Of a DNA stretch of 64,000 nucleotides, positions 1 through 64,000 are shown one piece after another; position 1 is the stretch's first letter, and every line of letters begins with the position of its first letter. The notes under the pieces were generated by a model, which saw nothing but the letters and a program-made list of their open reading frames with translations, had not been told where the DNA came from and searched no databases. Position numbers and translations under genes: made by a program. This stretch comes from Ottowia testudinis (GTDB taxonomy: Bacteria; Pseudomonadota; Gammaproteobacteria; Burkholderiales; Burkholderiaceae_C): positions 2,728,001 through 2,792,000 of the forward strand of contig NZ_CP071796.1 of NCBI RefSeq assembly GCF_017498525.1, in the 5' to 3' direction.

Positions 1-204
1 AATGATCTCGCGCGGATCGGCCACCACCTGGGCGGCGTCGCCCACGGTGGCGCGCGCCTGGGCGGTGTCGCGGCGCGACACCATGGCGACCCGGATGGCA
101 CGGCCAGCGCGCCGCTCGATTTCCTCACGGTTGCGGCGCAGCACCTCGAACACGCCCGCCCCCACGGTGCCCAGGCCGATCAGCCCTACTTGAATCGGTT
201 TCAT
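1..204 (-). CDS. hom: homoserine dehydrogenase, N-terminal part (cut by window edge)
   Basis: Only the first 68 codons are present; the rest lies beyond the left edge. The product would reduce aspartate semialdehyde to homoserine for threonine and methionine synthesis. Visible is the N-terminal Rossmann NAD(P)-binding motif (GLIGLGTVGAGVFEVL, about residues 8-23) followed by an RREEIERRAG-type helix typical of the family. The ATG at 204 is preceded by no clear Shine-Dalgarno. It lies just downstream of alaA on the same strand, and the 41-bp gap is largely one arm of a palindromic repeat. The pairing alaA-hom (usually followed by thrC) is common in Burkholderiales. Confidence 0.88.
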   Translation of the reverse strand, partial: MKPIQVGLIGLGTVGAGVFEVLRRNREEIERRAGRAIRVAMVSRRDTAQARATVGDAAQVVADPREII

Positions 205-221
205 GAATCAGAATTATGAGT

Positions 222-271
222 AAAAAAGCCCCTAGCGCTCGCCTATCAAGCGCGAGCAGCTTCTTTTTTTG
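222..271. repeat. Comamonadaceae-type palindromic repeat, copy 1 (overlaps alaA 3' end)
   Basis: A/T-rich arms enclose CCTAGCGCTCG and ATCAAGCGCGAGCAGCTTC. The right arm is not intergenic: read on the minus strand it encodes the last residues and stop codon of alaA (KKEAARA-stop). It occupies the gap between alaA and hom. Confidence 0.8.
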
Positions 272-1520
272 TAGCAATCTGCACCACCGAAGCGGATTTG
301 ACGTGGCGCGCGCGGTACTGCTCAAGGAACTTCGCCAGCCGGGTGATGGCCTCGCGCAGATCGTCCTCATGCGGCAGAAAAACGATGCGGAAGTGCTGGT
401 GATCGGGGTAGTTGAAGCCCGAGCCCTGCACCAGCATAACGCGCGTGGCGCGCAACACTTCCATGAAGAACTGGCGGTCGTCGGCGACCGGGTAGATCCT
501 GGGATCGAGCCGCGGAAACATGTACAGCGCCGCCTGCGGCCGCACGCACGTCACGCCCGGAATCGCCGTGATCAGCTCATAGGCCAGGTCGCGCTGGCGG
601 CGCAGGCGGCCGCCTTCCTTGACCAAATCCTGAATGCTCTGGTAGCCGCCCAGCGCGGTCTGGATCGCCCACTGGCCCGGCACGTTGGAGCCGAGCTTGA
701 GGTTGGCCAGCATGTTCAGGCCCTCGATGAAATCGCGCGCCATGTCCTTGGGACCCGACAACACCATCCAGCCCGCGCGGTAGCCGCACGATCGATAGGC
801 CTTGGACAGGGAATTGAAGGTCAGCGTCAGCACATCGGTCGACAGGCTGGCGAGCGCCGTGTGCTGCACCCCGTCGTACAGCACCTTGTCGTAGACCTCG
901 TCAACCAACAGCACCAGGTCGTGCTCGCGGGCGATGGTGATGATGCCCTTGAGCACCTCGTCGGGATACAGCGCACCGGTCGGGTTATTGGGGTTGATGA
1001 CGACGATGCCGCGTGTGCGGGGCGTGATCTTGGCGCGCATGTCGACCAAATCGGGCATCCAGCCTTCGTCTTCGCGGCACATGTAGTGCACCGGGCGGCC
1101 ACCCGACAAGCTGGTCGCCGCGGTCCACAGCGGATAGTCGGGCGCCGGCACCAGCAATTCTTCGCCGTCGTTCAGCAGCGCGTTGGTGGCCATCACGATC
1201 AGTTCACTGGCGCCGTTGCCCAGGTAAATGTCGTCCAGCGTGACGCCGGCAATGCCCTGCTGCTGCGTGTAGTGCATCACCGCCTTGCGCGCCGCGAAGA
1301 TGCCCTTGCTGTCGCTGTAACCGGCCGAGTCCGGCAGATTGCGGATCATGTCCTGCTGGATTTCCTCGGGCGGATCAAAGCCGAACGGCTGCATGTTGCC
1401 GATGTTCAGCTTGATGATTTTCTGGCCCTCGTCCTCCATCTGCCGCGCCGCGTCAACGATGGGTCCGCGCACGTCGTACAGCACATTGGCCAGCTTGGCG
1501 GATTTTTGAATGGGCTTCAT
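246..1520 (-). CDS. alaA: alanine/pyruvate-type aminotransferase AlaA
   Basis: PLP-dependent class I/II aminotransferase, 424 aa, very close to E. coli AlaA (405 aa). It transfers amino groups between glutamate and pyruvate for alanine synthesis. Matching landmarks are KLNIGNMQPFGF near the N-terminus, LVPAPDYPLWTAA, VVINPNNPTGA (substrate/PLP contacts), and SLSKAYRSCGYRAGW, in which Lys240 should form the Schiff base. The ATG at 1520 (MKPIQKSAKL) is preferred over an in-frame start 30 codons upstream because it matches the family N-terminus and has GAAGG about 8 bases upstream. Oddity: the last residues (ATKKEAARA) are encoded by one arm of a palindromic repeat, so the C-terminus looks repeat-derived. 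It is upstream of hom on the same strand and divergent from the Mth938-like gene. Confidence 0.92.
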   Translation of the reverse strand: MKPIQKSAKLANVLYDVRGPIVDAARQMEDEGQKIIKLNIGNMQPFGFDPPEEIQQDMIRNLPDSAGYSDSKGIFAARKAVMHYTQQQGIAGVTLDDIYLGNGASELIVMATNALLNDGEELLVPAPDYPLWTAATSLSGGRPVHYMCREDEGWMPDLVDMRAKITPRTRGIVVINPNNPTGALYPDEVLKGIITIAREHDLVLLVDEVYDKVLYDGVQHTALASLSTDVLTLTFNSLSKAYRSCGYRAGWMVLSGPKDMARDFIEGLNMLANLKLGSNVPGQWAIQTALGGYQSIQDLVKEGGRLRRQRDLAYELITAIPGVTCVRPQAALYMFPRLDPRIYPVADDRQFFMEVLRATRVMLVQGSGFNYPDHQHFRIVFLPHEDDLREAITRLAKFLEQYRARHVKSASVVQIATKKEAARA

Positions 1521-1599
1521 GACGGGGCCTTCGCGCGGTGAGTTCCGAGGGTAAACATAGAATTGGAACACATCCGCCCGCCGTGCCCCGTCCGCTGAC

Positions 1600-1995
1600 A
1601 TGAAATTCACGCCCGATCAGTTCGGTTCCGCCATCACCGGTTACGGCCCCGGATGGATCGCTGTGGGCAGCCAGCGCATCGACCACAGCGTGGTGCTGCG
1701 CAGCACAGGCGAATGGGCCGATTGGCAATGCATGCGCTTCGAAGATCTGACGCCCGCGCACTTCGCCCCGTTGGTGGCATCGCGGCCTGAACTGGTGGTG
1801 TTTGGCAGCGGCGGCACGCTGCGCTTTCCGCGCCCGGAATGGATTCGCAGCCTGATCGAGGCAGGTATTGGCATCGAAACCATGGACACCGGCGCGGCCT
1901 GCCGAACCTACAACATACTGGCGGGGGAAGGCCGGCGCGTGACGGCAGCGCTGCTGCTGGCGCCGGGCGTGCCGGAGCCGGATCGGCTAAAATAA
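1600..1995 (+). CDS. Mth938-like domain protein (DUF498 family)
   Basis: 131-aa single-domain protein of the Mth938/NDUFAF3-like fold (DUF498). The biochemical role in bacteria is not established; mitochondrial relatives assist complex I assembly. Family features are the opening ITGYGPGWIAVG, the central LVVFGSGGTLRFP, and IGIETMDTGAACRTYNIL before an Arg-rich C-terminal stretch. It is divergent from alaA, with 79 bp between the two start codons as the shared promoter region, and lies upstream of the peroxiredoxin on the same strand. Length is typical and nothing suggests transfer. Confidence 0.85.
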   Translation: MKFTPDQFGSAITGYGPGWIAVGSQRIDHSVVLRSTGEWADWQCMRFEDLTPAHFAPLVASRPELVVFGSGGTLRFPRPEWIRSLIEAGIGIETMDTGAACRTYNILAGEGRRVTAALLLAPGVPEPDRLK

Positions 1996-2109
1996 CGGGC
2001 TGGCAACTGTTGCCCCACGCATTTTCATCTATGGCATTTGCAACAGATGGATCAGGGCATACCAGTCTGCACGCGCCCCACCCAAACCCGTCCGGAGATT
2101 GAAGTTCAC

Positions 2110-2586
2110 ATGGCGATCGTTGTCAACAAACCCCTCCCAGAATTCGAAGCGATTGCAACCGGCGACGTCAAAGTTACCAATACGTCACACATCGGGCAAG
2201 CCCTCGTTCTTTACTTTTATCCAAAAGACAACACCCCCGGCTGCACCACCGAAGCCATGCAGTTCCGTGACAAGTACAAGGACTTCGTCAAGGCCGGCGC
2301 CGTGGTGTTTGGCGTCAGCCGCGACAACATGGCTTCACACGACAGCTTCAAGGCCAAGCTCGAGTTGCCTTTCGAGCTGATCGCAGACACCGAGGAAAAA
2401 ATGTGCCATATGTTCGGCGTGGTCAAGAACAAGATCATGTATGGCAAAAAGGTCAAGGGCATCGAGCGCAGCACGTTCTTGCTCAACGCCGAGGGCATCC
2501 TGGTGCAGGAGTGGCGCGGCCTGAAGGTGCCTGGTCACGTCGAGGAAGTGCTGAAGGCGGTCAAGGTTCTGAAAAAGGCGGCCTGA
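2110..2586 (+). CDS. bcp: Bcp/thiol peroxidase-type peroxiredoxin
   Basis: AhpC/TSA-superfamily peroxiredoxin of the BCP type, 158 aa, predicted to reduce hydrogen peroxide and organic hydroperoxides in the cytoplasm using thioredoxin-type donors. The peroxidatic site is TPGCTTEA with Cys45. In E. coli BCP the resolving cysteine is Cys50; here that residue is methionine. A cysteine corresponding to Cys99 is present (EEKMCHMFGV). The enzyme therefore lacks the usual resolving residue and may work as a 1-Cys enzyme or use Cys99. The ATG at 2110 (MAIVVNKPLPEF) fits the family; a longer frame begins 24 codons earlier without support. A strong terminator follows about 100 bases downstream. Confidence 0.88.
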   Translation: MAIVVNKPLPEFEAIATGDVKVTNTSHIGQALVLYFYPKDNTPGCTTEAMQFRDKYKDFVKAGAVVFGVSRDNMASHDSFKAKLELPFELIADTEEKMCHMFGVVKNKIMYGKKVKGIERSTFLLNAEGILVQEWRGLKVPGHVEEVLKAVKVLKKAA

Positions 2587-2686
2587 CCCATCCCCGGCGC
2601 ACCGAACGGCCCGCCACCGGCGGCATGCATAATGGCCTGAATGTTGTTGCAGCCGTTTCGAGTGCTCTTCAGGAAATCCTTTCGTG

Positions 2687-2720
2687 AAAGCCGCCTTGGC
2701 TGACAAGGCGGCTTTTTCTT
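2687..2720 (+). terminator. Rho-independent terminator downstream of the peroxiredoxin gene
   Basis: A 12-bp stem (AAAGCCGCCTTG / CAAGGCGGCTTT) with a five-base loop is followed by TTCTTTG. It separates the peroxiredoxin transcript from the PIN-PhoH gene. Confidence 0.85.
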
Positions 2721-2796
2721 TGTGGGCGGTGACGGGCCGTTTGCGCACCCTGTCAAAACCCCGCCGTTCCCCTCGCCCTGCGCCGAGTCGACCAGC

Positions 2797-4497
2797 ATGC
2801 CCCTGCCTCCTCCGCCTGTCAAACGTGGCGCCAAGCTGCCGCCCGATGTCATCGACCTGTCCTCCGCTCGCCGCGCCAAATCGGACGCCGCCGCGTCGCG
2901 TGCGCCCGAGTCAAAGCAGCAGACCATGCCAATGGCCGATGAAAACGCCGAAGTGGCCGCCGCACCACCCTCACGCACCGCCCGCACGACCGCGCGGCAA
3001 ACCAGCCCCTCGCTAACGCGCGCGCCAACGCCAGCGGCACGCGCGGCAGCCGGACTCACCCCGCCGCCAGAGCCCGCGCGCCGAGCGCGCAGGCCACGCC
3101 ATCAAGGTCCAAGCCGGCTGTTCGTGCTCGACACCAACGTGCTGCTGCACGATCCGATGGCGCTGTTCCGCTTCGAAGAGCACGACATCTTTCTGCCGAT
3201 GATCGTGCTCGAGGAGCTGGACAGCCACAAAAAAGGCATGACCGAGGTCGCGCGCAACGGGCGTCAGACCAGCCGCCTGCTGGACGCGCTGGCGGGCGTG
3301 GCCGGCGCCGACATGGCCAAGGGCCTGGCGCTCGATTCGACGGGCCATGTCGATGCCGGCGGAAAGCTCTATTTCCAGACCACGCCGCTGGACGTCAGCA
3401 TGCCCGCCGCGCTGCCGCCGGGCAAGGCCGACAACCAGATCCTGGGGGTGGTGGCGGCGCTCGAGAAGCAGCATGCGCCGCGCCAGGTGGTGCTGGTGTC
3501 GAAGGACATCAACATGCGCGTCAAGGCACGCGCGCTCGGCCTGTGCGCCGAGGACTACCAGAACGACAAAACGTTGGAAGACGGCGACCTGCTGTACTCC
3601 GGCGTGCTGCCCTTGCCGCCGGATTTCTGGACGCGCCAGAGCAAGACGGTTGAAAGCTGGCAGTCGGGCAGCGCCACCTACTACCGCGTCAGCGGGCCCG
3701 TGGTCGACAGCTTCCACATCAACCAGTTCGTGTATTTCGAATCACCCGGTGAGCCCAGTCTGTACGCCCGCGTGACCGAGATCCAGGGCAAATCGGCGGT
3801 GCTGAAGACGCTGAAGGATTTCACGCACCTGAAGAACGGCGTCTGGGGCGTGGCCGCGCGCAACCGCGAGCAGAACTTTGCCCTCAACCTGCTGATGGAC
3901 CCCGAAGTCGACTTCGTTACGCTGGCAGGCACGGCGGGCACGGGCAAGACGCTGCTGGCGCTGGCTTCGGGACTGACGCAGGTGCTCGACGACCGCCGCT
4001 ACACCGAAATCATCATGACCCGCGCCACCGTCAGCGTGGGCGAGGACATCGGCTTTCTGCCCGGCACCGAGGAAGAAAAAATGGGCCCCTGGATGGGGGC
4101 GCTGGACGACAACCTCGAATTTCTGGCCAAGGGCGATGCATCGGGCGCCGGCGAATGGGGCCGCGCCGCCACGCAGGAGCTGATCCGCAGCCGCATCAAG
4201 ATCAAGAGCATGAACTTCATGCGGGGCCGCACCTTCATGAACAAGTGGATCATCATCGACGAGGCGCAGAACCTGACGCCCAAGCAGATGAAGACGCTGA
4301 TCACCCGCGCCGGCCCCGGCACCAAGATCATCTGCATGGGCAACCTGGCGCAGATCGACACGCCCTACCTCACCGAAGGCTCCAGCGGCCTGACCTACGC
4401 GGTTGACCGCTTCAAGGGCTGGCCGCACGGCGGCCACGTGACGCTGGCGCGCGGCGAGCGTTCGCGCCTGGCGGACTTTGCCAGCGAGGTGCTGTGA
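2797..4497 (+). CDS. PIN-PhoH family ATPase/ribonuclease (PhoH2-like)
   Basis: About 566-aa fusion of an N-terminal PIN nuclease domain and a C-terminal PhoH P-loop ATPase, the architecture of PhoH2-type proteins linked to RNA unwinding and cleavage. After about 105 Pro/Arg/Ala-rich, probably disordered residues the PIN domain starts at FVLDTNVLLHDP (acidic metal ligand) with EELDSHKKG. The PhoH part has Walker A GTAGTGKTLLAL (about residues 377-388) and Walker B WIIIDEAQN (about 484-492). The ATG at 2797 is chosen over a GTG at 2722 that lies inside the terminator region; a start at 2926 is also possible. It is convergent with acnB. Cellular substrate unknown. Confidence 0.87.
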   Translation: MPLPPPPVKRGAKLPPDVIDLSSARRAKSDAAASRAPESKQQTMPMADENAEVAAAPPSRTARTTARQTSPSLTRAPTPAARAAAGLTPPPEPARRARRPRHQGPSRLFVLDTNVLLHDPMALFRFEEHDIFLPMIVLEELDSHKKGMTEVARNGRQTSRLLDALAGVAGADMAKGLALDSTGHVDAGGKLYFQTTPLDVSMPAALPPGKADNQILGVVAALEKQHAPRQVVLVSKDINMRVKARALGLCAEDYQNDKTLEDGDLLYSGVLPLPPDFWTRQSKTVESWQSGSATYYRVSGPVVDSFHINQFVYFESPGEPSLYARVTEIQGKSAVLKTLKDFTHLKNGVWGVAARNREQNFALNLLMDPEVDFVTLAGTAGTGKTLLALASGLTQVLDDRRYTEIIMTRATVSVGEDIGFLPGTEEEKMGPWMGALDDNLEFLAKGDASGAGEWGRAATQELIRSRIKIKSMNFMRGRTFMNKWIIIDEAQNLTPKQMKTLITRAGPGTKIICMGNLAQIDTPYLTEGSSGLTYAVDRFKGWPHGGHVTLARGERSRLADFASEVL

Positions 4498-4508
4498 ACG
4501 CCGGATTG

Positions 4509-4561
4509 CTTCTTTTTTGATAGCTACTCGCGCTTGTCCGACAAGCGCGAGAACCCAAAAA
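4509..4561. repeat. Comamonadaceae-type palindromic repeat, copy 2
   Basis: TTTTTTGATAGCTACTCGCGCTTG, four-base spacer, ACAAGCGCGAGAACCCAAAAA. It lies between the convergent PIN-PhoH gene and acnB, where it could act as a structured 3' UTR. Confidence 0.8.
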
Positions 4562-4570
4562 GACCACAAA

Positions 4571-4599
4571 AAAGCCCGGGCCGCAAGGCACCGGGCTTT
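4571..4599 (-). terminator. Rho-independent terminator of acnB
   Basis: AAAGCCCGG / CCGGGCTTT stem-loop. Read on the minus strand it is followed by TTTTTTG, which suits termination of acnB 30 bases after its stop codon. Confidence 0.8.
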
Positions 4600-4629
4600 G
4601 GCTTGGGCCGTGGCGCCAGTCAGGGCGAA

Positions 4630-7221
4630 TCAGACCGCCACTTCCTTGGCCGCCTCGGCATATTCCTCGATCTGGTCGAAGTTCATGTAGCGGTACACGC
4701 TGTCCTTGTCCCGGTCGATGATGCCCATTGCCTCCTGGTATTCAGCGACGGTGGGGATGCGGCCGAGCTTGGAGCAGATGGCGGCCAGCTCCGCGGAGCC
4801 GAGGAACACGTTGGTGTTCTTGCCCAGCCGGTTGGGAAAGTTGCGCGTGCTGGTCGACATGACCGTGGCGCCCTCGCGCACCTGTGCCTGGTTGCCCATG
4901 CACAGGCTGCAGCCGGGCATCTCGGTGCGCGCGCCGGAGGCGCCGAACGCGGCGTAGTGGCCTTCCTTGATCAGCTCGCTCTCGTCCATCTTGGTCGGCG
5001 GCGCGACCCACAGCTTGACGGGAATGTCGCGTTGGCCGCCCAGCAGCTTGGCGGCGGCGCGGAAGTGGCCTATGTTGGTCATGCACGAGCCGATGAAGGC
5101 TTCGTCGATCTTGGTGCCCGCCACTTCCGACATGAACTTGGCGTCATCCGGATCATTCGGGCAGCAGACGATGGGCTCCTTGATATCGGCCAGATCGATC
5201 TCGATCACGGCGGCGTACTCGGCGTCGGCATCGGCTTCGAGCAGTTGCGGGTTGGCCAGCCACGCCTCGACTTTCTGGATGCGGCGCTCGAGCGTGCGCT
5301 TGTCTGCGTAGCCGTCGGCGATCATGTTCTTCATCAGCACGACGTTCGACTTCAGGTACTCGATCACCGGCGCCTTGTTGAGCTTGATGGTGCAGCCGGC
5401 GGCGGAACGCTCGGCCGAGGCATCGCTCAATTCAAACGCCTGCTCGGCTTTCAAATCGGGCAAGCCTTCGATTTCGAGGATGCGGCCGGAAAAGATGTTC
5501 TTCTTGCCTTCCTTGGCCACCGTGAGCAAACCCTGCTTGATCGCATACAGCGGGATCGCGTGCACCAGGTCACGCAGTGTCACGCCTGGCTGCATTTGGC
5601 CCTTGAAGCGCACCAGCACGCTCTCGGGCATGTCAAGCGGCATCATGCCGGTGGCGGCGCCAAAGGCGACCAGACCCGAGCCGGCGGGGAAGCTGATGCC
5701 GATGGGAAAGCGCGTGTGCGAGTCACCGCCGGTGCCCACGGTGTCGGGCAGCAGCAGGCGGTTGAGCCAGCTGTGGATGATGCCGTCGCCCGGGCGCAGC
5801 GCCACGCCCCCGCGGTTGCTGATGAAGGCCGGCAGCTCGCGGTGCATCTTCACGTCCACCTGCTTGGGGTAGGCGGCCGTGTGGCAGAACGACTGCATCA
5901 CCATGTCGGCCGAAAAGCCCAGGCAGGCAAGATCCTTCAACTCGTCGCGCGTCATGGGGCCGGTGGTGTCCTGGCTGCCCACGGTGGTCATCTTGGGTTC
6001 GCAATAGGTGCCCGGGCGGATGCCCTGCCCTTCGGGCAGCCCGCAGGCGCGGCCGACCATCTTCTGCGCCAGCGTGAAGCCGGCCTTGGACGCGGCAGGC
6101 GGCTGCGGCAGACGGAACTTGTCCGACGCGGGCACGCCGAGGAACTCGCGCGCCTTGGCGGTGAGAGAACGGCCGATGATCAGGTTGATGCGCCCACCGG
6201 CCTGCACCTCGTCGAGCAGCACGTCGCTCTTGAGCGCGAAGGTGGCTGCCGTCTGGCCGGCTTTCTCGATCTTGCCGTCGTAGGGGAAGATGTCGAGCAC
6301 GTCGCCCATTTCGAACTTGGACACGTCCACCTCGATCGGCAGCGCGCCCGAATCCTCTTGCGTGTTGAAGAAGATCGGCGCGATCTTGCCGCCCAGCGTG
6401 ACGCCACCAAAGCGCTTGTTGGGCACGAAGGGAATGTCCTCGCCCGTGGCCCAGATCACGCTGTTAGTGGCCGACTTGCGGCTGGAGCCGGTGCCCACCA
6501 CGTCGCCCACGTAGGCGACCAGGTGACCCTTCTTCTTCAGGTTCTCGATGAACTGCATCGGACCACGCTTGCCGTCTTCCTCGGGCACGAAGGCGGCGCC
6601 CTCGCGCTTGTTCTTCAGCATGGCCAGGTAATGCAACGGAATGTCGGGGCGGCTCCAGGCGTCGGGGGCAGGCGATAGATCGTCGGTATTGGTCTCGCCC
6701 GGCACCTTGAAGACGGTGACGGTGATTTTCTTGGGCACGGCGGGGCGGCCGGTGAACCACTCGGCGTCGGCCCAGCTCTGGACGACGTCCTTGGCATAGG
6801 CGTTGCCGGCCTTCGCCTTTTCGGCGACGTCGTGGAAGAAGTCGAACATCAGCAGCGTCTTCTTCAGCGCCGCGGCGGCGACCGAGGCCACGTCCTTGTC
6901 GTCCAGCAAGTCGATCAGCGGCTTGACGTTGTAGCCGCCCACCATGGTGCCCAGCAGTTCGGTGGCCTTGGCCTTGTCGATCAGCTTGACGGCCAGGTCA
7001 CCGTGCGCCACGGCGGCCAGAAAGCTGGCCTTGACCTTGGCCGCATCGTCCACGCCGGGCGGCACGCGGTGCGTGAGCAAATCGACCAGAAAGGCCTCTT
7101 CGCCAGCGGGCGGGTTCTTGATCAGCTCGATCAGTTCGGCGGTCTGCTTGGCGTCAAGCGGCAACGGGGGAATGCCGAGCGCGGCGCGCTCGGCCTCGTG
7201 GGCGCGATAGGCTTGCAACAT
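4630..7221 (-). CDS. acnB: bifunctional aconitate hydratase 2 / 2-methylisocitrate dehydratase
   Basis: 863 aa, against 865 in E. coli AcnB. It interconverts citrate and isocitrate through cis-aconitate (TCA cycle) and can dehydrate 2-methylisocitrate; it carries a labile 4Fe-4S cluster. The N-terminal HEAT-like domain ([20 protein letters not shown]) is characteristic of AcnB rather than AcnA. Cluster ligands are visible in [13 protein letters not shown] and [13 protein letters not shown], and the active-site region [13 protein letters not shown] is present. The ATG at 7221 has AGGAG nine bases upstream. The C-terminus ends just before a minus-strand terminator. The upstream neighbour on the same strand is a small secreted protein gene; no dedicated regulator is visible. 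Confidence 0.96.
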
Positions 7222-7255
7222 GGTTTCTTTTCTCCTGCGTTTCAATCTTCACGGC

Positions 7256-7282
7256 ACCGGGCCCCTCGCGGCTCGGCCCGGT
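7256..7282. other. GC-rich hairpin between the secreted-protein gene and acnB
   Basis: An 8-bp stem (ACCGGGCC / GGCCCGGT) with an 11-base loop and no T-tract on either strand. It could be a transcript-stabilising or attenuating structure; it is not a canonical terminator. Confidence 0.35.
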
Positions 7283-7322
7283 AGTCAAATATCCTGATCG
7301 GCGCCCTGCCCCGCGCAGCCTT

Positions 7323-7889
7323 TTACTTTTGAGGCGCGCTGTCCAGCAGGCCGGGACCGCCGGATTTCTTCATCTGTTCGGCAAAGGTTTTTTGCTCGCT
7401 CGACTGGCACTCGTCGGCCACGCGCTGGCCCAGCTTCTGACTCATGACCATGGACTTGTTGCCCAGCTGCAGCATCATGGCTTGGGCCCGGTTGTCTTCC
7501 AGGCGGATGGCACCGGTGCGGCTCTCGACCGGGTGCATGTAGAAGCGCTGGCCTCCGGCGGCCACGTGGAAGAAGCCAGGGTTCTTCTCATCCGCGGTCA
7601 CATTGATGTCGGCCCCAAGCTCGCACTGGATGCGGCCGGTGTGAACGCGCTGGGCAATCGCCAACTCGGCCTCGGTCAGGCGCGTGGTGGGCGATTGCAC
7701 AGGCGTGTTGGCCTCAACGGCCTTGGCGGTCTTGGGTGCCACGCGCTTCTTGGCCGGCGCCGCTTTCTTGGCGGGTGCTTTCTTGGCGGTGGCTGCAGGC
7801 TTCTTGGCGTTGGACTGCTGGGCGTGCACCGCGCCCACTGGCAAAGCCAGCACCGCAGTCGAAACAAGAATAAGCGCGAGATGCTTCAT
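7323..7889 (-). CDS. secreted Lys/Ala-rich hypothetical protein
   Basis: 188 aa of unknown function. Residues 1-24 look like a Sec signal peptide (hydrophobic core ending in VHA-QQ). A low-complexity Lys/Ala/Pro stretch follows (about 27-57, KKAPAKKAAPAKK-type), then a compact domain with LTEAELAIAQRVHTGRIQCELG, a conserved-looking GFFHVAAGGQRFYMHPVESR segment and a single later cysteine (VADECQ). The basic linker could bind nucleic acid or anionic envelope polymers. It sits between acnB and the CitE-like gene in the same orientation. The ATG at 7889 has GGAAGTAG upstream. I recognise the type from other Burkholderiales but no characterised member. Confidence 0.75.
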   Translation of the reverse strand: MKHLALILVSTAVLALPVGAVHAQQSNAKKPAATAKKAPAKKAAPAKKRVAPKTAKAVEANTPVQSPTTRLTEAELAIAQRVHTGRIQCELGADINVTADEKNPGFFHVAAGGQRFYMHPVESRTGAIRLEDNRAQAMMLQLGNKSMVMSQKLGQRVADECQSSEQKTFAEQMKKSGGPGLLDSAPQK

Positions 7890-7945
7890 GGGGTTCTACT
7901 TCCGTTCAAAAACAAGGGATCGCGATGATGCCATGCCGATGTGAA

Positions 7946-8920
7946 TCAAAACCATAGCGCCACCTCGTTCGGCAGCTTGCGTCCGGTGGCGTGCGCACGC
8001 TCCAGCACCTGCCAGAAATGGCGGTAGCTGGCGCGGTCGTGCAGGCTGCCCTGGTGGCTGATGGGCGCCCAGCCGGCCCTGGCAGCCGCCAGCAGGATGG
8101 CGCTGGCGGTGTCGATTTGCTGCTCGTCGGGCGAAAACGCCTCGAGGATCGGACGGATCTGGCTCGGGTGGATGCTCCACATGCGGGTGTAGCCAAACTC
8201 GCGCGCGGCGCGGCGCGCGGCGGTGCGCATGGCGCCCGCGTCATTGAATTCCGTCACCACGCAGTGCGAGGGCACCTTGCCGAAGGCATGCGCGGCCGAG
8301 GCGATCTCGAGCTTGGCGCGCCGCACCAGCGGGTGGGTGAACTGGCCATCGATCCCCATGCCCTCCGCTGGAATGGCACCACCGTGCGCCGAGACGAAAT
8401 CCATCAGCCCGAAGCTGAGCGACTGCACGCGCGGGTGCGCGGCAATCTCGAAAGCGCGCTGCACGGCGGCGGGCGATTCGATCAACACTTGCAGCGGCAG
8501 ACCCTTGGGGTACGCGGACAGCAGCGCTTTTTCAGCCCGCGCCACGTCGTCCGCCGACTCGACCTTGGGAATCATGATGTGCGTCAGGCGTTGACCGGCG
8601 TCACGGGCGATGACGTCCATGTCGGCCTCGAACGCCGGGTGGTCGACCGGGTGCACGCGCACGCCGACGCGGGCGCCGTCGGGCGCGGACATGACCAGCT
8701 CGGTCACCAGCAACGCGTGCTCGGCCTCGCCACCCACGGGCGCGCCGTCTTCGCAATCGAGCGTGACGTCGAACACGCAGGCGCCGAACTCCTGCGTCAT
8801 CTCGGCCTGCAATTGCAGGCTCTTGCGCATGCGCGCCTCGACGCCGCTGTAGTGGTCGCACACCGGCAGCATGCCGGCCGCTGCCTGGGCGCCGAGGAGG
8901 ATGTCGCGCGGATGGGTCAT
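7946..8920 (-). CDS. HpcH/HpaI aldolase / CitE-like acyl-CoA lyase
   Basis: 324 aa, TIM-barrel family of citrate lyase beta subunit / malyl-CoA lyase-type enzymes, which cleave or form C-C bonds in 3-hydroxyacyl-CoA substrates with Mg2+. Supporting stretches are FDVTLDCEDGAPVGGE (acidic metal-binding region), GVRVHPVDHPAFEAD, IMIPKVESADDV and VLIESPAAVQRAFEIA with the catalytic-type Glu, then MWSIHPSQIRPI near the C-terminus. It lacks partners of a citrate lyase complex (no citC/D/F), so malyl-CoA or a related substrate is more likely; exact substrate unknown. It lies downstream of mdh on the same strand, separated by an unusual double hairpin. Confidence 0.82.
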   Translation of the reverse strand: MTHPRDILLGAQAAAGMLPVCDHYSGVEARMRKSLQLQAEMTQEFGACVFDVTLDCEDGAPVGGEAEHALLVTELVMSAPDGARVGVRVHPVDHPAFEADMDVIARDAGQRLTHIMIPKVESADDVARAEKALLSAYPKGLPLQVLIESPAAVQRAFEIAAHPRVQSLSFGLMDFVSAHGGAIPAEGMGIDGQFTHPLVRRAKLEIASAAHAFGKVPSHCVVTEFNDAGAMRTAARRAAREFGYTRMWSIHPSQIRPILEAFSPDEQQIDTASAILLAAARAGWAPISHQGSLHDRASYRHFWQVLERAHATGRKLPNEVALWF

Positions 8921-8950
8921 GGATGAGGCAGCGGTCTCGATAAAGTTCTC

Positions 8951-9043
8951 AAAAAAGATAGCTGCTCGCGCTTGATCAACGATGATTTCAAGTCAAAACC
9001 ACTTGAAACGCCCGCACATCAAGCGCGAGCAGCTATGTTTTTT
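8951..9043. repeat. bipartite palindromic repeat with a nested second hairpin, copy 3
   Basis: The left arm (8952-8976) carries ATAGCTGCTCGCGCTTGAT and the right arm (9018-9043) its complement ATCAAGCGCGAGCAGCTAT. They are 41 bases apart rather than the usual 4-8. The spacer contains another inverted repeat, TTTCAAGT (8986-8993) and ACTTGAAA (9001-9008). It lies between mdh and the CitE-like gene. Confidence 0.85.
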
Positions 9044-9093
9044 GCACTGGTCAGCGACACCGCCATGACTGGACATGGCGGTGCGGGCGAGGC

Positions 9094-10080
9094 TCAGAGC
9101 AGGTGCTTGACGCCGTCTTTTTCGCCTTCCAGCTCGGCCAGCGTCTTGTTGATTGCTTCCTGGCTGAAGGCGTCTATCGGCAGGCCTTCGACCACCTTGT
9201 ATTCGCCGTTGTCGGTGGTGACGGGAAAGCCGAACATCACGTCCTTGGGGATGCCGTACCAACCCTGCGACGGGATGCCCATGGTCACCCACTCGCCGTT
9301 GCTACCCAGCGCCCAGTCGCGCATGTGGTCGATGGCGGCGTTGGCGGCCGAGGCGGCCGACGACAGGCCGCGCGCCTCGATGATGGCGGCGCCCCGCTTG
9401 CCGACCGTGGGCAGGAAGGTGTTCGCGTTCCATTCCTGGTCGTTGATCATGTCCTTGACGCTCTGGCCGTCGATGGTGGCAAAGCGGTAGTCGGCGTACA
9501 TGGTGGGCGAGTGATTGCCCCAGACGGCCAGCTTCTTGATGTCCTTGACGGCCTTGCCCGTCTTCTCGGCAATCTGGCTGGCGGCGCGGTTGTGGTCCAG
9601 GCGCAGCATGGCGGTGAAGTTCTTGGCCGGCAGATCGGGCGCCGACTTCATGGCGATGTAGGCGTTGGTGTTGGCCGGGTTGCCCACCACCAGCACCTTG
9701 ACGTTGCGGCTGGCCACCGCGTTGAGCGCCTTGCCCTGCGCGGTGAAGATCTGCGCGTTGGCCGCCAGCAGGTCAGCGCGCTCCATGCCGGGCCCGCGCG
9801 GGCGCGCGCCCACCAGCAGAGCATAGTCGGTGTCCTTGAACGCGGTCATCGGGTCACTGTGGGCCTCCATGCCGGCCAGCAGCGGGAAGGCACAGTCCTG
9901 CAGCTCCATCATCACGCCCTTGAGGGCCTTTTGCGCCTTCTCGTCCGGAATCTCCAGCAATTGCAGGATGACCGGCTGGTCCTTCCCCAGCATCTCGCCA
10001 GAGGCGATACGGAACAGCAGGGCGTAGCCGATCTGACCAGCGGCGCCGGTGACGGCGACACGAACGGGCTTCTTGCTCAT
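9094..10080 (-). CDS. mdh: malate dehydrogenase
   Basis: 328 aa, NAD-dependent oxidation of malate to oxaloacetate in the TCA cycle. The N-terminal dinucleotide fold is [19 protein letters not shown], as in the Burkholderiales/plant-cytosolic type of Mdh. Substrate loop arginines are in [15 protein letters not shown], further landmarks are [12 protein letters not shown] and MLRLDHNRA, and the catalytic His is in [12 protein letters not shown]. The ATG at 10080 has GGAG nine bases upstream; a 15-codon in-frame extension is not favoured. It is divergent from the GntR regulator, with a short palindrome in the shared promoter region, and close to sdh, gltA and acnB, so co-regulation of TCA genes is plausible. 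Confidence 0.95.
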
Positions 10081-10206
10081 GGGAAAGACTCCGAAAGGTT
10101 GGATGAAGAAACTATGGACAGGCACGCCTGCCGGGGCACCTCACCACCGAGCCACGGTCATGCCGAACAGCCCTTGAGTGTATCCGCGAAAACCCGTACG
10201 GTCAAT

Positions 10207-10234
10207 TTGTCTTGTGTCTTATATAAGATATGAT
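10207..10234 (+). promoter_or_regulatory. mdh/gntR divergent promoter with 12-bp palindromic operator candidate
   Basis: TCTTATATAAGA (10217-10228) is a perfect palindrome. For gntR it falls between a possible -35 TTGTCT (10207-10212) and -10 TATGAT (10229-10234), 16 bases apart. Such placement would let the regulator repress its own transcription and affect mdh. The binding protein is inferred, not shown. Confidence 0.5.
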
Positions 10235-10269
10235 TGGCTTGCTCCGCTGCATCCACCTTGAGCCCGCCA

Positions 10270-11076
10270 ATGGTCAATTCCTCCTCTTCCGCTGCCGCGC
10301 CGGATGCCGAATCGCCGGCAGCCGCGGCGCCGGTTGCGTGGTCGGGGCAGGCCCCCGCCTTCAGTCCGCTTTATCAGCAGATCAAGAGCCTGATCCTGCA
10401 GAGCCTGCAGCAGGGCGAATGGAAGCCGGGCGAGGTGATCCCGAGCGAGTTCGACCTGGCCGCGCGCTACAAGGTCAGCCAGGGCACGGTGCGCAAGGCG
10501 ATCGACGAACTGGCGGCCGACCACCTGCTGGTGCGCCGGCAGGGCCGCGGCACCTTTGTCGCCACGCACGCCGAGCAGCACGTGCAGTACCGCTTTTTGC
10601 GCCTGCAGCCTGACAACGGCACGGTCGACAGCGAAGGCCCGGCGCAGCGCGATTTCGTCGACTGCAAACGCCAACGCGCCAGCGCCGAGGTGGCCCGCCT
10701 GCTGGGCCTGCGCTCGGGCGATCCGGTGCTGCAAGCGCGCCGCCTGCTGCGTTTTGCCAGCGTACCGACGATTTTGGAAGACATCTGGCTGCCGGGCGGC
10801 CCGTTCAAGGGCCTGACGGCCGAGCGGCTGTCGCACCACGACGGCCCGATGTACGCCTTGTTCGAGGCCGAGTTCGGCGTGCGCATGGTGCGCGCCGACG
10901 AGAAATTGCGCGCCGTGCTGCCCGATGCGGCACAGGCAAGGCTGCTGGACATTGCCCCGGCCACGCCGCTGCTGAGCGTGGAACGCATCGCCTACACCTA
11001 CCACGACGTACCCATGGAATTGCGTCGCGGCCTTTACCGCACCGACACGCACCACTATCGCAATCAATTGAGTTGA
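10270..11076 (+). CDS. GntR-family transcriptional regulator with UTRA domain
   Basis: 268 aa. After a short Ala/Ser-rich leader the winged helix (about residues 35-105) shows SPLYQQIKSLILQSL, GEVIPSEFDLAARYKVSQGTVRKAI and LVRRQGRGTFV, classic GntR DNA-binding features. The C-terminal half fits a UTRA ligand-binding fold (EDIWLPGGPFKGLT, LLSVERIAYTYHDVPMELRRG). The effector is unknown; an organic acid or TCA intermediate is a reasonable guess from its place between mdh and the sdh-gltA operon. The ATG at 10270 is preferred over an upstream TTG at 10234 that would overlap the promoter. Probably autoregulatory through the palindrome at 10217-10228. Confidence 0.88.
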   Translation: MVNSSSSAAAPDAESPAAAAPVAWSGQAPAFSPLYQQIKSLILQSLQQGEWKPGEVIPSEFDLAARYKVSQGTVRKAIDELAADHLLVRRQGRGTFVATHAEQHVQYRFLRLQPDNGTVDSEGPAQRDFVDCKRQRASAEVARLLGLRSGDPVLQARRLLRFASVPTILEDIWLPGGPFKGLTAERLSHHDGPMYALFEAEFGVRMVRADEKLRAVLPDAAQARLLDIAPATPLLSVERIAYTYHDVPMELRRGLYRTDTHHYRNQLS

Positions 11077-11208
11077 CCCGCACGCCCGCGGCGCCGAGCC
11101 CGCTTAGGCCCCCGCGCAATCCTCATGTCAGCTTGTTGCATTGCAATAGAATTTGCAGGTTGAGCCCGACCGACACAAGGTCGTTACACGTTCCGAAGAG
11201 AGTCGCCC

Positions 11209-11640
11209 ATGAGTGAAGTCGCCAAGCCCCGGCCACAGTACCGCAACATCAACATCCTGCACGATGTCAGCACCTACCGCATGCCGCTGGCAGCGTTGGT
11301 GTCCATCCTGCACCGCGCGAGCGGCGCGCTGATGTTCCTGCTGCTGCCTTTCATCCTTTGGCTGTTCGACAAGTCGGTGTCGTCGGAGGTTTCGTTTGGC
11401 CAGTTCACCGCCGCCTTCACGGCCGGGCTGGGTATTTTTCCGGGCTGGTTCATCAAGCTGGTCACATTGGCACTCATCTGGGCGTACCTGCACCACCTCA
11501 TGGCCGGTCTGCGCCACGTCTACATGGACGTCACGCACGACACCACCAAGGAATTTGGCCGGCGTTCCGCAGCCACCGTGCTGGTAATCAGCATCACGCT
11601 GACGCTGATCCTGGGCGCCAAGCTGTTTGGCCTGTACTGA
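11209..11640 (+). CDS. sdhC: succinate dehydrogenase cytochrome b556 subunit
   Basis: 143 aa, membrane anchor of complex II with three predicted transmembrane helices (about residues 28-52, 68-95, 118-141). SILHRASGALMF holds the Ser/Arg quinone-site region and HHLMAGLRHVYMD the haem-ligand histidine. It begins the operon sdhCDAB-sdhE-gltA. GAAGAGAG precedes the ATG at 11209 by about eight bases. Confidence 0.93.
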   Translation: MSEVAKPRPQYRNINILHDVSTYRMPLAALVSILHRASGALMFLLLPFILWLFDKSVSSEVSFGQFTAAFTAGLGIFPGWFIKLVTLALIWAYLHHLMAGLRHVYMDVTHDTTKEFGRRSAATVLVISITLTLILGAKLFGLY

Positions 11641-11662
11641 TTTTAGAAATAGGAGCAAAAAC

Positions 11663-12028
11663 ATGGCTGTCAACTACGGCTCCAAGCGCACCGTCGTCGG
11701 TGCCCACTACGGTCTGGGCGATTGGCTGGTGCAGCGCTTCACCGCGCTGCTGATGGCGCTGTTCACCTTTGCCGTGCTGGCGCAAGTGCTGTTTGCCAAG
11801 GGCGCGATGGGCTATGACAAGTGGGCCGGCATTTTTTCGGCGCAATGGATGAAGGTGCTCACCTTCTCCGTCATCGTGGCCTTGATCTGGCACGCCTGGG
11901 TGGGCATGCGCAACATTTGGATGGACTATGTCAAATCGGTCGGCACGCGGTTGACGCTGCAGGCGCTCACGCTCGTCTGGCTGATCGGCTGCGCCGGCTG
12001 GGCCTTCCAGGTGCTGTGGCGCCTGTGA
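11663..12028 (+). CDS. sdhD: succinate dehydrogenase hydrophobic membrane anchor subunit
   Basis: 121 aa with three hydrophobic helices. It pairs with SdhC to hold haem b and the ubiquinone site. Recognisable stretches are YGLGDWLVQRFTALLMALF (RFTA quinone-site region) and IWHAWVGMRNIWMDYVKS, with the likely haem-binding His and the Asp-Tyr quinone-site pair. The ATG at 11663 is set by AGGAG at 11650-11654; an in-frame ATG 12 codons earlier overlaps sdhC and lacks an RBS. Confidence 0.92.
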   Translation: MAVNYGSKRTVVGAHYGLGDWLVQRFTALLMALFTFAVLAQVLFAKGAMGYDKWAGIFSAQWMKVLTFSVIVALIWHAWVGMRNIWMDYVKSVGTRLTLQALTLVWLIGCAGWAFQVLWRL

Positions 12029-12073
12029 TCGGACATCAGAGACAACCCCCACAAGAACGGTTCAGATCCCACC

Positions 12074-13879
12074 ATGAGTTACACCAAAGATAAAGTCCTC
12101 ACCCGCAAGTTCGATGTGGTGATCGTCGGCGCTGGCGGCTCAGGCATGCGCGCCTCGCTGCAACTGGCGCGCGCCGGCCTGAATGTCGCCGTGCTGTCCA
12201 AGGTATTCCCGACACGCTCGCACACCGTGGCGGCCCAGGGCGGCGTCGGCGCCTCGCTCGGCAACATGAGCGAGGACAACTGGCACTATCACTTCTACGA
12301 CACCATCAAGGGCAGCGACTGGCTGGGCGACCAGGACGCCATCGAATTCATGTGCCGCGAGGCGCCCAAGGTCGTTTATGACCTCGAGCACATGGGCATG
12401 CCGTTCGACCGCAACCCCGACGGCACCATCTACCAGCGCCCCTTCGGCGGTCACACCGCCAACTATGGCGAAAAACCGGTGCAGCGCGCCTGCGCCGCGG
12501 CCGACCGCACCGGCCACGCCATGCTGCACACGCTCTACCAGCAGAACGTGGCCAGCAAGACCACTTTCTTCGTCGAGTGGATGGCGCTCGACCTGATTCG
12601 CGACGCAGACGGCGACGTGGTGGGCGTCACCGCGATCGAAATGGAAACCGGTGACCTGTACGTGCTGCACGCCAAGACGGTGATGCTGGCCACCGGCGGC
12701 GCCGGCCGCATCTTCCAGGCCAGCACCAACGCCTTCATCAACACCGGCGATGGTCTGGGCATGGCTGCGCGTGCCGGGATTCCGCTGCAGGACATGGAGT
12801 TCTGGCAGTTCCACCCCACCGGCGTGGCCGGCGCCGGCGTGCTGCTGACGGAAGGCTGCCGTGGCGAGGGCGCGATCCTGGTCAACAGCGAGGGCGAGCG
12901 CTTCATGGAGCGCTACGCCCCCACGTTGAAAGATCTGGCGCCGCGCGACTTCGTGTCGCGCTCGATGGACCAGGAAATCAAGGAAGGGCGCGGCTGCGGC
13001 CCCAACAAGGACTACGTGCTGCTGAAGATGGACCATCTCGGCGCCGAGACCATCCACAAGCGCCTGCCCTCGGTGTACGAGATCGGCATCAACTTCGCCA
13101 ACGTCGACATCACCAAGGAGCCGATTCCGGTGGTGCCCACCATCCACTACCAGATGGGTGGCGTTCCGACCAACATCCACGGCCAGGTCAGCGTGCCCAA
13201 GGGCGGCGATCCGCTGGTGCCCATCCACGGCCTGTATGCCGTCGGCGAATGCGGCTGCACCAGCGTGCACGGCGCCAACCGCCTGGGCACCAACTCGCTG
13301 CTCGACCTGCTGGTGTTCGGCAAGGCGGCGGGCAACCACATCATTGCCCATCATTCCAACAGCTCGCACAAGCCGCTGCCGGCCGACGCCGCGGACTTCT
13401 CGCTGGAGCGCCTGAACCGCCTCGAAAAAGCGAGCGACGGCGAATACGCGCAAAGCATTGCCAACGACATCCGCAGCACCATGCAGGCCCACGCCGGCGT
13501 GTTCCGCACCCAGGCCAGCATGGACGAAGGTGTGGTGAAGGTTGCCGAATTGCGTGAACGCGTCAAGGGCCTGGGCCTGAAAGACCACTCTCGCGTGTTC
13601 AACATGGCGCGCCAGGAGGCGCTGGAAGTCGAGAACCTGATCGAGGTCGCCCAGGCCACCATGACCTCGGCCGCGGCCCGCAAGGAATGCCGTGGCGCCC
13701 ACACCGTGGTCGACTATGAGCACGCGGCGGACGACCCAGTCGCGCCGCTGGGCCGCGACGACGTCAACTGGCTCAAGCACACGCTGTGGTTCAAGGAAGG
13801 CAGCCGGCTGGATTACAAGCCGGTGCGCATGCAGCCTCTCACCGTCGAATCCGTGCCGCCCAAGGTGCGCACGTTCTGA
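12074..13879 (+). CDS. sdhA: succinate dehydrogenase flavoprotein subunit
   Basis: 601 aa. It oxidises succinate to fumarate with covalently bound FAD and passes electrons to SdhB. FAD-binding GAGGSGMRASLQLA lies near the N-terminus and the flavinylation site is SHTVAAQGGVGASLG. Active-site motifs are FHPTGVAGAGVL, TEGCRGEGA, HGANRLGTNSLLDLLVFG and the C-terminal HTLWFKEGSRLDYKPV. Length and start match the family. It follows sdhD by 45 bp; its covalent flavinylation should need the SdhE protein encoded after sdhB. Confidence 0.97.
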   Translation: MSYTKDKVLTRKFDVVIVGAGGSGMRASLQLARAGLNVAVLSKVFPTRSHTVAAQGGVGASLGNMSEDNWHYHFYDTIKGSDWLGDQDAIEFMCREAPKVVYDLEHMGMPFDRNPDGTIYQRPFGGHTANYGEKPVQRACAAADRTGHAMLHTLYQQNVASKTTFFVEWMALDLIRDADGDVVGVTAIEMETGDLYVLHAKTVMLATGGAGRIFQASTNAFINTGDGLGMAARAGIPLQDMEFWQFHPTGVAGAGVLLTEGCRGEGAILVNSEGERFMERYAPTLKDLAPRDFVSRSMDQEIKEGRGCGPNKDYVLLKMDHLGAETIHKRLPSVYEIGINFANVDITKEPIPVVPTIHYQMGGVPTNIHGQVSVPKGGDPLVPIHGLYAVGECGCTSVHGANRLGTNSLLDLLVFGKAAGNHIIAHHSNSSHKPLPADAADFSLERLNRLEKASDGEYAQSIANDIRSTMQAHAGVFRTQASMDEGVVKVAELRERVKGLGLKDHSRVFNMARQEALEVENLIEVAQATMTSAAARKECRGAHTVVDYEHAADDPVAPLGRDDVNWLKHTLWFKEGSRLDYKPVRMQPLTVESVPPKVRTF

Positions 13880-13907
13880 TTCCGCGCCCGGTCACAAGGA
13901 AACCACG

Positions 13908-14612
13908 ATGCAAAAACGTACATTCAAGATCTACCGCTACGACCCGGACAAGGATGCGAAGCCCTACATGCAGACGGTCGAGATCGAGCTGGAGGGCAAC
14001 GAGCGCATGCTGCTCGACGCCCTGATGAAGCTCAAGGCGGTCGACCCGACGCTGTCGTTCCGCCGCTCCTGCCGTGAGGGCGTGTGCGGCTCCGACGCCA
14101 TGAACATCAACGGCAAGAACGGCCTGGCCTGCCTGACCAACCTGCGCACGCTGAAAGACCCGATCGTGCTCAAGCCCCTGCCCGGCCTGCCGGTGGTGCG
14201 CGACCTGATCGTGGACATGACCGACTTCTTCAAACAGTACCACTCGATCAAACCCTACCTCATCAACGACACGCCGCCGCCCGAGACCGAGCGCCTGCAG
14301 TCGCCCGAGGAGCGCGAGGAGCTGAATGGCCTGTACGAGTGCATCCTGTGCGCCAGCTGCTCCACCAGCTGCCCCAGCTTCTGGTGGAACCCCGACAAGT
14401 TCGTCGGCCCGGCCGGCTTGTTACAGGCCTACCGCTTCATCGCCGACAGCCGCGACACCGACACCGGCGCGCGCCTGGACAACCTGGACGACCCCTATCG
14501 CCTGTTCCGCTGCCACAGCATCATGAACTGCGTCGACGTGTGCCCCAAGGGCCTGAACCCCACCAAGGCCATCGGCAAGATCAAGGAACTGATGGTTCGC
14601 CGCGCGGTATGA
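13908..14612 (+). CDS. sdhB: succinate dehydrogenase iron-sulfur subunit
   Basis: 234 aa. It carries electrons from SdhA flavin to quinone through three clusters. The N-terminal ferredoxin domain has SCREGVCGSDAMNINGKNG with LACLTN for 2Fe-2S. The C-terminal domain has CILCASCSTSCPSF and CHSIMNCVDVCPKGLNP for the 4Fe-4S and 3Fe-4S clusters. The ATG at 13908 has AAGGA eight bases upstream; the 72-codon upstream extension is a shadow of sdhA. Confidence 0.96.
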   Translation: MQKRTFKIYRYDPDKDAKPYMQTVEIELEGNERMLLDALMKLKAVDPTLSFRRSCREGVCGSDAMNINGKNGLACLTNLRTLKDPIVLKPLPGLPVVRDLIVDMTDFFKQYHSIKPYLINDTPPPETERLQSPEEREELNGLYECILCASCSTSCPSFWWNPDKFVGPAGLLQAYRFIADSRDTDTGARLDNLDDPYRLFRCHSIMNCVDVCPKGLNPTKAIGKIKELMVRRAV

Positions 14613-14647
14613 CTCTCCCCCCTGAGCCGCCTTCGGCGTCTTCCCCC
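14613..14647. repeat. CCCCCCTGAGCCGCC repeat, copy A
   Basis: CTCCCCCCTGAGCCGCCTTC followed by GGCGTCTTCCCCC lies in the sdhB-sdhE gap. A second copy in opposite orientation occurs at 53148-53190 beside phaA. The inner part (GCCGCCTTCGGCG) can fold as a hairpin. This is a repeat family distinct from the CTGCTCGCGCTTG palindromes. Confidence 0.7.
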
Positions 14648-14741
14648 GAAGGGTACGCACCCGATGTCCAGGGAAACCCCGGCCATGGGTGCGCGCGCAT
14701 GGCCAGCTTCGTGGCCTATTGACCGAGAGATGCCTGGACGA

Positions 14742-15029
14742 ATGACTGCTTTGATCGACGAGCGCACGCTCGGCAAGCTCAAGTGGCGTTGCCGCCGTGG
14801 CATGCTGGAGAACGATTTGCTCATCGAGCGTTTCTTTCTGCGCCACGAAACAACGTTGACGCCGCGCCACGCCGAAGCGCTGATGCGGCTCATGGATTTA
14901 TCCGACAACGATCTGCTCGATCTGCTGCTGCGGCGGAAAGAGCCCGGAGACGACCTCCACTCGCCCGACGTGCATGAAGTGCTCGGCATGCTGCGGATGC
15001 CGCCGCGCGCCGAAGCATGCTCCGCATGA
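14742..15029 (+). CDS. sdhE: FAD assembly factor SdhE
   Basis: About 95 aa, SdhE/YgfY/Sdh5 family. These proteins promote covalent FAD attachment to SdhA. The signature RGxxE motif is seen as [17 protein letters not shown], followed by helical segments ([17 protein letters not shown]) as in the five-helix family fold. The ATG at 14742 ([11 protein letters not shown]) is chosen; an in-frame ATG at 14730 sits directly on its only GAGAG and is less likely. It is between sdhB and gltA, consistent with co-expression with its client. Confidence 0.9.
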
Positions 15030-15057
15030 TCAACGCCCAACCCCAAGGAACCCCGAC

Positions 15058-16353
15058 ATGAAACTCTCCGACAACAAAGCCAAGCTGTCGTTTTCCAACG
15101 GCAGCCCCGAGGTCGACCTGCCGGTCTATCAAGGCACCATCGGGCCGGACGTCATCGACATCCGCAAGCTGTACGCGCAAACCGGCCAATTCACCTACGA
15201 CCCGGGCTTCATGTCCACCGCCTCGTGCCAGTCGGCCATCACCTACATCGACGGTGACAAGGGCGAACTGCTGTACCGCGGCTACCCCATCGAGCAATTG
15301 GCCGAGAAATGCGACTACCTCGACACCTGCTATCTGCTGCTCAAGGGTGAGCTGCCTGACGCCACGCAGCGCAAGGACTTCCACAAGCTGGTGCTCGACC
15401 ACACCATGGTCAACGAGCAGATGCAGTTCTTCCTGCGCGGCTTCCGTCGCGACGCACACCCGATGGCGGTGCTGACCGGCCTGGTCGGTGCGATGTCGGC
15501 CTTCTATCACGACTCGATCGACGTCCACAACGCCGAGCACCGCGACATCGCCGCCATCCGGCTGATCAGCAAGATGCCCACGCTGGTGGCCATGGCGCAC
15601 AAGTACGGCGTCGGTCAGCCCTACATGTACCCGCGCAACGAGCTCAGCTACGCTGGCAACTTCCTGCGCATGATGTTCGGCACGCCGTGCGAGGACTACA
15701 AGGTCAACCCGGTGCTTGAGCGCGCCATGGACCGCATCTTCATCCTGCACGCCGACCACGAGCAGAACGCCTCCACTTCCACCGTGCGCCTGTGCGGCAG
15801 CTCGGGCACCAACCCGTTCGCCGCCATCGCCGCCGGCGTGGCCTGCCTGTGGGGGCCAGCCCACGGCGGCGCCAACGAGGCGGCGTTGAACATGCTGGAA
15901 GACATCCAGAAGATGGGCGGCATCGCCAAGCTCGGTGAGTTCGTCGAGAGGGTGAAGGACAAGAACTCCGGCGTGCGCCTGATGGGCTTTGGCCACCGTG
16001 TGTACAAGAACTACGACCCGCGCGCCAAGCTGATGCAGGAAACCTGCAACGAGGTGCTGACCGAGCTGGGCCTTGAGAACGACCCGCTGTTCGCGCTCGC
16101 CAAGGCGCTGGAGAAAATCGCGCTGGAAGACGACTATTTCGTCTCGCGCAAGCTCTACCCGAACGTCGACTTCTACTCCGGCATCGTGCAGCGCGCCATT
16201 GGCGTGCCGGTCAAGCTGTTCACCGGCATCTTCGCGCTGGCCCGCACCGTGGGCTGGATCGCGCAACTCAACGAGATGATGGGCGACCCCGAATACAAGA
16301 TCGGCCGCCCGCGTCAGCTGTACGTGGGCGCGGCACGGCGCGACGTGCCCTGA
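15058..16353 (+). CDS. gltA: citrate synthase (type II)
   Basis: 431 aa. It condenses oxaloacetate and acetyl-CoA to citrate. Family landmarks are the N-terminal [19 protein letters not shown] domain of the hexameric type, [31 protein letters not shown], catalytic [29 protein letters not shown] and [15 protein letters not shown], plus the C-terminal GRPRQLYVG. The start at 15058 follows AAGGAACCCCGAC. It is the last gene of the sdh operon and is followed by a strong terminator. Confidence 0.97.
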
Positions 16354-16380
16354 CCGCGGCGACAGGCGCAGTCCATCGAC

Positions 16381-16407
16381 AAACCCGCCTTGATGGCGGG
16401 TTTTTTT
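16381..16407 (+). terminator. Rho-independent terminator of the sdh-gltA operon
   Basis: A 9-bp stem AAACCCGCC / GGCGGGTTT with loop TTGAT runs into further T residues, 28 bases after the gltA stop codon. Confidence 0.92.
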
Positions 16408-16424
16408 GACCTCGATCGCTATAC

Positions 16425-16471
16425 TTTAAATAGCGTCTTGCGCTTCGCAGACGGGCGTTACATTCTGATTT
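16425..16471. repeat. degenerate Comamonadaceae-type palindromic repeat, copy 4
   Basis: TTTAAATAGCGTCTTGCGCTT, then CGCAGACGGGCGTTACA. It keeps the outer TAGC and CTTGCGCTT elements but the right arm has decayed. It lies between gltA and the convergent methyltransferase gene. Confidence 0.55.
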
Positions 16472-16503
16472 GACTTGTATTTACCCGCCACGCGCCAGCA
16501 GCG

Positions 16504-17124
16504 TCAAAACCGCCCGCTGCGCCCGTCCATGTGCTCCAGCGCGAACAGGGGCACATCGGCGCGCCGGCTCAGCCACAAGCCACCGCCCAGCTCCAGCAGG
16601 TGCTCGCTCAAGCCCCGGCGGTACACCGCGGCGCGGTGCCGAAACTGGCGGCCATCGGTCAGGTCTTCGTCGATCGCGTCGCGCTCATAGTCCTCGCGCG
16701 AAACGGCCTCGACATAGAGCGCGCCACGGCAAAGCTGCCCCAGATTGGCCAGCGCGCGGCGCATATCGGATGGATTGAGATAAGGCAACACGCCCTGGCA
16801 AATCACCAGGTCGAACGGCTCGGGGGCGGCGTAGTCCACCACCGAGCCACACGCCCACCCGTAGCGCTGGCACAGATAGCCGCTGATCTCCACGCCGTGG
16901 TAGCTGGCCCCTGGAAGATGCCGGGCGATCAAGCCCTGCCACAGGCCGATGCCGCAGCCGATGTCCAGCACCCGCCGCACCGGCACGCGCAGGTATTGCA
17001 GATACGCGGCCACGAACGCCCCCAACCGATCCACGTGCGCGGGATCCACCACGCGGGTCTTCTTGTCAAAATAAAAACGCTGGTAATAGGCTTCGTCGAA
17101 GGTGGTGGCGGGGGCAGATTGCAT
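16504..17124 (-). CDS. class I SAM-dependent methyltransferase
   Basis: 206 aa, seven-stranded Rossmann methyltransferase of unknown substrate. Motif I is VLDIGCGIGLWQGLI (glycine-rich SAM site, about residues 54-68). It is followed by YHGVEISGYLCQRYGW, acidic FDLVICQGVLPYLN for motif IV, and YVEAVSREDYERDA. The C-terminal half ends in LWLSRRADVPLFALE. The ATG at 17124 (MQSAPATTFDEAYYQRFYFD) is likely; a GTG ten codons upstream is an alternative, and neither has a good RBS. It is isolated, convergent with gltA and divergent from the LysR gene. Confidence 0.8.
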   Translation of the reverse strand: MQSAPATTFDEAYYQRFYFDKKTRVVDPAHVDRLGAFVAAYLQYLRVPVRRVLDIGCGIGLWQGLIARHLPGASYHGVEISGYLCQRYGWACGSVVDYAAPEPFDLVICQGVLPYLNPSDMRRALANLGQLCRGALYVEAVSREDYERDAIDEDLTDGRQFRHRAAVYRRGLSEHLLELGGGLWLSRRADVPLFALEHMDGRSGRF

Positions 17125-17171
17125 GATGGGAACAATGAGAACGCAAGCACGCACCGATGGCGCGATCTAAA

Positions 17172-17220
17172 TGAAAACGGCCGCCAGCGCTTATACAGCA
17201 AGCGCGAGCAGCTTCTTTTT
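17172..17220. repeat. Comamonadaceae-type palindromic repeat, copy 5
   Basis: GAAAACGGCCGCCAGCGCTTA, spacer, CAAGCGCGAGCAGCTTCTTTTT. It lies in the roughly 300-bp region between the divergent methyltransferase and LysR genes; the rest of that region shows no other gene. Confidence 0.8.
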
Positions 17221-17428
17221 GCATAGCATACGCGATGACACCAAGGCCCGCGATGACCGGTCTGACCAACGGTGCACCATAACCCAGCCGCTGACGGGCG
17301 CCCCCATTGCGTCATGGGCACGCCCAGCCGTTCCCACCCACCATGCAGGGCATCGCGATTAGAGATGCCTAGGCCATTGTTGCCTGAGACAATCCCATTG
17401 AGCAATCTTCAAACACGACGCCCGCCTG

Positions 17429-18382
17429 ATGCCCGTGAAACCCACCGAACGCAGCTTCGCCCGCCGCATCGACCTGACGTCGCTGCAGCTGTTCGTGGCC
17501 GTGTGCGAAGCGGGCAGCATCGGCAAGGCGGCCGAGCGCGAGTTCATCGCCGCGTCGGCCGTCAGCAAGCGGCTGGCCGACCTGGAGAGCGCCCTGGGCA
17601 CCGCCCTGCTCTACCGCCACGCGCGCGGCGTCGATTTGACGCCCGCCGGACAAAGCCTGCTGCACCACGCACGCAACGTGCTGTACGGGCTGGAAAAGAT
17701 GCAGGGCGAGCTGAGCGAGTACGCCGACGGTGTGCGCGGCCATGTGCGCGTGCATGCCAGCATTTCGGCGGTGGTGCAGTTTTTGCCCGAGGACCTGGGC
17801 CGCTTTGCCCGCCAGCATCCGCAGGTCAAGATCGACCTGGAGGAACACCTCTCGGGCAACGTGCTGCGCGCCGTTCAGGAAGGCGCGGCCGACATCGGCA
17901 TCTGCCACGCCAGCGCCGCCACCGCCGCCGGCCATGGGCTGCAGTGGCAGCCGTACCGGCAGGATCATTTGGCATTGGTTGTGCCCACCGCGCACGCCCT
18001 GTCCGCGCAAGCAGCTATCAACTTCATAGATTCGCTGGAGTTTGACCACGTCGGCCTGCAGCCGGGCAGCTCCATCGCGCTGGCCATGCACCAGGCGGCG
18101 GCGCAGGCGGGGCGCGCGATTCGCCTTCGCATTCGCGTCACCGGGCTCGACGCCATGTGCCGCATGATCGCCAACGGCCTGGGCGTGGGGGTGATGCCGG
18201 CGCGCGCGTTCGAGCTGATGCAACCCGCCGATGGCCCGCTGCGCGCGCTGCCGCTCGCCGACGGCTGGGCGCGGCGCGACATCCACCTGATCGCGCGCGA
18301 CTTTGCCACCCTGCCCGTCACCGCGCGCGCCCTGGTCGAGCACCTGCGCGCTGAACCGCCCGAGCCGGGCCGCGCAGCCTAG
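17429..18382 (+). CDS. LysR-family transcriptional regulator
   Basis: 317 aa. The N-terminal winged helix (about residues 15-75) reads [50 protein letters not shown]. The C-terminal periplasmic-binding-like effector domain includes [20 protein letters not shown] and [10 protein letters not shown]. Target and ligand are unknown. It lies immediately upstream of leuC on the same strand with only about 35 bp between, so it may be co-transcribed with the leucine genes. Oddity: codons near 18005-18020 (SAQAAINF) contain GCGCAAGCAGCTAT, identical to the half-site of the palindromic repeat. Confidence 0.88.
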
Positions 18383-18416
18383 AATTTGCCTTCAGAGAAA
18401 GACCCACGAAAAAGCC

Positions 18417-19871
18417 ATGACCGCACGCACGCTGTACGACAAGATCTGGGACGAGCACGTCGTCCACACCGAAGAGGACGGCACCGCCATCCTCTACATT
18501 GACCGCCACCTGGTGCACGAGGTGACCAGTCCGCAGGCGTTCGAGGGCCTGCGCGAAGCCGGCCGCAAGGTCTGGCGCGTGAGCAGCATCGTCGCCACCG
18601 CCGACCACAACACGCCCACCACAGGCTGGGAGCGTGGCTACGACGGCATCGAAGACCCCATCAGCAAGGAGCAGGTCACCACGCTGGACGCCAACATCCG
18701 CGAAAGCGGCGCGGCGGCTTTCTTCCCGTTTCTGCACGCGCGCCAGGGCATCGTGCACGTGATTGGCCCCGAAAACGGCGCCACCCTGCCCGGCATGACC
18801 GTGGTATGCGGCGACAGCCACACCAGCACGCACGGCGCGTTTGGCGCGCTGGCGCATGGCATCGGCACCAGCGAGGTTGAGCACGTCATGGCCACGCAGA
18901 CGCTGCTGGCCAAAAAAGCCAAGAACATGCTGATTCGCGTGAACGGCCGGGCCGCGCCAGGCGTCACCGCCAAGGACATCGTGCTGGCCATCATCGGCCA
19001 GATCGGCACCGCGGGCGGGACCGGCTACACGATTGAATTTGCCGGCGACGCGATTCGGCGCTTAAGCGTGGAAGGCCGCATGACGGTGTGCAACATGGCC
19101 ATCGAAGCCGGCGCCCGCGCCGGCCTGGTCGCCGTCGACGACAAGACCATCGAATACGTCAAGGGCCGTCTGCTCGCGCCCGGCACCGACCAGGCCAGCG
19201 GCCAGTTCATCGGCGGCCCCGAGTGGGACCAGGCCGTCGCCTATTGGAAAACCCTGCACTCCGACCCAGACGCCAAGTTCGACACCGTGGTCGAACTCGA
19301 CGCCGCGCAAATCGTCCCGCAGATCACCTGGGGCACCAGCCCCGAGATGGTGCTGGGCATCGATGGCCGCGTGCCCGACCCGGACAAGGAAAAAGACGCC
19401 AACCAGCGCGGCGCCATCGAGCGCGCCCTGACCTACATGGGCCTGGAGCCCAACAAGGCGCTGAACGACATCACCATCGACAAGGTGTTCATCGGCAGCT
19501 GCACCAACAGCCGCATCGAGGACATGCGCGAAGCCGCCGCCGTGGTGAAGAAGCTGGGCCGCAAGGTGGCGCCGAACGTCAAGCTGGCCATGGTCGTGCC
19601 CGGCTCGGGGCTGGTGAAAAAACAGGCCGAGGCCGAGGGGCTCGACAAGATCTTCACCGCCGCCGGCTTTGAGTGGCGCGAACCCGGCTGCAGCATGTGC
19701 CTGGCCATGAACGCCGACCGGCTGGAGCCGGGCGAGCGCTGCGCCTCCACCAGCAACCGCAACTTTGAAGGCCGCCAAGGCAACGGCGGCCGCACCCACC
19801 TGGTCAGCCCGGCCATGGCGGCGGCGGCGGCGGTGCACGGGCACTTCGTGGATGTTCGGCGGTTTGTCTGA
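18417..19871 (+). CDS. leuC: 3-isopropylmalate dehydratase large subunit
   Basis: 484 aa. With LeuD it isomerises 2- to 3-isopropylmalate in leucine synthesis and carries a 4Fe-4S cluster. Motifs are [19 protein letters not shown] (start), [20 protein letters not shown], cluster cysteines in [13 protein letters not shown] and [11 protein letters not shown], and ending [19 protein letters not shown]. The ATG at 18417 follows AGAGAAAGACCCACG. leuC, an entericidin-like lipoprotein gene, a secreted-protein gene, leuD and leuB follow in one direction, interrupted by repeats. Confidence 0.96.
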
Positions 19872-19940
19872 CGCCTGGCGTTACCGCGGATCGATAATCT
19901 TTGATTCTCTTGATCACCCACACACGAAAGGAGCTTTCCC

Positions 19941-20129
19941 ATGAAACACTCGTTTGCTTTGCTGCTGATCGTCTCGGCCGCGCTGGCCGGCTGCAACACT
20001 TGGCAAGGCGCCAAGCAGGATGCCAAGCAAGTTGGCGGCACCGTCACCAACGCCGTGGGCACCGGCTTGGACAAAGCGGGTGATGGCCTGAACACCGCTG
20101 GCGAAAAGGTCAAGGGCGTCGCCAAGTAA
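19941..20129 (+). CDS. entericidin A/B-family small lipoprotein
   Basis: 62 aa. A signal peptide ends in the lipobox SAALAGC (Cys at residue 18), followed by a short Gly/Ala/Lys repeat-like helical region (GAKQDAKQVGG, AGDGLNTAGEKVKGVAK) as in entericidins. Members are small membrane lipoproteins; E. coli entericidins form an antidote/toxin pair affecting cell lysis, but here there is one gene and function is unproven. A strong AAAGGAG lies nine bases before the ATG. The position between leuC and leuD is frequent in Burkholderiales. Confidence 0.85.
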   Translation: MKHSFALLLIVSAALAGCNTWQGAKQDAKQVGGTVTNAVGTGLDKAGDGLNTAGEKVKGVAK

Positions 20130-20171
20130 GCCAGCCCCCGGTGCGCTCGCTGGTGCACCCCTTTTTATTGA

Positions 20172-20227
20172 TAAAAACAGCCGCCAGCGCTTGACTATCA
20201 AGCGCAAGCAGCTAGTTCATTTATAGC
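20172..20227. repeat. Comamonadaceae-type palindromic repeat, copy 6
   Basis: AAAAACAGCCGCCAGCGCTTG, ACTAT spacer, CAAGCGCAAGCAGCTAG with A/T-rich flank. It is between the entericidin-like and secreted-protein genes. Confidence 0.82.
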
Positions 20228-20305
20228 AAATGAAACATGGACTGCACGTCTGACATGGTTCGGTGTGCCGCCCCCATCGTTCATCCACCTGTCCCTAAGA
20301 CGCCC

Positions 20306-20707
20306 ATGCGAACCCTTGTCACCCTGGCGCTTGGCGCCCTGCTGTCCGCCGCCGCCCTGGCGCAATCGCCCTACCGCGCCTGCATGATCGAATCAGAGCG
20401 CCGCGTCATGGGCGCGCCCAGCGTCGCCAGCGATTGCCTGCAAGCCGCCAAGGGCGTGCGCCGCGCGGCGATCAAGGACCGCTGCGAAGGCATCGCCAAC
20501 TACCAGGCCGGCGGCAGCGGCTTGGGCAACAACAACGCGACCTTGCTGACCTGGCTGCCCCAATGCCCCAAGGGCGCTGATGCGGTGTGCAAGAAGGCGT
20601 ACGAGGGCGAGATCGACATTTACTACTACAACCGCAACAGCGCGCAGCTTGCCGCCATGGGCGACAACTGCGACCGCGAAGGCGGCCAATGGGTCGACCT
20701 GGACTGA
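20306..20707 (+). CDS. secreted cysteine-containing hypothetical protein
   Basis: 133 aa of unknown function. Residues 1-20 are a clear Sec signal peptide (hydrophobic [16 protein letters not shown] before QSP). The mature part holds six cysteines ([55 protein letters not shown]), suggesting disulfide bonding in the periplasm. The C-terminus ends GGQWVDLD. The ATG at 20306 is preferred over a start 23 codons earlier because it opens the signal peptide. It sits between the entericidin-like gene and leuD in the leucine gene run. Confidence 0.75.
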
Positions 20708-20762
20708 TCGCGCCGCCCACCACCCCGATTCATCCGCTTTTTTCCAATTCTTGCCAGCCGCC

Positions 20763-21413
20763 ATGGACAAATTCACCGTGCACCAGGGCCTTGTGGCCCC
20801 CATGGATCGCGAAAACGTCGACACCGACGCGATCATCCCCAAGCAATTCCTGAAGTCCATCCGCAAGACCGGCTTTGGCCCCAACCTGTTCGACGAATGG
20901 CGCTACCTGGACAAGGGCGAGCCCGGCATGGATCCGGCCAGCCGCAAGCCCAACCCGGACTTCGTGCTCAACCAGCCGCGCTACGCTGGCGCCTCCATCC
21001 TGCTCGCGCTCAAGAACTTTGGCTGCGGCTCCAGCCGCGAGCACGCGCCCTGGGCGCTGCAGCAATATGGCTTTCGCGCCATCCTGGCGCCCAGCTTTGC
21101 CGACATCTTCTTCAACAACTGCTTCAAGAACGGGCTGCTGCCCATCGTGCTGCCCGAGAGCACCATCGCCAAGCTGTTCGATGAAGTGGCCGCCTTCCCG
21201 GGCTACCAGCTCACGGTCGACCTGGAGCGTCAGGTGATCGTCAAACCCGACGGCACCGAAATCGCCTTCGACGTGCAGCCCTTTCGCAAATACTGCCTGC
21301 TGAACGGCTTTGACGACATTGGGCTGACGCTGCGACAGACCGACAAGATCAAGGCTTTTGAAGCCGAGCGGCTGGCAAAAAAGCCGTGGCTCGCGCACAC
21401 GCTGAGCGCCTGA
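20763..21413 (+). CDS. leuD: 3-isopropylmalate dehydratase small subunit
   Basis: 216 aa swivelling-domain subunit partnering LeuC. Landmarks are [39 protein letters not shown] (substrate-binding loop), [17 protein letters not shown] and the ending KKPWLAHTL. The ATG at 20763 matches the family start (MDKFTVHQG). It is followed by a palindromic repeat and leuB. Confidence 0.95.
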
Positions 21414-21414
21414 T

Positions 21415-21470
21415 TTCAAGCGTTTCAAGCCCTTGGCGCTTGCTGGATAAGCGCGACAAGCTATAAAAAT
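21415..21470. repeat. Comamonadaceae-type palindromic repeat, copy 7
   Basis: CAAGCCCTTGGCGCTTG, CTGGA, TAAGCGCGACAAGCTATAAAA. It fills most of the 71-bp gap between leuD and leuB. Confidence 0.75.
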
Positions 21471-21484
21471 AGAAGCAACCAAAA

Positions 21485-22552
21485 ATGAAAATCGCAGTTC
21501 TCCCCGGTGACGGCATCGGCACCGAAATCGTCGCCGAAGCGGTCAAGGTTCTGAAAGCGCTCGACCTGAAATTCGAGCTGGAAGAAGCCAAGGTCGGCGG
21601 CGCCGCCTACGACGCGCACGGCCATCCCTTGCCCGAAGCCACACTGACACTCGCCAAGGAATCCGACGCCATCCTGTTCGGCGCCGTGGGCGACTGGAAG
21701 TACGACAAGCTCGACCGTCCGCTGCGCCCCGAGCAGGCCATTCTGGGGTTGCGCAAGGCGCTCGGCCTGTTCGCCAACTTCCGACCTGCCATCTGCTACG
21801 AGCAGCTCACGCATGCCAGCAGCCTCAAGCCCGAGCTGGTCGCGGGCCTGGACATCCTCATCATCCGTGAGCTGACGGGCGACATCTACTTCGGCCAGCC
21901 GCGCGGCCGCCGCGTGGCGCCTGACGGGCACTTTCCGGGCGCTGAAGAGGCCTTCGACACCATGCGCTACACGCGCCCCGAGATCGAGCGCATCGCCCGC
22001 GTCGCCTTCGAGGCCGCGCGCCAGCGGGGCAAGCGCGTCACCAGCGTGGACAAGGCCAACGTGCTGGAAACCTTCCAGCTCTGGAAAGACGTGGTCACCG
22101 ACGTGCACAAGGACTACGCCGATGTGGCGCTGGACCACATGTACGTGGACAACGCCGCCATGCAGTTGGTGAAGGCGCCGAAGAAGTTTGACGTGCTCGT
22201 CACCGGCAACATGTTCGGCGACATTCTGTCGGACGAAGCGTCGATGCTCACCGGCTCCATCGGCATGCTGCCTTCGGCGTCGCTCAACGACAAAAAGCAG
22301 GGCCTGTACGAGCCCAGCCACGGCAGCGCGCCCGACATCGCGGGCAAGGGCGTGGCGAACCCGCTGGCCACCATCCTGAGCACGGCGATGATGTTGCGCT
22401 TCTCGCTGAATCAACCCGAGGCGGCGGATCGCATCGAGGCCGCCGTGAAGAAAGTGCTCGCGCAAGGCCTGCGCACGCCCGACATCCACAGCCAGGGCAC
22501 GACGAAGGTCGGCACGCGCGATATGGGCGAGGCGGTGGTCAAGGCGCTGTGA
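21485..22552 (+). CDS. leuB: 3-isopropylmalate dehydrogenase
   Basis: 355 aa. NAD-dependent oxidative decarboxylation of 3-isopropylmalate to the precursor of 2-ketoisocaproate. Motifs are [93 protein letters not shown] and [15 protein letters not shown]. It ends the leuC-D-B run and is convergent with the Bug receptor gene. leuA lies far away at the right window edge. Confidence 0.97.
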
Positions 22553-22658
22553 CAGGCTACGGCGCCGCGCTGGACGCGCGCGGGCCGCTGGGCACCGCTT
22601 GCGCATCCCCGCTGGCGCGCTCCTTGGCGGGGCGGCGGCCGGCTGAATCGGCCAAGCG

Positions 22659-23693
22659 CTAAAACTCAGCCGAGAGATTCAGGTCCTTGATCAGCTTGGC
22701 CCAGGTGGACCGCTCCGCCGCCAGGTAAGCGTTCATCATCAACGCATCGCCGGCCACGGCCTCCCACCCCAGCTCGCGCATCCTGGTCTGCATCGCACGC
22801 TGCGACATCACGCCGACCAGCGCCTTGGTCAGCTTGTCGCGCTCCACCTGCGGTGTGCTGGCTGGCGTGGCGACACCCACGCTGGCGAAGATGTTGAGCC
22901 GGCCCTGGCCGACGTCTCTCGGCCGCGGAAGATCGGGCAAGTGAGGAATCGGGAAGCTGGCCAGCGACAACACTGGTTTGATGGCTCCGCTTTTGATTGC
23001 AGCTTGGCCGCTGGCCGCGTCAACCGCCATCAGCGCGACCTTGCCTTGCTGCACATCCGGCACACCGGCGGCGATCCCCCGGTAGGGCTTGTGCTTGGCC
23101 TGCAGCCCGGTGAGTTGCTTGAACATCTCCATGGCCAAATGGTGCGGCGAGCCCTCTCCGGGTGACGCATATTCCAGTTTGGCCTGCTCGGCGGCCGGCA
23201 GCTTCAACACATCCTGAATCGTCTTGAATGGCGATTGGGGTGAAACCGCGATCAACAAAGCGGTGCGCACCATGTAGCCGATGACCGCCAAGTCTTTCTC
23301 GGCATCAAACGGGAGATTCTTGAAGATGTGCTTGTTGTAGACCATGATGCCGTTGTCCACCGTCATCAGGTGCTTGCCATCACCGGGTTGCTTGACCGCC
23401 TGCGCGGTGGCCAGGGCGCCGCCCTTTCCAGGCAGGTTGGTGACTTCGATGGACGTGCCGAGCACCTTGCCCATGGCCTCGGCCACGGCGCGTGTCACGA
23501 CGTCCGTGCCAGCGCCCAGCGGGTAGCCCACGGTCCAGGTCATGGGCGCGGTGCCGGCCTGCGCCCAGCCGAGAGATGGCGACAGCGCCAGCAGCGACCC
23601 CGATTGGATGAGTTTGCGTCTGTTCAACCTGGGCGCCGACGGTTCACTGCATGGTCCCGCCATGTGCTGCACCAACGACTTGTCTCCGTTCAT
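22659..23693 (-). CDS. Bug-family (tripartite tricarboxylate transporter-type) substrate-binding protein
   Basis: 344 aa periplasmic receptor of the large Bug/TctC family, expanded in Burkholderiales; ligands are usually carboxylates, here unknown. After a short leader comes a twin-arginine-like export signal (LNRRKLIQSGSLLALSPSLGWAQA, about residues 22-45; written here as family feature). The family signature appears as TVGYPLGAGTDVVTRAVAEA and EVTNLPGKGGALATAQAV, with ASPGEGSPHHLAMEMFKQL. The ATG at 23693 has GAGGT eight bases upstream. No TctA/TctB membrane genes are nearby, so it is an orphan receptor, as is common. Convergent with leuB. Confidence 0.87.
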   Translation of the reverse strand: MNGDKSLVQHMAGPCSEPSAPRLNRRKLIQSGSLLALSPSLGWAQAGTAPMTWTVGYPLGAGTDVVTRAVAEAMGKVLGTSIEVTNLPGKGGALATAQAVKQPGDGKHLMTVDNGIMVYNKHIFKNLPFDAEKDLAVIGYMVRTALLIAVSPQSPFKTIQDVLKLPAAEQAKLEYASPGEGSPHHLAMEMFKQLTGLQAKHKPYRGIAAGVPDVQQGKVALMAVDAASGQAAIKSGAIKPVLSLASFPIPHLPDLPRPRDVGQGRLNIFASVGVATPASTPQVERDKLTKALVGVMSQRAMQTRMRELGWEAVAGDALMMNAYLAAERSTWAKLIKDLNLSAEF

Positions 23694-23982
23694 GATTCGT
23701 ACCTCGCGATTCTTGGATGCCAATCCGGTAAAAAAAAGCGCCGCCCCAATAGGCTTTACCAACCCGCTGGGCAGGCTAAAAGGGCAACGGCGCGCGAGCC
23801 GGCAGTGAAGCACACTGGGCAGTGATTTTCAACCCGATGGTTTCGACGGGCTGCCAATTTAGACCGATAACGCGCCCCGGTTGCGCGCGCGCAGGGGCCT
23901 GATCGCCGCCTGCTGGCTCTCAGCCTACAAATCAAGGTGATGGACCCGCGTACGCTGGCGGCTATTTCACAAGCCTTTGCCC

Positions 23983-24170
23983 ATGGCCGACGGCACCGCT
24001 TCCACCGAAGACTCAACCCGCTCGTCCGCCCACGTGGCCTGGAAAAGCGCCATCAGCTTCGGCCTGGTGCACATCCCCGTGGCGCTGTACACCGCCACCA
24101 CCAGCAGCGGCGCCGACTTTGACTGGCTCGACAAGCGCACCATGCAGCCGGTGGGCTACAAGCGCGTCCG
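23983..24170 (+). pseudogene. ku remnant: N-terminal 62 codons of NHEJ protein Ku
   Basis: The frame from the ATG at 23983 encodes AWKSAISFGLVHIPVALYTA and DFDWLDKRTMQPVGYKRV, which are the opening strands of bacterial Ku. The Ku similarity stops abruptly at about 24168. From there the sequence continues in another frame with the end of a LigD ligase domain. The remaining roughly 230 residues of Ku are absent. The reading frame runs on about 38 codons as unrelated sequence to a stop near 24288. This is a deletion remnant and cannot form a Ku homodimer ring. Confidence 0.85.
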
Positions 24171-25214
24171 CGCCACCCGGTGTTCCAGGGCCTGCGCGAG
24201 GACAAATCCGCCGCCGAACTGCGCGCCGACGCCGTTTCAGCCCAAAATCAACCCCTGGCGCGCGCCAAACAAGCGCAAGCAGCTATGAAATCTGTAACAT
24301 CCGCCTCCATGACCGATGGCCCTGCCGTGCTGGCCGGCCACACCATCACCCACCCCGAGCGCGTCATCGACCCCAGCAGCGGCGCCACCAAGCTGGATCT
24401 GGCGCGCTACTACGCCACCGTCGCGCCGCTCATCCAGCCGCACCTGGCCCAGCATCCCGTTGCCCTGTTGCGCGCGCCCGACGGCATTGGCGGCGAGCAG
24501 TTCTTTCAGAAGCACAACGAAGGCCGCGCGTTGCCCGGCGTCACCCTGCTGGATGCCGCGCTCGACCCCGGCCACGCCCCGCTGCTGGAAATCGGAACTG
24601 AAGCCGCCCTGCTCGGCGTGGTGCAGATGAACGCGGTCGAACTGCACACCTGGAACGCCACCCACGACAAGATCGAGCGCCCAGGCCGCTTCGTCCTCGA
24701 CCTCGACCCCGGCGAGGGCGTCGCCTGGCCTCAGGTGCAGGAAGCCGCGCAACTGGTGCGCACCCTGCTGACCGAACTGGGCCTGGTGCCCTTTTTGAAA
24801 ACCAGCGGCGGCAAGGGCCTGCACGTGGTCACCCCGATCAAGCGCCTGCACGACTGGGACACGGTAAAGGCGTTCAGCAAGGCGCTGGCCGAGCACTTGG
24901 CGCGCCTGATGCCCGATCGTTTCACGGCCGTCAGCGGGCCGAAGAACCGCGTGGGCAAGATTTATCCGGACTACTTGCGCAACGCGCGCGGTGCGACCAC
25001 GGTGTGTGCGTGGTCAGCGCGGGCACGGCCGGGGTTGGGCGTGTCGGTGCCGCTGGCGTGGGATGAGCTGACGGGTCTGACCAGCGCGGCGCAGTGGACA
25101 ATAAAAAACATCGAGCAGCGGCTACGGCCGGGTAATGAGGTGTGGGCGGGGTATACCGAGGCGGCGCGTGGAATCACACCATCGGTCAAGAAGTTGGCCC
25201 GCACACAGCGGTGA
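24171..25214 (+). pseudogene. ligD: truncated ligD: end of ligase domain plus intact polymerase domain
   Basis: In the frame of 24180 the sequence begins RHPVFQGLREDKSAAELRA, the typical C-terminal edge of the LigD ligase domain. It continues through a linker into a full-looking LigD polymerase (primase-like) domain: ITHPERVIDPSSGATKLDLA, LLRAPDGIGGEQFFQKHNEG, VVQMNAVELHTWNA, catalytic FVLDLDPGEGVAW (Asp-x-Asp), FLKTSGGKGLHVVTPIK, VGKIYPDYLRNARGATTV. The N-terminal phosphoesterase and ligase domains are missing, lost with most of ku in one deletion. Translation could restart at the ATG at 24285 to give a stand-alone polymerase of about 309 aa, but no RBS supports this. The linker contains a palindromic repeat. 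Confidence 0.85.
24243..24292. repeat. Comamonadaceae-type palindromic repeat inside the ligD remnant, copy 8
   Basis: AAAATCAACCCCTGGCGCGCG, CCAAA, CAAGCGCAAGCAGCTATGAAAT. It lies in frame in the ligase-polymerase linker, giving residues AKQAQAAMKS. It is the same unit as the intergenic copies (for example 20172-20227). Confidence 0.75.
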
Positions 25215-25317
25215 TTTGGAACATCCAATCCAACAAAACGCGAACTGGTCCGTCATCGCCATCCAAACTGCCGTCTCGCTGGATTCGATGCTGGAGCGGA
25301 TATCCATCCACCGTGGC

Positions 25318-26619
25318 TCAAAACGCCCAAGTCACCCCCAGAAACCCCTGCCGCTGCACCGGCAACTGGCGCGCGATGGACAGGGCGGGGCCGAAACTGG
25401 CGCGCCAGCCGGCTTCGAGCTTGACGCGGTCGCCTTGCCACGCGAGCGAGGCCGTGACGATGCGGCCTTGATCCTCGGGCATGTAGAGCATGTCGAGCGC
25501 GGGCTGCCAGCGGTCGTGCTGCCACGACAGGCGGGCAAACAGGTTTTGGCGGCGCAGGCTGCTGGCGGCACCGAAGGCCTGGGCTTGCCAGGCCAGGTTG
25601 CCGGCCACCGCGGCGTTGGGTGCGCCGTGGCCAAGCAGCGCGGGCAAGGCGGCGTTGCGGGCAGACCAAGCGGCCCAATCGCCGCGCGCGGGCGCAGCGC
25701 CGTCCCACCAGGCTTCGAGCAGCAGGCTGATCTGGCTGGCGCTAGTCCAGGTGCCGCCCACCAGCGCTTGCTGGCCGGGGCCGCTTTTGGCCCATTGCCA
25801 AGGGTTGTGCGCTGACAGCGCGGCGTTTCGGGGGCCGGCCAAAGGATTCGTCAGTCGGTCAGCATGGGCAAAGGCGCGCCAGGAGGCGTGCAGCGCCAGC
25901 GCATCGCTGGCCACCCACACGGCGGCGGCGCCCAGGCTGGGGCCGGTGCGCGCGCCCCAGCGGGCAAAGCCGTGCCAATCCAACGGGCCGTCCCGCCAGT
26001 AGGCGCGCGCGGCCAGGGCGGGCTCGGCCGCGCCCGGGGCATAGCGCGATTGCAGCGGGTTGACCCAGGCCAGCGCCAGCGCGTGGTCGTCGCCGAAGCG
26101 CTCGGCCAGCAGCACGGGTCGGCCGATGAGCGTCACCGGGGCCAACGTGCGGCGCATTTCCTGCTGCACCACGTCGTTCGGTCGAAAGGCGTAGCCCACG
26201 TCCCATGAGACGACTTTTTTGCCGACACTCAATTTCCAGCCGGCGGCGGGCGCTGACAGCGTGGCTTCGTTCACCCACGCCGAGGCATCGCCCGTGCCGC
26301 CGGCCAGCGCGCGGCCTTGCAGGGTGGCGGCGGCTTGGGCGGTGACGGGGCCCAAGGCGTGGCGGGCGCGCAGTTCGGCTTGAACGGCGGCCGACGAGGG
26401 CTGCGCGCTTGCGGTGCCGGGTTGCAATGCGTTGGATTGGGCGATCGGGCCGGTGTTGGCGGCGGGAGTCGATTGGGCGCTGAAGCGCAGTTGGCCAGAC
26501 AGGTCCAGCGAGGTGTTCAAGGGGCCCTCTTGTGCCAGCGCGGCGGACATGGCCGTGCTGGCCAACACGGCCAGCAGCGCCGTGGCGGGTGTGCGCTCAA
26601 GACGCGGCGCGGCCCTCAC
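25318..26619 (-). CDS. outer-membrane beta-barrel-like hypothetical protein of an envelope ABC operon
   Basis: About 433 aa from a proposed GTG at 26619, giving a signal peptide (TPATALLAVLASTAMSAALAQ; about residues 10-30). The mature part has many alternating hydrophobic/polar stretches with Trp/Gly and ends in a C-terminal aromatic (FLGVTWAF), typical of outer-membrane beta-barrels. Recognisable segments are KLSVGKKVVSWDVGYAFRPN and AERFGDDHALALAWVNPL. The frame stays open 66 codons further upstream, but that part is CTCTCCC-type repeat sequence and is unlikely to be translated. It is the last gene of a leftward operon with a LolA-like protein, FtsX-like permease and ABC ATPase, suggesting a role in envelope lipid or lipoprotein export. 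Substrate unknown. Confidence 0.65.
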   Translation of the reverse strand: MRAAPRLERTPATALLAVLASTAMSAALAQEGPLNTSLDLSGQLRFSAQSTPAANTGPIAQSNALQPGTASAQPSSAAVQAELRARHALGPVTAQAAATLQGRALAGGTGDASAWVNEATLSAPAAGWKLSVGKKVVSWDVGYAFRPNDVVQQEMRRTLAPVTLIGRPVLLAERFGDDHALALAWVNPLQSRYAPGAAEPALAARAYWRDGPLDWHGFARWGARTGPSLGAAAVWVASDALALHASWRAFAHADRLTNPLAGPRNAALSAHNPWQWAKSGPGQQALVGGTWTSASQISLLLEAWWDGAAPARGDWAAWSARNAALPALLGHGAPNAAVAGNLAWQAQAFGAASSLRRQNLFARLSWQHDRWQPALDMLYMPEDQGRIVTASLAWQGDRVKLEAGWRASFGPALSIARQLPVQRQGFLGVTWAF

Positions 26620-26790
26620 CCCTGCCTTCTCCCAGAGGGAGAGGGAGAGGGAGAAAAGCCCCGCCGCCGAAAACGCAGCGCATTTACCCCCTCTCCCGCC
26701 TGCGGGAGAGGGTTGGGGTGGGGGTGCGGCGGTTGACGAAACCATTGGTGCCGCCTTCACGCCAACCCTCTCCCAGAGGGAAGAAGACAC
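26616..26790. repeat. CTCTCCC/GGGAGAGG repeat cluster
   Basis: Three related segments lie between the beta-barrel-like gene and the LolA-like gene: 26616-26656 (CTTCTCCCAGAGGGAGAGGG), 26686-26727 (CCCTCTCCCGCCTGCGGGAG, a palindrome followed by AGGGTTGGGGTGGGGG) and 26761-26790 (AACCCTCTCCCAGAGGG). Similar units are widespread in proteobacterial genomes. Confidence 0.75.
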
Positions 26791-26820
26791 ATACCGCGCG
26801 TTCATCGCCGCACGCATCGC

Positions 26821-27567
26821 TCACTCCAGCCCCGGGTTCTGCGCCAGAAACATCGGATTCAGCCATTCGGCCGGCACGGCGCGCTCCTTGCGGCTGAGGT
26901 AACGGATGCGCGTCTGCTTGCCGTTGCCCAGGCGATCGGTCAGGTGCATCTCGTTCACCGTGTTGGGCGCGGCGGCGGAATCCATCACGAAGCGGGCCTG
27001 CTTGGCCAGCTTGTCGGACTGCACGTACAAATCGGCCCGCACCGGCTCGTGCCGCGCCCGGCCCAGCCACAGCTCGATGCGCTGGTAGGTCACGCCCTTG
27101 CGGGTGGCTTGCAGGTGGAGGCGCAGGCACATGGGGGTTTTGGCAGCCTCGTCGCACGGCTCCTCGCCCGCCAATTGCGCGCTGTAGTCGCCCGACCAGC
27201 TCAGCGTGGCGATGTCGCCGGTGGCCGCGTCGCCCAGCAGTTTTTGCATCGGCGTGATGCGCATCGGCCGGCTGCTGCCGGGCATCAGCAACCAAAAATC
27301 GTCGCCGAGCATCAGCACTTTCTGGCCCTTTTCGGCCGGGCTTTGCATCAGCACCAGCGACTTGCGGCCGGCCTGCGCGAACACGGTGTAGCGCCGCTCC
27401 TTGTCGGGCGTGCCATCGGCGTGGAAGGTGTTGATCTGCGTGTCGACTTGCAGGTTGTCGGCGGCCATGCGGTAGCGGTCGGCGTCTTTCAGGAGCGCAT
27501 TGACGTCTTGGGCATGTACGAGCGCGGACAAGGCGCAGACGGTGACGAAGGTGAGGATCGTTTTCAT
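26821..27567 (-). CDS. outer membrane lipoprotein-sorting (LolA-like) protein
   Basis: 248 aa periplasmic protein with signal peptide (LTFVTVCALSALVHA before QDV). It belongs to the COG2834-like outer-membrane lipoprotein-sorting family, with LolA-like half-barrel features: INTFHADGTPDKERRYTVFA, LVLMQSPAEKGQKVLML, FWLLMPGSSRPMRITPMQKL and a C-terminal lipid-shuttle-like sheet. It has CDEAAKTPMC, two cysteines that may pair. Such proteins usually sit beside an FtsX-like ABC permease, as here, and probably accept a hydrophobic cargo from the inner-membrane transporter. ATG at 27567. Upstream on the same strand after a repeat are the permease and ATPase genes. Confidence 0.8.
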   Translation of the reverse strand: MKTILTFVTVCALSALVHAQDVNALLKDADRYRMAADNLQVDTQINTFHADGTPDKERRYTVFAQAGRKSLVLMQSPAEKGQKVLMLGDDFWLLMPGSSRPMRITPMQKLLGDAATGDIATLSWSGDYSAQLAGEEPCDEAAKTPMCLRLHLQATRKGVTYQRIELWLGRARHEPVRADLYVQSDKLAKQARFVMDSAAAPNTVNEMHLTDRLGNGKQTRIRYLSRKERAVPAEWLNPMFLAQNPGLE

Positions 27568-27586
27568 TGGACGCTTTCAGAACACA

Positions 27587-27679
27587 GGACGCAAAGGACG
27601 CGAAGATCACGCGAAGGACGCAAAAGTAAATCCAAAGTTTTTTCGCGTCTTTTGCGAAACCTTTGCGTCCTTCGCGTCC
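27587..27679. repeat. CGCAAAGGACGCGAAGG repeat, inverted pair
   Basis: ACGCAAAGGACGCGAAG and GCGAAGGACGCAAAAG (27588-27626) are followed in inverse orientation by CTTTGCGTCCTTCGCGTCC (27661-27679). They could fold into a long imperfect stem between the permease and LolA-like genes. A related copy is at 47908-47952. Confidence 0.7.
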
Positions 27680-27690
27680 GGCTGTTTGGG

Positions 27691-28914
27691 TTAGGTATGC
27701 GCCAGCGCCTCCACCACCGGCATGCGCGTGGCGCGGCGGGCGATGGCGGCGGAGGCGGCCATGGAAATCAGCACCATGGCGAGCAACGTGACGGCATACA
27801 GCCACGGGTCGATGGCGATGTTGAGCGGGTAGCCCACCGACCGCCCCGGCGGCGGCGGCATGTGGACGGGCACCAGCAGCAGCAGCACCGACACGCCCAG
27901 CGCCAGCGCCGCGCCGGCCAGCGCGCCAGCGCCGCCCAGCAGCAGCCCTTCAAGCGCCAGGCTGCGCATCAGTTGCGCGGGCAAAGTGCCCAGCGCGCGC
28001 AGGGTGCCGATTTCGCGCGTGCGCTCAATGATGGCCATCGCCATGGCGTTGGTCACCACAAACACCACGATCACCGCGATGATCAGCCCCAATGCGCCAA
28101 AAATGCGGTTGTACAAGTCGCGCACGCCTTGGTAGAACGGCGCCTGCTGCTCCCAGTTTTGCAGCACCAGCTTGGGCAGTTGGGCGGCGATGCGCGTTTG
28201 CGCGGCGGCGGTGGCGTCCATGCGGTTCAAGAAAATGCCCAGGCTCGACACGCGCGGGCTGCCCAGCAGGCGCTGCGCCAGCGCGACGTCGGTATAGAGC
28301 AGACGCCGGTCAATGTCGGGGATGCCGGTGGAGAAGACACCTTTCACCCGCACGTCGAGCGCGTTCATAGCGCCTTCGGCGGTGCTGGCCAGTAGCGCGA
28401 GGCCGGTGCCGGGCTCGGCTTTCAGGCTGCGCGCCAGGCCTTCGCCCAGCATCACCTCGGGCGCGGTGCTGCCGCTGGCCAGCACCGCGCCCTGCTTCAT
28501 GGTGAGAAATGGGCCTTTGACGGCGAATTCGGCATCGGGATCGACCCCCACGCCCATCATCACGACCGATTTGTCGCCGTTGCTGATGAGGCCGCTGAAC
28601 TCGACCTTGGGCAGCACCTGGCGCACGGCAGCGTCAGTCAGCAGGCCCTGCCGCAGCGCTTCAACACCGTCCAGCCCGTATTGCAAGGGCGTGTCCTCTT
28701 CGCGCTGCCAGAAATCGGGCTTGGCGACGATCAGGTGGCCGGTGGTGCGCGCGGCGGATTCGGCCAGCCCTTGATAGGTGTAGATCGCAAAGCCGCCGGC
28801 CAGCAGAATGGCGGCGGTGCCCAGCGCGGCGATGGCGGCGGTGATCAGCGAACGGCGCCGGTTGCGCAGCGTGTTGTGAAAGGCGAACTTCAGCCAGGTC
28901 AACCCGGTGTTCAT
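27691..28914 (-). CDS. FtsX-like ABC transporter permease (MacB/LolCE type)
   Basis: 407 aa inner-membrane permease with one N-terminal transmembrane helix (LITAAIAALGTAAILLAGGF), a large periplasmic domain (about residues 50-270) and three C-terminal helices (GLIIAVIVVFVVTNAMAMAI, LLLGGAGALAGAALALGVS, AVTLLAMVLISMAAS). Cytoplasmic coupling region ERTREIGTLRALGT is diagnostic of the FtsX fold. MacB/LolCE-type systems do not translocate cargo through the membrane but extract it by mechanotransmission. Its start overlaps the ATPase gene stop (ATGA), showing tight coupling. Confidence 0.88.
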   Translation of the reverse strand: MNTGLTWLKFAFHNTLRNRRRSLITAAIAALGTAAILLAGGFAIYTYQGLAESAARTTGHLIVAKPDFWQREEDTPLQYGLDGVEALRQGLLTDAAVRQVLPKVEFSGLISNGDKSVVMMGVGVDPDAEFAVKGPFLTMKQGAVLASGSTAPEVMLGEGLARSLKAEPGTGLALLASTAEGAMNALDVRVKGVFSTGIPDIDRRLLYTDVALAQRLLGSPRVSSLGIFLNRMDATAAAQTRIAAQLPKLVLQNWEQQAPFYQGVRDLYNRIFGALGLIIAVIVVFVVTNAMAMAIIERTREIGTLRALGTLPAQLMRSLALEGLLLGGAGALAGAALALGVSVLLLLVPVHMPPPPGRSVGYPLNIAIDPWLYAVTLLAMVLISMAASAAIARRATRMPVVEALAHT

Positions 28915-29600
28915 TGAATGCTCCCGTCCAGCAGGTTGATCACGCGGTCGCAGCGGCGCGTCAGGCGCTCGTCGTGCGTGGCGAAGATGAAGGCGGCGCC
29001 GTGCGTGTGGGCGCTGTCCCGCATCAGGTCCAGCACTTGGGTCGCCGTGTGCGAATCCAGGCTCGCCGTGGGCTCGTCGGCAATCACCAGGCGCGGGTGC
29101 TTGATGAGCGCGCGCGCAATCGCCACACGCTGGCGCTGCCCACCCGAGAGCGCGTCGGGCCGGTGCTTTTCATGCTCGGCCAGGCCGACCGCCGCCAGCT
29201 GCTCGGCCACGCGGCGGCGGCGTTCGGACGCGGGCACGCCAGCCAGGAACAGCGGGTAATCGACGTTCTCGGCCACCGTCATCACCGGTACCAGGTTGAA
29301 GTTCTGGAAGATGAAGCCCAGCCCATCGCGCCGCAGCAGCGTGCGCTGGGTTTCATCCAGCCCGGCGATGGCGCGGCCGTTCAGCACCACCTCGCCAGCG
29401 TCAGGCGTGTCGATCAGGCCGCCGATGTTGAGAATGGTGCTTTTGCCGCTGCCCGACGGGCCGGTCAGCGCCAGCAGTTCGCCCGGCGCCACGTCCAGGT
29501 CAACCCCGCGCAGCGCGTGGATGCGGTGCTCGCCCAGTTGGTAGGTTTTGTGGATGCCGCGCAGTTGCAGCGCGCTGGCGGCATGCATGACGGCGCTCAT
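28911..29600 (-). CDS. ABC transporter ATP-binding protein (MacB/LolD type)
   Basis: 229 aa ATPase. Walker A LTGPSGSGKSTILN (about residues 45-58), Q-loop IFQNFNLVPVMTVAENV, signature ALSGGQRQRVAIARAL, Walker B LVIADEPTASLD and H-loop FATHDERL are all intact, so it should hydrolyse ATP. The sequence resembles LolD/MacB ATPases pairing with FtsX-like permeases. The ATG at 29600 overlaps the upstream gene stop by ATGA; a second ATG lies at 29588. It is the energy source for the neighbouring permease. Confidence 0.92.
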   Translation of the reverse strand: MSAVMHAASALQLRGIHKTYQLGEHRIHALRGVDLDVAPGELLALTGPSGSGKSTILNIGGLIDTPDAGEVVLNGRAIAGLDETQRTLLRRDGLGFIFQNFNLVPVMTVAENVDYPLFLAGVPASERRRRVAEQLAAVGLAEHEKHRPDALSGGQRQRVAIARALIKHPRLVIADEPTASLDSHTATQVLDLMRDSAHTHGAAFIFATHDERLTRRCDRVINLLDGSIQ

Positions 29601-30226
29601 TGCGGCAACGCCGCCAGCCGGGCGCGGGCTTGGGACGCTTGGGGCGCATTGCTTTGCGCCACCTGGGTGAGGTAGCGGCGGGCCTCGGCGGGCTGCTCGT
29701 CTTTCAGCGCCTGCTCGGCCGCCAACAGCCAAGCGGCGGCTTGAAACGGCAGCGGCGCCGTCGCCAGCAAGGGGCTGGCCAGCACGTCGGCCAACAGCTT
29801 TTGCCCCCGCTCGCGCCGGTTCATGAAGCCGGGCACGGCCAAAAAAGTGTTGGCAGCCGTCAGCTTGACTTCCAGCACGCCTGGCGTGCCGCGCTGCACG
29901 GGCGCGTTGTGCGTGGCGTTCAGCAGCGCCAGCGCCTTGTCGATCAGTGCCAGGCCGTCTTCGGCATGGCGCATCTTTTGCCACGGCAACCAGGTGTCAC
30001 GTGCCTGCATGGCGGTGGCCGCGCCTTGGTACACCGTCAGCACCGGGTTGCCGGGCTCTTGCGCGCGCAGGCCGGCAAAGGCTTTGACGGCGGACTCGGG
30101 CGCCGCGCGGCCTTGTGCGGCCTGCGTGAATTGGTCAAATGCGGGTTGAAACGCCGTGTCGGGCAGCGCGTGGGCGAGCGAGGTGCAGGCCAGCAAGGCG
30201 GCGGCAAGACGGTGGTGAAAGGTCAT
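29597..30226 (-). CDS. periplasmic TPR-like hypothetical protein at the head of the envelope operon
   Basis: 209 aa. A signal peptide (HHRLAAALLACTSLAHA, cleavage before LPD) is followed by helical repeats reminiscent of TPR arrays (FDQFTQAAQGRAAPESAV, LALIDKALALLNATH, AAWLLAAEQALKDEQPAEAR). No specific family is recognised. The stop overlaps the ATPase start by ATGA, so it is translationally coupled and probably works with the transporter. The ATG at 30226 is chosen because it opens the signal peptide; MDLS four codons earlier is an alternative. Divergent from the retropepsin-like gene. Confidence 0.7.
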   Translation of the reverse strand: MTFHHRLAAALLACTSLAHALPDTAFQPAFDQFTQAAQGRAAPESAVKAFAGLRAQEPGNPVLTVYQGAATAMQARDTWLPWQKMRHAEDGLALIDKALALLNATHNAPVQRGTPGVLEVKLTAANTFLAVPGFMNRRERGQKLLADVLASPLLATAPLPFQAAAWLLAAEQALKDEQPAEARRYLTQVAQSNAPQASQARARLAALPQ

Positions 30227-30386
30227 GCTGAGATCCATGGGATGGAGAATGGATCGCAGCGTAAAAATCGCCGCGCCGTCTGGCACCTGGTTTGCGACGG
30301 AATGCGCCGGCACGGCGCGAAGGCGCGCCGCCAAGGCGCGAACGAGCGCTGAAAACAAGCCCGCGCCGCCGGGCATACTCCGCCGA

Positions 30387-30932
30387 ATGTCCACGCCCGA
30401 CACCGTCCGCAGCCCCGCCAGCACCTTGCGGCGCTCAACCTTGGCCTTGTTGGCCTTCTGGCTGCTGGTGGCGGGCGTGCTGTGGTGGGGCTTTTCGTGG
30501 TGGGACGGCCGCCAGCGCGCGGCGCTGCAGCCGTATCAGGCGACGGACGGCGAGCTGGTCATCCCGCGCGGCCGCGACGGACATTTTTATGTCGATGGCG
30601 AGATCAACCACGTGCCCGTCACCTTTTTGGTCGACACCGGCGCCAGCAGCGTGGCCGTCAGCACCCGCGTGGCGCGCGCCGCGCGGCTGCCCGATGGCCG
30701 CCCGGTCACCGTAAGCACCGCGGGCGGCACCCGCGAAGCCCGGCTGGTGCACGGTGTGCCGATCAAGGCAGGGCCGCTGGCGCGCAACGATGTCAGCGTC
30801 ACCACAGGGCTGGACATGGGCGACGGCAACAGCGCGCTGCTGGGTCAGTCGTTTTTGCGCCATTTCGACGTGCGCATCGAAGGCAACCGGATGGTGCTGC
30901 ACCCTCAAGGCACCAACAACCTACCGCCCTGA
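30387..30932 (+). CDS. retropepsin-like aspartic protease, membrane-anchored
   Basis: 181 aa, clan AA aspartic protease of the bacterial TIGR02281-like group. One transmembrane helix near the N-terminus (LALLAFWLLVAGVLWWGFSWW, about residues 22-42) places the catalytic domain in the periplasm. The active-site triad is VTFLVDTGASSVAVS, preceded by DGHFYVDGEINHVP; LLGQSFLRHFDVRIEGNRMVLHP is the typical C-terminal part. Substrates are unknown. The ATG at 30387 lies in the region divergent from the envelope operon. Downstream, after about 180 bases with no gene, is an IS element. Confidence 0.85.
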   Translation: MSTPDTVRSPASTLRRSTLALLAFWLLVAGVLWWGFSWWDGRQRAALQPYQATDGELVIPRGRDGHFYVDGEINHVPVTFLVDTGASSVAVSTRVARAARLPDGRPVTVSTAGGTREARLVHGVPIKAGPLARNDVSVTTGLDMGDGNSALLGQSFLRHFDVRIEGNRMVLHPQGTNNLPP

Positions 30933-31113
30933 TCGCCGAAGACCAGCTGCGTGCCCGCCGCTCCGTCGGCCGACCCAATTCGCCCCCAGCCCGAAATGCG
31001 CAGCGCCGCCGCCGTGGGCCATGGCATCGGCTGTGCTGCCGCGGGCTTTCGGGACACAAACCGTGCGCTGTGTGCTCGACCCGTGCAGCCCGCACGGCTT
31101 GGAAAAAAGCATT

Positions 31114-32193
31114 AAAAACTGCTTGATTAGCCCCATATCGCAGGTACCCGCTCAGGTGTTCTGATGATGCGCATGGGCTGGGGTTTGGTTGTTGCGGCTG
31201 CGCGCAGCAATCGCATTGGCAATGCCGCCAAGTCATGGCGGCGATTGAATCGATAAGCAAACTCTGCCAGATAGCGCGCGCCATACTTGCTGTGCTTGAT
31301 ACCGTGATACGTCGCGGCCAAGGCCATCTTCACATTGCCCAGCATCGTGTTGACCCACTTGAAGGCGGGCAGTTGAGCGGCCTGACGACCACCGCCGGTG
31401 ACATGCCGCTCGTGGCTGGCGCCCACCTGGCTCACCCGCGCAAAGCAGGCCGTGCCATCAGAGATCACCTGCGCCCCAGCGGCCAGCGCCTTGCCCGCCC
31501 ATTGCTCGATAGCCTCGTTGGTAAAGCCGACTACCGGCGTCAAGCGCATGCGCTGCGGGCGCTGGCGCTCATCGGTCTGCACCGCCGCCACAAACGCCGT
31601 CTTGTTCAGCGCGCCGCGCCCGCCATGGGCGTGACCGGTGCGTTCACCGCCCAGATAGGCATCGTCAATCTCCACGCGCCCGCACAGCGGGCGCGATTCA
31701 TCGCGCATACGCATGACCTCCAGCACCTTGTGCTTAAGCAGCCAGGCAGCCTTGTAGCTCACGCCCAACTGGCGGCGCAGCGCCAGCGCACTGATGCCGT
31801 TCTTGCTCTGGCTGATCAGATACAGCGCCAGGAACCACTTGGGTAAAGGCAAACGGGTGTGCTCAAAGATGGTGCCCGCGGTGACGGAACATTGGTAGTC
31901 GCATGCGGCGCACTGCCACAGACGGCGCCCATGACCATCGCGGGTGCACCAGTGGTGCGCGCCCTCGTAGCGCGGGCAGCGCCAGCCCTGGGGCCAGCGC
32001 GTGACCACCAAGGCGTCCTCGCATTGCTGCTGGCTAGTGTACAAACGCATGAATTCGGGCAAGGACAGGCTGGCCTGAAACTGGATCGGGTTGATGGGCA
32101 TGATGGCCTCAAGCTGGATGCAATCACAGTTGATGGCTATGCACCGGTAAATCAAGGGCAAACCTGAAGTAGAGGGCTAATCAAGAAAAACTG
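31114..32193. mobile_element. complete IS1595-family insertion sequence with 8-bp target duplication
   Basis: The element spans 31122-32185 (1,064 bp). Both ends read inward as CTTGATTAGCCC (12 bp perfect) with further scattered identity (CAGGT at 20-24). It is flanked by perfect direct repeats AAAAACTG at 31114-31121 and 32186-32193, the 8-bp duplication expected for IS1595. The transposase stop codon (31127-31129) lies inside the left inverted repeat. The right flank continues straight into a palindromic repeat, so the element landed at that repeat's A-rich edge. Confidence 0.93.
31127..32101 (-). CDS. IS1595-family transposase
   Basis: 324 aa, apparently intact. The N-terminal zinc-ribbon (CPRYEGAHHWCTRDGHGRRLW with CAACDYQC) is followed by a helix-turn-helix region (ALALRRQLGVSYKAAWLLKH). 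The DDE-type catalytic domain shows VEIDDAYLGGERTGHAHGGRG, VISDGTACFARV, and FKWVNTMLGNVKMALAATYHGI with KYGARYLAEFAYRFNRRHD near the C-terminus, all family features. The ATG at 32101 (MPINPIQFQASL) matches usual IS1595 starts better than a longer frame reaching outside the element. Intact ends and duplication suggest a recent insertion. Confidence 0.92.
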   Translation of the reverse strand: MPINPIQFQASLSLPEFMRLYTSQQQCEDALVVTRWPQGWRCPRYEGAHHWCTRDGHGRRLWQCAACDYQCSVTAGTIFEHTRLPLPKWFLALYLISQSKNGISALALRRQLGVSYKAAWLLKHKVLEVMRMRDESRPLCGRVEIDDAYLGGERTGHAHGGRGALNKTAFVAAVQTDERQRPQRMRLTPVVGFTNEAIEQWAGKALAAGAQVISDGTACFARVSQVGASHERHVTGGGRQAAQLPAFKWVNTMLGNVKMALAATYHGIKHSKYGARYLAEFAYRFNRRHDLAALPMRLLRAAATTKPQPMRIIRTPERVPAIWG

Positions 32194-32237
32194 CCTCCAG
32201 CGCTTTATCAGCGAGCGCATGCAGCTATTAAATTAGG
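32186..32237. repeat. Comamonadaceae-type palindromic repeat flanking the IS, copy 9
   Basis: AAAAACTGCCTCCAGCGCTTT, spacer, AGCGAGCGCATGCAGCTATTA. Its first eight bases are the IS target duplication. Confidence 0.75.
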
Positions 32238-32257
32238 AGTCCACCGCCCTAGCCCGG

Positions 32258-32500
32258 TTATTTCATCGTGGCGACGTTCAGCGCGCCCTGCAACAGGATG
32301 CGCTGGATGTCGGGTGTTTTTGCAAGATCCAAATTGGATTGGCCATCAAAACGGTGCTTCAGGAGGGAAACGTCCCGCAAAAACAGGGGTACGGTGAAAT
32401 ATCCGGGATAGTGCCGCCGATGACCCACCAGCCGCTGCCGGGCGGTTGCTCCGCCATCTGGGCCATGCCCCAGCTCTGCGCGCACCTGTGTTGACGCCAC
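32258..32500 (-). CDS. short orphan reading frame, possible gene remnant
   Basis: An 80-codon frame from a GTG at 32500 ends LLKHRFDGQSNLDLAKTPD then IQRILLQGALNVATMK. The composition looks protein-like, but there is no RBS, no recognised family and the frame is open further upstream through an unrelated gene. It may be the 3' end of a gene truncated near the IS, or chance. The rest of 32238-32530 shows nothing else. Confidence 0.3.
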   Translation of the reverse strand: MASTQVRAELGHGPDGGATARQRLVGHRRHYPGYFTVPLFLRDVSLLKHRFDGQSNLDLAKTPDIQRILLQGALNVATMK

Positions 32501-32534
32501 CGTAACAGCGCGCTGCCGCAAACCCAAAAAGAAA

Positions 32535-32555
32535 AGCCCGCTAAAAAAGCGGGCT
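32535..32555 (-). terminator. Rho-independent terminator of the PxPVYV-repeat protein gene
   Basis: AGCCCGCT / AGCGGGCT stem with a five-A loop; on the minus strand it is followed by TTTCTTTTT. About 75 bases after the stop codon of the gene at 32632-32991. Confidence 0.85.
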
Positions 32556-32631
32556 GCTGAAGGGTGGTCACCTTGGAGACGCCGGCCTGGGCACTGGTGG
32601 CCTGTTTTCCGGCGAGGAACCTGGTATTTGT

Positions 32632-32991
32632 TTAGCGCCAACGACCGTAGCCATGACCGCGATGGTGCCCGTGGCCACGGTAGCCCGGAGGCCCGTAGTG
32701 ATAAGACCCTGGGTACACCACGCGCGGCGGCTCGTAATAAACGGGCTGTGGCACATATACCGGACGCGGCCGCACGTACACCGGCTGCGGCTGAACGTAA
32801 ACAGGGGCTGGCTCGTAATAGACCGGCGCCGGCGAGTAGTACGTTGGGGCGTTGCCGACGCCCACCGACACCCCGGGCGAGCCGATGCCCACCGACCAGT
32901 ACACGTCGTTGCGGGCCTGCGCCGCACCCGCCAGGCCCAAACCGCCAGCGGCCAACAGGCCAATGGCCATCATGTGCTGCATCGTTTTCAT
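32632..32991 (-). CDS. secreted Pro/Tyr/Val-repeat protein (PxPVYV repeats)
   Basis: 119 aa. Signal peptide (MAIGLLAAGGLGLAGAAQA, cleavage before RND), then DVYWSVGIGSPGVSVGVGNA. A repeat region follows: APVYYEPAPVYVQPQPVYV continues with RPRPVYVPQPVYYEPP, then a Gly/His/Arg-rich tail (YGPPGYRGHGHHRGHGYGR). Such proteins are common and uncharacterised in Burkholderiales envelopes; the His-rich tail could bind metal. AAGGAG lies nine bases before the ATG at 32991. It has its own terminator and so appears monocistronic. Confidence 0.85.
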   Translation of the reverse strand: MKTMQHMMAIGLLAAGGLGLAGAAQARNDVYWSVGIGSPGVSVGVGNAPTYYSPAPVYYEPAPVYVQPQPVYVRPRPVYVPQPVYYEPPRVVYPGSYHYGPPGYRGHGHHRGHGYGRWR

Positions 32992-33233
32992 GATCTTCAA
33001 CTCCTTGTCTGCGGCCCGCCCCGAACAACCGAACGCGGCCATGGTGCAGATTAAACGAAGCAAAACCCTCTTGCGACCACATCGCTTGCGTGAAAACCGT
33101 ATCCAGGCGTAACGCGGCGCAGCAAAATCAAGGGTTTACGTGAGTGCAGGGACACATTTCAACCCAAGCGCACCCACTTGGGGCGGCTCGCATCAGCGCG
33201 TGACGTGGCGGGGCACCGACCTAGAATCGGGCC

Positions 33234-35123
33234 ATGTCTTCCCCCGCCAAAAACACCCCGGCCGCCGCGCCCGAAGCCCCCAGCCACTTCATCCGCCAGG
33301 CCATCGAACACGACCTTGATCAGGGCACTTACGCCAGCCGCCAGTGGGGCGGCCAGCCCGGCGACGGCCCCAGCCACGCCGCCGGCGAACCCGACCCGGC
33401 CAAGGTGCGCACCCGCTTTCCGCCCGAGCCCAACGGCTATCTGCACATCGGCCACGCCAAGAGCATCTGGCTGAACTTCAGCCTGGCCGAGGAGTACGGC
33501 GGCGTGTGCCACCTGCGCTTTGACGACACCAACCCCGAGAAAGAAGAGCAGGAATACGTCGACAGCATCCGCGAAACCGTGCGCTGGCTCGGCTGGGACC
33601 ACCACTTTGCCGACGACCCCGTGCGCCCCGGCATCCGCCAGCCGCACGAATACTTCGCCAGCGACTACTTCGACTTCATGTACCGCGCGGCCGAGTACCT
33701 GATCGAGGCCGGCCACGCCTACGTCGACGAGCAGACCGCTGAACAAATGCGCGCCAACCGCGGCGACTTTGGCACGCCAGGCGTCAACAGCCCCTTTCGC
33801 GACCGCTCGCCTGACGAAAATTTGAAGCGCTTTCGCGAAATGCGCGATGGCCAGCACCCCGACGGTGCCATGGTGCTGCGGGCAAAAATCGACATGGCCA
33901 GCCCCAACATCAACATGCGCGACCCGGCCATCTACCGCATCCGCCACGCCACGCACCACAACACGGGCGACAAGTGGTGCATCTACCCCATGTACACCTA
34001 CGCGCACCCCATCGAGGACGCGCTGGAGCAGATCACCCACAGCATCTGCACGCTGGAGTTTGAAGACCAGCGCCCGTTCTACGACTGGCTGCTGGAGCGG
34101 CTGAGCGAACCGCGCCTGCTGCCGGACGGACACGTCGTGGCCGGCCTTCTGAATGCGCCGCCGCCGCGCCAGTACGAATTTGGCCGCCTGAACGTGGGCC
34201 ACGTCATCACCAGCAAACGCAAGCTGCGCCAGTTGGTGGAAGAAGGCCACGTCACCGGCTGGGACGACCCGCGCATGCCCACCCTGGCCGGCCTACGCCG
34301 CCGCGGCTACACGCCCGAGGCGCTGCGCCTGTTTGCCGAGCGCTCAGGCGTCACCAAAAACGGGGATGCCTGGACCGACTACGCCGCGCTCGACGCCGCC
34401 CTGCGCGACACGCTCGACCCGCAAGCTGCGCGCGCCATGGCCGTGCTGGAGCCCATCAAGCTGGTGATTGAAAACTGGGCCGAGGTGTTTGGCAGCGACA
34501 GCCACCTAGAGCCGTGCGAAGCCCCCGTCCACCCGCACCACCCTGAAATGGGCCAACGCCAGTTCAACCTGGGGCGCGAGGTGTGGATTGAGCGCAGCGA
34601 CTACGAAGACACGCCGCCCAAGGGCTTCTTCCGCCTGTTCCCCCCCAGCGTTGACACCAGCGGCAACGCGGTGCCAGGAAGCAAGGTGCGGCTGAAATAC
34701 GGTTACGTCATCGAATGCACCGGCGCTATTAAAAATGAAGCAGGAAACATAGAGAAAATCTGGACGAAGTTGATAAAAGACACCAAATCTGGCACCGCAG
34801 GCGCTGACAGCGTCAAAGTCAAAGGCGTCATCACCTGGGTCAGCGCCGCCGACGGCCTGCCCGCCACTGTCAACCTTTACGACCGGCTGTTCATCGAAGA
34901 ACAGCCCGACGCCGGTGGAAGGGACTTTCTCACCGTGCTCAATCCCAACAGCCTGAACACCGTGCAGGCCGTCGTCGAGCCGTCACTCGCCAGCGCGCAG
35001 CCCGAGGATCGCTTTCAGTTCGAGCGGCACGGCTTCTTCGTGGCCGACCGGCGCGATCACCAAGCCGGCGGCAAGCTGGTGTTCAACCGCATCGCGGGCT
35101 TGAAGGATTCGTGGGGAAAGTAA
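33234..35123 (+). CDS. glnS: glutaminyl-tRNA synthetase
   Basis: 629 aa class I synthetase charging tRNA-Gln. The HIGH motif is PPEPNGYLHIGHAKSIWLNF, the KMSKS-like motif VITSKRKLRQL, and the tRNA-acceptor-binding region LRFDDTNPEKEEQEYVDSI is present. The anticodon-binding beta-barrels end QPEDRFQFERHGFFVADRR and LKDSWGK. A short A/T-rich patch (about 34721-34790; GAIKNEAGNIEKIW) differs in base use from the rest but stays in register. Most striking is that a diverged duplicate of its last 53 codons occurs downstream at 35975-36133. The zeta-like kinase gene starts within its final codons. Confidence 0.95.
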   Translation: MSSPAKNTPAAAPEAPSHFIRQAIEHDLDQGTYASRQWGGQPGDGPSHAAGEPDPAKVRTRFPPEPNGYLHIGHAKSIWLNFSLAEEYGGVCHLRFDDTNPEKEEQEYVDSIRETVRWLGWDHHFADDPVRPGIRQPHEYFASDYFDFMYRAAEYLIEAGHAYVDEQTAEQMRANRGDFGTPGVNSPFRDRSPDENLKRFREMRDGQHPDGAMVLRAKIDMASPNINMRDPAIYRIRHATHHNTGDKWCIYPMYTYAHPIEDALEQITHSICTLEFEDQRPFYDWLLERLSEPRLLPDGHVVAGLLNAPPPRQYEFGRLNVGHVITSKRKLRQLVEEGHVTGWDDPRMPTLAGLRRRGYTPEALRLFAERSGVTKNGDAWTDYAALDAALRDTLDPQAARAMAVLEPIKLVIENWAEVFGSDSHLEPCEAPVHPHHPEMGQRQFNLGREVWIERSDYEDTPPKGFFRLFPPSVDTSGNAVPGSKVRLKYGYVIECTGAIKNEAGNIEKIWTKLIKDTKSGTAGADSVKVKGVITWVSAADGLPATVNLYDRLFIEEQPDAGGRDFLTVLNPNSLNTVQAVVEPSLASAQPEDRFQFERHGFFVADRRDHQAGGKLVFNRIAGLKDSWGK

Positions 35124-35725
35124 GCTCAACCGATATCGATGACGCACCGCGCGTCGTCATCTTTGCCGGCCCCAATGGCGCTGGCAAATCCACCCATGCC
35201 GATGCCATTCTCCAAGCCATGGGCATCGCCACCTTCGTCAACGCCGACTACATCGCCCGTGGCCTGGCCGGCGCCCATACCGAAACAGTGAACATCACTG
35301 CCGGCCGAATCATGTTGCGGCGGCTTCACGAACTTGCCGCTGCGCGAGAAGACTTTGCCTTCGAATCCACCCTCGCCAGCCGCAGCTTCGCGCCCTTTTT
35401 GCGCAGTCTGAAGGCGGTCGGCTACCGCGTCGCCATTTACTACTTCTCACTCGCCAACACCCAGTTGGCGGTCCGCCGCGTCAAATTGCGCGTCAAACTG
35501 GGAGGCCATGACGTGCCAGCCGACATCGTCCGCCGCCGGTTCGCCCGCAGCCGCGCCAACTTTTTTGCACTTTATGCGCCGCTGGCCGATGATTGGGCCG
35601 TGTTCGACAACTCACACGCGGGCAACGCCCGCCTGATCGCCGAATGCCACCAACAGCAAATGCAAATCAAGGATGCATCGACATGGATCCGAATCAACCC
35701 CGAGTCCGCAGCACCGAAAGCCTGA
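35111..35725 (+). CDS. zeta-toxin-like P-loop kinase
   Basis: 204 aa from a GTG at 35111, overlapping the end of glnS by 13 bases; GAAGGA lies just upstream but is tightly spaced. Walker A is VVIFAGPNGAGKST (residues 15-28). FVNADYIARGLAG and ITAGRIMLRRLHELAAAREDFAFESTLAS (in two parts) match zeta-toxin/AAA-like proteins, which phosphorylate UDP-N-acetylglucosamine or related substrates; VRRRFARSRANFFALYAPLADDW is the usual C-terminal region. No epsilon-type antitoxin is recognised upstream; a small gene overlaps its 3' end. It lies between glnS and a displaced glnS 3' fragment, indicating arrival by recombination. It could be a non-toxic housekeeping kinase of the same family. Confidence 0.82.
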   Translation: MGKVSSTDIDDAPRVVIFAGPNGAGKSTHADAILQAMGIATFVNADYIARGLAGAHTETVNITAGRIMLRRLHELAAAREDFAFESTLASRSFAPFLRSLKAVGYRVAIYYFSLANTQLAVRRVKLRVKLGGHDVPADIVRRRFARSRANFFALYAPLADDWAVFDNSHAGNARLIAECHQQQMQIKDASTWIRINPESAAPKA

Positions 35726-35868
35726 TCCTGCGGCCCAGACAACTCAGGGCCGCACTGCGCAAATCCGCCGATCGCGCGCAGCGACTGGCCGACGCATTCG
35801 GGCAGCCAGTGCCCACAGTGGCGGCCGCTCCACGCAAAACCACGTCCAAAGTGCCCACGAAACGCTGA
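35683..35868 (+). CDS. small basic protein overlapping the zeta-like gene; possible partner
   Basis: 61 aa. The ATG at 35683 has AAGGA nine bases upstream and overlaps the zeta-like gene by 43 bases in another frame. The centre looks helical and charged (STESLILRPRQLRAALRKSAD and RAQRLADAFGQ); the tail is Lys/Thr-rich. No family recognised. The overlap and order suggest co-translation, so an antitoxin or accessory role is a reasonable but unproven guess. Confidence 0.55.
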   Translation: MDPNQPRVRSTESLILRPRQLRAALRKSADRAQRLADAFGQPVPTVAAAPRKTTSKVPTKR

Positions 35869-35912
35869 TACGGGTAACGCGATTTGCTCCTTCGCTTCAA
35901 CCTCCACCACTC

Positions 35913-35973
35913 GGGGAAATTCGAATCTGACCCCAATTTCCCCCCAATTTCCCCAATTTCCACCCCAATTTCC
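35913..35973. repeat. CCCCAATTT repeat block at the left border of the SIR2 module
   Basis: GGGGAAATTCGAATCTGACC continuing CCAATTTCC (35913-35940) is the inverted counterpart of a sequence at 38863-38896. It merges into further tandem units, so CCCCAATTT occurs at 35931, 35942, 35951 and 35963. It ends directly at the glnS 3' remnant. Confidence 0.75.
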
Positions 35974-35974
35974 G

Positions 35975-36133
35975 CAGGCCATCGTCGAACCCGGCCTGGC
36001 CAAAGAAGCTCCCGAAGACCGCTTCCAGTTCGAACGCCACGGCTTCTTCGTTGCGGATCGGAGCGAGCATGTGGCGGGCGAGAAACTGGCGTTCAACCGG
36101 GTGACGGGTTTGAAGGATTCGTGGGCGAATTAA
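35975..36133 (+). pseudogene. displaced glnS 3'-end remnant (53 codons)
   Basis: The frame reads QAIVEPGLAKEAPEDRFQFE then RHGFFVADRSEHVAGEKLAF and NRVTGLKDSWAN-stop, which aligns without gaps to the end of the intact GlnRS (QAVVEPSLASAQPEDRFQFE, LKDSWGK) with clear but partial identity (about seven in ten residues by eye). It has no start and begins abruptly after the CCCCAATTT block. Both copies share TTGAAGGATTCGTGGG (35100-35115 and 36110-36125). It marks where the original glnS ended before a related 3' end plus cargo was inserted or recombined in. Confidence 0.88.
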
Positions 36134-36167
36134 AGACGACTGTTCCAAGCCGCCTAACCCGCGGACG

Positions 36168-36180
36168 TGTCTCATAGACA
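36168..36180. promoter_or_regulatory. inverted repeat upstream of the SIR2 gene
   Basis: TGTCT-CAT-AGACA, a 5-bp perfect inverted repeat 25 bases before the SIR2 start codon. It could be a regulator site or a 5' UTR hairpin. Confidence 0.35.
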
Positions 36181-36204
36181 GATAACCAACTACACAGCGC
36201 CGCC

Positions 36205-38790
36205 ATGAAACTCGCAGAGCTAAAGAGCCAGTTAAAAGCAAAAGAACGCAGCATAAAAGACCTACTCCGATTCATCGAAACAAGGTCGGACCAGAATCCT
36301 AACCACACACTACTACTTGGCGCCGGCTGCTCTGTTACTTCCGGCGTCCGGTCAGCTAGCGCGCTCTGCAATCTGTGGCGCAGAGAAATAATTGAAGAAC
36401 TGGCGCCCACTCTCATCACATCGGGCTTAGACGAGCAACAGGACTGGCTAAAAAAGAACCAGAACGACTGGTACGATGCCCAAAAAGAGTATTCCACACT
36501 ATTCGAAAGAAAATACGACCTTCAAAGACAGCGTCGAATGTTCGTTGAAAACGAAGTTAAGGACGCTTTCCCATCAATCGGTTACACGTATTTAACCGCA
36601 CTAATCGATCAAAACTACTTTAATACGGTATTCACAACAAATTTCGACGATTTAGTCAACGAATCTTTTTTCTTGTACAGCAACGAACGCCCGATAGTCT
36701 GCGCCCACGACTCCTCCATAAACTCCGTAACGATTACCTCTAAACGCCCCAAAATCATCAAACTACACGGCGACTACTTATTCGACGACATCAAGGCCAC
36801 AGAACGCGAAACAGAGTCTCTCGATCAAAATATGAAAGAGAAATTCGTCGAATTTGCCAAAGATTATGGGCTTATCGTTATTGGTTATTCTGGCGGCGAT
36901 AGATCTATAATGGATATTATATCATTGCTCCTAAAAAATGATGAGTATTTCAAGAACGGTCTATATTGGTGCATCAGGAAAGACTCAGACGTTCCAGAGG
37001 AACTGCGACGCCTTCTATGGCGAGAGCGCGTCTATTTCGTAGAAATAGGTGGGTTTGATGAGTTGATGGCCGAGATGTACGCACATCTATCCAAAGGTGA
37101 GCTAATACCACCATCGACCACGCATGGCAGAAATAGATATGACTCCGTGATCAAAAGACTGCTGGACAATCCGACCGCATTCCCCACAACTTCCGAAAAC
37201 TTGAGAGCAGCGAAAGAAATTTTCATTCGACAATCGAAACGCAAAGCAATTGCAAATCTAATCATCAATCCAGACAGCAAAGATAAGCCGCTACCGCAAT
37301 CCGATTTCACTGATGACGATCTACTTCTTCTAACAAACCTCGAAAAATTGTTTAGAGAAAAGAAGTACGAAGAACTAATTGCAGAATCACGAATTCACCT
37401 TCACAATATTGCAGACTCTAGCGTCGGGGATCGTATTGCGAGTATGCTAATTAACGCATATATTGCGCTTCGCCAAGATCATGAAGCTAAGAGGGTAGCC
37501 GATCATATGGACTCGATTTCCCCTTGCAGCAGTAAATGGCTCTTAAAGAAGGCGAGATTGATAAATGCACCCAAAGATAAACTTGAGATACTCGAACTAG
37601 CTCTTTCACGTGATATATATTCTTCCGAAGCCCTAAGAGCACTCGGTCGTTGGCACTCCGATCAGTGCGGCATTACGATGGGAGAAGCGAGAAAGCAAGC
37701 TTACGAAAGCGCATATGACTATTTCAAGAAGTCAATTGTTGCGGCACCCTCAAAAAGCAACCTAGCATGGTCACTTCAACATGAATTGGTAAGGCAACAT
37801 GAGAAAAACAAACCCAGAAAAAATGATCGCTTAAATGAAATCGAAACAACTTTGGCTCACCAAGGCGCCTTAGATTGGGGTCTTCTTAACCTAAAGGTGG
37901 AGCGACTTGATAAGGATCAAAATAAAATCGCATTTAACCAGCTAGTTGAACAGATCGGTCAGGGCAAGACACGAGCGCCAAAGAGCCTAAAAATTCACTT
38001 CGACCGACTTTTGCTTCGTGCGCACATAAATTATGAACAGTACGATGACGCAAAACTTATTTTAGATGAGTTACACTCATCTCAAGAGCATGTTTCTGAT
38101 TCCGGGCTAGCTTACGATATCGCAAAGGCAATGAGAAAGAACTTTGCGATGGATGATCTCGCCGCTTCTGTCCTGAAGGATAATTTGGCAGCGGATGACT
38201 TCGACGCGACAGTATTCTCGTATTTGTTTAGAACACTCTTAGATATCAGCTATTATGATGAGGCAAAACAACTCCTCGATAGATTCGCAGAGAACGTGTT
38301 GGACACGCACGAATGGAGGCTGCGGCACGAATACCATGAGCGAATCGGTGATTTTGCGAGCGCTCTGGACGCATTAGAAAAACGGGAACACCTCGGATCT
38401 CCGACAGACTATTCTGCCAAATCATACCTACTCCTGCGTCAAAAGAAATTCAATGAAGCAAGGGAATTCTGTCAACAATATTTGACTAGCATATCGTATA
38501 CACCCGAAGCAACAACAATTATAGTAAATCTGGAGGTAGCACGAAAGCATCTAAAATCAAAACCAGATAATGGCCGCCTAGATGCCGTGATTGCTTACGA
38601 GCCAACAGATGTGAACAAAGCAGTTGTAGCGGCACTTAAAGATCACAAAAAGGAAGCGCTTTCACATATAGAAAATCAACTCAAGAAAGACAAGACCTTC
38701 CGATTTGATATTTCTCGCTGGCCAGTATTCGAAGAAATCTCTAAAGAGCCGGAATATCAGAGAATTGCGGCTGCATTTAAGCATAACTAA
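36205..38790 (+). CDS. SIR2-domain protein with C-terminal helical repeats, putative antiphage NADase
   Basis: 861 aa. The N-terminal SIR2-like domain (about residues 30-290) keeps the NAD-site motifs: LLLGAGCSVTSGVRS (GAG at 39-41), FTTNFDDLV (144-148), catalytic-type His188 in IIKLHGD, and VIGYSGGDRSIMD (227-232). The remaining 550 residues look like TPR-type helical repeats (LEKLFREKKYEELIAESRI, YDDAKLILDELHSS, YDEAKQLLDRFAENV) without a P-loop. SIR2 effectors joined to sensor regions deplete NAD in several antiphage systems (for example DSR, Avs5), so abortive defence is the likely role. The gene is clearly richer in A/T and uses different codons from its neighbours, a sign of transfer. 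No partner gene is adjacent; the start has no obvious RBS. Confidence 0.8.
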   Translation: MKLAELKSQLKAKERSIKDLLRFIETRSDQNPNHTLLLGAGCSVTSGVRSASALCNLWRREIIEELAPTLITSGLDEQQDWLKKNQNDWYDAQKEYSTLFERKYDLQRQRRMFVENEVKDAFPSIGYTYLTALIDQNYFNTVFTTNFDDLVNESFFLYSNERPIVCAHDSSINSVTITSKRPKIIKLHGDYLFDDIKATERETESLDQNMKEKFVEFAKDYGLIVIGYSGGDRSIMDIISLLLKNDEYFKNGLYWCIRKDSDVPEELRRLLWRERVYFVEIGGFDELMAEMYAHLSKGELIPPSTTHGRNRYDSVIKRLLDNPTAFPTTSENLRAAKEIFIRQSKRKAIANLIINPDSKDKPLPQSDFTDDDLLLLTNLEKLFREKKYEELIAESRIHLHNIADSSVGDRIASMLINAYIALRQDHEAKRVADHMDSISPCSSKWLLKKARLINAPKDKLEILELALSRDIYSSEALRALGRWHSDQCGITMGEARKQAYESAYDYFKKSIVAAPSKSNLAWSLQHELVRQHEKNKPRKNDRLNEIETTLAHQGALDWGLLNLKVERLDKDQNKIAFNQLVEQIGQGKTRAPKSLKIHFDRLLLRAHINYEQYDDAKLILDELHSSQEHVSDSGLAYDIAKAMRKNFAMDDLAASVLKDNLAADDFDATVFSYLFRTLLDISYYDEAKQLLDRFAENVLDTHEWRLRHEYHERIGDFASALDALEKREHLGSPTDYSAKSYLLLRQKKFNEAREFCQQYLTSISYTPEATTIIVNLEVARKHLKSKPDNGRLDAVIAYEPTDVNKAVVAALKDHKKEALSHIENQLKKDKTFRFDISRWPVFEEISKEPEYQRIAAAFKHN

Positions 38791-38862
38791 ATATCGCACT
38801 CCAATACGGCAGGTCGATTTCTAGCAGGCGCTCACCTCGGCGCCCCCAGCCCCAAAGACGCA

Positions 38863-38896
38863 GGGGGAAATTGGGGTCAGGGCAAGATTTCCCGGG
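38863..38896. repeat. right-border inverted copy of the SIR2-module repeat
   Basis: GGGGGAAATTGGGGTCAGGG then CAAGATTTCCCGGG. In opposite orientation to 35913-35945, the two enclose the glnS remnant and the SIR2 gene. Confidence 0.7.
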
Positions 38897-38962
38897 AAAG
38901 ACTCCCCATGCCCCACGACATGCGCTGATGAAGGCATCTCTCCGTTTTCGATAGATACGGAT

Positions 38963-38987
38963 AAATTGGGGTCAGATCAAAATATCC
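38963..38987. repeat. third copy of the AAATTGGGGTCAG repeat
   Basis: AAATTGGGGTCAGATCAAAA continuing TATCC, direct orientation relative to 38863-38896, 13 bases before the Mrr-like start codon. Confidence 0.65.
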
Positions 38988-38999
38988 AGCACCTGAATC

Positions 39000-39917
39000 A
39001 TGGCACGTCGTAAACCCAAACACACCTTCTTGTCGGCAGGCGCCAGTCTGATGGGTATTGGGTTGATGTTTCTGCTACTTCCCGCAATGCTCGGCACGCG
39101 TCCGGTGATGGTCGCCATCGGTCAAGGGCTGTGGATGCCAGGTTGGTTCGCGTTGGGTGCCGGGGCGGTGCTGCTGGCATTGCATTGGCTGGTGCGTCAG
39201 CGCAGCGCAGCTGCAGCGAAGTTGCCTCAGATCGAACGCAGACACGCCGCGCACCGCGTTTCGCAGACCCTGAGTCAGGTCGAACCCACGCTGGAACCCG
39301 CGACACGCGAGGCCCGCTCGCCCGCCCCTGCCCTGGCTCACGAGCGCCTGACCCACTGGAACCCCGAAGTCTTCGCCGCCATCGAATGGCGCCGGTTCGA
39401 GGCGGTGGTGGAAGCGCTGTTTGCCCAGGCCGGCTTCGAGACGCGGGCGCAGACGCACGGGGCAGATGGCGGGGTGGATGTGTGGCTGCATTCTCGCCAC
39501 GCGGGCGGCGCGCCGGTGGGCGTGGTGCAGTGCAAGCATTGGCAGGGCAAGCCGGTGCCGGTGTCGGCCATGCGCGAGTTCTTCGGGGTGATGGCGTCGC
39601 ACGGGCTCAAGCGCGGCACCTACGCCACCACGTCGCGCTTTACGCCCGAAGCGCTGGCCTTTGCCAATGCCAACGGCATCAACGCGCAAGATGGCGATGG
39701 CTTGCTCAAGCTGATCGCCACACGCACGCCCGAGCAGCAGAGCGCGCTGCTGGCGATGGCCTTCGACGGCGAATACTGGCGCCCCACCTGCGCCAGCTGC
39801 GGCATGAAGATGGCCGAGCGCACCGCCCGTAGCAACGGCAAGCGCTTCTGGGGCTGCGTGAACTTTCCGCACTGCAAGGCCACGTTGCCGATGCCGGCTG
39901 CCACCGGCGCCGCATGA
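39000..39917 (+). CDS. membrane-anchored Mrr-like restriction endonuclease with zinc finger
   Basis: 305 aa. Two N-terminal hydrophobic helices (LMGIGLMFLLLPAMLG; WFALGAGAVLLALHWLV) are followed by a linker and an Mrr_cat PD-(D/E)xK nuclease fold (about residues 118-235): WRRFEAVVEALFAQAGFETR, ADGGVDVWLHS (Asp156/Asp160), VVQCKHWQGKPV (Gln177-x-Lys179) and GTYATTSRFTPEALAFAN. A C-terminal topoisomerase-type zinc finger has CASCGMKM and GCVNFPHCKATL. Mrr proteins cut modified or foreign DNA; the membrane anchor suggests action on entering DNA. High G+C, unlike the SIR2 gene. The ATG at 39000 lacks an RBS. Confidence 0.82.
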   Translation: MARRKPKHTFLSAGASLMGIGLMFLLLPAMLGTRPVMVAIGQGLWMPGWFALGAGAVLLALHWLVRQRSAAAAKLPQIERRHAAHRVSQTLSQVEPTLEPATREARSPAPALAHERLTHWNPEVFAAIEWRRFEAVVEALFAQAGFETRAQTHGADGGVDVWLHSRHAGGAPVGVVQCKHWQGKPVPVSAMREFFGVMASHGLKRGTYATTSRFTPEALAFANANGINAQDGDGLLKLIATRTPEQQSALLAMAFDGEYWRPTCASCGMKMAERTARSNGKRFWGCVNFPHCKATLPMPAATGAA

Positions 39918-39929
39918 GTTCTTGATCAG

Positions 39930-39982
39930 TATATTTTTTATAGCTGGTCGCGCTTGCCCATCAAGCGCTGGAGCCGGTTTTG
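39930..39982. repeat. Comamonadaceae-type palindromic repeat, copy 10
   Basis: TTTTTTATAGCTGGTCGCGC, TTGCCCATCAAGCGCTGGAG, CCGGTTTTGG. It is downstream of the Mrr-like gene. The rest of 39983-40068 shows no gene. Confidence 0.78.
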
Positions 39983-40068
39983 GCTCCTAACCGCAAGACA
40001 ACGGCGGGTCAAGTGAAAGCACCCTATTGAATCAAGCCCCATGAGATCAACCAATCACCCATCACCAA

Positions 40069-40107
40069 CCCCAATTTGGGTCTAATCAAACCCAATTTGG
40101 GTATAAA
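40069..40107 (+). promoter_or_regulatory. tandem CCCAATTTGGGT operators and promoter of the HTH-nucleotidyltransferase gene
   Basis: CCCAATTTGGGT occurs at 40070-40081 and 40091-40102, centres 21 bp apart (two helical turns), so dimers would bind the same DNA face. The second copy abuts TATAAA (40102-40107), a likely -10. The start codon at 40117 is only nine bases past it, suggesting a leaderless or nearly leaderless mRNA. The encoded HTH protein is the obvious candidate repressor. Confidence 0.6.
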
Positions 40108-40116
40108 CTAGACGCC

Positions 40117-40710
40117 ATGACTCTCATCGGCGATGCCCTCTTCCCCGCCACGCGGCAGCGCGTGCTGGCGGTGCTGTTCGGGTCGCCGGATCGCAGCTTC
40201 TACGCCAACGAGCTCATCGGGCTGGCGCGTTCGGGCACGGGGGCGGTCCAGCGAGAGTTGGCCAGTCTGCTGGGCGCCGGGTTGGTGACGGTGCGCGAGC
40301 AGGGCAACCAGAAGCACTATCAGGCCAACGCCGCCTCGCCCGTGTTTGTTGAGTTGCGCGGGCTGGTGCTCAAGACGGTGGGGCTGGCTGACGTGCTGCG
40401 CGGGGCGCTGGCGCCGCTGGCGGAGCAGATCGCAGCGGCGTTCGTCTATGGATCGGTGGCGCGCCACGCCGACACGGCCGCCAGCGACGTAGACGTGCTG
40501 GTGGTGAGTGACTCGCTGGGCTATGCCGAACTGTTCGGTGCACTGGAAGGCGCGGCGCAGACGCTGGGCCGCGCCATCAACCCCACGCTCTACACCCGCG
40601 CCGAGCTGGCGCGGCGCCGCGCCCAAGACAACGCCTTCGTCACCCGCGTGCTGACGCAGCCGCGCATCTGGCTGCTGGGCGATGAAGGGGTTCTGGCAAA
40701 TGGCGACTGA
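40117..40710 (+). CDS. HTH-domain nucleotidyltransferase (MNT-type antitoxin-like)
   Basis: 197 aa. The N-terminal winged helix (about residues 8-80) reads RQRVLAVLFGSPDRSFYANE, ARSGTGAVQRELASLLGAGL and KHYQANAASPVFVELR. The C-terminal minimal nucleotidyltransferase motif is AAFVYGSVARHADTAASDVD then VLVV (GS followed by DxD). MNT proteins paired with HEPN genes form type VII toxin-antitoxin modules in which the MNT AMPylates the HEPN toxin. Here the fused DNA-binding domain would add autoregulation through the tandem operators. Overlaps the next gene by 11 bases. No Shine-Dalgarno, in line with a leaderless transcript. Confidence 0.8.
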   Translation: MTLIGDALFPATRQRVLAVLFGSPDRSFYANELIGLARSGTGAVQRELASLLGAGLVTVREQGNQKHYQANAASPVFVELRGLVLKTVGLADVLRGALAPLAEQIAAAFVYGSVARHADTAASDVDVLVVSDSLGYAELFGALEGAAQTLGRAINPTLYTRAELARRRAQDNAFVTRVLTQPRIWLLGDEGVLANGD

Positions 40711-41119
40711 CCCGCTGCTCAACCTGAGCGGCCCGGGCAAGCCGTTGAAGGCCGAGCCGCCCGACGCGGCCGAGACCGCCGGCCTGCTGCGCACCGGCCG
40801 CGCGCGCCTGATGGATGCCGGCAACGCCGCGCTATCGCTCGAAAGCCGGTTCGACCTGGCCTACAACGCGGCACACGCCCTGTGCCTGGCCGCGCTGCGG
40901 CGCCGGGGCTTGCGGCCCAGCCAGCGCTACATCGTCTTTCAGGTGTTGCCGCACACGCTGGGGCTGGGGCCGGAGGTGTGGCGGGTGCTGGACAAGTGCC
41001 ACAACATCCGCAACCTGGGCGAATACGAGGGGCTTCTGGACATTGACGAGCGCCTGGTCAGCGGCTTGATTGACGCGGCGCGGCGCGTGGACGAGGCGTT
41101 GCGCGCGGTGGGCGCATGA
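40700..41119 (+). CDS. HEPN-like partner protein of the HTH-nucleotidyltransferase
   Basis: 139 aa, mostly helical: SRFDLAYNAAHALCLAALRR, RYIVFQVLPHTLGLGPEVW, KCHNIRNLGEYEGLLD. Order and overlap with the MNT gene match MNT-HEPN modules. However the HEPN ribonuclease motif R-N-x4-H is seen only as RNLGEYEG, with no histidine in the expected place, so RNase activity is doubtful; it may be a catalytically inactive variant or a related family. The ATG at 40700 has GAAGGGG about nine bases upstream. Confidence 0.65.
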   Translation: MATDPLLNLSGPGKPLKAEPPDAAETAGLLRTGRARLMDAGNAALSLESRFDLAYNAAHALCLAALRRRGLRPSQRYIVFQVLPHTLGLGPEVWRVLDKCHNIRNLGEYEGLLDIDERLVSGLIDAARRVDEALRAVGA

Positions 41120-41212
41120 ACCCACAGAAGGCCTGCGCGTCGGCGGCATGAGCGTGGCGGGTTTGCAGCGCCAACGGCTGCTGCATCCATCCTGACGAAG
41201 CATAAAAACTAT

Positions 41213-41262
41213 GATTTCAATAGCTGCTTGCGCAAGCTGCACAAGCGCCACAGGCCTATTTA
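41213..41262. repeat. Comamonadaceae-type palindromic repeat, copy 11
   Basis: ATTTCAATAGCTGCTTGCGC, AAGCTGCACAAGCGCCACAG, GCCTATTTA. It is between the convergent HEPN-like gene and fic, touching the fic stop codon (41260-41262). Confidence 0.75.
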
Positions 41263-42426
41263 TGCCTGAACGCCAGTCTGCTCCGCCGACCCCACATCAT
41301 CCGCCAACCCATACCGCGTGCCCCTGCCTTGCCCCGTGCGGTTGAGCAAACCCAGCTCGGTCAGATGCGTCAGCTCGCGGTACGCCGTGGCACGCGAGAC
41401 GCCGGTGAGGTTGACGTATTTCTCGGTGCTCAGGCCGCCCGCAAAACCCTCCGGCCCGGCGTCGAACAGGCGGCCCAGGGCTTTGCGCTGGCTGGCGCTC
41501 AAGGCGGGGTAGTCGGCCTGGATGCGGGCCCAGAAGCGCGTCTTGGCCAGCGCCGCCTGGATGTGGGTGGTGGCGGCTTCGCACGCCCCCTGCACGCGGG
41601 CAGCGAACCACTGCACCCACGGCGTCACATCCACATCAGGGCGGCCGGTGGCGGCCTGCAGGTGCGCGTAGTAGTCGGCGCGGGCGTGCAGCAGCTGGGT
41701 AGATACGCTCATCAGCCGCTGCGGGCTTTGCATGTCCTGCGCCAGGGCCAGCTCGACGATGGCGCGGCCGATGCGGCCGTTGCCGTCTTCGAACGGGTGC
41801 ACGGCCTCGAACCACAGGTGCGCCAGCGCGGCGCGCGCCAGCCCGTCGATCTGGCCCCGGCTGGCGTTGAACCATTGCAGCCACTCGGCCATGTGCGCGG
41901 GCACGTCGGCGGACGCAGGGGCTTGGTAGTGCACCACGTCGGGCTTGCCGAAGCGTGGGGTCACGATCTGCATCGGCTCAGGATGCGTTCGCCAGCCGCC
42001 GGTGACGATGGGCTGCATACCGCTGCGCCCGGTGGGGAACAGAGCAGCGTGCCAGCCGAACAGGTCGTCGGCCGTGATCGCGTGCTGCCACTGGCCCACG
42101 GCGGCCTGCAGCACGTCGAGTGTGGCCTCGGTGCGTGGGTCGCGCGTGCCAGCGCTGGCGCCGGGCAGGCCAAGCCGCCGCGCGGCTGAGGCGCGCACGC
42201 TGTTCACCTGCAAAACTTCGCCCTCGATCTGCGCCGTGGCGATGGCCTCTTGCGTCCACTCGGTGAGTTGCAGTTCAGCCAGGTCCACCAGTTGCAGGCT
42301 GCTGGCCAGCCCCAGCAAGCGCCCCTGCGCCAGCCGGGCAGCCGAGAAGGCCGGCTGCAGCGCCTGGGGGTTGAAGTGCAGCGCGGGCCAGTCAGGCGCC
42401 TGCCAGATCCATCGGGTTGTGGTCAT
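41260..42426 (-). CDS. Fic-domain protein (class II, with winged-helix C-terminus)
   Basis: 388 aa. The Fic AMP-transferase motif is AVHPFEDGNGRIGRAIVELA with catalytic His210. The auto-inhibitory motif T/SxxxEG is seen as TAQIEG (residues 64-69) in the N-terminal helix, so it is a class II enzyme held off in cis. The flap region VTGGWRTHPEPMQIV and the C-terminal winged helix (NLTGVSRATAYRELTHLTEL, GLLNRTGQGRGTRYG) are typical of DUF4172-type Fic proteins. Target unknown; AMPylation of host proteins, possibly self-limiting. Upstream lies a dense array of inverted repeats, suggesting that the winged helix regulates its own promoter. Confidence 0.9.
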   Translation of the reverse strand: MTTTRWIWQAPDWPALHFNPQALQPAFSAARLAQGRLLGLASSLQLVDLAELQLTEWTQEAIATAQIEGEVLQVNSVRASAARRLGLPGASAGTRDPRTEATLDVLQAAVGQWQHAITADDLFGWHAALFPTGRSGMQPIVTGGWRTHPEPMQIVTPRFGKPDVVHYQAPASADVPAHMAEWLQWFNASRGQIDGLARAALAHLWFEAVHPFEDGNGRIGRAIVELALAQDMQSPQRLMSVSTQLLHARADYYAHLQAATGRPDVDVTPWVQWFAARVQGACEAATTHIQAALAKTRFWARIQADYPALSASQRKALGRLFDAGPEGFAGGLSTEKYVNLTGVSRATAYRELTHLTELGLLNRTGQGRGTRYGLADDVGSAEQTGVQA

Positions 42427-42490
42427 TTGAAGCGTATTCTAGGTTTTTACGCTTTATATTTGAAGCGCAAATGATGGGATTGCGCTTCAA
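42427..42490 (-). promoter_or_regulatory. inverted-repeat operator array upstream of fic
   Basis: TTGAAGCGCAA (42460-42470) and TTGCGCTTCAA (42480-42490) form a perfect 11-bp inverted repeat with a nine-base loop. Closer to the gene AAGCGTA (42430-42436) pairs with TACGCTT (42448-42454). All share a GAAGCG half-site, as expected for cooperative repressor binding. Confidence 0.55.
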
Positions 42491-42493
42491 CAG

Positions 42494-42640
42494 TCAGGTT
42501 TCTTCCTCCGTCATTCGGGCTTTCGCCGGAATGACGGCAAGCAGCAATGCCAGCCCGTAGCACGCTGCCCTCCGCTCGCCCGTGCGCGAGAGCAGCCCAC
42601 GCTCGGTCAGTTGCGTGAGCTCGCGGTGGGTCCTGTACGC
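42494..42640 (-). pseudogene. 3' remnant of a second fic-like gene
   Basis: On the minus strand the frame reads HRELTQLTERGLLSRTGERR then AACYGLALL, closely matching the winged-helix end of the intact Fic (YRELTHLTELGLLNRTGQGR). It then runs into a CATTCCGGCGAAAGCCCGAA-type repeat and stops near 42494. Nothing upstream of it resembles the rest of Fic, so it is a truncated duplicate. The remaining 42640-42778 is leader for the next gene. Confidence 0.7.
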
Positions 42641-42778
42641 CTGCCTCTTGAAACGGAGCAGCCCTTCAGGCCGCCGAAGAAATCAGAGTGCGCCGACGAT
42701 GGATGCCCCGCAGAACGGCCTTACGATTCCGCCCAGCGTCGTGAAACACTTCGAGCCCGCTTCGACCCCGGAGAACCC

Positions 42779-45142
42779 ATGAAGTCATTCGTCCAGCAGT
42801 GGATACGCCCACTTTTCTTCCTGTGCGTATGTTGTCTGGCCGGCGCTGCGGCGGCGCAAAGCCTGACGCTGGATCGCAAAGACGACCGCACGCTGTCGCC
42901 CTACTTCTTTGTGCAAAGCGACGACCCGTCCGTCGAGCAACTGCCCCTGCAATCGACCCAGGTCGATGCGCGCATCGCCGGCACGATCGCCGACGTCACT
43001 GTCACGCAGACCTACGCCAACCGGGGCCAGTCGCCGATCGAGGCGCTGTATGTGTTTCCGGCCTCCACGCGCGCCGCCGTGCACGGCATGAAGATGACGA
43101 TTGGCGAGCGCGTGGTCGAAGCCAGGATTGAAAAGCGCGAAGACGCCCGGCAGCAGTACGAGCAGGCGCGCAAGGAAGGCCGCAGCGCCTCGCTGCTGGA
43201 GCAGCAGCGGCCCAACGTGTTCCAGATGAACCTGGCCAACATCATGCCGGGCGATGTGGTGAAGGTGGAGCTGCGCTACACCGAGCTGATCGTGCCCGAA
43301 GACGGTGTATATGCCTTCGTCTACCCCACGGTGGTGGGCCCGCGCTATTCCAACCAACCCCTGAGCCAGGGCACGGCCAACGACCAGTGGGTGGCCAACC
43401 CCACGCTGCGCCAGGGCGAGGCCCCCACGTCCACGCTCGAAATCCAAGTCGATCTGGCCGCCGGCTTGCCGGTGCGCGATGTGGCGTGCAGCACGCACAA
43501 GACCAGCGTGGCGTTTGACGGCCCCACGGCCGCGCGCATCACGCTGGCGCCCGAAGAGGCGCACGGCGGCAACCGCGACTTTGTGCTGCGCTACCGGCTG
43601 GCGGGCCAGGCGATTCAACAGGGGCTGCTGCTGTACCAGGGCCAGGACGCAAACTACTTCCTGCTGACGGCGCAGCCGCCGAAGCAGGTCACGCCGGCGG
43701 TGATTCCGGGGCGCGAATACGTGTTCATCGTCGATATCTCGGGCTCGATGCACGGCTTTCCGCTGGATGTGTCGAAAGAGCTGTTGCGCAACCTGATCGG
43801 CGGCCTGCGGCCGACGGATCGCTTCAACGTGCTGCTGTTCTCAGGCAGCAGCGCCGCGCTTGCTGAGGAATCGCTGCCGGCCACGCCCGAGAACCTGCGC
43901 CGCGCCATCGATGTGATCGACCGCAAGCAAGGCGGCGGCAGCACCGAGCTGCTGCCGGCCTTCAAACACGCGCTGGCCTTGAAGACGCGCAAGGACTTTG
44001 CCCGCACGGTGGTGATCGTCACCGACGGCTACGTCACCGTCGAAGAAGAAGTGTTCGACCTGATCCGCCAGAACCTGGACCGCACCAACGTGTTCCCCTT
44101 TGGCATCGGCAGTTCCGTCAACCGCCATTTAATGGAAGGCATGGCACGCGTGGGCATGGGCGAGCCGTTTGTGGTGGCCAAGCCCGAGCAGGCGCGCGCC
44201 GAGGCGGAGCGCTTTCGCAAAATGATCGCCTCCCCGGTGCTGACCGGCGTAAAGGTGATGTTTGACGGCTTTGACGCCTACGACGTCGAGCCCGCCAAGG
44301 TACCCGACGTGCTGGCCGAGCGCCCGCTGGTGGTGTTTGGCAAGTGGCGCGGCACGCCGCAGGGCCGCATCCACATCAAGGGTGTGTCAGGCCACGGGCC
44401 GTATCACGACGTGGTGGACGTGGCCCGCCATGCCCCATCGCCCAGCGCAACCGCCCTGCCCTACCTGTGGGCGCGGCACCGCATCGCGCTGCTGTCGGAC
44501 TACAACGGCATCAAGAAAGACGACAAGCGCGTGGACGAGGTCACGCGCCTGGGCCTGCAGCACCACCTGCTCACCGCCTACACCTCGTTTGTGGCGGTCG
44601 ATTCGGCGGTGCGCAACACGGCCGGCGTGGCCGACAAGGTGCAGCAGCCTTTGCTGCTGCCGCAGGGCGTGTCGAACCTGGCGGTGGGCGGTGCGTCGCG
44701 CGTGTACAGCAGCGCGGTGGCCGCTGCGGCGCCGGCCGCAGCCGCGCCGGTGGCCACTTCGAAATTGACCTATTCCGCCGACGCCTTCTTTGCCCCACGC
44801 CAGGCCGTCCTGGATGCGGACGGCAAACGCAAGCTGGATGACCTGATTGCGAAGGTGAAGAACGTGAACCTGGAAGTCATCATCGTCGTCGGCCACGCCG
44901 ATCCGCACGAGCCGGCCGCCATGGCGCAAAAACTGTCGGAAGACCGCGCCACGGCGGTGCGCGATTACCTGGTCAGCCAAGGCATTCCGGCCGCGCGCAT
45001 TCACACCGAAGGCAAAGGTGCCAAGCAGCCCGTGGCCGGTTGCCCGCCCAGCACGCCGCCGGCGCAAAAGCCCGCCTGCCTGCGCGACAGCGGCGCCAAA
45101 AACCGCCGGGCTGAACTGGAAGTGGTTGGGACCAGGCCGTGA
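42779..45142 (+). CDS. VIT-VWA protein with C-terminal OmpA-like domain
   Basis: 787 aa. Signal sequence (FFLCVCCLAGAAAA before QSL); VIT domain (about residues 30-160: STQVDARIAGTIADVTVTQT, ALYVFPASTRAAVHGMKMTI); von Willebrand A domain (about 310-480) with MIDAS FIVDISGSMHGFP and VVIVTDGYVTVEEE; then a linker rich in Ala/Pro and an OmpA-like peptidoglycan-binding domain (YSADAFFAPRQAVLDADGKR, VVGHADPHEPAAMAQKLSED, GIPAARIHTEGKG, NRRAELEVVG). It probably acts in the periplasm or at the outer membrane as a metal-dependent adhesion or scaffolding protein anchored to peptidoglycan. The ATG at 42779 has GGAG six bases upstream. Confidence 0.85.
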   Translation: MKSFVQQWIRPLFFLCVCCLAGAAAAQSLTLDRKDDRTLSPYFFVQSDDPSVEQLPLQSTQVDARIAGTIADVTVTQTYANRGQSPIEALYVFPASTRAAVHGMKMTIGERVVEARIEKREDARQQYEQARKEGRSASLLEQQRPNVFQMNLANIMPGDVVKVELRYTELIVPEDGVYAFVYPTVVGPRYSNQPLSQGTANDQWVANPTLRQGEAPTSTLEIQVDLAAGLPVRDVACSTHKTSVAFDGPTAARITLAPEEAHGGNRDFVLRYRLAGQAIQQGLLLYQGQDANYFLLTAQPPKQVTPAVIPGREYVFIVDISGSMHGFPLDVSKELLRNLIGGLRPTDRFNVLLFSGSSAALAEESLPATPENLRRAIDVIDRKQGGGSTELLPAFKHALALKTRKDFARTVVIVTDGYVTVEEEVFDLIRQNLDRTNVFPFGIGSSVNRHLMEGMARVGMGEPFVVAKPEQARAEAERFRKMIASPVLTGVKVMFDGFDAYDVEPAKVPDVLAERPLVVFGKWRGTPQGRIHIKGVSGHGPYHDVVDVARHAPSPSATALPYLWARHRIALLSDYNGIKKDDKRVDEVTRLGLQHHLLTAYTSFVAVDSAVRNTAGVADKVQQPLLLPQGVSNLAVGGASRVYSSAVAAAAPAAAAPVATSKLTYSADAFFAPRQAVLDADGKRKLDDLIAKVKNVNLEVIIVVGHADPHEPAAMAQKLSEDRATAVRDYLVSQGIPAARIHTEGKGAKQPVAGCPPSTPPAQKPACLRDSGAKNRRAELEVVGTRP

Positions 45143-45496
45143 CGCAGCGCCACGGCCCCGAAGGCGCGACGTATGGCGCGGCGCGGGGCAATTCACAGCA
45201 GCCCGCCCAGCCAGACGGCCGCCCGGCGCAACCGCTGCCATCGCGCCCCGCCGGCGGGCGCGGCCCCCACGAGCGCCCCGACCCGCGCACCTGAGCCGAA
45301 GCAGAGCGCCATGCCTTCTGCTCCGCCCAAAAAACCGCCCGCCAACGGCCTTACCAAGCAGCCGCACAACCCCGGCGCACCGCTGAACGACCCACGCAGC
45401 CGCCACGCCCAACGAGACCCGGGCGCCGGGCGCCTATGCGCCGATCAAGCACCCCAGTCACGCTGAGCGCAGCGCGGCGGCGTGGCAGCAGAGTCT
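45143..45496. other. GC-rich region without a supported gene
   Basis: Short frames exist (for example from a GTG overlapping the VWA-gene stop, and from an ATG at 45311 giving a Pro/Lys-rich peptide), but none has an RBS or recognisable domain. No repeat of the main palindromic family is seen here. Confidence 0.4.
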
Positions 45497-46159
45497 TTAC
45501 CCCGCGGCGACCGCCGGCTGCTCAAAACCTCGCAGGCCTGGCCCGCTCTGGCCCGCCTCATCGATGAACGCGCCGACGACTTCGGGCACGGTGCGGGCGC
45601 GCAGGTATTCGACAAAGACGGGGACATGCGTCAGCGGCATGCAGCGCCCCAGCTTGCGTGCCACGCGGCGCACGTACGAGGTGCCATGGCTCTCGGTCAG
45701 CGCGGCCAGGCAGGCCGCGGCGTGGTTCAGGAATTGGTCGTGCGATGCGGCGGCGTGCATGTCCACCGCCATCTCCACCGCCGACATCGAGCGCTGCAGG
45801 CTCAGCACGCCCATCAGGTACATCTTGGCGCCGGCCATGCTGCGCGGCGTGGCGGACTGGTCGGCCGGCGCGGGCGCCACGCCTTGGGGCACCGATGACT
45901 CGTGCCGCCGGCTGCGGGCGTCGAGCAAAGTGCCCGTGGGGCTGAAGTCGGCATGCTCGCAGCCGGTGGTGCGGGCCAGATAGCCCAGCGCGATCAGGCG
46001 GTCGATCTCGTCCTCGACGGGGCGGCACATGATGACGGCCAGGTCACTGGCGTCGCGGTTGCCGTTGCTCACGATCAAGATCTGGCGTTCGATGGCGCTC
46101 ATGCCCGGTGCGCGACGGCGCAGCGCATCGCGGCCTTTTTCTGTTTTGGCGAATGTCAC
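45497..46159 (-). CDS. hypothetical protein, winged-helix-like N-terminus
   Basis: 220 aa from a GTG at 46159 with GGGAA seven bases upstream. The N-terminal 70 residues (GMSAIERQILIVSNGNRDAS, EDEIDRLIALGYLAR) resemble a small helical, winged-helix-like domain. The second half is helical (MYLMGVLSLQRSMSAVEMAV, LAALTESHGTSYVRRVARKL, VPVFVEYLRARTVPEVV). I recognise the pattern from other Comamonadaceae but know of no function. It is monocistronic, with convergent reading toward the VWA-gene side. The upstream 46160-46489 region holds a palindromic repeat and no gene. Confidence 0.7.
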   Translation of the reverse strand: MTFAKTEKGRDALRRRAPGMSAIERQILIVSNGNRDASDLAVIMCRPVEDEIDRLIALGYLARTTGCEHADFSPTGTLLDARSRRHESSVPQGVAPAPADQSATPRSMAGAKMYLMGVLSLQRSMSAVEMAVDMHAAASHDQFLNHAAACLAALTESHGTSYVRRVARKLGRCMPLTHVPVFVEYLRARTVPEVVGAFIDEAGQSGPGLRGFEQPAVAAG

Positions 46160-46350
46160 GGTTCGTTCCCTGCAGCTTCAATACGTTACAAAATAACCGC
46201 AAGGTATTACAAACTGATGAAGTGATGCCTACGGCCCGAGCGGCCATCGGTCCGGCGAAACCGCCATTCCGGCTCGTGCCCGCAACAGGGTTGCGCGGCG
46301 CCGCAAGCTGAACAAACCGTATGCGCGCCCGCTCTTGATCAGCCGATTGA

Positions 46351-46405
46351 TCTTTTTTTGATAGCTGCCCGCGCTTGCCAATCAAGCGCTGGGGCCGATT
46401 TTCTA
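46351..46405. repeat. Comamonadaceae-type palindromic repeat, copy 12
   Basis: TCTTTTTTTGATAGCTGCCC, GCGCTTGCCAATCAAGCGCT, GGGGCCGATTTTCTA. It is upstream of the holin-family gene. Confidence 0.8.
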
Positions 46406-46489
46406 TCTCATCGTGGCGCGGGCCCGGCCACGGCCCATGTGGCGGCAATGGGACAATCGCCTTTCCCCCTTGCACCGCCGCTGCCCGTC

Positions 46490-46897
46490 ATGTTCGCCAA
46501 CCTCACTCCTTTTCTGCTGCACTGGGCCATCACCGCGCTTGGCCTGTGGGTGGCCAGCCATGTGTTCAAGGGCATGCGCTTCGACGGCGCAGGCGCGCTG
46601 GTGATCGCGGCGCTGTTGCTGGGCCTGGCCAACGCCGTGGTGCGGCCGCTGCTGGTGTTTTTGACCTTGCCGCTGACGCTGATCACCTTTGGCCTTTTCC
46701 TGCTGGTGATCAACGCGCTGATGCTGATGCTGGTGGCCAAGCTGGTGCAGGGCTTTCACCTGAACGGTTTTTGGACCGCCTTCTGGGCCAGCCTGTTCAT
46801 CTCGCTGCTGAGCCTGGTGCTGGGCACCTTCATCCTGGGCGGCACGCCCGAGTTCACCATCGAGACCAGCCCCGCGCCGGGCCGCAACTGGCTGTGA
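46490..46897 (+). CDS. phage-holin-family (YvlD/4TM) membrane protein
   Basis: 135 aa of the Phage_holin_4_2 / YvlD family, found in most bacteria and not by itself a phage marker. Four hydrophobic helices: LLHWAITALGLWVASHVF, GALVIAALLLGLANAVV, LTLITFGLFLLVINALMLML and FWASLFISLLSLVLGTFIL. The usual NAVVRPLLVFLTLPLTL segment is present. Function unknown, possibly envelope stress related. The ATG at 46490 matches the family start; the upstream frame crosses the repeat. Followed after 30 bases by the next gene on the same strand. Confidence 0.85.
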   Translation: MFANLTPFLLHWAITALGLWVASHVFKGMRFDGAGALVIAALLLGLANAVVRPLLVFLTLPLTLITFGLFLLVINALMLMLVAKLVQGFHLNGFWTAFWASLFISLLSLVLGTFILGGTPEFTIETSPAPGRNWL

Positions 46898-46927
46898 ACG
46901 GGTTGCAAAAAAAGACCTGGCCCGCCC

Positions 46928-47299
46928 ATGCCGCGCCACGCCGCGCCTGAAACCAAGTTGCCGGCGCGCGCCTTGCGGCGGCGGGCACGCTACCACGTCT
47001 ACGTCGTCGAGTTGTCGCCAGCGGTGCTGCAAGAAGCCCGCTTCAGGCGCTGCAACCCCGGCTACATCGATGGCAAGCCGTGCGTCTACGTCGGCATGAC
47101 CGGGCTGGACCCGGATGTGCGCTTCGACAAGCACAAGGCGGGCATCCAGTCCAACCCCTACGTGCGCCGCTACGGCCTGCGGCTGCTGCCCGATCTGTTC
47201 GAGGGCTTCAACCCCATGACCTATGACGATGCGGTGACGCGCGAGGTCGAAGTTGGCATCGACCTGCGCTCGGCCGGTTTTGGCGTGTGGCAGGCTTGA
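46928..47299 (+). CDS. GIY-YIG-like small protein
   Basis: 123 aa. After a basic start, ARYHVYVVELS and KPCVYVGMTGLDPDVRFDKH plus KAGIQSNPYVRRYGLRLLP resemble the GIY-YIG nuclease fold (YVV ... YVGMT motif with a following Arg and His). FNPMTYDDAVTREVEVGIDL provides the acidic residue region. If functional it could be a DNA-structure nuclease, but the family assignment is by motif only. Same strand as the holin-family gene with 30 bp between. Confidence 0.6.
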   Translation: MPRHAAPETKLPARALRRRARYHVYVVELSPAVLQEARFRRCNPGYIDGKPCVYVGMTGLDPDVRFDKHKAGIQSNPYVRRYGLRLLPDLFEGFNPMTYDDAVTREVEVGIDLRSAGFGVWQA

Positions 47300-47328
47300 G
47301 CCGTCCACGCCTTGCCCTCGCCGGACGC

Positions 47329-47383
47329 TATTATTAATATAGCTTCTCGCGCTTACCAATCAAGCGCTGGCGCCTGTTTTTCC
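47329..47383. repeat. Comamonadaceae-type palindromic repeat, copy 13
   Basis: TATTATTAATATAGCTTCTC, GCGCTTACCAATCAAGCGCT, GGCGCCTGTTTTT. Confidence 0.8.
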
Positions 47384-47567
47384 TCTGAACGACGCGGGTG
47401 GCCTGCGCGGCGGCGCCGATGACCGGCAGCGGCAGGCGCGTTGCCGCGCTGCCGCCCAGGGCCGCGCCAGCGATGCCGCAAGATCGCCAGTACCCAGGGC
47501 GGCGCCTTGTGGACGCCCGCGCCAGCTACCATCGGCGCACCTCAACCACCGCAGCCAAGGAGCCGAC

Positions 47568-47708
47568 ATGGGTGAACAACGCCGAGAGAAGATGGTCAAG
47601 AAACCGAAGAAAGACACCGCGCCGCCCAAGACCGGCGCGCCGTCCGACCGCCCGCAGCCGCCCAGCACGGCGGTTCTGCCCAAAGGCAAGATGAAGAACA
47701 AGCAGTAA
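47568..47708 (+). CDS. 46-aa basic Pro/Lys-rich small protein
   Basis: Short gene supported by a strong AAGGAG (47557-47562) five bases before the ATG. The product starts MGEQRREKMVKKPKKDTAPP and ends VLPKGKMKNKQ; it is very basic and probably unstructured. The type recurs in Comamonadaceae as far as I recall, without known role; a nucleic-acid or ribosome association is possible from charge only. The upstream 47384-47550 holds no other gene. Confidence 0.65.
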   Translation: MGEQRREKMVKKPKKDTAPPKTGAPSDRPQPPSTAVLPKGKMKNKQ

Positions 47709-47760
47709 GGCGATGGCCGGGGCGCCGCACCCACCGCGCCCTGGGTCAGTCAATGAAACT

Positions 47761-47812
47761 CAAAATTGATAGCTGCTCGCGCTTGCGTGATAAGCGCTGG
47801 CAGCCATTTTTA
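47761..47812. repeat. Comamonadaceae-type palindromic repeat, copy 14
   Basis: CAAAATTGATAGCTGCTCGC, GCTTGCGTGATAAGCGCTGG, CAGCCATTTTTA. It is in the 482-bp stretch between the 46-aa gene and the GGDEF-like gene, which otherwise contains only the repeat at 47908-47952. Confidence 0.8.
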
Positions 47813-47907
47813 CTGAATGCGCTCTAAACCGGCTGGGCCCACACAGACCGAAAGACGGACGCCAAAATCCCTGCCAAACACGCCCCAACTGCAAAGGAAA
47901 ACCTGGG

Positions 47908-47952
47908 TTTTCTTTCGCGTCCTTCGCGAATCCTTTGCGTCTTTCGCGTCCG
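47908..47952. repeat. CGCGAAGGACGCAAAGG repeat, second locus
   Basis: TTTTCTTTCGCGTCCTTCGC then GAATCCTTTGCGTCTTTCGC and GTCCG, the same unit as at 27661-27679. Confidence 0.65.
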
Positions 47953-48190
47953 GTTTCGGTTTTTCAAAGCCCCAACCCACGCCCCGCGCTCGCCGATGGT
48001 TGCAAGCCACGCGGTCTCGACGCTCCAGCACAGTGCGCGTCCAGCGGCGGGTCGTTGGCGGCGGAGTCAAAGGCCAACGCGCCCCCACCGGCGCAAACAC
48101 GGGGCGCGAATGGCTCGTCGTGTGAACTAATGCACATCCAGCGCACATGTTGTGGCTTGCACGCAGCGGACACCGCCCAGAATCGGCCGG

Positions 48191-49387
48191 ATGCCCACGC
48201 CGGTCCATGAAGTTGTAATTTCGTCCGCGCTGGCTGGCGGCCTGTTGACGCTGGGCGCGCTGGCGATGGCTGAGTGGCTGACCGAAGGCCGCGGCATCGG
48301 CGCCTTGCGCAACCTGGTGTTCGTGCTGCTGATGGGCAGCGCGGTGATCCTGATCATTGGCTTTCCCGAAACCTTGTGGCCGGGGCTGGACAACCGCGTG
48401 CTGCGCATGCTGAGAGCCAGCATGGGGCCGCTGGCGGCATCGACGACGCTGTATTACCTGGGCCAGTGGATGGGCGGCACGCGCCAGGACCCGGTGATGA
48501 ACCGCATCACCAACTGGAGCGCCGCCATCATGCTGGTGTTGGCGTTGGCGCTGGCGCTGGCCGGCATGCTGGTGCCCGCCGAACGCTTTCGCGATGTGTT
48601 TGAGCTGACGGCCCTGTGCAACGTGCTGGCCGTGCTGCCCGGCTTTGCCGCCGCGTTTCGCGCCGCCAAGCTCGGCGACCGGCTGGCGCGCGGCATGGCG
48701 CTGGCCACGGCGGTGCTGGGGGCCATGACCAGCGGCCTGTACATGCTGGGGCTGGAAGGGCGCACCCTCGGGCCGCTGGTCTGGCTGCTCACCGCCGTGC
48801 TGACCATTGCGTTTTTCACCCTCACGTCTACCCTGGTCAGCGTGCGCAACCGCGAGCTGCGCCACCTGTCGCGCCTGTCGCGCATCGAGCCGGGGGTGGA
48901 ACCGGCCACGCAATTGCCGACCGGCTCGCACCTGCTGCGCAAGGTCGAGCACGCCTTTTGGACGGCCGGGCGCCGGCAAGCCCAGTGCGCCGTGGTGTGC
49001 GTCTATCTGGACAATCTTTACGAACTGAACGACGACGACCGCAGCGCGGAGAACCAGCTGCTGGTGGCGATGGCGGCACGCATCCGCCGGGCGGCGGGCT
49101 TTCGCTGCGTGGTGGGGATCGACCACCCGCGCTGCTTCGTGGCCGTGCTCACGCTGGACGCCGAGCCCCAGGCGTTCAGCGCCATGATCCATCGCCTGCG
49201 CGCCTACGCGAGCGAATCGATCGAGGTGCTGCGGCGCGACCAGCCGTCGTACCGCTTCACGCCGCGCGTGGGCGTGGGTGTGGTGGTGGCCGAGGCCGTG
49301 GGCGCGGTCCCGCGCGTGCTGCTGGACGAGGCTGAACAGGCGGCCCGGGCGGCGGTGCCGCCGGAGTTGATGGCAACGCAGTATTGA
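48191..49387 (+). CDS. seven-helix membrane protein with degenerate GGDEF domain
   Basis: 398 aa. About seven transmembrane helices in the first 220 residues (for example SALAGGLLTLGALAMAEWL, LVFVLLMGSAVILIIGF, IMLVLALALALAGMLVP, VWLLTAVLTIAFFTLTSTL). The C-terminal 170 residues follow the diguanylate cyclase pattern (VVCVYLDNLYELNDDDRSAE, NQLLVAMAARIRRAAGFRC). The active-site GGDEF loop is replaced by VVGIDHPRCFVAVL, so catalytic activity is not expected. It may sense and bind c-di-GMP or GTP, or act as a scaffold. The ATG at 48191 is preferred over a start 13 codons upstream. Confidence 0.72.
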   Translation: MPTPVHEVVISSALAGGLLTLGALAMAEWLTEGRGIGALRNLVFVLLMGSAVILIIGFPETLWPGLDNRVLRMLRASMGPLAASTTLYYLGQWMGGTRQDPVMNRITNWSAAIMLVLALALALAGMLVPAERFRDVFELTALCNVLAVLPGFAAAFRAAKLGDRLARGMALATAVLGAMTSGLYMLGLEGRTLGPLVWLLTAVLTIAFFTLTSTLVSVRNRELRHLSRLSRIEPGVEPATQLPTGSHLLRKVEHAFWTAGRRQAQCAVVCVYLDNLYELNDDDRSAENQLLVAMAARIRRAAGFRCVVGIDHPRCFVAVLTLDAEPQAFSAMIHRLRAYASESIEVLRRDQPSYRFTPRVGVGVVVAEAVGAVPRVLLDEAEQAARAAVPPELMATQY

Positions 49388-49525
49388 AATCGGCTGAACG
49401 GCGGACAGCGCGCAGGCTGTTGAGCAAAGCGCCGTCGTCAGGGCCAAGAACAACTCAGGGCGCGTCCGCGGTACGGCGATGGCGGCATGACGACCGCCGT
49501 GCCGGTTCAGCCGGCGCCCGAATGA

Positions 49526-50098
49526 CTATCGTCCATCACCATCGGCGTCGCCCGGCAGCGCTTCCTCCACACGATGCCAAGCGCGTTGGCTGGCCGCGCG
49601 GGCCTGCTCCCAGGTGAGGCGAGACTTGCCCCGGAGGGTGTCCCAGTCGCGCTGCAGATCCGCTTCAGCGTGGTCCCAGGCGCGGCCGGTGTAACGCGCG
49701 CGGCCCTGGTAGCCCAGGCGGTACGCGGGGGCGTAGTCGTCCTCATAGGTGTAGCCTTCGACATAGTCAGGCTGGCCGATGTAGTTTCGGCGCCAATAGT
49801 CGTAATGCGGATCGCCGGCGCTGACGGCGGCATAGCCCCCCAACGCGCCGGCGATGGCGCCCACCGTGCCACCCACGATGACGCCGAGCGGCCCACCGAT
49901 CACCGCGCCCGTCGCGGCGCCAGCGGCGGCCCCGGCCATCATGCCGCCGCCCATGACCACGGAATTGGCCTCGGACGCGCGCTCTTCGGGCGTCATCGGC
50001 TCTTGCGCCTTGAGCCGCGGATCTTGCGACGGAATGCCCGGGGGCGCCGCCGTGGGCGGCTCTTCAGGCGGCGGCATGTTTTTGCTGTCGGTGACCAT
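49526..50098 (-). CDS. glycine-zipper hypothetical protein
   Basis: 190 aa. A Pro-rich N-terminus (PPPEEPPTAAPPGIPSQDPR) is followed by a glycine-zipper segment likely to insert in or associate with membranes (GGGMMAGAAAGAATGAVIGG, PLGVIVGGTVGAIAGALGGY). A Tyr/Asp-rich part follows (YDYWRRNYIGQPDYVEGYTY, DDYAPAYRLGY) and a helical tail with WEQARAASQRAWHRVEEALP. It resembles Burkholderiales stress-related proteins without known function. The ATG at 50098 has GAGGAG six bases upstream. The upstream 50099-50490 holds two palindromic repeats and no gene. Confidence 0.72.
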   Translation of the reverse strand: MVTDSKNMPPPEEPPTAAPPGIPSQDPRLKAQEPMTPEERASEANSVVMGGGMMAGAAAGAATGAVIGGPLGVIVGGTVGAIAGALGGYAAVSAGDPHYDYWRRNYIGQPDYVEGYTYEDDYAPAYRLGYQGRARYTGRAWDHAEADLQRDWDTLRGKSRLTWEQARAASQRAWHRVEEALPGDADGDGR

Positions 50099-50253
50099 GT
50101 GCATCTCCTCTGTATGGCTATGGCGTGGGTGTAACCGGCGTGCCGGCATGGCTCGACTGTGCGGCCCCTGGCGCGGGCCGGCTGTCGCCCAATGCCCGTT
50201 CATCGTGTCGGCAAGGCCTGACAAGACACGGCTTGTGCCGCCCGGATTACTCC

Positions 50254-50303
50254 GATTTTGATAGCTTCTTGCGCTTGATGGACGGGCGCGCCGGCTTGGT
50301 TTG
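50254..50303. repeat. Comamonadaceae-type palindromic repeat, copy 15
   Basis: ATTTTGATAGCTTCTTGCGC, TTGATGGACGGGCGCGCCGG, CTTGGTTTG; the right arm is diverged. Confidence 0.68.
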
Positions 50304-50412
50304 ACCTGTGAGGCCATGGATCGCGCATCGGCCTTGCGCGCGCCGCGGGCGTGTGCGGCCATGCCACGCGGCCACGGCCTTCGGGCACACAGGCAATGCG
50401 GCAAAACGTACA

Positions 50413-50462
50413 CTATCAATAGCTGCTCGCGCTTGCCGCACAAGCGCCAGCGCCCTTTTTAA
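50413..50462. repeat. Comamonadaceae-type palindromic repeat, copy 16
   Basis: TATCAATAGCTGCTCGCGCT, TGCCGCACAAGCGCCAGCGC, CCTTTTTA. It lies just after the stop of the gene at 50491-50931. Confidence 0.8.
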
Positions 50463-50490
50463 TTCATCATATTTTTGGCAACCGCGCCCG

Positions 50491-50931
50491 TCAAAGCTTG
50501 CCGGCCGCGGCAGCCTCGGCGCGCGGCGTGGTGTCGATCAACTCCTCGATCACCAGCGCGCGGTAGTAGTAAGCGAGCAAGGCGCCCGCGGTGTTCAGTA
50601 CCGCGCTGATGGATTCGGGCTCGGCCCTGGCGGCGTCGATCAGCAGCCCCGGTTTACCGCCTTGCGCGAGTTCGACGAAGCGCAGCATGAACTGATCCTC
50701 GCGCCCGACCGACGGCGCGCCCGCGCCCACGTCGGCCGCGCGCTTGGCAAACGCGTGTTGAATGGCGGCCGGCGTGGCCAGCGTGATGTCGCCCATGTCA
50801 GGCACCTGGGCCAACCTCACCGCGGCGGCCCGTGCGGCCGCTTCGTCGGCGAACATGGTGAACACATGGCCGGTGGGGTAGTAAGCCCCGCCGACGGTGA
50901 AATGGCTGGTGCCGGGAATGAATGTGTTCAT
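50491..50931 (-). CDS. hypothetical protein, 146 aa
   Basis: Starts MNTFIPGTSHFTVGGAYYPT then GHVFTMFADEAAARAAAVRL, and continues with a helical C-terminus (FMLRFVELAQGGKPGLLIDA, VLNTAGALLAYYYRALVIEE). No signal peptide. No family recognised; the first half looks like an alpha/beta domain resembling stress-protein modules that sense or position helices, but this is only impression. GGAGAG lies seven bases before the ATG at 50931. It shares orientation with the glycine-zipper gene. Confidence 0.68.
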   Translation of the reverse strand: MNTFIPGTSHFTVGGAYYPTGHVFTMFADEAAARAAAVRLAQVPDMGDITLATPAAIQHAFAKRAADVGAGAPSVGREDQFMLRFVELAQGGKPGLLIDAARAEPESISAVLNTAGALLAYYYRALVIEELIDTTPRAEAAAAGKL

Positions 50932-51096
50932 GGGTTTCTCTCCAAGGTGCCAATGGCGTTGGGTGCCATTGTTCGTGCATGCCCCCGCACCATTTGTAGG
51001 AAGGCGGCGCGCATCACCGGTGGACACTGGCCGACGGCTTGGACGTCTTGCCCCAAACCGCACCGCGGTTCAGCGTGGGGTTTCGCCGAAAAACCG

Positions 51097-51130
51097 GTTC
51101 GTCATTCGGGCGAAGCCGGAATCCAGAAGG
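51097..51130. repeat. GTCATTCGGGCGAAGCCGGAATCC repeat unit
   Basis: GTTCGTCATTCGGGCGAAGC then CGGAATCCAGAAGG. A related unit is at 42508-42536. This dispersed sequence is frequent in proteobacterial genomes. The rest of 50932-51150 has no gene. Confidence 0.55.
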
Positions 51131-51150
51131 GGCTGAAAAGCAGCCCTGTC

Positions 51151-52173
51151 TCAGGCCAGCGCTTCAGCCTGCCACTGGGTACGCGCCCGTGCCGCCACCT
51201 CGGCCGCCGGCCAGTCTTTCAGCTTATGGTCGCTCCACACCTGGCGCCACAGCCGCGCACCGCGCCGGCCGTGGTGCAAGCCGAGCATGTGGCGCGCGAT
51301 GGCGTACCAGGTGGTGCCGTGCTGGACGGCCTCGCGCGCCATGTAAGCCACCATGGCGGCCTCAACTTCGTCGGGCGTGGTCAGGTGGGGTGCGCCGCCG
51401 AGAAAGTTCGCGTCCCACGCGGTCATCATCCACGGGTGGTGGTAGGCCTCGCGCCCCAGCATCACGCCGTCGACGTGCTGCAGATGGTGGGCGATCTGCT
51501 CATCGGTGGTCACGCCGCCGTTGAGCACGATGGTGAGCCGAGGAAAATCGCGCTTCAACTGATAGACCAACTCGTAGCGCAGCGGCGGGATCTCGCGGTT
51601 TTCCTTCGGGCTCAGGCCCTTCAGCCAGGCGTTGCGCGCATGCACGATGAAAACCTGGCAGCCCGCGCCGGCCACGGTGCCCACGAAGTCGCGCACAAAG
51701 TCGTAGCTCTCGATCTTGTCGATGCCGATGCGGTGCTTCACCGTCACCGGCACATCGACCACATCGGCCATCGCCTTCACGCAGTCGGCCACCAGGTGCG
51801 GCTCAGCCATCAGGCAGGCGCCGAAGGCGCCGCGCTGAACGCGCTCGCTGGGGCAGCCGCAATTGAGGTTGATCTCGTCATAGCCCCACTCGGCCCCCAG
51901 GCGCGCCGCCTGCGCCAGCCGGCCGGGCTCGCTGCCGCCCAGTTGCAGGGCGACGGGGTGCTCTTCGGCGTTGTAGCGCAGGTGCCGCTCCGTCCCGCCG
52001 TGCACGATGGCCCCTGCGTTCACCATCTCGGTGTACAGCCGCGTGCGCTGCGTCAATAGCCGGTGGAAGTACCGGCAGTGGCGATCGGTCCAATCGATCA
52101 TCGGGGCCACCGACAGGCGCCAAGGGCTGCAGGGCTTCAGGGTCGGTTCCAAGGGCGGCGGGGCAGACGACAT
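51151..52173 (-). CDS. dusA: tRNA-dihydrouridine(20/20a) synthase
   Basis: 340 aa FMN-dependent enzyme reducing U20/U20a in the tRNA D-loop. Motifs are LSVAPMIDWTDRHCRYFHRL, LYTEMVNAGAIVHG, VALQLGGSEPGRLAQAA, catalytic EINLNCGCPSERVQRGAFGA, VTVKHRIGIDKIESYDF, FIVHARNAWLKGLSPKENRE (DusA-specific) and GVMLGREAYHHPWMM. The ATG at 52173 encodes a short N-terminal extension (MSSAPPPLEP); a later start is possible. Its upstream neighbour phaB has a separate terminator. Confidence 0.94.
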   Translation of the reverse strand: MSSAPPPLEPTLKPCSPWRLSVAPMIDWTDRHCRYFHRLLTQRTRLYTEMVNAGAIVHGGTERHLRYNAEEHPVALQLGGSEPGRLAQAARLGAEWGYDEINLNCGCPSERVQRGAFGACLMAEPHLVADCVKAMADVVDVPVTVKHRIGIDKIESYDFVRDFVGTVAGAGCQVFIVHARNAWLKGLSPKENREIPPLRYELVYQLKRDFPRLTIVLNGGVTTDEQIAHHLQHVDGVMLGREAYHHPWMMTAWDANFLGGAPHLTTPDEVEAAMVAYMAREAVQHGTTWYAIARHMLGLHHGRRGARLWRQVWSDHKLKDWPAAEVAARARTQWQAEALA

Positions 52174-52204
52174 GGGCGAGGATTATCCGGTGCGGCCACA
52201 AAAA

Positions 52205-52222
52205 ACCCCGCCGAAGCGGGGT
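52205..52222 (-). terminator. Rho-independent terminator of phaB
   Basis: ACCCCGC-CGAA-GCGGGGT; on the minus strand followed by TTTTTTGTG. It separates phaB from dusA. Confidence 0.85.
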
Positions 52223-52247
52223 GCCGTGGCGGTCAGCCAGGCGCCGA

Positions 52248-52985
52248 TCAGCCCATGTGCAGGCCGCCGTTGCACGAGAAGTTGGCACCGGTGGTAAAGC
52301 CCGAATCGTCGCCCGCCAGCCAGGCGACGATGGAGCCGATCTCTTCAGGTGTGCCCAGGCGCTTGACGGGGATGGTGGCCACGATCTTCTCCAGCACGTC
52401 GGGGCGGATAGCCTTGACCATGTCGGTGCCGATGTAGCCGGGGCTGACGGTGTTGACCGTGACGCCCTTGTTGGCCAGCTCCTGCGCCAGCGCCATGGCA
52501 AAGCCGTGCATGCCGGCCTTGGCGGCCGAGTAGTTGGTCTGGCCGGCCTGACCCTTCTCGCCGTTGACCGAGCTGATCTGGATCACGCGGCCCCAGCCAC
52601 GCTCGACCATGTCGGGAATGACCTGCTTGGTCACGTTGAACATGCTGGTCAGGTTGGTGTCGATCACCGCGTCCCAGTCTTCGCGCGTCATCTTGAGGAA
52701 CATGCGGTCGCGCGTGATGCCGGCGTTGTTGACCAGCACGTCGATCGGGCCGTGCTCGGCCTTGGCCTTGGTGAAGGCGTCGGTGGTGGACTGCCAGTCG
52801 CCCACGTTGCCCACGCTGGCGTGAAAGGTGTAGCCCAGCGCCTTCTGCTCGTCCAGCCATTTCTGGGTGTCGCGCGTGGGGCCCGCGCCGGCGATGACCT
52901 TGAAGCCCTCCTTGTGCAGGCGCTGGCAAATCGCGGTGCCGATGCCGCCCATGCCGCCGGTGACGTATGCAACTTTCTGACTCAT
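52248..52985 (-). CDS. phaB: acetoacetyl-CoA reductase
   Basis: 245 aa short-chain dehydrogenase. NADPH-dependent reduction of acetoacetyl-CoA to (R)-3-hydroxybutyryl-CoA, the monomer for PHB. Cofactor motif AYVTGGMGGIGTAICQRL, DVLVNNAGITRD, catalytic Ser in VIQISSVNGEKGQ and Tyr/Lys in TNYSAAKAGMHGF, and VSPGYIGTDMV typical of PhaB. AGGAG lies before the ATG at 52985. It is third in phaC-phaA-phaB, separated from phaA by a repeat-bearing gap. Confidence 0.95.
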   Translation of the reverse strand: MSQKVAYVTGGMGGIGTAICQRLHKEGFKVIAGAGPTRDTQKWLDEQKALGYTFHASVGNVGDWQSTTDAFTKAKAEHGPIDVLVNNAGITRDRMFLKMTREDWDAVIDTNLTSMFNVTKQVIPDMVERGWGRVIQISSVNGEKGQAGQTNYSAAKAGMHGFAMALAQELANKGVTVNTVSPGYIGTDMVKAIRPDVLEKIVATIPVKRLGTPEEIGSIVAWLAGDDSGFTTGANFSCNGGLHMG

Positions 52986-53007
52986 GAACTGTCTCCTCTC
53001 TTCGCTT

Positions 53008-53060
53008 CAAAAACAATAGCTGCCTGCGCTGGTTTGACGCCGACAACAGCCAATTTACTG
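53008..53060. repeat. degenerate Comamonadaceae-type palindromic repeat, copy 17
   Basis: CAAAAACAATAGCTGCCTGC, GCTGGTTTGACGCCGACAAC, AGCCAATTTA. Confidence 0.6.
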
Positions 53061-53147
53061 CAAAAACTCTGTCCCGATCCCTAGGGGTTTACGCAAGCTG
53101 GCGCACATCAAATGGCCGCGGAAGGGGCTTGGCCCGGCCGCCAGCGC

Positions 53148-53190
53148 TGTCCCCCTGGTAGGAAGGCGCCGCAGGCGGCTCAGGGGGGAT
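53148..53190. repeat. CCCCCCTGAGCCGCC repeat, copy B
   Basis: TGTCCCCCTGGTAGGAAGGC, GCCGCAGGCGGCTCAGGGGG. Inverse orientation to 14613-14647. It abuts the phaA stop codon. Confidence 0.7.
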
Positions 53191-53191
53191 G

Positions 53192-54370
53192 TCACCGCTC
53201 CACCGCCAGCGCCACGCCCATGCCGCCGCCGATGCACAGCCCGGCCAGGCCCTTCTTGGCGCCGCTGCGCTGCATCTCGTGCAGCAGCGTCACCAGCACG
53301 CGGCAGCCGCTGGCGCCGATGGGGTGGCCGATGGCGATCGCGCCGCCGTTGACGTTGACCCGCGCCGGGTCGATGTCCAGCCGCTTGTTGACGGCACAGG
53401 CCTGCGCGGCAAAGGCTTCGTTCAGCTCGAACAGGTCGACATCACCGGCCTTCCAGCCGGCGCGTTGCAGCGCTTTCTGCGTGGCGCCCACCGGGCCCAA
53501 GCCCATGACGGCCGGGTCAAGGCCCACGGTGGCATAGCTGACGATGCGCGCCAGCGGCGTCAGGCCCAGCGCGGCAGCCTTCTTGGCCGTCATCACCACC
53601 ACGGCGGCGGCGCCGTCGTTGATGCCGCTGGCGTTGCCGGCCGTCACGCTGCCCGCCTTGTCGAAGGCGGGGCGCAGGCCAGCCAGGGCCTCGGCACTGG
53701 TCTTGGTGTTGATGTACTCGTCGCTGTCGAACACCACCGGGTCGCCCTTGCGCTGCGGGATGCTGACCGGCACGATCTCGTCCTTGAACTTGCCGGCGGC
53801 CTGCGCGGCGGCGGCCTTCTTCTGGCTGCCGAGAGCCAGCTCGTCCTGCTGCTCGCGCGTGATGCCCTCCTGCTTGGCGACGTTTTCGGCCGTGATGCCC
53901 ATGTGGTACTGGTTGTAGACGTCCCACAGGCCGTCCACGATCATGGTGTCGGCCATCTTCCAGTCGCCCATGCGCTGGCCGTCGCGGCTGCCCAGCAGCA
54001 CGTGCGGGCTGGCGGACATGTTCTCTTGCCCACCGGCGACGACGATCTCGCTGCCGCCGGTCAGCACGGCCTGGTGCGCCAGCATCACGGCCTTCAGGCC
54101 CGAGCCGCACACCACGTTGATGGTCATGGCGGGCGTGGCCTGGCTGATGCCGGCCTTGATGAGGGCCTGGCGCGCCGGGTTCTGGCCGGCGCCCGCCGTC
54201 AGCACCTGGCCCATGATCACCTCGCCCACCTGGTCGAGCCCGACCTTGGCACGCGCGAGCGCTTCCTTCAGCACGATGCTGCCCAGCTCGGGCGCGCTGA
54301 CCTTGGCCAGCGAGCCGCCAAACTTGCCCACGGCGGTGCGGGCGGCTGAAACAATGACGATGTCTTCCAC
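53192..54370 (-). CDS. phaA: acetyl-CoA acetyltransferase (beta-ketothiolase)
   Basis: 392 aa. It condenses two acetyl-CoA to acetoacetyl-CoA. Active-site Cys88 is in [13 protein letters not shown], with downstream motifs [15 protein letters not shown] (catalytic His) and [17 protein letters not shown] (second Cys). The start is a GTG at 54370 ([17 protein letters not shown]) with AAAGGAG nine bases upstream; the AAAA of that leader is the arm of a palindromic repeat. Part of the PHB operon. Confidence 0.95.
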
Positions 54371-54381
54371 TTGAATACTCT

Positions 54382-54430
54382 CCTTTTGATAGCTGCTCGC
54401 GCTTGACTGACAAGCGCTACAGCCTGTTTT
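54382..54430. repeat. Comamonadaceae-type palindromic repeat, copy 18, in the phaC-phaA gap
   Basis: CCTTTTGATAGCTGCTCGCG, CTTGACTGACAAGCGCTACA, GCCTGTTTT. It fills the gap and merges with the phaA ribosome-binding site, so it could modulate relative expression in the operon. Confidence 0.82.
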
Positions 54431-54439
54431 AGCAAAAAA

Positions 54440-56185
54440 TCAGGCTTTCACCTTGACGTAGCGGCCCGGCGCCGGGTCGCCCGCCTGGTAGTCGGGTGCG
54501 CGGCCATACCCCTTGGGCGCGGCCACCTGCTTGCCGGCATGACCCTTGAGCCACGCGGCCCAGTCTTCCCACCAGCTGCCGGGGGTTTCGGTGGCGCCGG
54601 CGATCCATTCGTCCACGCTCTTGGGGAACTTGCCGTCGTTGCGAACCCAGTGGCTGCGCTTCTTGGCCGCCGGCGGGTTGATGACGCCCGCGATGTGGCC
54701 CGAGGCGCCCATCATGAAGCGCTTCTTGCCCGGCAGCACCTGGGTGGAGGCGTAGGCACCGCCGATCGGCACGATATGGTCCTCGCGCGAGCCATACACA
54801 TAGGTGGGGATGTCCACCTTGCGCAGATCGATCTTCTCGCCGCACACCTTGACCTTGCCGGGCTTGACCAGGTTGTTTTCGAGGTAGGTATGGCGCAGGT
54901 ACCAGGCGTAGAACGGGCCGGGCAGGTTGGTGGAGTCGCTGTTCCAGTACAGCAGGTCGAACGGCGGCGGGGTTTCGCCCTTCAGGTAGTTGCCGACGAC
55001 GTAGTTCCACACCAGGTCGTTGGGGCGCAGAAAGCTGAAGGTGCTGGCCAGATCCTGCCCCTTGAGCATGCCGCCCTGCCCCATCTGCATCTCGCGGTAC
55101 TTGACCATGTTCTCGTCGATGAACACATCGAGGATGCCGGTGTCCGAGAAGTCGATCAGCGTGGTCAGCAGCGTGAGCGACGCCACCGGTTTTTCGCCCC
55201 GCGCGGCCAGCACCGCCAGCGCCGTGGTGAGGATGGTGCCGCCGACGCAGAAGCCGAGCCCGTTGATCTGCTTGGCGCCGGTAATGTCCTGCACGCGGTG
55301 GATCGCCTCGATGGCGGCGTGCTCGATGTAGTCGTCCCAGGTCTTCTTGTCCATCGACGCGTCGGGGTTGCGCCAGCTGACGACGAAGGTGCGGTGGCCC
55401 TGGCTGACGGCGTAGCGGATGACGGAGTTCTCGGGTTGCAGATCGAGGATGTAGAACTTGTTGATGCAGGGCGGCACCAGCAAAAACGGCCGCTCGTGCA
55501 CCTTGGCCGTCAGCGGCTTGTATTCGATCAGCTGGAAGTATTCGTTCTCGAACACCACCGCGCCTTCGGTGGTGGCCACGTTTTTGCCGACCTCGAACAC
55601 GCTCTCGTCGGTCATGGACACGTGGCCCTGCTTCATGTCCTGCAGCATGTTGGCCAGGCCCTTGGCCAGGCTGGCGCCGTGCGTGTCGATGGCTTTCTGC
55701 TGCGCCTCGGCGTTGAAGGCCAGGTAATTGCTGGGCGCGGCGGCGGCCATCCACTGCTCGACGGCGAAGCGCACGCGGCTCCTGGTCTTGGCATCGCCTT
55801 CGACCGCCTCGGCCATGGCCATCAGCGTGCGGGCGTTCAACAGATAGACGGCGGCCGAGAACGACGCCAGCGGGTTCTGCGCCCACGCCTCATCCTTGAA
55901 ACGGCGGTCCTTGAGCGGCGGATTGGCCTGCAGGCTTTGGTTCCACAAATCGGTGGCCTGCTGGACGTAGTCCTGCTGCAGCTGCAGCAGCTTGCCGGGC
56001 GCGAACGAAATTCTGGGCACATCGAGTGGCGGCACGCCGGGGGCGCCAGCGCCCAGGTCCATGTTCTGGAACTGCTGAAAGGCCTTCATCCAGGTTTCGG
56101 CAAAGCCTTGGCCCATGGGGACGCCGAACATCGACGGGGGCATATGGCCGGCCATCTCCTGCCACGGGGTGGTTGCCTGTTTCAT
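54440..56185 (-). CDS. phaC: class I polyhydroxyalkanoate synthase
   Basis: 581 aa. It polymerises (R)-3-hydroxyacyl-CoA into PHA at the granule surface. The lipase-box-like active site GLGFCVGGTILTTAL contains the nucleophile Cys; further family landmarks are LLVPPCINKFYILDLQPENS, TFVVSWRNPDAS, YVYGSREDHIVPIGGAY and the catalytic His in MGASGHIAGVINPP, with WWEDWAAWLKGHAGK near the end. AAGGAG lies nine bases before the ATG at 56185 (MKQATTPWQEMAG); an upstream ATG at 56245 lacks support. No phasin or PhaR gene is in the window. Confidence 0.96.
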   Translation of the reverse strand: MKQATTPWQEMAGHMPPSMFGVPMGQGFAETWMKAFQQFQNMDLGAGAPGVPPLDVPRISFAPGKLLQLQQDYVQQATDLWNQSLQANPPLKDRRFKDEAWAQNPLASFSAAVYLLNARTLMAMAEAVEGDAKTRSRVRFAVEQWMAAAAPSNYLAFNAEAQQKAIDTHGASLAKGLANMLQDMKQGHVSMTDESVFEVGKNVATTEGAVVFENEYFQLIEYKPLTAKVHERPFLLVPPCINKFYILDLQPENSVIRYAVSQGHRTFVVSWRNPDASMDKKTWDDYIEHAAIEAIHRVQDITGAKQINGLGFCVGGTILTTALAVLAARGEKPVASLTLLTTLIDFSDTGILDVFIDENMVKYREMQMGQGGMLKGQDLASTFSFLRPNDLVWNYVVGNYLKGETPPPFDLLYWNSDSTNLPGPFYAWYLRHTYLENNLVKPGKVKVCGEKIDLRKVDIPTYVYGSREDHIVPIGGAYASTQVLPGKKRFMMGASGHIAGVINPPAAKKRSHWVRNDGKFPKSVDEWIAGATETPGSWWEDWAAWLKGHAGKQVAAPKGYGRAPDYQAGDPAPGRYVKVKA

Positions 56186-56327
56186 GCTGCTGTCTCCTTG
56201 ATTGTTTTGCGGGTCGCCCCGGTGGCCGCGGGCCGCGCGGGGCATGGCTCAAAGTATGGGCCGGCTGCGTGACACGCGACTGACACAACGCCAATATACG
56301 CCGACTCTTCTACCCGTCAGCCCCACG

Positions 56328-57143
56328 TCAGGCGAGCCAGATGCAAGCCGCCATGCGTCCGGTGCCGCCGCGCTTGGACTGGTCGCGGCGGTAGGAAAAA
56401 TAGCGCTGCGGCTGCTGCACGGTGCACCAGCCTGGGCTGCCGTCGTTGCCGTGCACACGCGTGACGCCGGCGGCCGCCAATCGGCGCCGCGCCAGCGCGG
56501 GCAGATCCGCCAGAAACTTGCCGCCCGGCCGCGCGGCAAAGCACGCCGCGGCACCCGCGTCGGCGTCCAAAAACGCCTGACGCACTTCGGCACCCACCTC
56601 GAACACCTGCGGCCCAATGCAGGGGCCGAGCCAGGCCATGACCTGGATTGCTTCAGTATCAATAGCTGCTTGCGCTTGATGGGTCAGCGCCACAGCCCGA
56701 AAAGCCTTCAAAGTCTGCTCCAGCACGCCACTCGCCAGACCACGCCAGCCGGCATGTGCTGCCGCCACTGCGCGGCCCGCGGTGTCGGTGAGCAGCACGG
56801 GCAGGCAGTCGGCCACCATCACGGCGCAGGCCAAGCCGCGCTGCGTGGTCACGGCGGCGTCGGCGGTCATGCCGTCGGGTGTACCCGGCATCAGCGCCAG
56901 CACGTCAACGCCGTGCACCTGCCGCATGAACACCGGCCGCGCGCCCAGCACCTGCTGCAGGCGCTGGCGGTTGGCCTGCACGGCGGCCGGCGCATCGCCC
57001 ACGTGATCGCCCAGGTTGAAAAACTCGCAAGGCGGCGCCGACGCGCCATCGGCAGCGCTCGCACCTCGCGTGGTGAACCGAGCCCGCACGTGCGGGGGCG
57101 CGGGCCAGTCTGGCACCAGCAGCGCGGGGCCCAAGCTGGGCAT
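56328..57143 (-). CDS. pgeF: PgeF/YfiH-family purine nucleoside phosphorylase-like (laccase-fold) protein
   Basis: 271 aa. The family removes misincorporated L-Ser from peptidoglycan precursors (PgeF, YfiH) and relatives have purine nucleoside activity with a bound Zn. Metal motifs are VFMRQVHGVDVLAL, CAVMVADCLPVLL and AAAHAGWRGLASG, with GPCIGPQVFEVG and GNDGSPGWC downstream. Unusually, about 16 residues (ALTHQAQAAIDTEAI) are encoded by a palindromic repeat inserted in frame between GVLEQTLKAFRAV and QVMAWLGPCIG. The start overlaps the maiA stop by one base. Confidence 0.88.
   Translation of the reverse strand: MPSLGPALLVPDWPAPPHVRARFTTRGASAADGASAPPCEFFNLGDHVGDAPAAVQANRQRLQQVLGARPVFMRQVHGVDVLALMPGTPDGMTADAAVTTQRGLACAVMVADCLPVLLTDTAGRAVAAAHAGWRGLASGVLEQTLKAFRAVALTHQAQAAIDTEAIQVMAWLGPCIGPQVFEVGAEVRQAFLDADAGAAACFAARPGGKFLADLPALARRRLAAAGVTRVHGNDGSPGWCTVQQPQRYFSYRRDQSKRGGTGRMAACIWLA
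56655..56704. repeat. Comamonadaceae-type palindromic repeat inside pgeF, copy 19
   Basis: AGTATCAATAGCTGCTTGCG, CTTGATGGGTCAGCGCCACA, GCCCGAAAA. It is wholly within coding sequence and keeps the reading frame open. Confidence 0.78.
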
Positions 57144-57781
57144 CAGGCCTCGAAATCCGGACAGGCCGAAGGTTGTGCCTTTTGAAACGCGCCCAGCTGC
57201 ATGCAGGCGTCAAAAGCCGCCATGGTGCGCGGCAGGCCGGCCAGATCGCAATCAAAGCGCTGGGCGTTAAAGATCTGCGGCACCAGGCAGCAGTCAGCCA
57301 GCGTGGGCGTGCTGCCATGGCTGAACGGGGAGGGGTGCGCCGCCAGTTGCGCCTCATACGACTGCAGGCCCAGGCGCACCCAGTGCTGGTACCACGCATT
57401 TTTTGCGCTGTCGCCGGCTTTCAGCTCGTGCACCAGGTACTTGAGTACGCGCAAGTTGTTCAGCGGGTGGATCTCGCAGGCGATGATTTGCGCCAGCGCG
57501 CGCACCCGCGCCCGGCCAGCCGCGTCGGCGGGCAGCAACGGCGGCTGCGGGTGGGCTTCATCAAGGTATTCGATGATGGCCATCGACTGCGTGAGCCGCT
57601 GGCCACCGTCCAGCTCCAGCACCGGTACCAAACCTTCGGCGCTGACCTGGGTGAACCCCGGCTGCTTTTGCTCACCCTTGGCCAGGTGCACCGGCACGTA
57701 GCCGTAACCGAGCCCTTTCAGTTCGAGCGCGATGCGCACGCGAAACGAGGCGGAGGAGCGGAAATAGTTGTAGAGCTTCAT
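57143..57781 (-). CDS. maiA: maleylacetoacetate isomerase (zeta-class GST)
   Basis: 212 aa. Glutathione-dependent isomerisation of maleylacetoacetate (or maleylpyruvate) to the fumaryl form in aromatic catabolism. The zeta-class motif is YFRSSASFRVRIALELKGL; later QSMAIIEYLDEAHPQPPLLP, CEIHPLNNLRVLKYL and TPTLADCCLVPQIFNAQRF. No other tyrosine/homogentisate genes are nearby. It is coupled to pgeF (TGATG overlap), an arrangement of convenience rather than pathway. Confidence 0.92.
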   Translation of the reverse strand: MKLYNYFRSSASFRVRIALELKGLGYGYVPVHLAKGEQKQPGFTQVSAEGLVPVLELDGGQRLTQSMAIIEYLDEAHPQPPLLPADAAGRARVRALAQIIACEIHPLNNLRVLKYLVHELKAGDSAKNAWYQHWVRLGLQSYEAQLAAHPSPFSHGSTPTLADCCLVPQIFNAQRFDCDLAGLPRTMAAFDACMQLGAFQKAQPSACPDFEA

Positions 57782-57803
57782 GTGCCGGAACTATAGCGGC
57801 GCC

Positions 57804-57830
57804 CAAAAAAATGCCCCGCCAGGGCGGGGC
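57804..57830 (-). terminator. Rho-independent terminator downstream of the OmpA-family lipoprotein gene
   Basis: GCCCCGCC / GGCGGGGC stem; on the minus strand followed by A then TTTTTTT. About 25 bases after the lipoprotein gene stop and before maiA. Confidence 0.82.
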
Positions 57831-57854
57831 GCTGCCGGGGGCCCGGACAGCCGG

Positions 57855-58580
57855 TCAGCGCGGCTGTCCGATGGGCGTGTTGTAGGTGGGCGCCGGTGCA
57901 GCCACGGGTGCGGGCGCGGGCGCGGGCGCGTGTGCCACGCTGGCGCGCTCGGACAGGAAAATCTCGACACGGCGGTTCTGCGCCCGGCCGGCGTCGGTGG
58001 CGTTGCTGGCGATGGGCTCGCGCGAACCGCGGCCTTCGGTGCGGATGATGCGCGAATCGGCACCGCGCGTGACCAGATAGTCGCGCACGCTGTTGGCGCG
58101 CTGCTGCGACAGCGGATTGTTGATGGCATCGGTGCCGGTCGAATCGGCGTGGCCGACGATGAACACCTCGGTGCCCGGCTGCTGGCCCAGGCCTTGCGCG
58201 AACTGATCCAAGATCGGGCGCAGACGGGGCTGCAGGTCGGCGCGGCCGGTTTCAAACGAAATGTCGTTGGGGATATTCAGCTTGAGCTGGTTGTCTTGCG
58301 TCTGCGTGACCTGAACGCCGGTGCCGGCGGTGGCGGTCTGCATCTGCTGGCGCTTGTTCTCCATGTATTTAGACCAGGCATAACCGCCGGCCGCGCCAAC
58401 GGCAGCGCCGATGGCGGCGCCCTTGCCGTCGCCAATCAGGCCACCGGCGACCGCGCCCACGCCGGCGCCGATACCGGTGTTGCGTTGCGTCTCGGTCATG
58501 TTGGCGCAGCCGGCCATCAGCACGGCGGCGGCGGTGGCGACAAGAACCAGGCCCCGGCCTGAGTCGACGATCTTGGTCAT
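57855..58580 (-). CDS. OmpA-family outer-membrane lipoprotein (YiaD-like)
   Basis: 241 aa. Signal peptide with lipobox AAVLMAGCANM (Cys at about residue 25), a glycine-zipper region (GIGAGVGAVAGGLIGDGKGA, AIGAAVGAAGGYAWS), then an OmpA peptidoglycan-binding domain with FETGRADLQPRLRPILDQFA, IVGHADSTGTDAINNPLSQQ, RANSVRDYLVTRGAD and NRRVEIFLS. The Pro/Ala tail (APAPAPAPVAAPAPTY) is unusual but common in related Burkholderiales proteins. It links the outer membrane to peptidoglycan. The upstream 58581-58886 (306 bp) shows no other gene. Confidence 0.9.
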   Translation of the reverse strand: MTKIVDSGRGLVLVATAAAVLMAGCANMTETQRNTGIGAGVGAVAGGLIGDGKGAAIGAAVGAAGGYAWSKYMENKRQQMQTATAGTGVQVTQTQDNQLKLNIPNDISFETGRADLQPRLRPILDQFAQGLGQQPGTEVFIVGHADSTGTDAINNPLSQQRANSVRDYLVTRGADSRIIRTEGRGSREPIASNATDAGRAQNRRVEIFLSERASVAHAPAPAPAPVAAPAPTYNTPIGQPR

Positions 58581-58886
58581 GGTTGTCCTTTCGTGTTCGG
58601 TTCGGCCAATGGCGTGGCCAGGGATAACGCGCCGCTCGTCAGCGCGCTAGCGATTTAACGAGCCACCCGCTGGCGAGTTTGTAGGACGCAGCCTCAAACA
58701 CCGTCAGGTGGCCGATCCGCCCGGATGATCCGTGACCAACTTGGCCAAAAGCGCGATCAGTTGCGCCTGCCCGGCGGCACCGATCGGCTCCAGGGTGCGT
58801 CGCTGCGCACCCTCCAGCGGTTTCGAAGCGGTTGGATACGGCGGCGCGTGCAGCGCCCCATTTTCAGCCCACTACACTGCGGCCCA

Positions 58887-59432
58887 ATGCACCGCCACAC
58901 CATCCAGCACTGCCGCACCTGCGGCGTCACCGTGGACCACCGCGTGCCCGGCGATGGCGACACGCGCGAGCGCGCCGTGTGCCCGGCCTGCGGCACCGTC
59001 CATTACGTCAATCCGCTGCTGGTGGTGGGCACCGTGCCTTACCTGGGCGATCAGGTGCTGCTGTGCAAGCGCGCCATCGAGCCGCGCCATGGCAAGTGGA
59101 CGCTGCCCGCGGGTTTCATGGAGCTGGGCGAAACCATGGCGCAAGGCGCGGCCCGCGAAACGGCCGAGGAAGCGGGTGCCGAGATCGAAATGGGCGCTTT
59201 TTTCAGCGCCATGAGCATTCCGCGCGTGGGCCAGGTGCACGTTTTTTACCTGGCGCGGCTGCTGCACGGCCGCTTCAACCCGGGCCACGAGTCGCTGGAA
59301 GCGCGCCTGTTCACAGAAAGCGAGGTGCCGTGGAACGATTTGGCTTTCACCACCGTGCGCGAGACGCTCCAGCGCTTCTTCGCCGACCGGCGGCGCGGCC
59401 AGTTCGGCGTGCACGACGTCGACATCGCGTGA
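58887..59432 (+). CDS. Nudix hydrolase with N-terminal zinc ribbon
   Basis: 181 aa. A zinc ribbon (HCRTCGVTV ... AVCPACGTVHYVNP) precedes the Nudix domain. The Nudix box GFMELGETMAQGAARETAEE continuing AGAEI has the expected Gly, Glu and REUxEE residues. NudC-like members hydrolyse NADH or nucleotide caps; this short form more likely acts on NADH/ADP-ribose-type substrates, unknown in detail. The ATG at 58887 starts the zinc ribbon; the longer upstream frame has no support. It is 10 bp upstream of aat on the same strand. Confidence 0.87.
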   Translation: MHRHTIQHCRTCGVTVDHRVPGDGDTRERAVCPACGTVHYVNPLLVVGTVPYLGDQVLLCKRAIEPRHGKWTLPAGFMELGETMAQGAARETAEEAGAEIEMGAFFSAMSIPRVGQVHVFYLARLLHGRFNPGHESLEARLFTESEVPWNDLAFTTVRETLQRFFADRRRGQFGVHDVDIA

Positions 59433-59442
59433 CGGCCGAGCG

Positions 59443-60204
59443 ATGACCGCGCGGCCGTCGCTGGCGCTGCTGCAACCGGGCGATGCGTTTCCGCCGCTGT
59501 CGCAGGCGTGGCCCGCGCGCTCGCCAGCGCCCGGGTTGATCGCCGCCGGCGGGACGCTCGACGTGCCGACACTGGTGGCGGCCTATTCGGCGACGATTTT
59601 TCCTTGGTTCAGCGAAGGCGAGCCGATCCTGTGGTGGAGTCCCGACCCGCGCATGGTGCTGCCGGTGACGCGGTTCCGGCTGCACCGCTCGCTGCGCCGC
59701 GTGGTGCAGGCTTTTCGGGCCAACGCCAGCTGCGAGATCCGCATCGACAGCGCCTTCGAAGCCGTCATCGCCGCCTGCGCCGCCGCCCGCCGGCCGGCGC
59801 AATCGGGCACCTGGATCGGCCCCGAAATGCAGCAAGCCTATGCCGCGCTGCACCGCGCCGGGCACGCCCACAGCGTCGAAACCTGGGTGGACGGACGGCT
59901 GGTCGGCGGGCTGTATTGCGTGGCGATCGGCCGCGCGGTGTTTGGCGAATCGATGTTCACCGAGGTGAACGACGGCTCCAAGATCGCGCTGACGGCGCTG
60001 GTGGCGCTGTGCCGCGCGCAAGGCCGGCCGCTGATCGATTGCCAACAGAATACACACCACCTGGCCTTCATGGGCGCGGCCGAAATGCCGCGTGCCGAGT
60101 TTGCCGCGGCGGTGCGGCAGCTGGCGCGGGAGCCCGCCGCGCCCTGGCGGTTCGACCCCGTATACTGGGACGCATTGATGCCTCGCAGCCCCGCTGACCG
60201 GTGA
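59443..60204 (+). CDS. aat: leucyl/phenylalanyl-tRNA--protein transferase
   Basis: 253 aa. It transfers Leu/Phe from tRNA to N-terminal Lys/Arg, targeting proteins to ClpAP. Family motifs are [87 protein letters not shown], and [16 protein letters not shown]. Its stop overlaps the bpt start by GTGA, forming the usual aat-bpt N-end-rule operon. Confidence 0.95.
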
Positions 60205-60950
60205 CGCACCTCAAGGACCTTCCGCTCCAGGCCCTGCAGTTCTACGCCACGGCCCCCTACCCTTGCAGCTACCTGCCAGGCCGGCAGGCACGCTCCCAGG
60301 TCGCCACACCCAGCCACCTGATCAACAACGACGCTTATTCCGAACTGGTGCAAGGGGGCTTCCGGCGCAGTGGCATGTTCACCTACCGGCCCTATTGCGA
60401 CGGCTGCGCGGCTTGCGTGCCGGTGCGCGTGCTGGCGCAACACTTCCAGCCGGACCGCAGCCAGCGCCGCGCCCGCGCGCACCACGGCGCGTTGCAGGTG
60501 CGCGTGCTCAAGCTGGGCTATGTGCCCGAGCATTACCAGCTCTATCTGCGTTACCAGGCCGGCCGCCACACGGGCGGCGGCATGGACCACGACAGCGTCG
60601 ACCAATACACCCAGTTCCTGCTGCAAAGCCACGTCAACTCGCGCTTGGTGGAGTTCCGAGAGCCCGGCTCCGGCGGCGCCCTGGGCGTGCTGCGCATGGT
60701 GTCGATCGTCGACGTGCTGGGCGACGGCCTGTCGGCGGTTTACACCTTTTATGACACCGAGCCGCGCGCCAGCTACGGCACCTACAGCATCCTGTGGCAG
60801 ATCGAGCAGGCGGCCGCGCTCGGCCTGCCCTACGTCTATCTCGGCTACTGGATCGAGGGCAGCGGCAAGATGACGTACAAGGCACGCTTTCGCCCGCTGG
60901 AGCGCCTGGTGCATGGCCACTGGCAAGCGGCGAGCCAGGCCACGGGGTAA
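60201..60950 (+). CDS. bpt: aspartate/glutamate leucyltransferase
   Basis: 249 aa, ATE-like Bpt that adds Leu to N-terminal Asp/Glu. Start GTG at 60201. Motifs are [40 protein letters not shown] with CVPVRV (Cys-rich site), [36 protein letters not shown] and [20 protein letters not shown]. It is translationally coupled to aat. The IclR gene follows in five bases. Confidence 0.95.
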
Positions 60951-60955
60951 ACCAC

Positions 60956-61738
60956 ATGCGCAAAAGCCGTCCCGACGCCCACCAGACGCCGACCATCCAG
61001 GTCATCGAGCGCATGTTCTCGCTCATCGACGTGCTGGCTTCACGTTCGGATTCAACGTCGCTCAAGGACATCAGCGAGCAAACCGGGCTGCATCCGTCCA
61101 CCACCCACCGCATCCTGAACGACCTGACCATCGGCCGCTTTGTCGACCGTCCCGAGCCTGGCAGCTACCGTCTGGGCATGCGTCTGCTGGAATTGGGCAA
61201 CCTGGTCAAGGCGCGCCTGTCCGTGCGCGACGCCGCCCTGACGCCGATGCGCGAGCTGCACCGCCTGATCCAGCAGCCGGTCAACCTGAGCGTGCGCCAG
61301 GGTGACGAAATCGTCTATATCGAGCGCGCCTACAGCGAACGGTCCGGCATGCAGGTGGTGCGCGCCATCGGCGGCCGCGCGCCGCTGCACCTGACCTCGA
61401 CCGGCAAACTGTTTCTGGCCGCCGACGAGGCGCCGCGCGTGCGCGCCTACGCCACCCGCACCGGCTTGGCCGGCCACACGCGCAACAGCATCACGCAACT
61501 GCCGCAGCTGGAGCGCGAACTGCTCAGCGCGCGCCAGTCTGGCGTGGCGCGCGACAACGAGGAGCTGGAACTCGGCGTGCGCTGCATGGCCGCCGGCATC
61601 TACGACGATCAGGGCAAGCTGGTGGCGGGCCTGTCGATCTCAGCCCCCGCCGACCGGCTGGACGACAGCTGGCTGCCCAAGCTCAAGCAGACGGCGCACC
61701 AGATATCAATCGCGCTCGGCCACGAAGACCACGTTTGA
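60956..61738 (+). CDS. IclR-family transcriptional regulator
   Basis: 260 aa. N-terminal winged helix (TIQVIERMFSLIDVLASRSD, LKDISEQTGLHPSTTHRILN, LTIGRFVDRPEPGSYRLGMR) and C-terminal effector domain (LSVRQGDEIVYIERAYSERS, GGRAPLHLTSTGKLFLAADE, ELGVRCMAAGIYDDQGKLVA). Ligand and targets are unknown. It starts five bases after bpt, so is likely co-transcribed with the N-end-rule genes. ATG at 60956. Confidence 0.9.
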   Translation: MRKSRPDAHQTPTIQVIERMFSLIDVLASRSDSTSLKDISEQTGLHPSTTHRILNDLTIGRFVDRPEPGSYRLGMRLLELGNLVKARLSVRDAALTPMRELHRLIQQPVNLSVRQGDEIVYIERAYSERSGMQVVRAIGGRAPLHLTSTGKLFLAADEAPRVRAYATRTGLAGHTRNSITQLPQLERELLSARQSGVARDNEELELGVRCMAAGIYDDQGKLVAGLSISAPADRLDDSWLPKLKQTAHQISIALGHEDHV

Positions 61739-61781
61739 CGCATCCGGCGCAGCGCCGTTCCCTGCCAATCTTCCCAGATGA

Positions 61782-61832
61782 TTTCGGCTGCTAGCGCCCG
61801 TCCATAAAGCGCGAAAAGCTATTATATTAGTA
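61782..61832. repeat. Comamonadaceae-type palindromic repeat, copy 20
   Basis: TTTCGGCTGCTAGCGCCCGT, CCATAAAGCGCGAAAAGCTA, TTATATTAG. It lies between the convergent IclR gene and the D,D-peptidase gene. Confidence 0.7.
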
Positions 61833-61864
61833 GCAAACCCAACCTGCAAGATGCGCTGACCGGC

Positions 61865-63220
61865 TCAACCCGAGTACGGGCTGCTGGCTGCCGTGTTGGT
61901 TGGTGCGCGCTCCAGCTCGACCCAGCGGCGCACTCGCTCGGCGTCGGCCAGGCGGCTGTATTTACCGGTCGAATCGAGAAACACCATGATCAGCTTGCGC
62001 CCCGCGACACGCGCCTGCATCACCAGGCATTGACCGGCCTCGGAGATGTAGCCGGTCTTCTGCAGGCCGATCTGCCATTCGGGGTTGTGCACCAGGCGGT
62101 TGGTATTGTTGTACTGCACAACGCGATTGCCGACCGCCACCTCGTAGCCCTGCGAGGTGGACAGCTGGCGCAGCAGCGGATCCTGCGATGCCGTGCCCAC
62201 CAACGTGGCCAGGTCGTAGGCGCTGGAGCGGTTGCCGCTCGACAGGCCCGTCGGCTCGACGTAGCGCGTGTCCTTCATGCCCAGCATCGTGGCACGGGCG
62301 TTCATCAGGCCGACGAAACGCTGCAACCCGCCCGGAAACGTACGGCCCAGCGCGTGCGCGGCGCGGTTCTCGCTCGACATCAGCGCCAAGTGCATCAATT
62401 CGCCGCGCGTCAGCGTGGTGCCGACGGCCAGGCGCGAGCGGCTGCCTTTTTCGTAATCGATGTCTTCTTCCGTGATGGTGATCAATTCGTCCAGCGGCAG
62501 GCGTGCGTCTGACACGATCAAGCCAGTCATCAGCTTGGTGAGCGAGGCGATGGGCAGCACCGCATGGTCGTTCTTGCTGAGCAGCACCTCGTGCGTGTCT
62601 TGGTCCAGCACCAGCGCCACACTGGATTTGAGGTCCAGCGGATCGTCCGCCGCGCGCAGGCCCGCCATCTGGCCAAACGACAGGCGCGCTGGCCGCGCCG
62701 CCTCTGACGCCACGTGCGCGACCGGCCGAATCGCCAGCCGCGTTTCGTGCGCCGCCAGCCGCTCGGCACGCTCATGCGCCTTGCCTTGACGCGCCGACAG
62801 CGTGTGCTGCACACGGTTCTTACCGCGCGCGACCTGTGTCTTGCCGCCGCGCCGCTCTTCAGCAAAAGCGCGCTTGGCCGATTTGCCGCCGCGATCACGC
62901 TTGCCGGCCTTGGCCTCGATCACCTCGCCCTTGGGCGGCTTGCCTTTGGCCTTGTCCCTGGCGGCCACCTTCGACTCGTGCCTGGCGCCCTTGCGCGCCT
63001 CGGACTTGGCGGTGTTCTGCTTGGCGGTGGGCTTGACCACGGCCTTGCCGGACGCGCCCGCCTTCGACGTGACGGCGAGGCGAGCGCCGGCCGTCTGTCC
63101 CTTCTTGGCGGCCGCAGCGATCGCCGGCGTCAGCGTGGACAGACTCAATGCCAAAGTGGCCGCCAACAGCCCCAAGCCGCGCCACCAAGGCGCCAAACGC
63201 CGATTGAATACACCACGCAT
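61865..63220 (-). CDS. pbpG: D-alanyl-D-alanine carboxypeptidase/endopeptidase (PBP7-type, S11)
   Basis: 451 aa. A signal sequence (LGLLAATLALSLSTLTPAIA) is followed by an unusually long Lys/Ala/Arg-rich linker (about residues 40-170) and the S11 serine peptidase domain with SxxK (LPIASLTKLMTGLI), SxN (LALMSSENRAAHAL) and KTG (GLQKTGYISEAG). It would trim or cleave peptidoglycan crosslinks in the periplasm. The basic linker is longer than in E. coli PBP7 and could bind anionic wall polymers. The ATG at 63220 is chosen because it opens the signal peptide; the RBS is weak. Confidence 0.88.
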   Translation of the reverse strand: MRGVFNRRLAPWWRGLGLLAATLALSLSTLTPAIAAAAKKGQTAGARLAVTSKAGASGKAVVKPTAKQNTAKSEARKGARHESKVAARDKAKGKPPKGEVIEAKAGKRDRGGKSAKRAFAEERRGGKTQVARGKNRVQHTLSARQGKAHERAERLAAHETRLAIRPVAHVASEAARPARLSFGQMAGLRAADDPLDLKSSVALVLDQDTHEVLLSKNDHAVLPIASLTKLMTGLIVSDARLPLDELITITEEDIDYEKGSRSRLAVGTTLTRGELMHLALMSSENRAAHALGRTFPGGLQRFVGLMNARATMLGMKDTRYVEPTGLSSGNRSSAYDLATLVGTASQDPLLRQLSTSQGYEVAVGNRVVQYNNTNRLVHNPEWQIGLQKTGYISEAGQCLVMQARVAGRKLIMVFLDSTGKYSRLADAERVRRWVELERAPTNTAASSPYSG

Positions 63221-63274
63221 CACCACCCCCAATGAGCCGAGCCGCCAACGATGCGAAAGTGTACTCAAACAAAA

Positions 63275-63308
63275 AAAGAGACGCAATATCATTGACTTGC
63301 GTCTCTTT
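63275..63308 (-). terminator. Rho-independent terminator of leuA
   Basis: A 12-bp stem AAAGAGACGCAA / TTGCGTCTCTTT with a ten-base loop; on the minus strand it ends in TTTTTTT. 34 bases downstream of the leuA stop. Confidence 0.88.
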
Positions 63309-63341
63309 CCTAACCCGCTGTATTAAATAACAGGGGTAAAG

Positions 63342-64000
63342 TCAGCCTTGAGCGGCCACTCGATCAGATTTGTCGTGTAACTTATTGAGAGCACTCAGAT
63401 AAGCCTTGGCCGAGGCGACCACAATGTCGGGATCGGCGCCGACGCCGTTGACCACCCGGCCCGAGTTCTGCAGCCGCACCGTGACTTCACCTTGGCTCTC
63501 GGTCGAGCCGCTGATGGCGTTGACCGAATAAAGAATCATCTCGGCGCCGCTCTTGACATGCGACTCGATGGCCTTCAGCGAGGCATCGACCGGGCCGTTG
63601 CCATCCGATTGGCCCTGCACTTCCTTGCCGGCGACGGTGAACACGATCTGGGCGTGCGGCATTTCGCCGGTCTCGCTGCGCTGCGCCAGCGAAATAAACC
63701 CGAAATGCTCCTTCTCGGGCGTCACGCTTTCATCGCCCACCAGGGCCAGGATGTCCTCGTCGAAAATCTCGCTCTTGCGGTCGGCCAGGTCCTTGAACTT
63801 GGCGAACGCGGCCATGACTTCGCCCTCGGATTCGAGCACCACGCCCAGCTCTTGCAGGCGCTGCTTGAAGGCGTTGCGGCCGCTCAGCTTGCCCAGCACG
63901 ATCTTGTTAGCGCTCCAGCCCACGTCCTCGGCGCGCATGATTTCATATGTGTCGCGCGCTTTCAGCACGCCGTCCTGATGGATGCCGCTGGCGTGCGCGA
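63342..64000 (-). CDS. leuA: 2-isopropylmalate synthase, C-terminal part (cut by window edge)
   Basis: 219 codons of the 3' part; the 5' part lies beyond the right edge. Catalyses the first committed step of leucine synthesis. Visible are the end of the catalytic region ([39 protein letters not shown]) and the LeuA dimerisation/leucine-feedback domain ([55 protein letters not shown]). leuC, leuD and leuB are about 40 kb away in this window. Confidence 0.95.

Follow-up and report, generated by a model that had tools for sequence, protein, structure and literature searches.

An apparent docking point for toxin-antitoxin and defence-type genes at the glnS 3' end in Ottowia

At the 3' end of the essential gene glnS, toxin-antitoxin and defence-type genes appear to have docked one behind another, seemingly with no integration enzyme of their own, and spare copies of the gene's end are left as scars. 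The pattern was found in a 64,000-nucleotide stretch of the Ottowia testudinis chromosome (the window; its genome is G000 in all genome comparisons) and in related genomes. The same architecture recurs among relatives with varying 5' cuts and variable cargo, and the two glnS ends differ in ancestry in G000 and in a second genome, G015. Our best reading, to which we assign a probability of about 0.57, is repeated recombination, without an integrase, between glnS alleles that carry differing cargo, a toxin-antitoxin-type pair being kept adjoining glnS. The features concerned are as follows.

33234..35123, + strand: glnS, intact gene for glutaminyl-tRNA synthetase (629 aa) and anchor of the hotspot (Pfam tRNA-synt_1c, tRNA-synt_1c_C, tRNA-synt_1c_C2)
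34965..35123, + strand: current glnS 3' end, 52 codons plus stop
35111..35725, + strand: zeta-type kinase, 204 aa (Pfam Zeta_toxin, 2.7e-12; predicted fold; dN/dS)
35683..35868, + strand: small ORF of 61 aa that overlaps the kinase ORF at its end, partner and presumed antitoxin (function from position)
35914..35974, + strand: junction with a REP-like repeat and CCCCAATTTCC runs, then the abrupt start of the remnant
35975..36133, + strand: remnant, a second, 5'-truncated glnS 3' end, codon 577 to stop, uninterrupted by an in-frame stop
36205..38790, + strand: SIR2-domain defence-type gene (Pfam SIR2_2; PADLOC SIR2-pAgo-associated models, residues about 30-300)
39000..39917, + strand: Mrr-type restriction endonuclease gene (Pfam Mrr_cat)
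40117..41119, + strand: nucleotidyltransferase-type and partner gene pair (PADLOC PDC-M05A/B)
41260..42426, - strand: Fic-domain gene, SoFic-like (Pfam Fic; PADLOC SoFic)

The gene at 33234..35123 is the sole full-length match to glnS genome-wide, and the remnant was recovered as a further match in the whole-genome search (E = 6.6e-20). The initial annotation had described a gap-free, diverged copy of the last 53 codons of glnS at 35975-36133, with a stretch common to both ends. The alignment bears this out: 118 of 159 bases (74%) are identical to 34965-35123, gap-free over 159 bp, and both ends contain TTGAAGGATTCGTGGG; the length of 53 codons is right if the stop is counted among them. Coding is the same in 39 of the 53 codons (stop counted), and mismatches at codon positions 1, 2 and 3 number 7, 8 and 26, which indicates that both ends evolved as coding DNA. 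Similarity stops upstream of the 159 bp. The pair forms the largest direct-repeat family within 33000-40500. When 56 mechanically chosen ORFs were compared with the window, only glnS had such a copy; the other matches were two ORF pairs that are 37-38% alike along a portion of the sequence, including one at the OmpA domain of 42611-45142. With up to 3 mismatches allowed, the genome contains the junction pattern seven times, against 0 for the backwards control, and a search for promoter-like matches in 35000-36300 found none.

A zeta-like kinase opening inside glnS, which ends at 35123, had also been proposed, correctly. The kinase ORF starts with GTG at 35111 within the last glnS codons, overlapping glnS by 13 nt, and its Zeta_toxin match scores 47.0 bits against a cut-off of 22.3. 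The motif GPNGAGKST, which we take to be the Walker A motif, is invariant in all 12 aligned homologues. The predicted structure (pLDDT 87) best matches AvrRxo1-ORF1 (4z8q, E = 4.5e-09), followed by epsilon/zeta (1gvn, 2.3e-07) and PezT (2p5t, 6.6e-07), and other small-molecule kinases are matched as well. With the Zeta_toxin domain and a predicted Zeta/PezT fold, the product is a candidate member of the zeta toxin family. The dN/dS was 0.06-0.30 in nine of ten pairs, the tenth not being computable. The partner ORF has no Pfam or PADLOC match and is presumed to encode an antitoxin from its position. A homologue of it follows the kinase in most, not all, regions; other small ORFs occupy its place in G030/G308 and in G200/G410. 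Among 17 family genomes with a zeta gene (at least 54% identity), 14 carry it no more than about 4.3 kb behind glnS.

Truncated second glnS ends are recurrent. In 55 glnS regions, 5'-truncated second ends were found in 10, giving 11 remnants in five genera, every one in the + direction, the same as glnS. Of the 16 regions that have zeta or the partner within 1 kb, 9 carried a remnant, versus 1 of 39 others (Fisher's test, p = 1.6e-5); the regions were partly picked for carrying zeta, and these frequencies are not population estimates. The 39 include G014, whose weak partner-ORF match is below threshold, and Rhodoferax L107, where a relative of the G030/G308 small ORF lies 0.45 kb behind glnS and was not counted as a partner. 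G007 supplies two regions, and G398 was excluded from analyses of the 3' end owing to its incomplete glnS match. Absence of a remnant means little where the DNA behind glnS is short (272 bp in G016, 335 bp in G335, 929 bp in G410, and less than 1.8 kb in G001, G017, G021 and G169). The weakest matches are those of G308 (E = 1.5e-4) and of the first G022 remnant (5e-4). G022 shows two layers: glnS is followed by a HigB-type toxin gene and its HTH-type neighbour, then by a remnant, a zeta pair and a second remnant.

Each of the 10 regions that carry a second end has intervening content between the two, so the cargo-free relatives with both ends that the initial annotation had named as a counter-case did not appear. 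Its picture of glnS as a 3' hotspot with variable cargo agrees with a comparison of 36 regions by ORF clusters, in which the cargo behind glnS differs among related genomes. Defence-type genes lie behind glnS or a remnant in several regions; a clear one follows only 5 of the 11 remnants. Genes found behind remnants include SIR2, AAA_15, a DNA methylase and two GmrSD-type genes. An AAA pair located behind glnS in G268 and behind a remnant in G007 was considered as support and set aside as weak (just 36% and 22% identity).

In the window, the SIR2 gene starts 72 bp behind the remnant. Its GC-content is about 40-47%, that of its surroundings about 60-72%, and among the 399 family genomes, the other 398 gave no homologue at E <= 1e-40. 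The gene pair at 40117..41119, whose partner we presume to be of the HEPN type (MNT/HEPN), forms a layer common to G000, G023, G008 and G283. The Fic-domain gene is also present in G023, G008 and G011.

A gene-end direct repeat around cargo, with 16 bp identical at the extreme end of both window glnS ends, is what would be expected if a site-specific integrase inserted elements at the glnS 3' end, each with its own version of that end. However, a search for tyrosine integrases (PF00589) near glnS found none in the two one-contig genomes, G000 (to a distance of 68 kb) and G011 (to 236 kb), and none on the glnS contigs of eight drafts (4.8-473 kb, three of them only 5-11 kb). The 5' edges of the remnants are spread over about codons 492 to 605. 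Most glnS genes have the tail that the identical end encodes, and the other junction is without common sequence: stretches of 30-149 bp from the partner stop to the remnant (or the next 150 bp) gave no pairwise match at E <= 0.01 among 9 genomes. Neither a nearby tyrosine integrase gene nor a fixed attachment core, marks of integrase-type gene-end islands, was found, and we regard such insertion as improbable. The integration at the glnS 3' end proposed in the initial annotation is not indicated in that form.

The ancestry of the ends was compared by phylogeny; the AU clades were picked after the data were seen, 9 of the 11 remnants were tested (leaving out the first of G022, which the aligner had turned round, and that of G308), and rows with too few filled columns were omitted from single trees. 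Common ancestry of the window's two ends was rejected in the own-clade AU test (p = 0.0005), as was in-place duplication in G015 (p = 1e-4). These results stand against a local tandem duplication of the glnS end and zeta pair with later decay of the copy, which would also leave unexplained the differing cargo behind each remnant. In G019, G007, G122 and G030, the remnant groups as sister to the end of the glnS beside it (bootstrap 97-100), on long branches of 0.21-0.64 versus 0.01-0.06 for the gene. These four fit tandem duplication and speak against the main reading, as in-place duplication or exchange between close kin would also give this grouping. Overall, tandem duplication appears slightly less probable still than integrase-driven insertion. 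For the 99-bp G011 remnant, the own-clade p was 0.028 or 0.113, depending on the rows used; the second G022 remnant and that of G169 are placed decisively by none of the trees.

The two ends of the window are not equidistant from all relatives, a further counter-case named beforehand. The initial annotation had concluded that foreign DNA displaced the old end of glnS. In its fuller form, a foreign unit of glnS 3' end and zeta pair displaced the native end, now the remnant. Shared sites point this way: the G000 glnS body leans to G016 rather than G025 (76:58), its last codons lean to G025 (2:27), and the remnant is G016-like (22:6). Placement of the current end with the zeta carriers G011, G025 and G021 was not rejected (p = 0.18). 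The same direction is clear in G015, whose current end falls outside Ottowia and whose remnant falls inside; the latter is supported with G019 and rejected with both G019 and G011 (p = 0.009). However, the gyrB and rpoB tree places G000 with G010, G023, G018 and G008 (G010 and G008 by gyrB only), not with G016, and glnS codons of about 490-629 group it with G023 and G010 (support 99/96). The current end was not rejected with these relatives (p = 0.34), whereas the remnant was disfavoured with G010, G023 and G008 (p = 0.044; 0.009 after adding G000; 0.092 with G010 alone) and lies nearest G016/G022 in the tree. Since the current end is compatible with the relatives of G000 and the remnant fits them poorly, the remnant, not the current end, is more likely the incomer on these trees. 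Displacement of the native end by a foreign unit is therefore possible but doubtful for the window. Of the earlier claim, recombination at the glnS 3' end and the differing ancestry of the two ends stand, with the direction as described holding in G015; a foreign end on the window's glnS is doubtful.

Two other candidate signs of import were rejected. The glnS 3' end diverges faster, yet does so equally in genomes without zeta, and switching between best body match and best 3'-end match was also seen without zeta, with G010 at the top (p = 8e-9). Mosaic 3' ends are therefore not specific to zeta loci. Co-travel of zeta with the glnS 3' end, tested by divergence, gave no clear signal either way.

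Among possible vectors, a search gave 492 plasmid matches, all below 60% identity (best among the matches listed, 45.7%), and four phage matches at up to 33%; an IMG/VR search, which reaches close relatives only, found no relative. ComEC was present in all 10 genomes searched and also in 10 of 14 controls, so its presence does not prove competence.

Recombination between glnS alleles would work as follows. In Ottowia and neighbouring genera, the glnS 3' end may serve as a recombination docking point behind which lineages bear differing cargo. Exchange between lineages could proceed through conserved glnS sequence or common downstream genes and would involve no dedicated integrase; natural transformation or a similar route is plausible. 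A toxin-antitoxin-type pair already on glnS, or arriving on it, would make addition possible instead of a clean swap, leaving the pair adjoining glnS, then a truncated second glnS 3' end and the cargo of the other lineage. The left edge of the remnant would be joined illegitimately, and putative toxin addiction may be the reason why the pair is kept. In the window, native glnS with its zeta pair would have received a foreign truncated glnS 3' end and at least the SIR2 gene, a direction tentatively suggested by sequence comparison. A tentative and rather speculative extension is a ratchet: with the pair starting inside essential glnS, recombinants that swap it out would die and exchange could only add cargo. 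Defence islands would then grow layer by layer, and spare glnS ends could act as homologous arms spreading the cassette to naive glnS without a recombinase.

Insertion of e14 or phage 21 in E. coli icd is integrase-driven at a fixed site, and each element brings its own version of the gene end. As there, a diverged copy of a housekeeping gene 3' end flanks foreign DNA at glnS; in contrast to icd, no tyrosine integrase was found nearby and the remnant edges vary. Defence hotspots flanked by core genes hold variable defence genes adjoining fixed core genes. The glnS locus resembles them in that differing cargo lies behind one core gene in related genomes; it differs in that additions leave core-gene scars and a toxin-antitoxin-type pair starts inside the core gene. 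To our knowledge, it is poorly understood how defence genes build up in islands that show no evident integrases or transposons. Since the scars at this locus derive from a conserved core gene, their order and their donors can be worked out. Their association with a toxin-antitoxin-type pair that starts inside glnS suggests a testable explanation for why islands expand at some core genes while others only exchange content.

In the orphan immunity arrays of the Vibrio cholerae T6SS, stepwise additions have lined up displaced 3' ends and older genes behind a conserved anchor; the authors suggest a process akin to homology-facilitated illegitimate recombination and report no evidence for an integrase (Kirchberger et al. 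2017, PMC5361080). The glnS locus is similar, with direct-orientation anchor ends and two layers in G022. By analogy with Rhs/CDI/T6SS arrays, the cargo behind remnants may be the older, which is doubtful in the window. The anchor in such arrays encodes a toxin, whereas here it is glnS. The V. cholerae arrays displace the effector itself. At the glnS locus, an essential tRNA synthetase gene has its end displaced, and the cargo, unlike that of those arrays, comprises toxin-antitoxin-type and defence-type genes, each with a reading frame of its own.

The intact glnS of the window is followed by a zeta-type kinase gene, a partner ORF presumed from its position to encode the antitoxin, and a second, 5'-truncated glnS 3' end, referred to here as the remnant:

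33234-35123: glnS, intact gene ahead of the zeta-type kinase gene
35111: GTG start of the zeta-type kinase gene, within glnS
35683-35868: partner ORF, 61 aa
Between partner ORF and remnant: junction with REP-like repeats
35975-36133: remnant, stop codon kept
Behind the remnant, in order: SIR2, Mrr, nucleotidyltransferase-type gene with its partner (labelled MNT/HEPN), Fic genes

The current end, now carried by intact glnS, and the remnant were identical at 118 of 159 positions without gaps, which bears out the diverged, gap-free copy described in the initial annotation. Mismatches at codon positions 1/2/3 numbered 7/8/26. When 56 mechanically chosen ORFs were compared with the window, only glnS had a gene-end copy of this kind. 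The GC-content of the SIR2 gene (36205-38790) is about 40-47%, that of its surroundings about 60-72%, and the remaining 398 members of the 399-genome family set yielded no homologue at E <= 1e-40. A REP-like 25-bp element at 35915-35939 (+) and 38963-38987 (-) forms an inverted pair around the remnant and SIR2 block; it has 7 copies genome-wide at <=3 mismatches, with two close inverted pairs elsewhere. An IS1595-type transposase gene (31127-32161, -) lies upstream of glnS.

Across 55 glnS regions from the genus Ottowia and its family (genomes denoted by G-numbers, G000 being that of the window), 15 had a zeta gene no more than 0.9 kb downstream of glnS, and one more (G015) had the partner ORF without zeta. 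Remnants were detected in 10 regions (G000, G007, G011, G015, G019, G022 with two, G030, G122, G169 and G308), all 11 in the orientation of glnS, with weak matches for the G308 remnant and for the first one in G022. Of the 16 regions that have zeta or its partner, 9 contain a remnant, versus 1 of the 39 others (Fisher's test, p = 1.6e-5). It was absent from all six regions with a more distant zeta gene, which was at least 55% identical and 2.4-4.2 kb behind glnS in G268, G263, G283, G094 and Rhodoferax L107, and 41% identical at 1.5 kb in G398. Nor was a remnant found where other genes directly adjoin glnS, such as the PD-T4-2-like gene of G023 or the ATPase gene of G008.

The genes behind glnS and the remnants differ among the compared genomes, in agreement with the hotspot initially claimed for this site. 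A defence-type gene follows 5 of the 11 remnants: SIR2 (G000), AAA_15 (G007), DNA methylase (G011), GmrSD (G030) and GmrSD_N on the opposite strand (G019). The others are followed by the zeta pair (first of G022), small DUF2283-like or HTH genes (G308, G169), genes with little or weak match (G015, G122) or the contig end (second of G022). Upstream of the remnants lie zeta plus a small partner (eight cases), the partner alone (G015), a HigB-type gene with its neighbour (G022) or DUF2283 genes (G169). In G022, glnS is succeeded by a HigB-type toxin gene and its HTH-type neighbour (HTH_3 score below cut-off); then come a short glnS end joined to zeta, the zeta gene itself, its partner and, last, a further glnS end. 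In G169, small genes including two DUF2283 genes lead to the remnant and then an HTH gene. Two extra small ORFs separate partner and remnant in G122, and the weak G308 remnant overlaps a small ORF's end. The MNT/HEPN and Fic layer is common to the window, G023 and G008, so that the zeta-to-Mrr block of the window sits in a variable slot.

All eight Ottowia zeta homologues at >=64% identity lie behind glnS (the G001 gene matching in two pieces). Among 399 family genomes, 17 have a homologue at >=54%, located within about 4.3 kb behind glnS in 14; the exceptions are G285, with zeta 265 kb from glnS, and two split between contigs. More distant homologues, at the loci examined, were away from glnS, save that of G398. 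Plasmids yielded 492 zeta matches, all <60% identical (best among the matches listed, 45.7%), phage matches were at 33% or less, and an IMG/VR search reaching close relatives only found none. Purifying selection on the zeta gene is indicated by dN/dS values of 0.06-0.30, obtained for 9 of 10 pairs and not computable for the other. In the open-licence literature, 'zeta toxin' was not found with 'glutaminyl-tRNA synthetase' in one paper, nor glnS, hotspot, integration and defense jointly; for related terms, none of the matches listed fitted by its title or the opening of its abstract.

In 3'-end trees, which covered 9 of the 11 remnants (all but G308's and the first of G022), forcing the window's two ends together was rejected (AU test, p = 0.0005), upholding the separate ancestry proposed for them, as was the same grouping in G015 (p = 1e-4). 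Both results speak against a local duplication of the glnS end in these two genomes, and as a general origin of remnants it is very improbable. Four remnants are sisters of their own glnS ends; two more had no decisive placement.

The initial annotation further held that a foreign glnS end entered with other DNA and displaced the native end as the remnant. By glnS alone, the body of the window's glnS looks G016-like and its current end G025-like, seemingly in favour of that direction; the gyrB+rpoB tree alters this picture, since there the relatives of G000 are G010, G023, G018 and G008 (96/99; G010 and G008 from gyrB only). An AU test did not reject a clade of G010, G023 and G008 that includes the current end (p = 0.34); with the remnant in its place, p was 0.044, or 0.009 with G000 added, and codons about 490-629 of glnS join G000 to G023+G010 (99/96). 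As the gyrB+rpoB relatives agree with the current end better than with the remnant, a foreign origin in the window is more likely for the remnant, a conclusion of moderate strength. The reverse direction, with which the gyrB+rpoB placement conflicts, is unlikely there, even though the current end with zeta carriers G011, G025 and G021 was not rejected (p = 0.18) and the remnant with G010 alone gave p = 0.092. It does apply to G015, whose current end falls far outside Ottowia (p = 1.6e-22 with G019+G011) and whose remnant joins G019 (96/95; with G019+G011 rejected, p = 0.009). The G011 remnant (99 bp only) resembles other genera. G007 has a second, diverged glnS (L155; G007:C33:36151-37917), maybe on a contaminant contig; the foreign end of G015 has its nearest counterpart in the 3' end of this copy. 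The glnS of G030, G042, G044 and G066 matches in two pieces (~residues 292 and 311) within one frame of 690-718 aa, suggesting an in-frame insert.

A search around glnS for tyrosine integrases found none within 68 kb (G000) or 236 kb (G011), nor on the glnS contig of eight drafts (some contigs short). The 5' edges of remnants differ between genomes, and the stretch that separates them from the partner ORF gave no match among 9 genomes; by eye, the junctions of G000 and G011 have a REP-like motif in common and those of G015 and G019 another repeat motif. Because no tyrosine integrase lay nearby in the DNA searched, the edges vary and the junction DNA is unmatched, we favour, with a probability of about 0.57, a model in which glnS alleles with different cargo recombine without an integrase, the toxin-antitoxin-type pair staying beside glnS. 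An illegitimate join would create the left edge of the remnant. Since remnants tend to accompany toxin-antitoxin-type modules, addiction may be what prevents clean swaps. A comparable process has been proposed for T6SS immunity arrays (PMC5361080).
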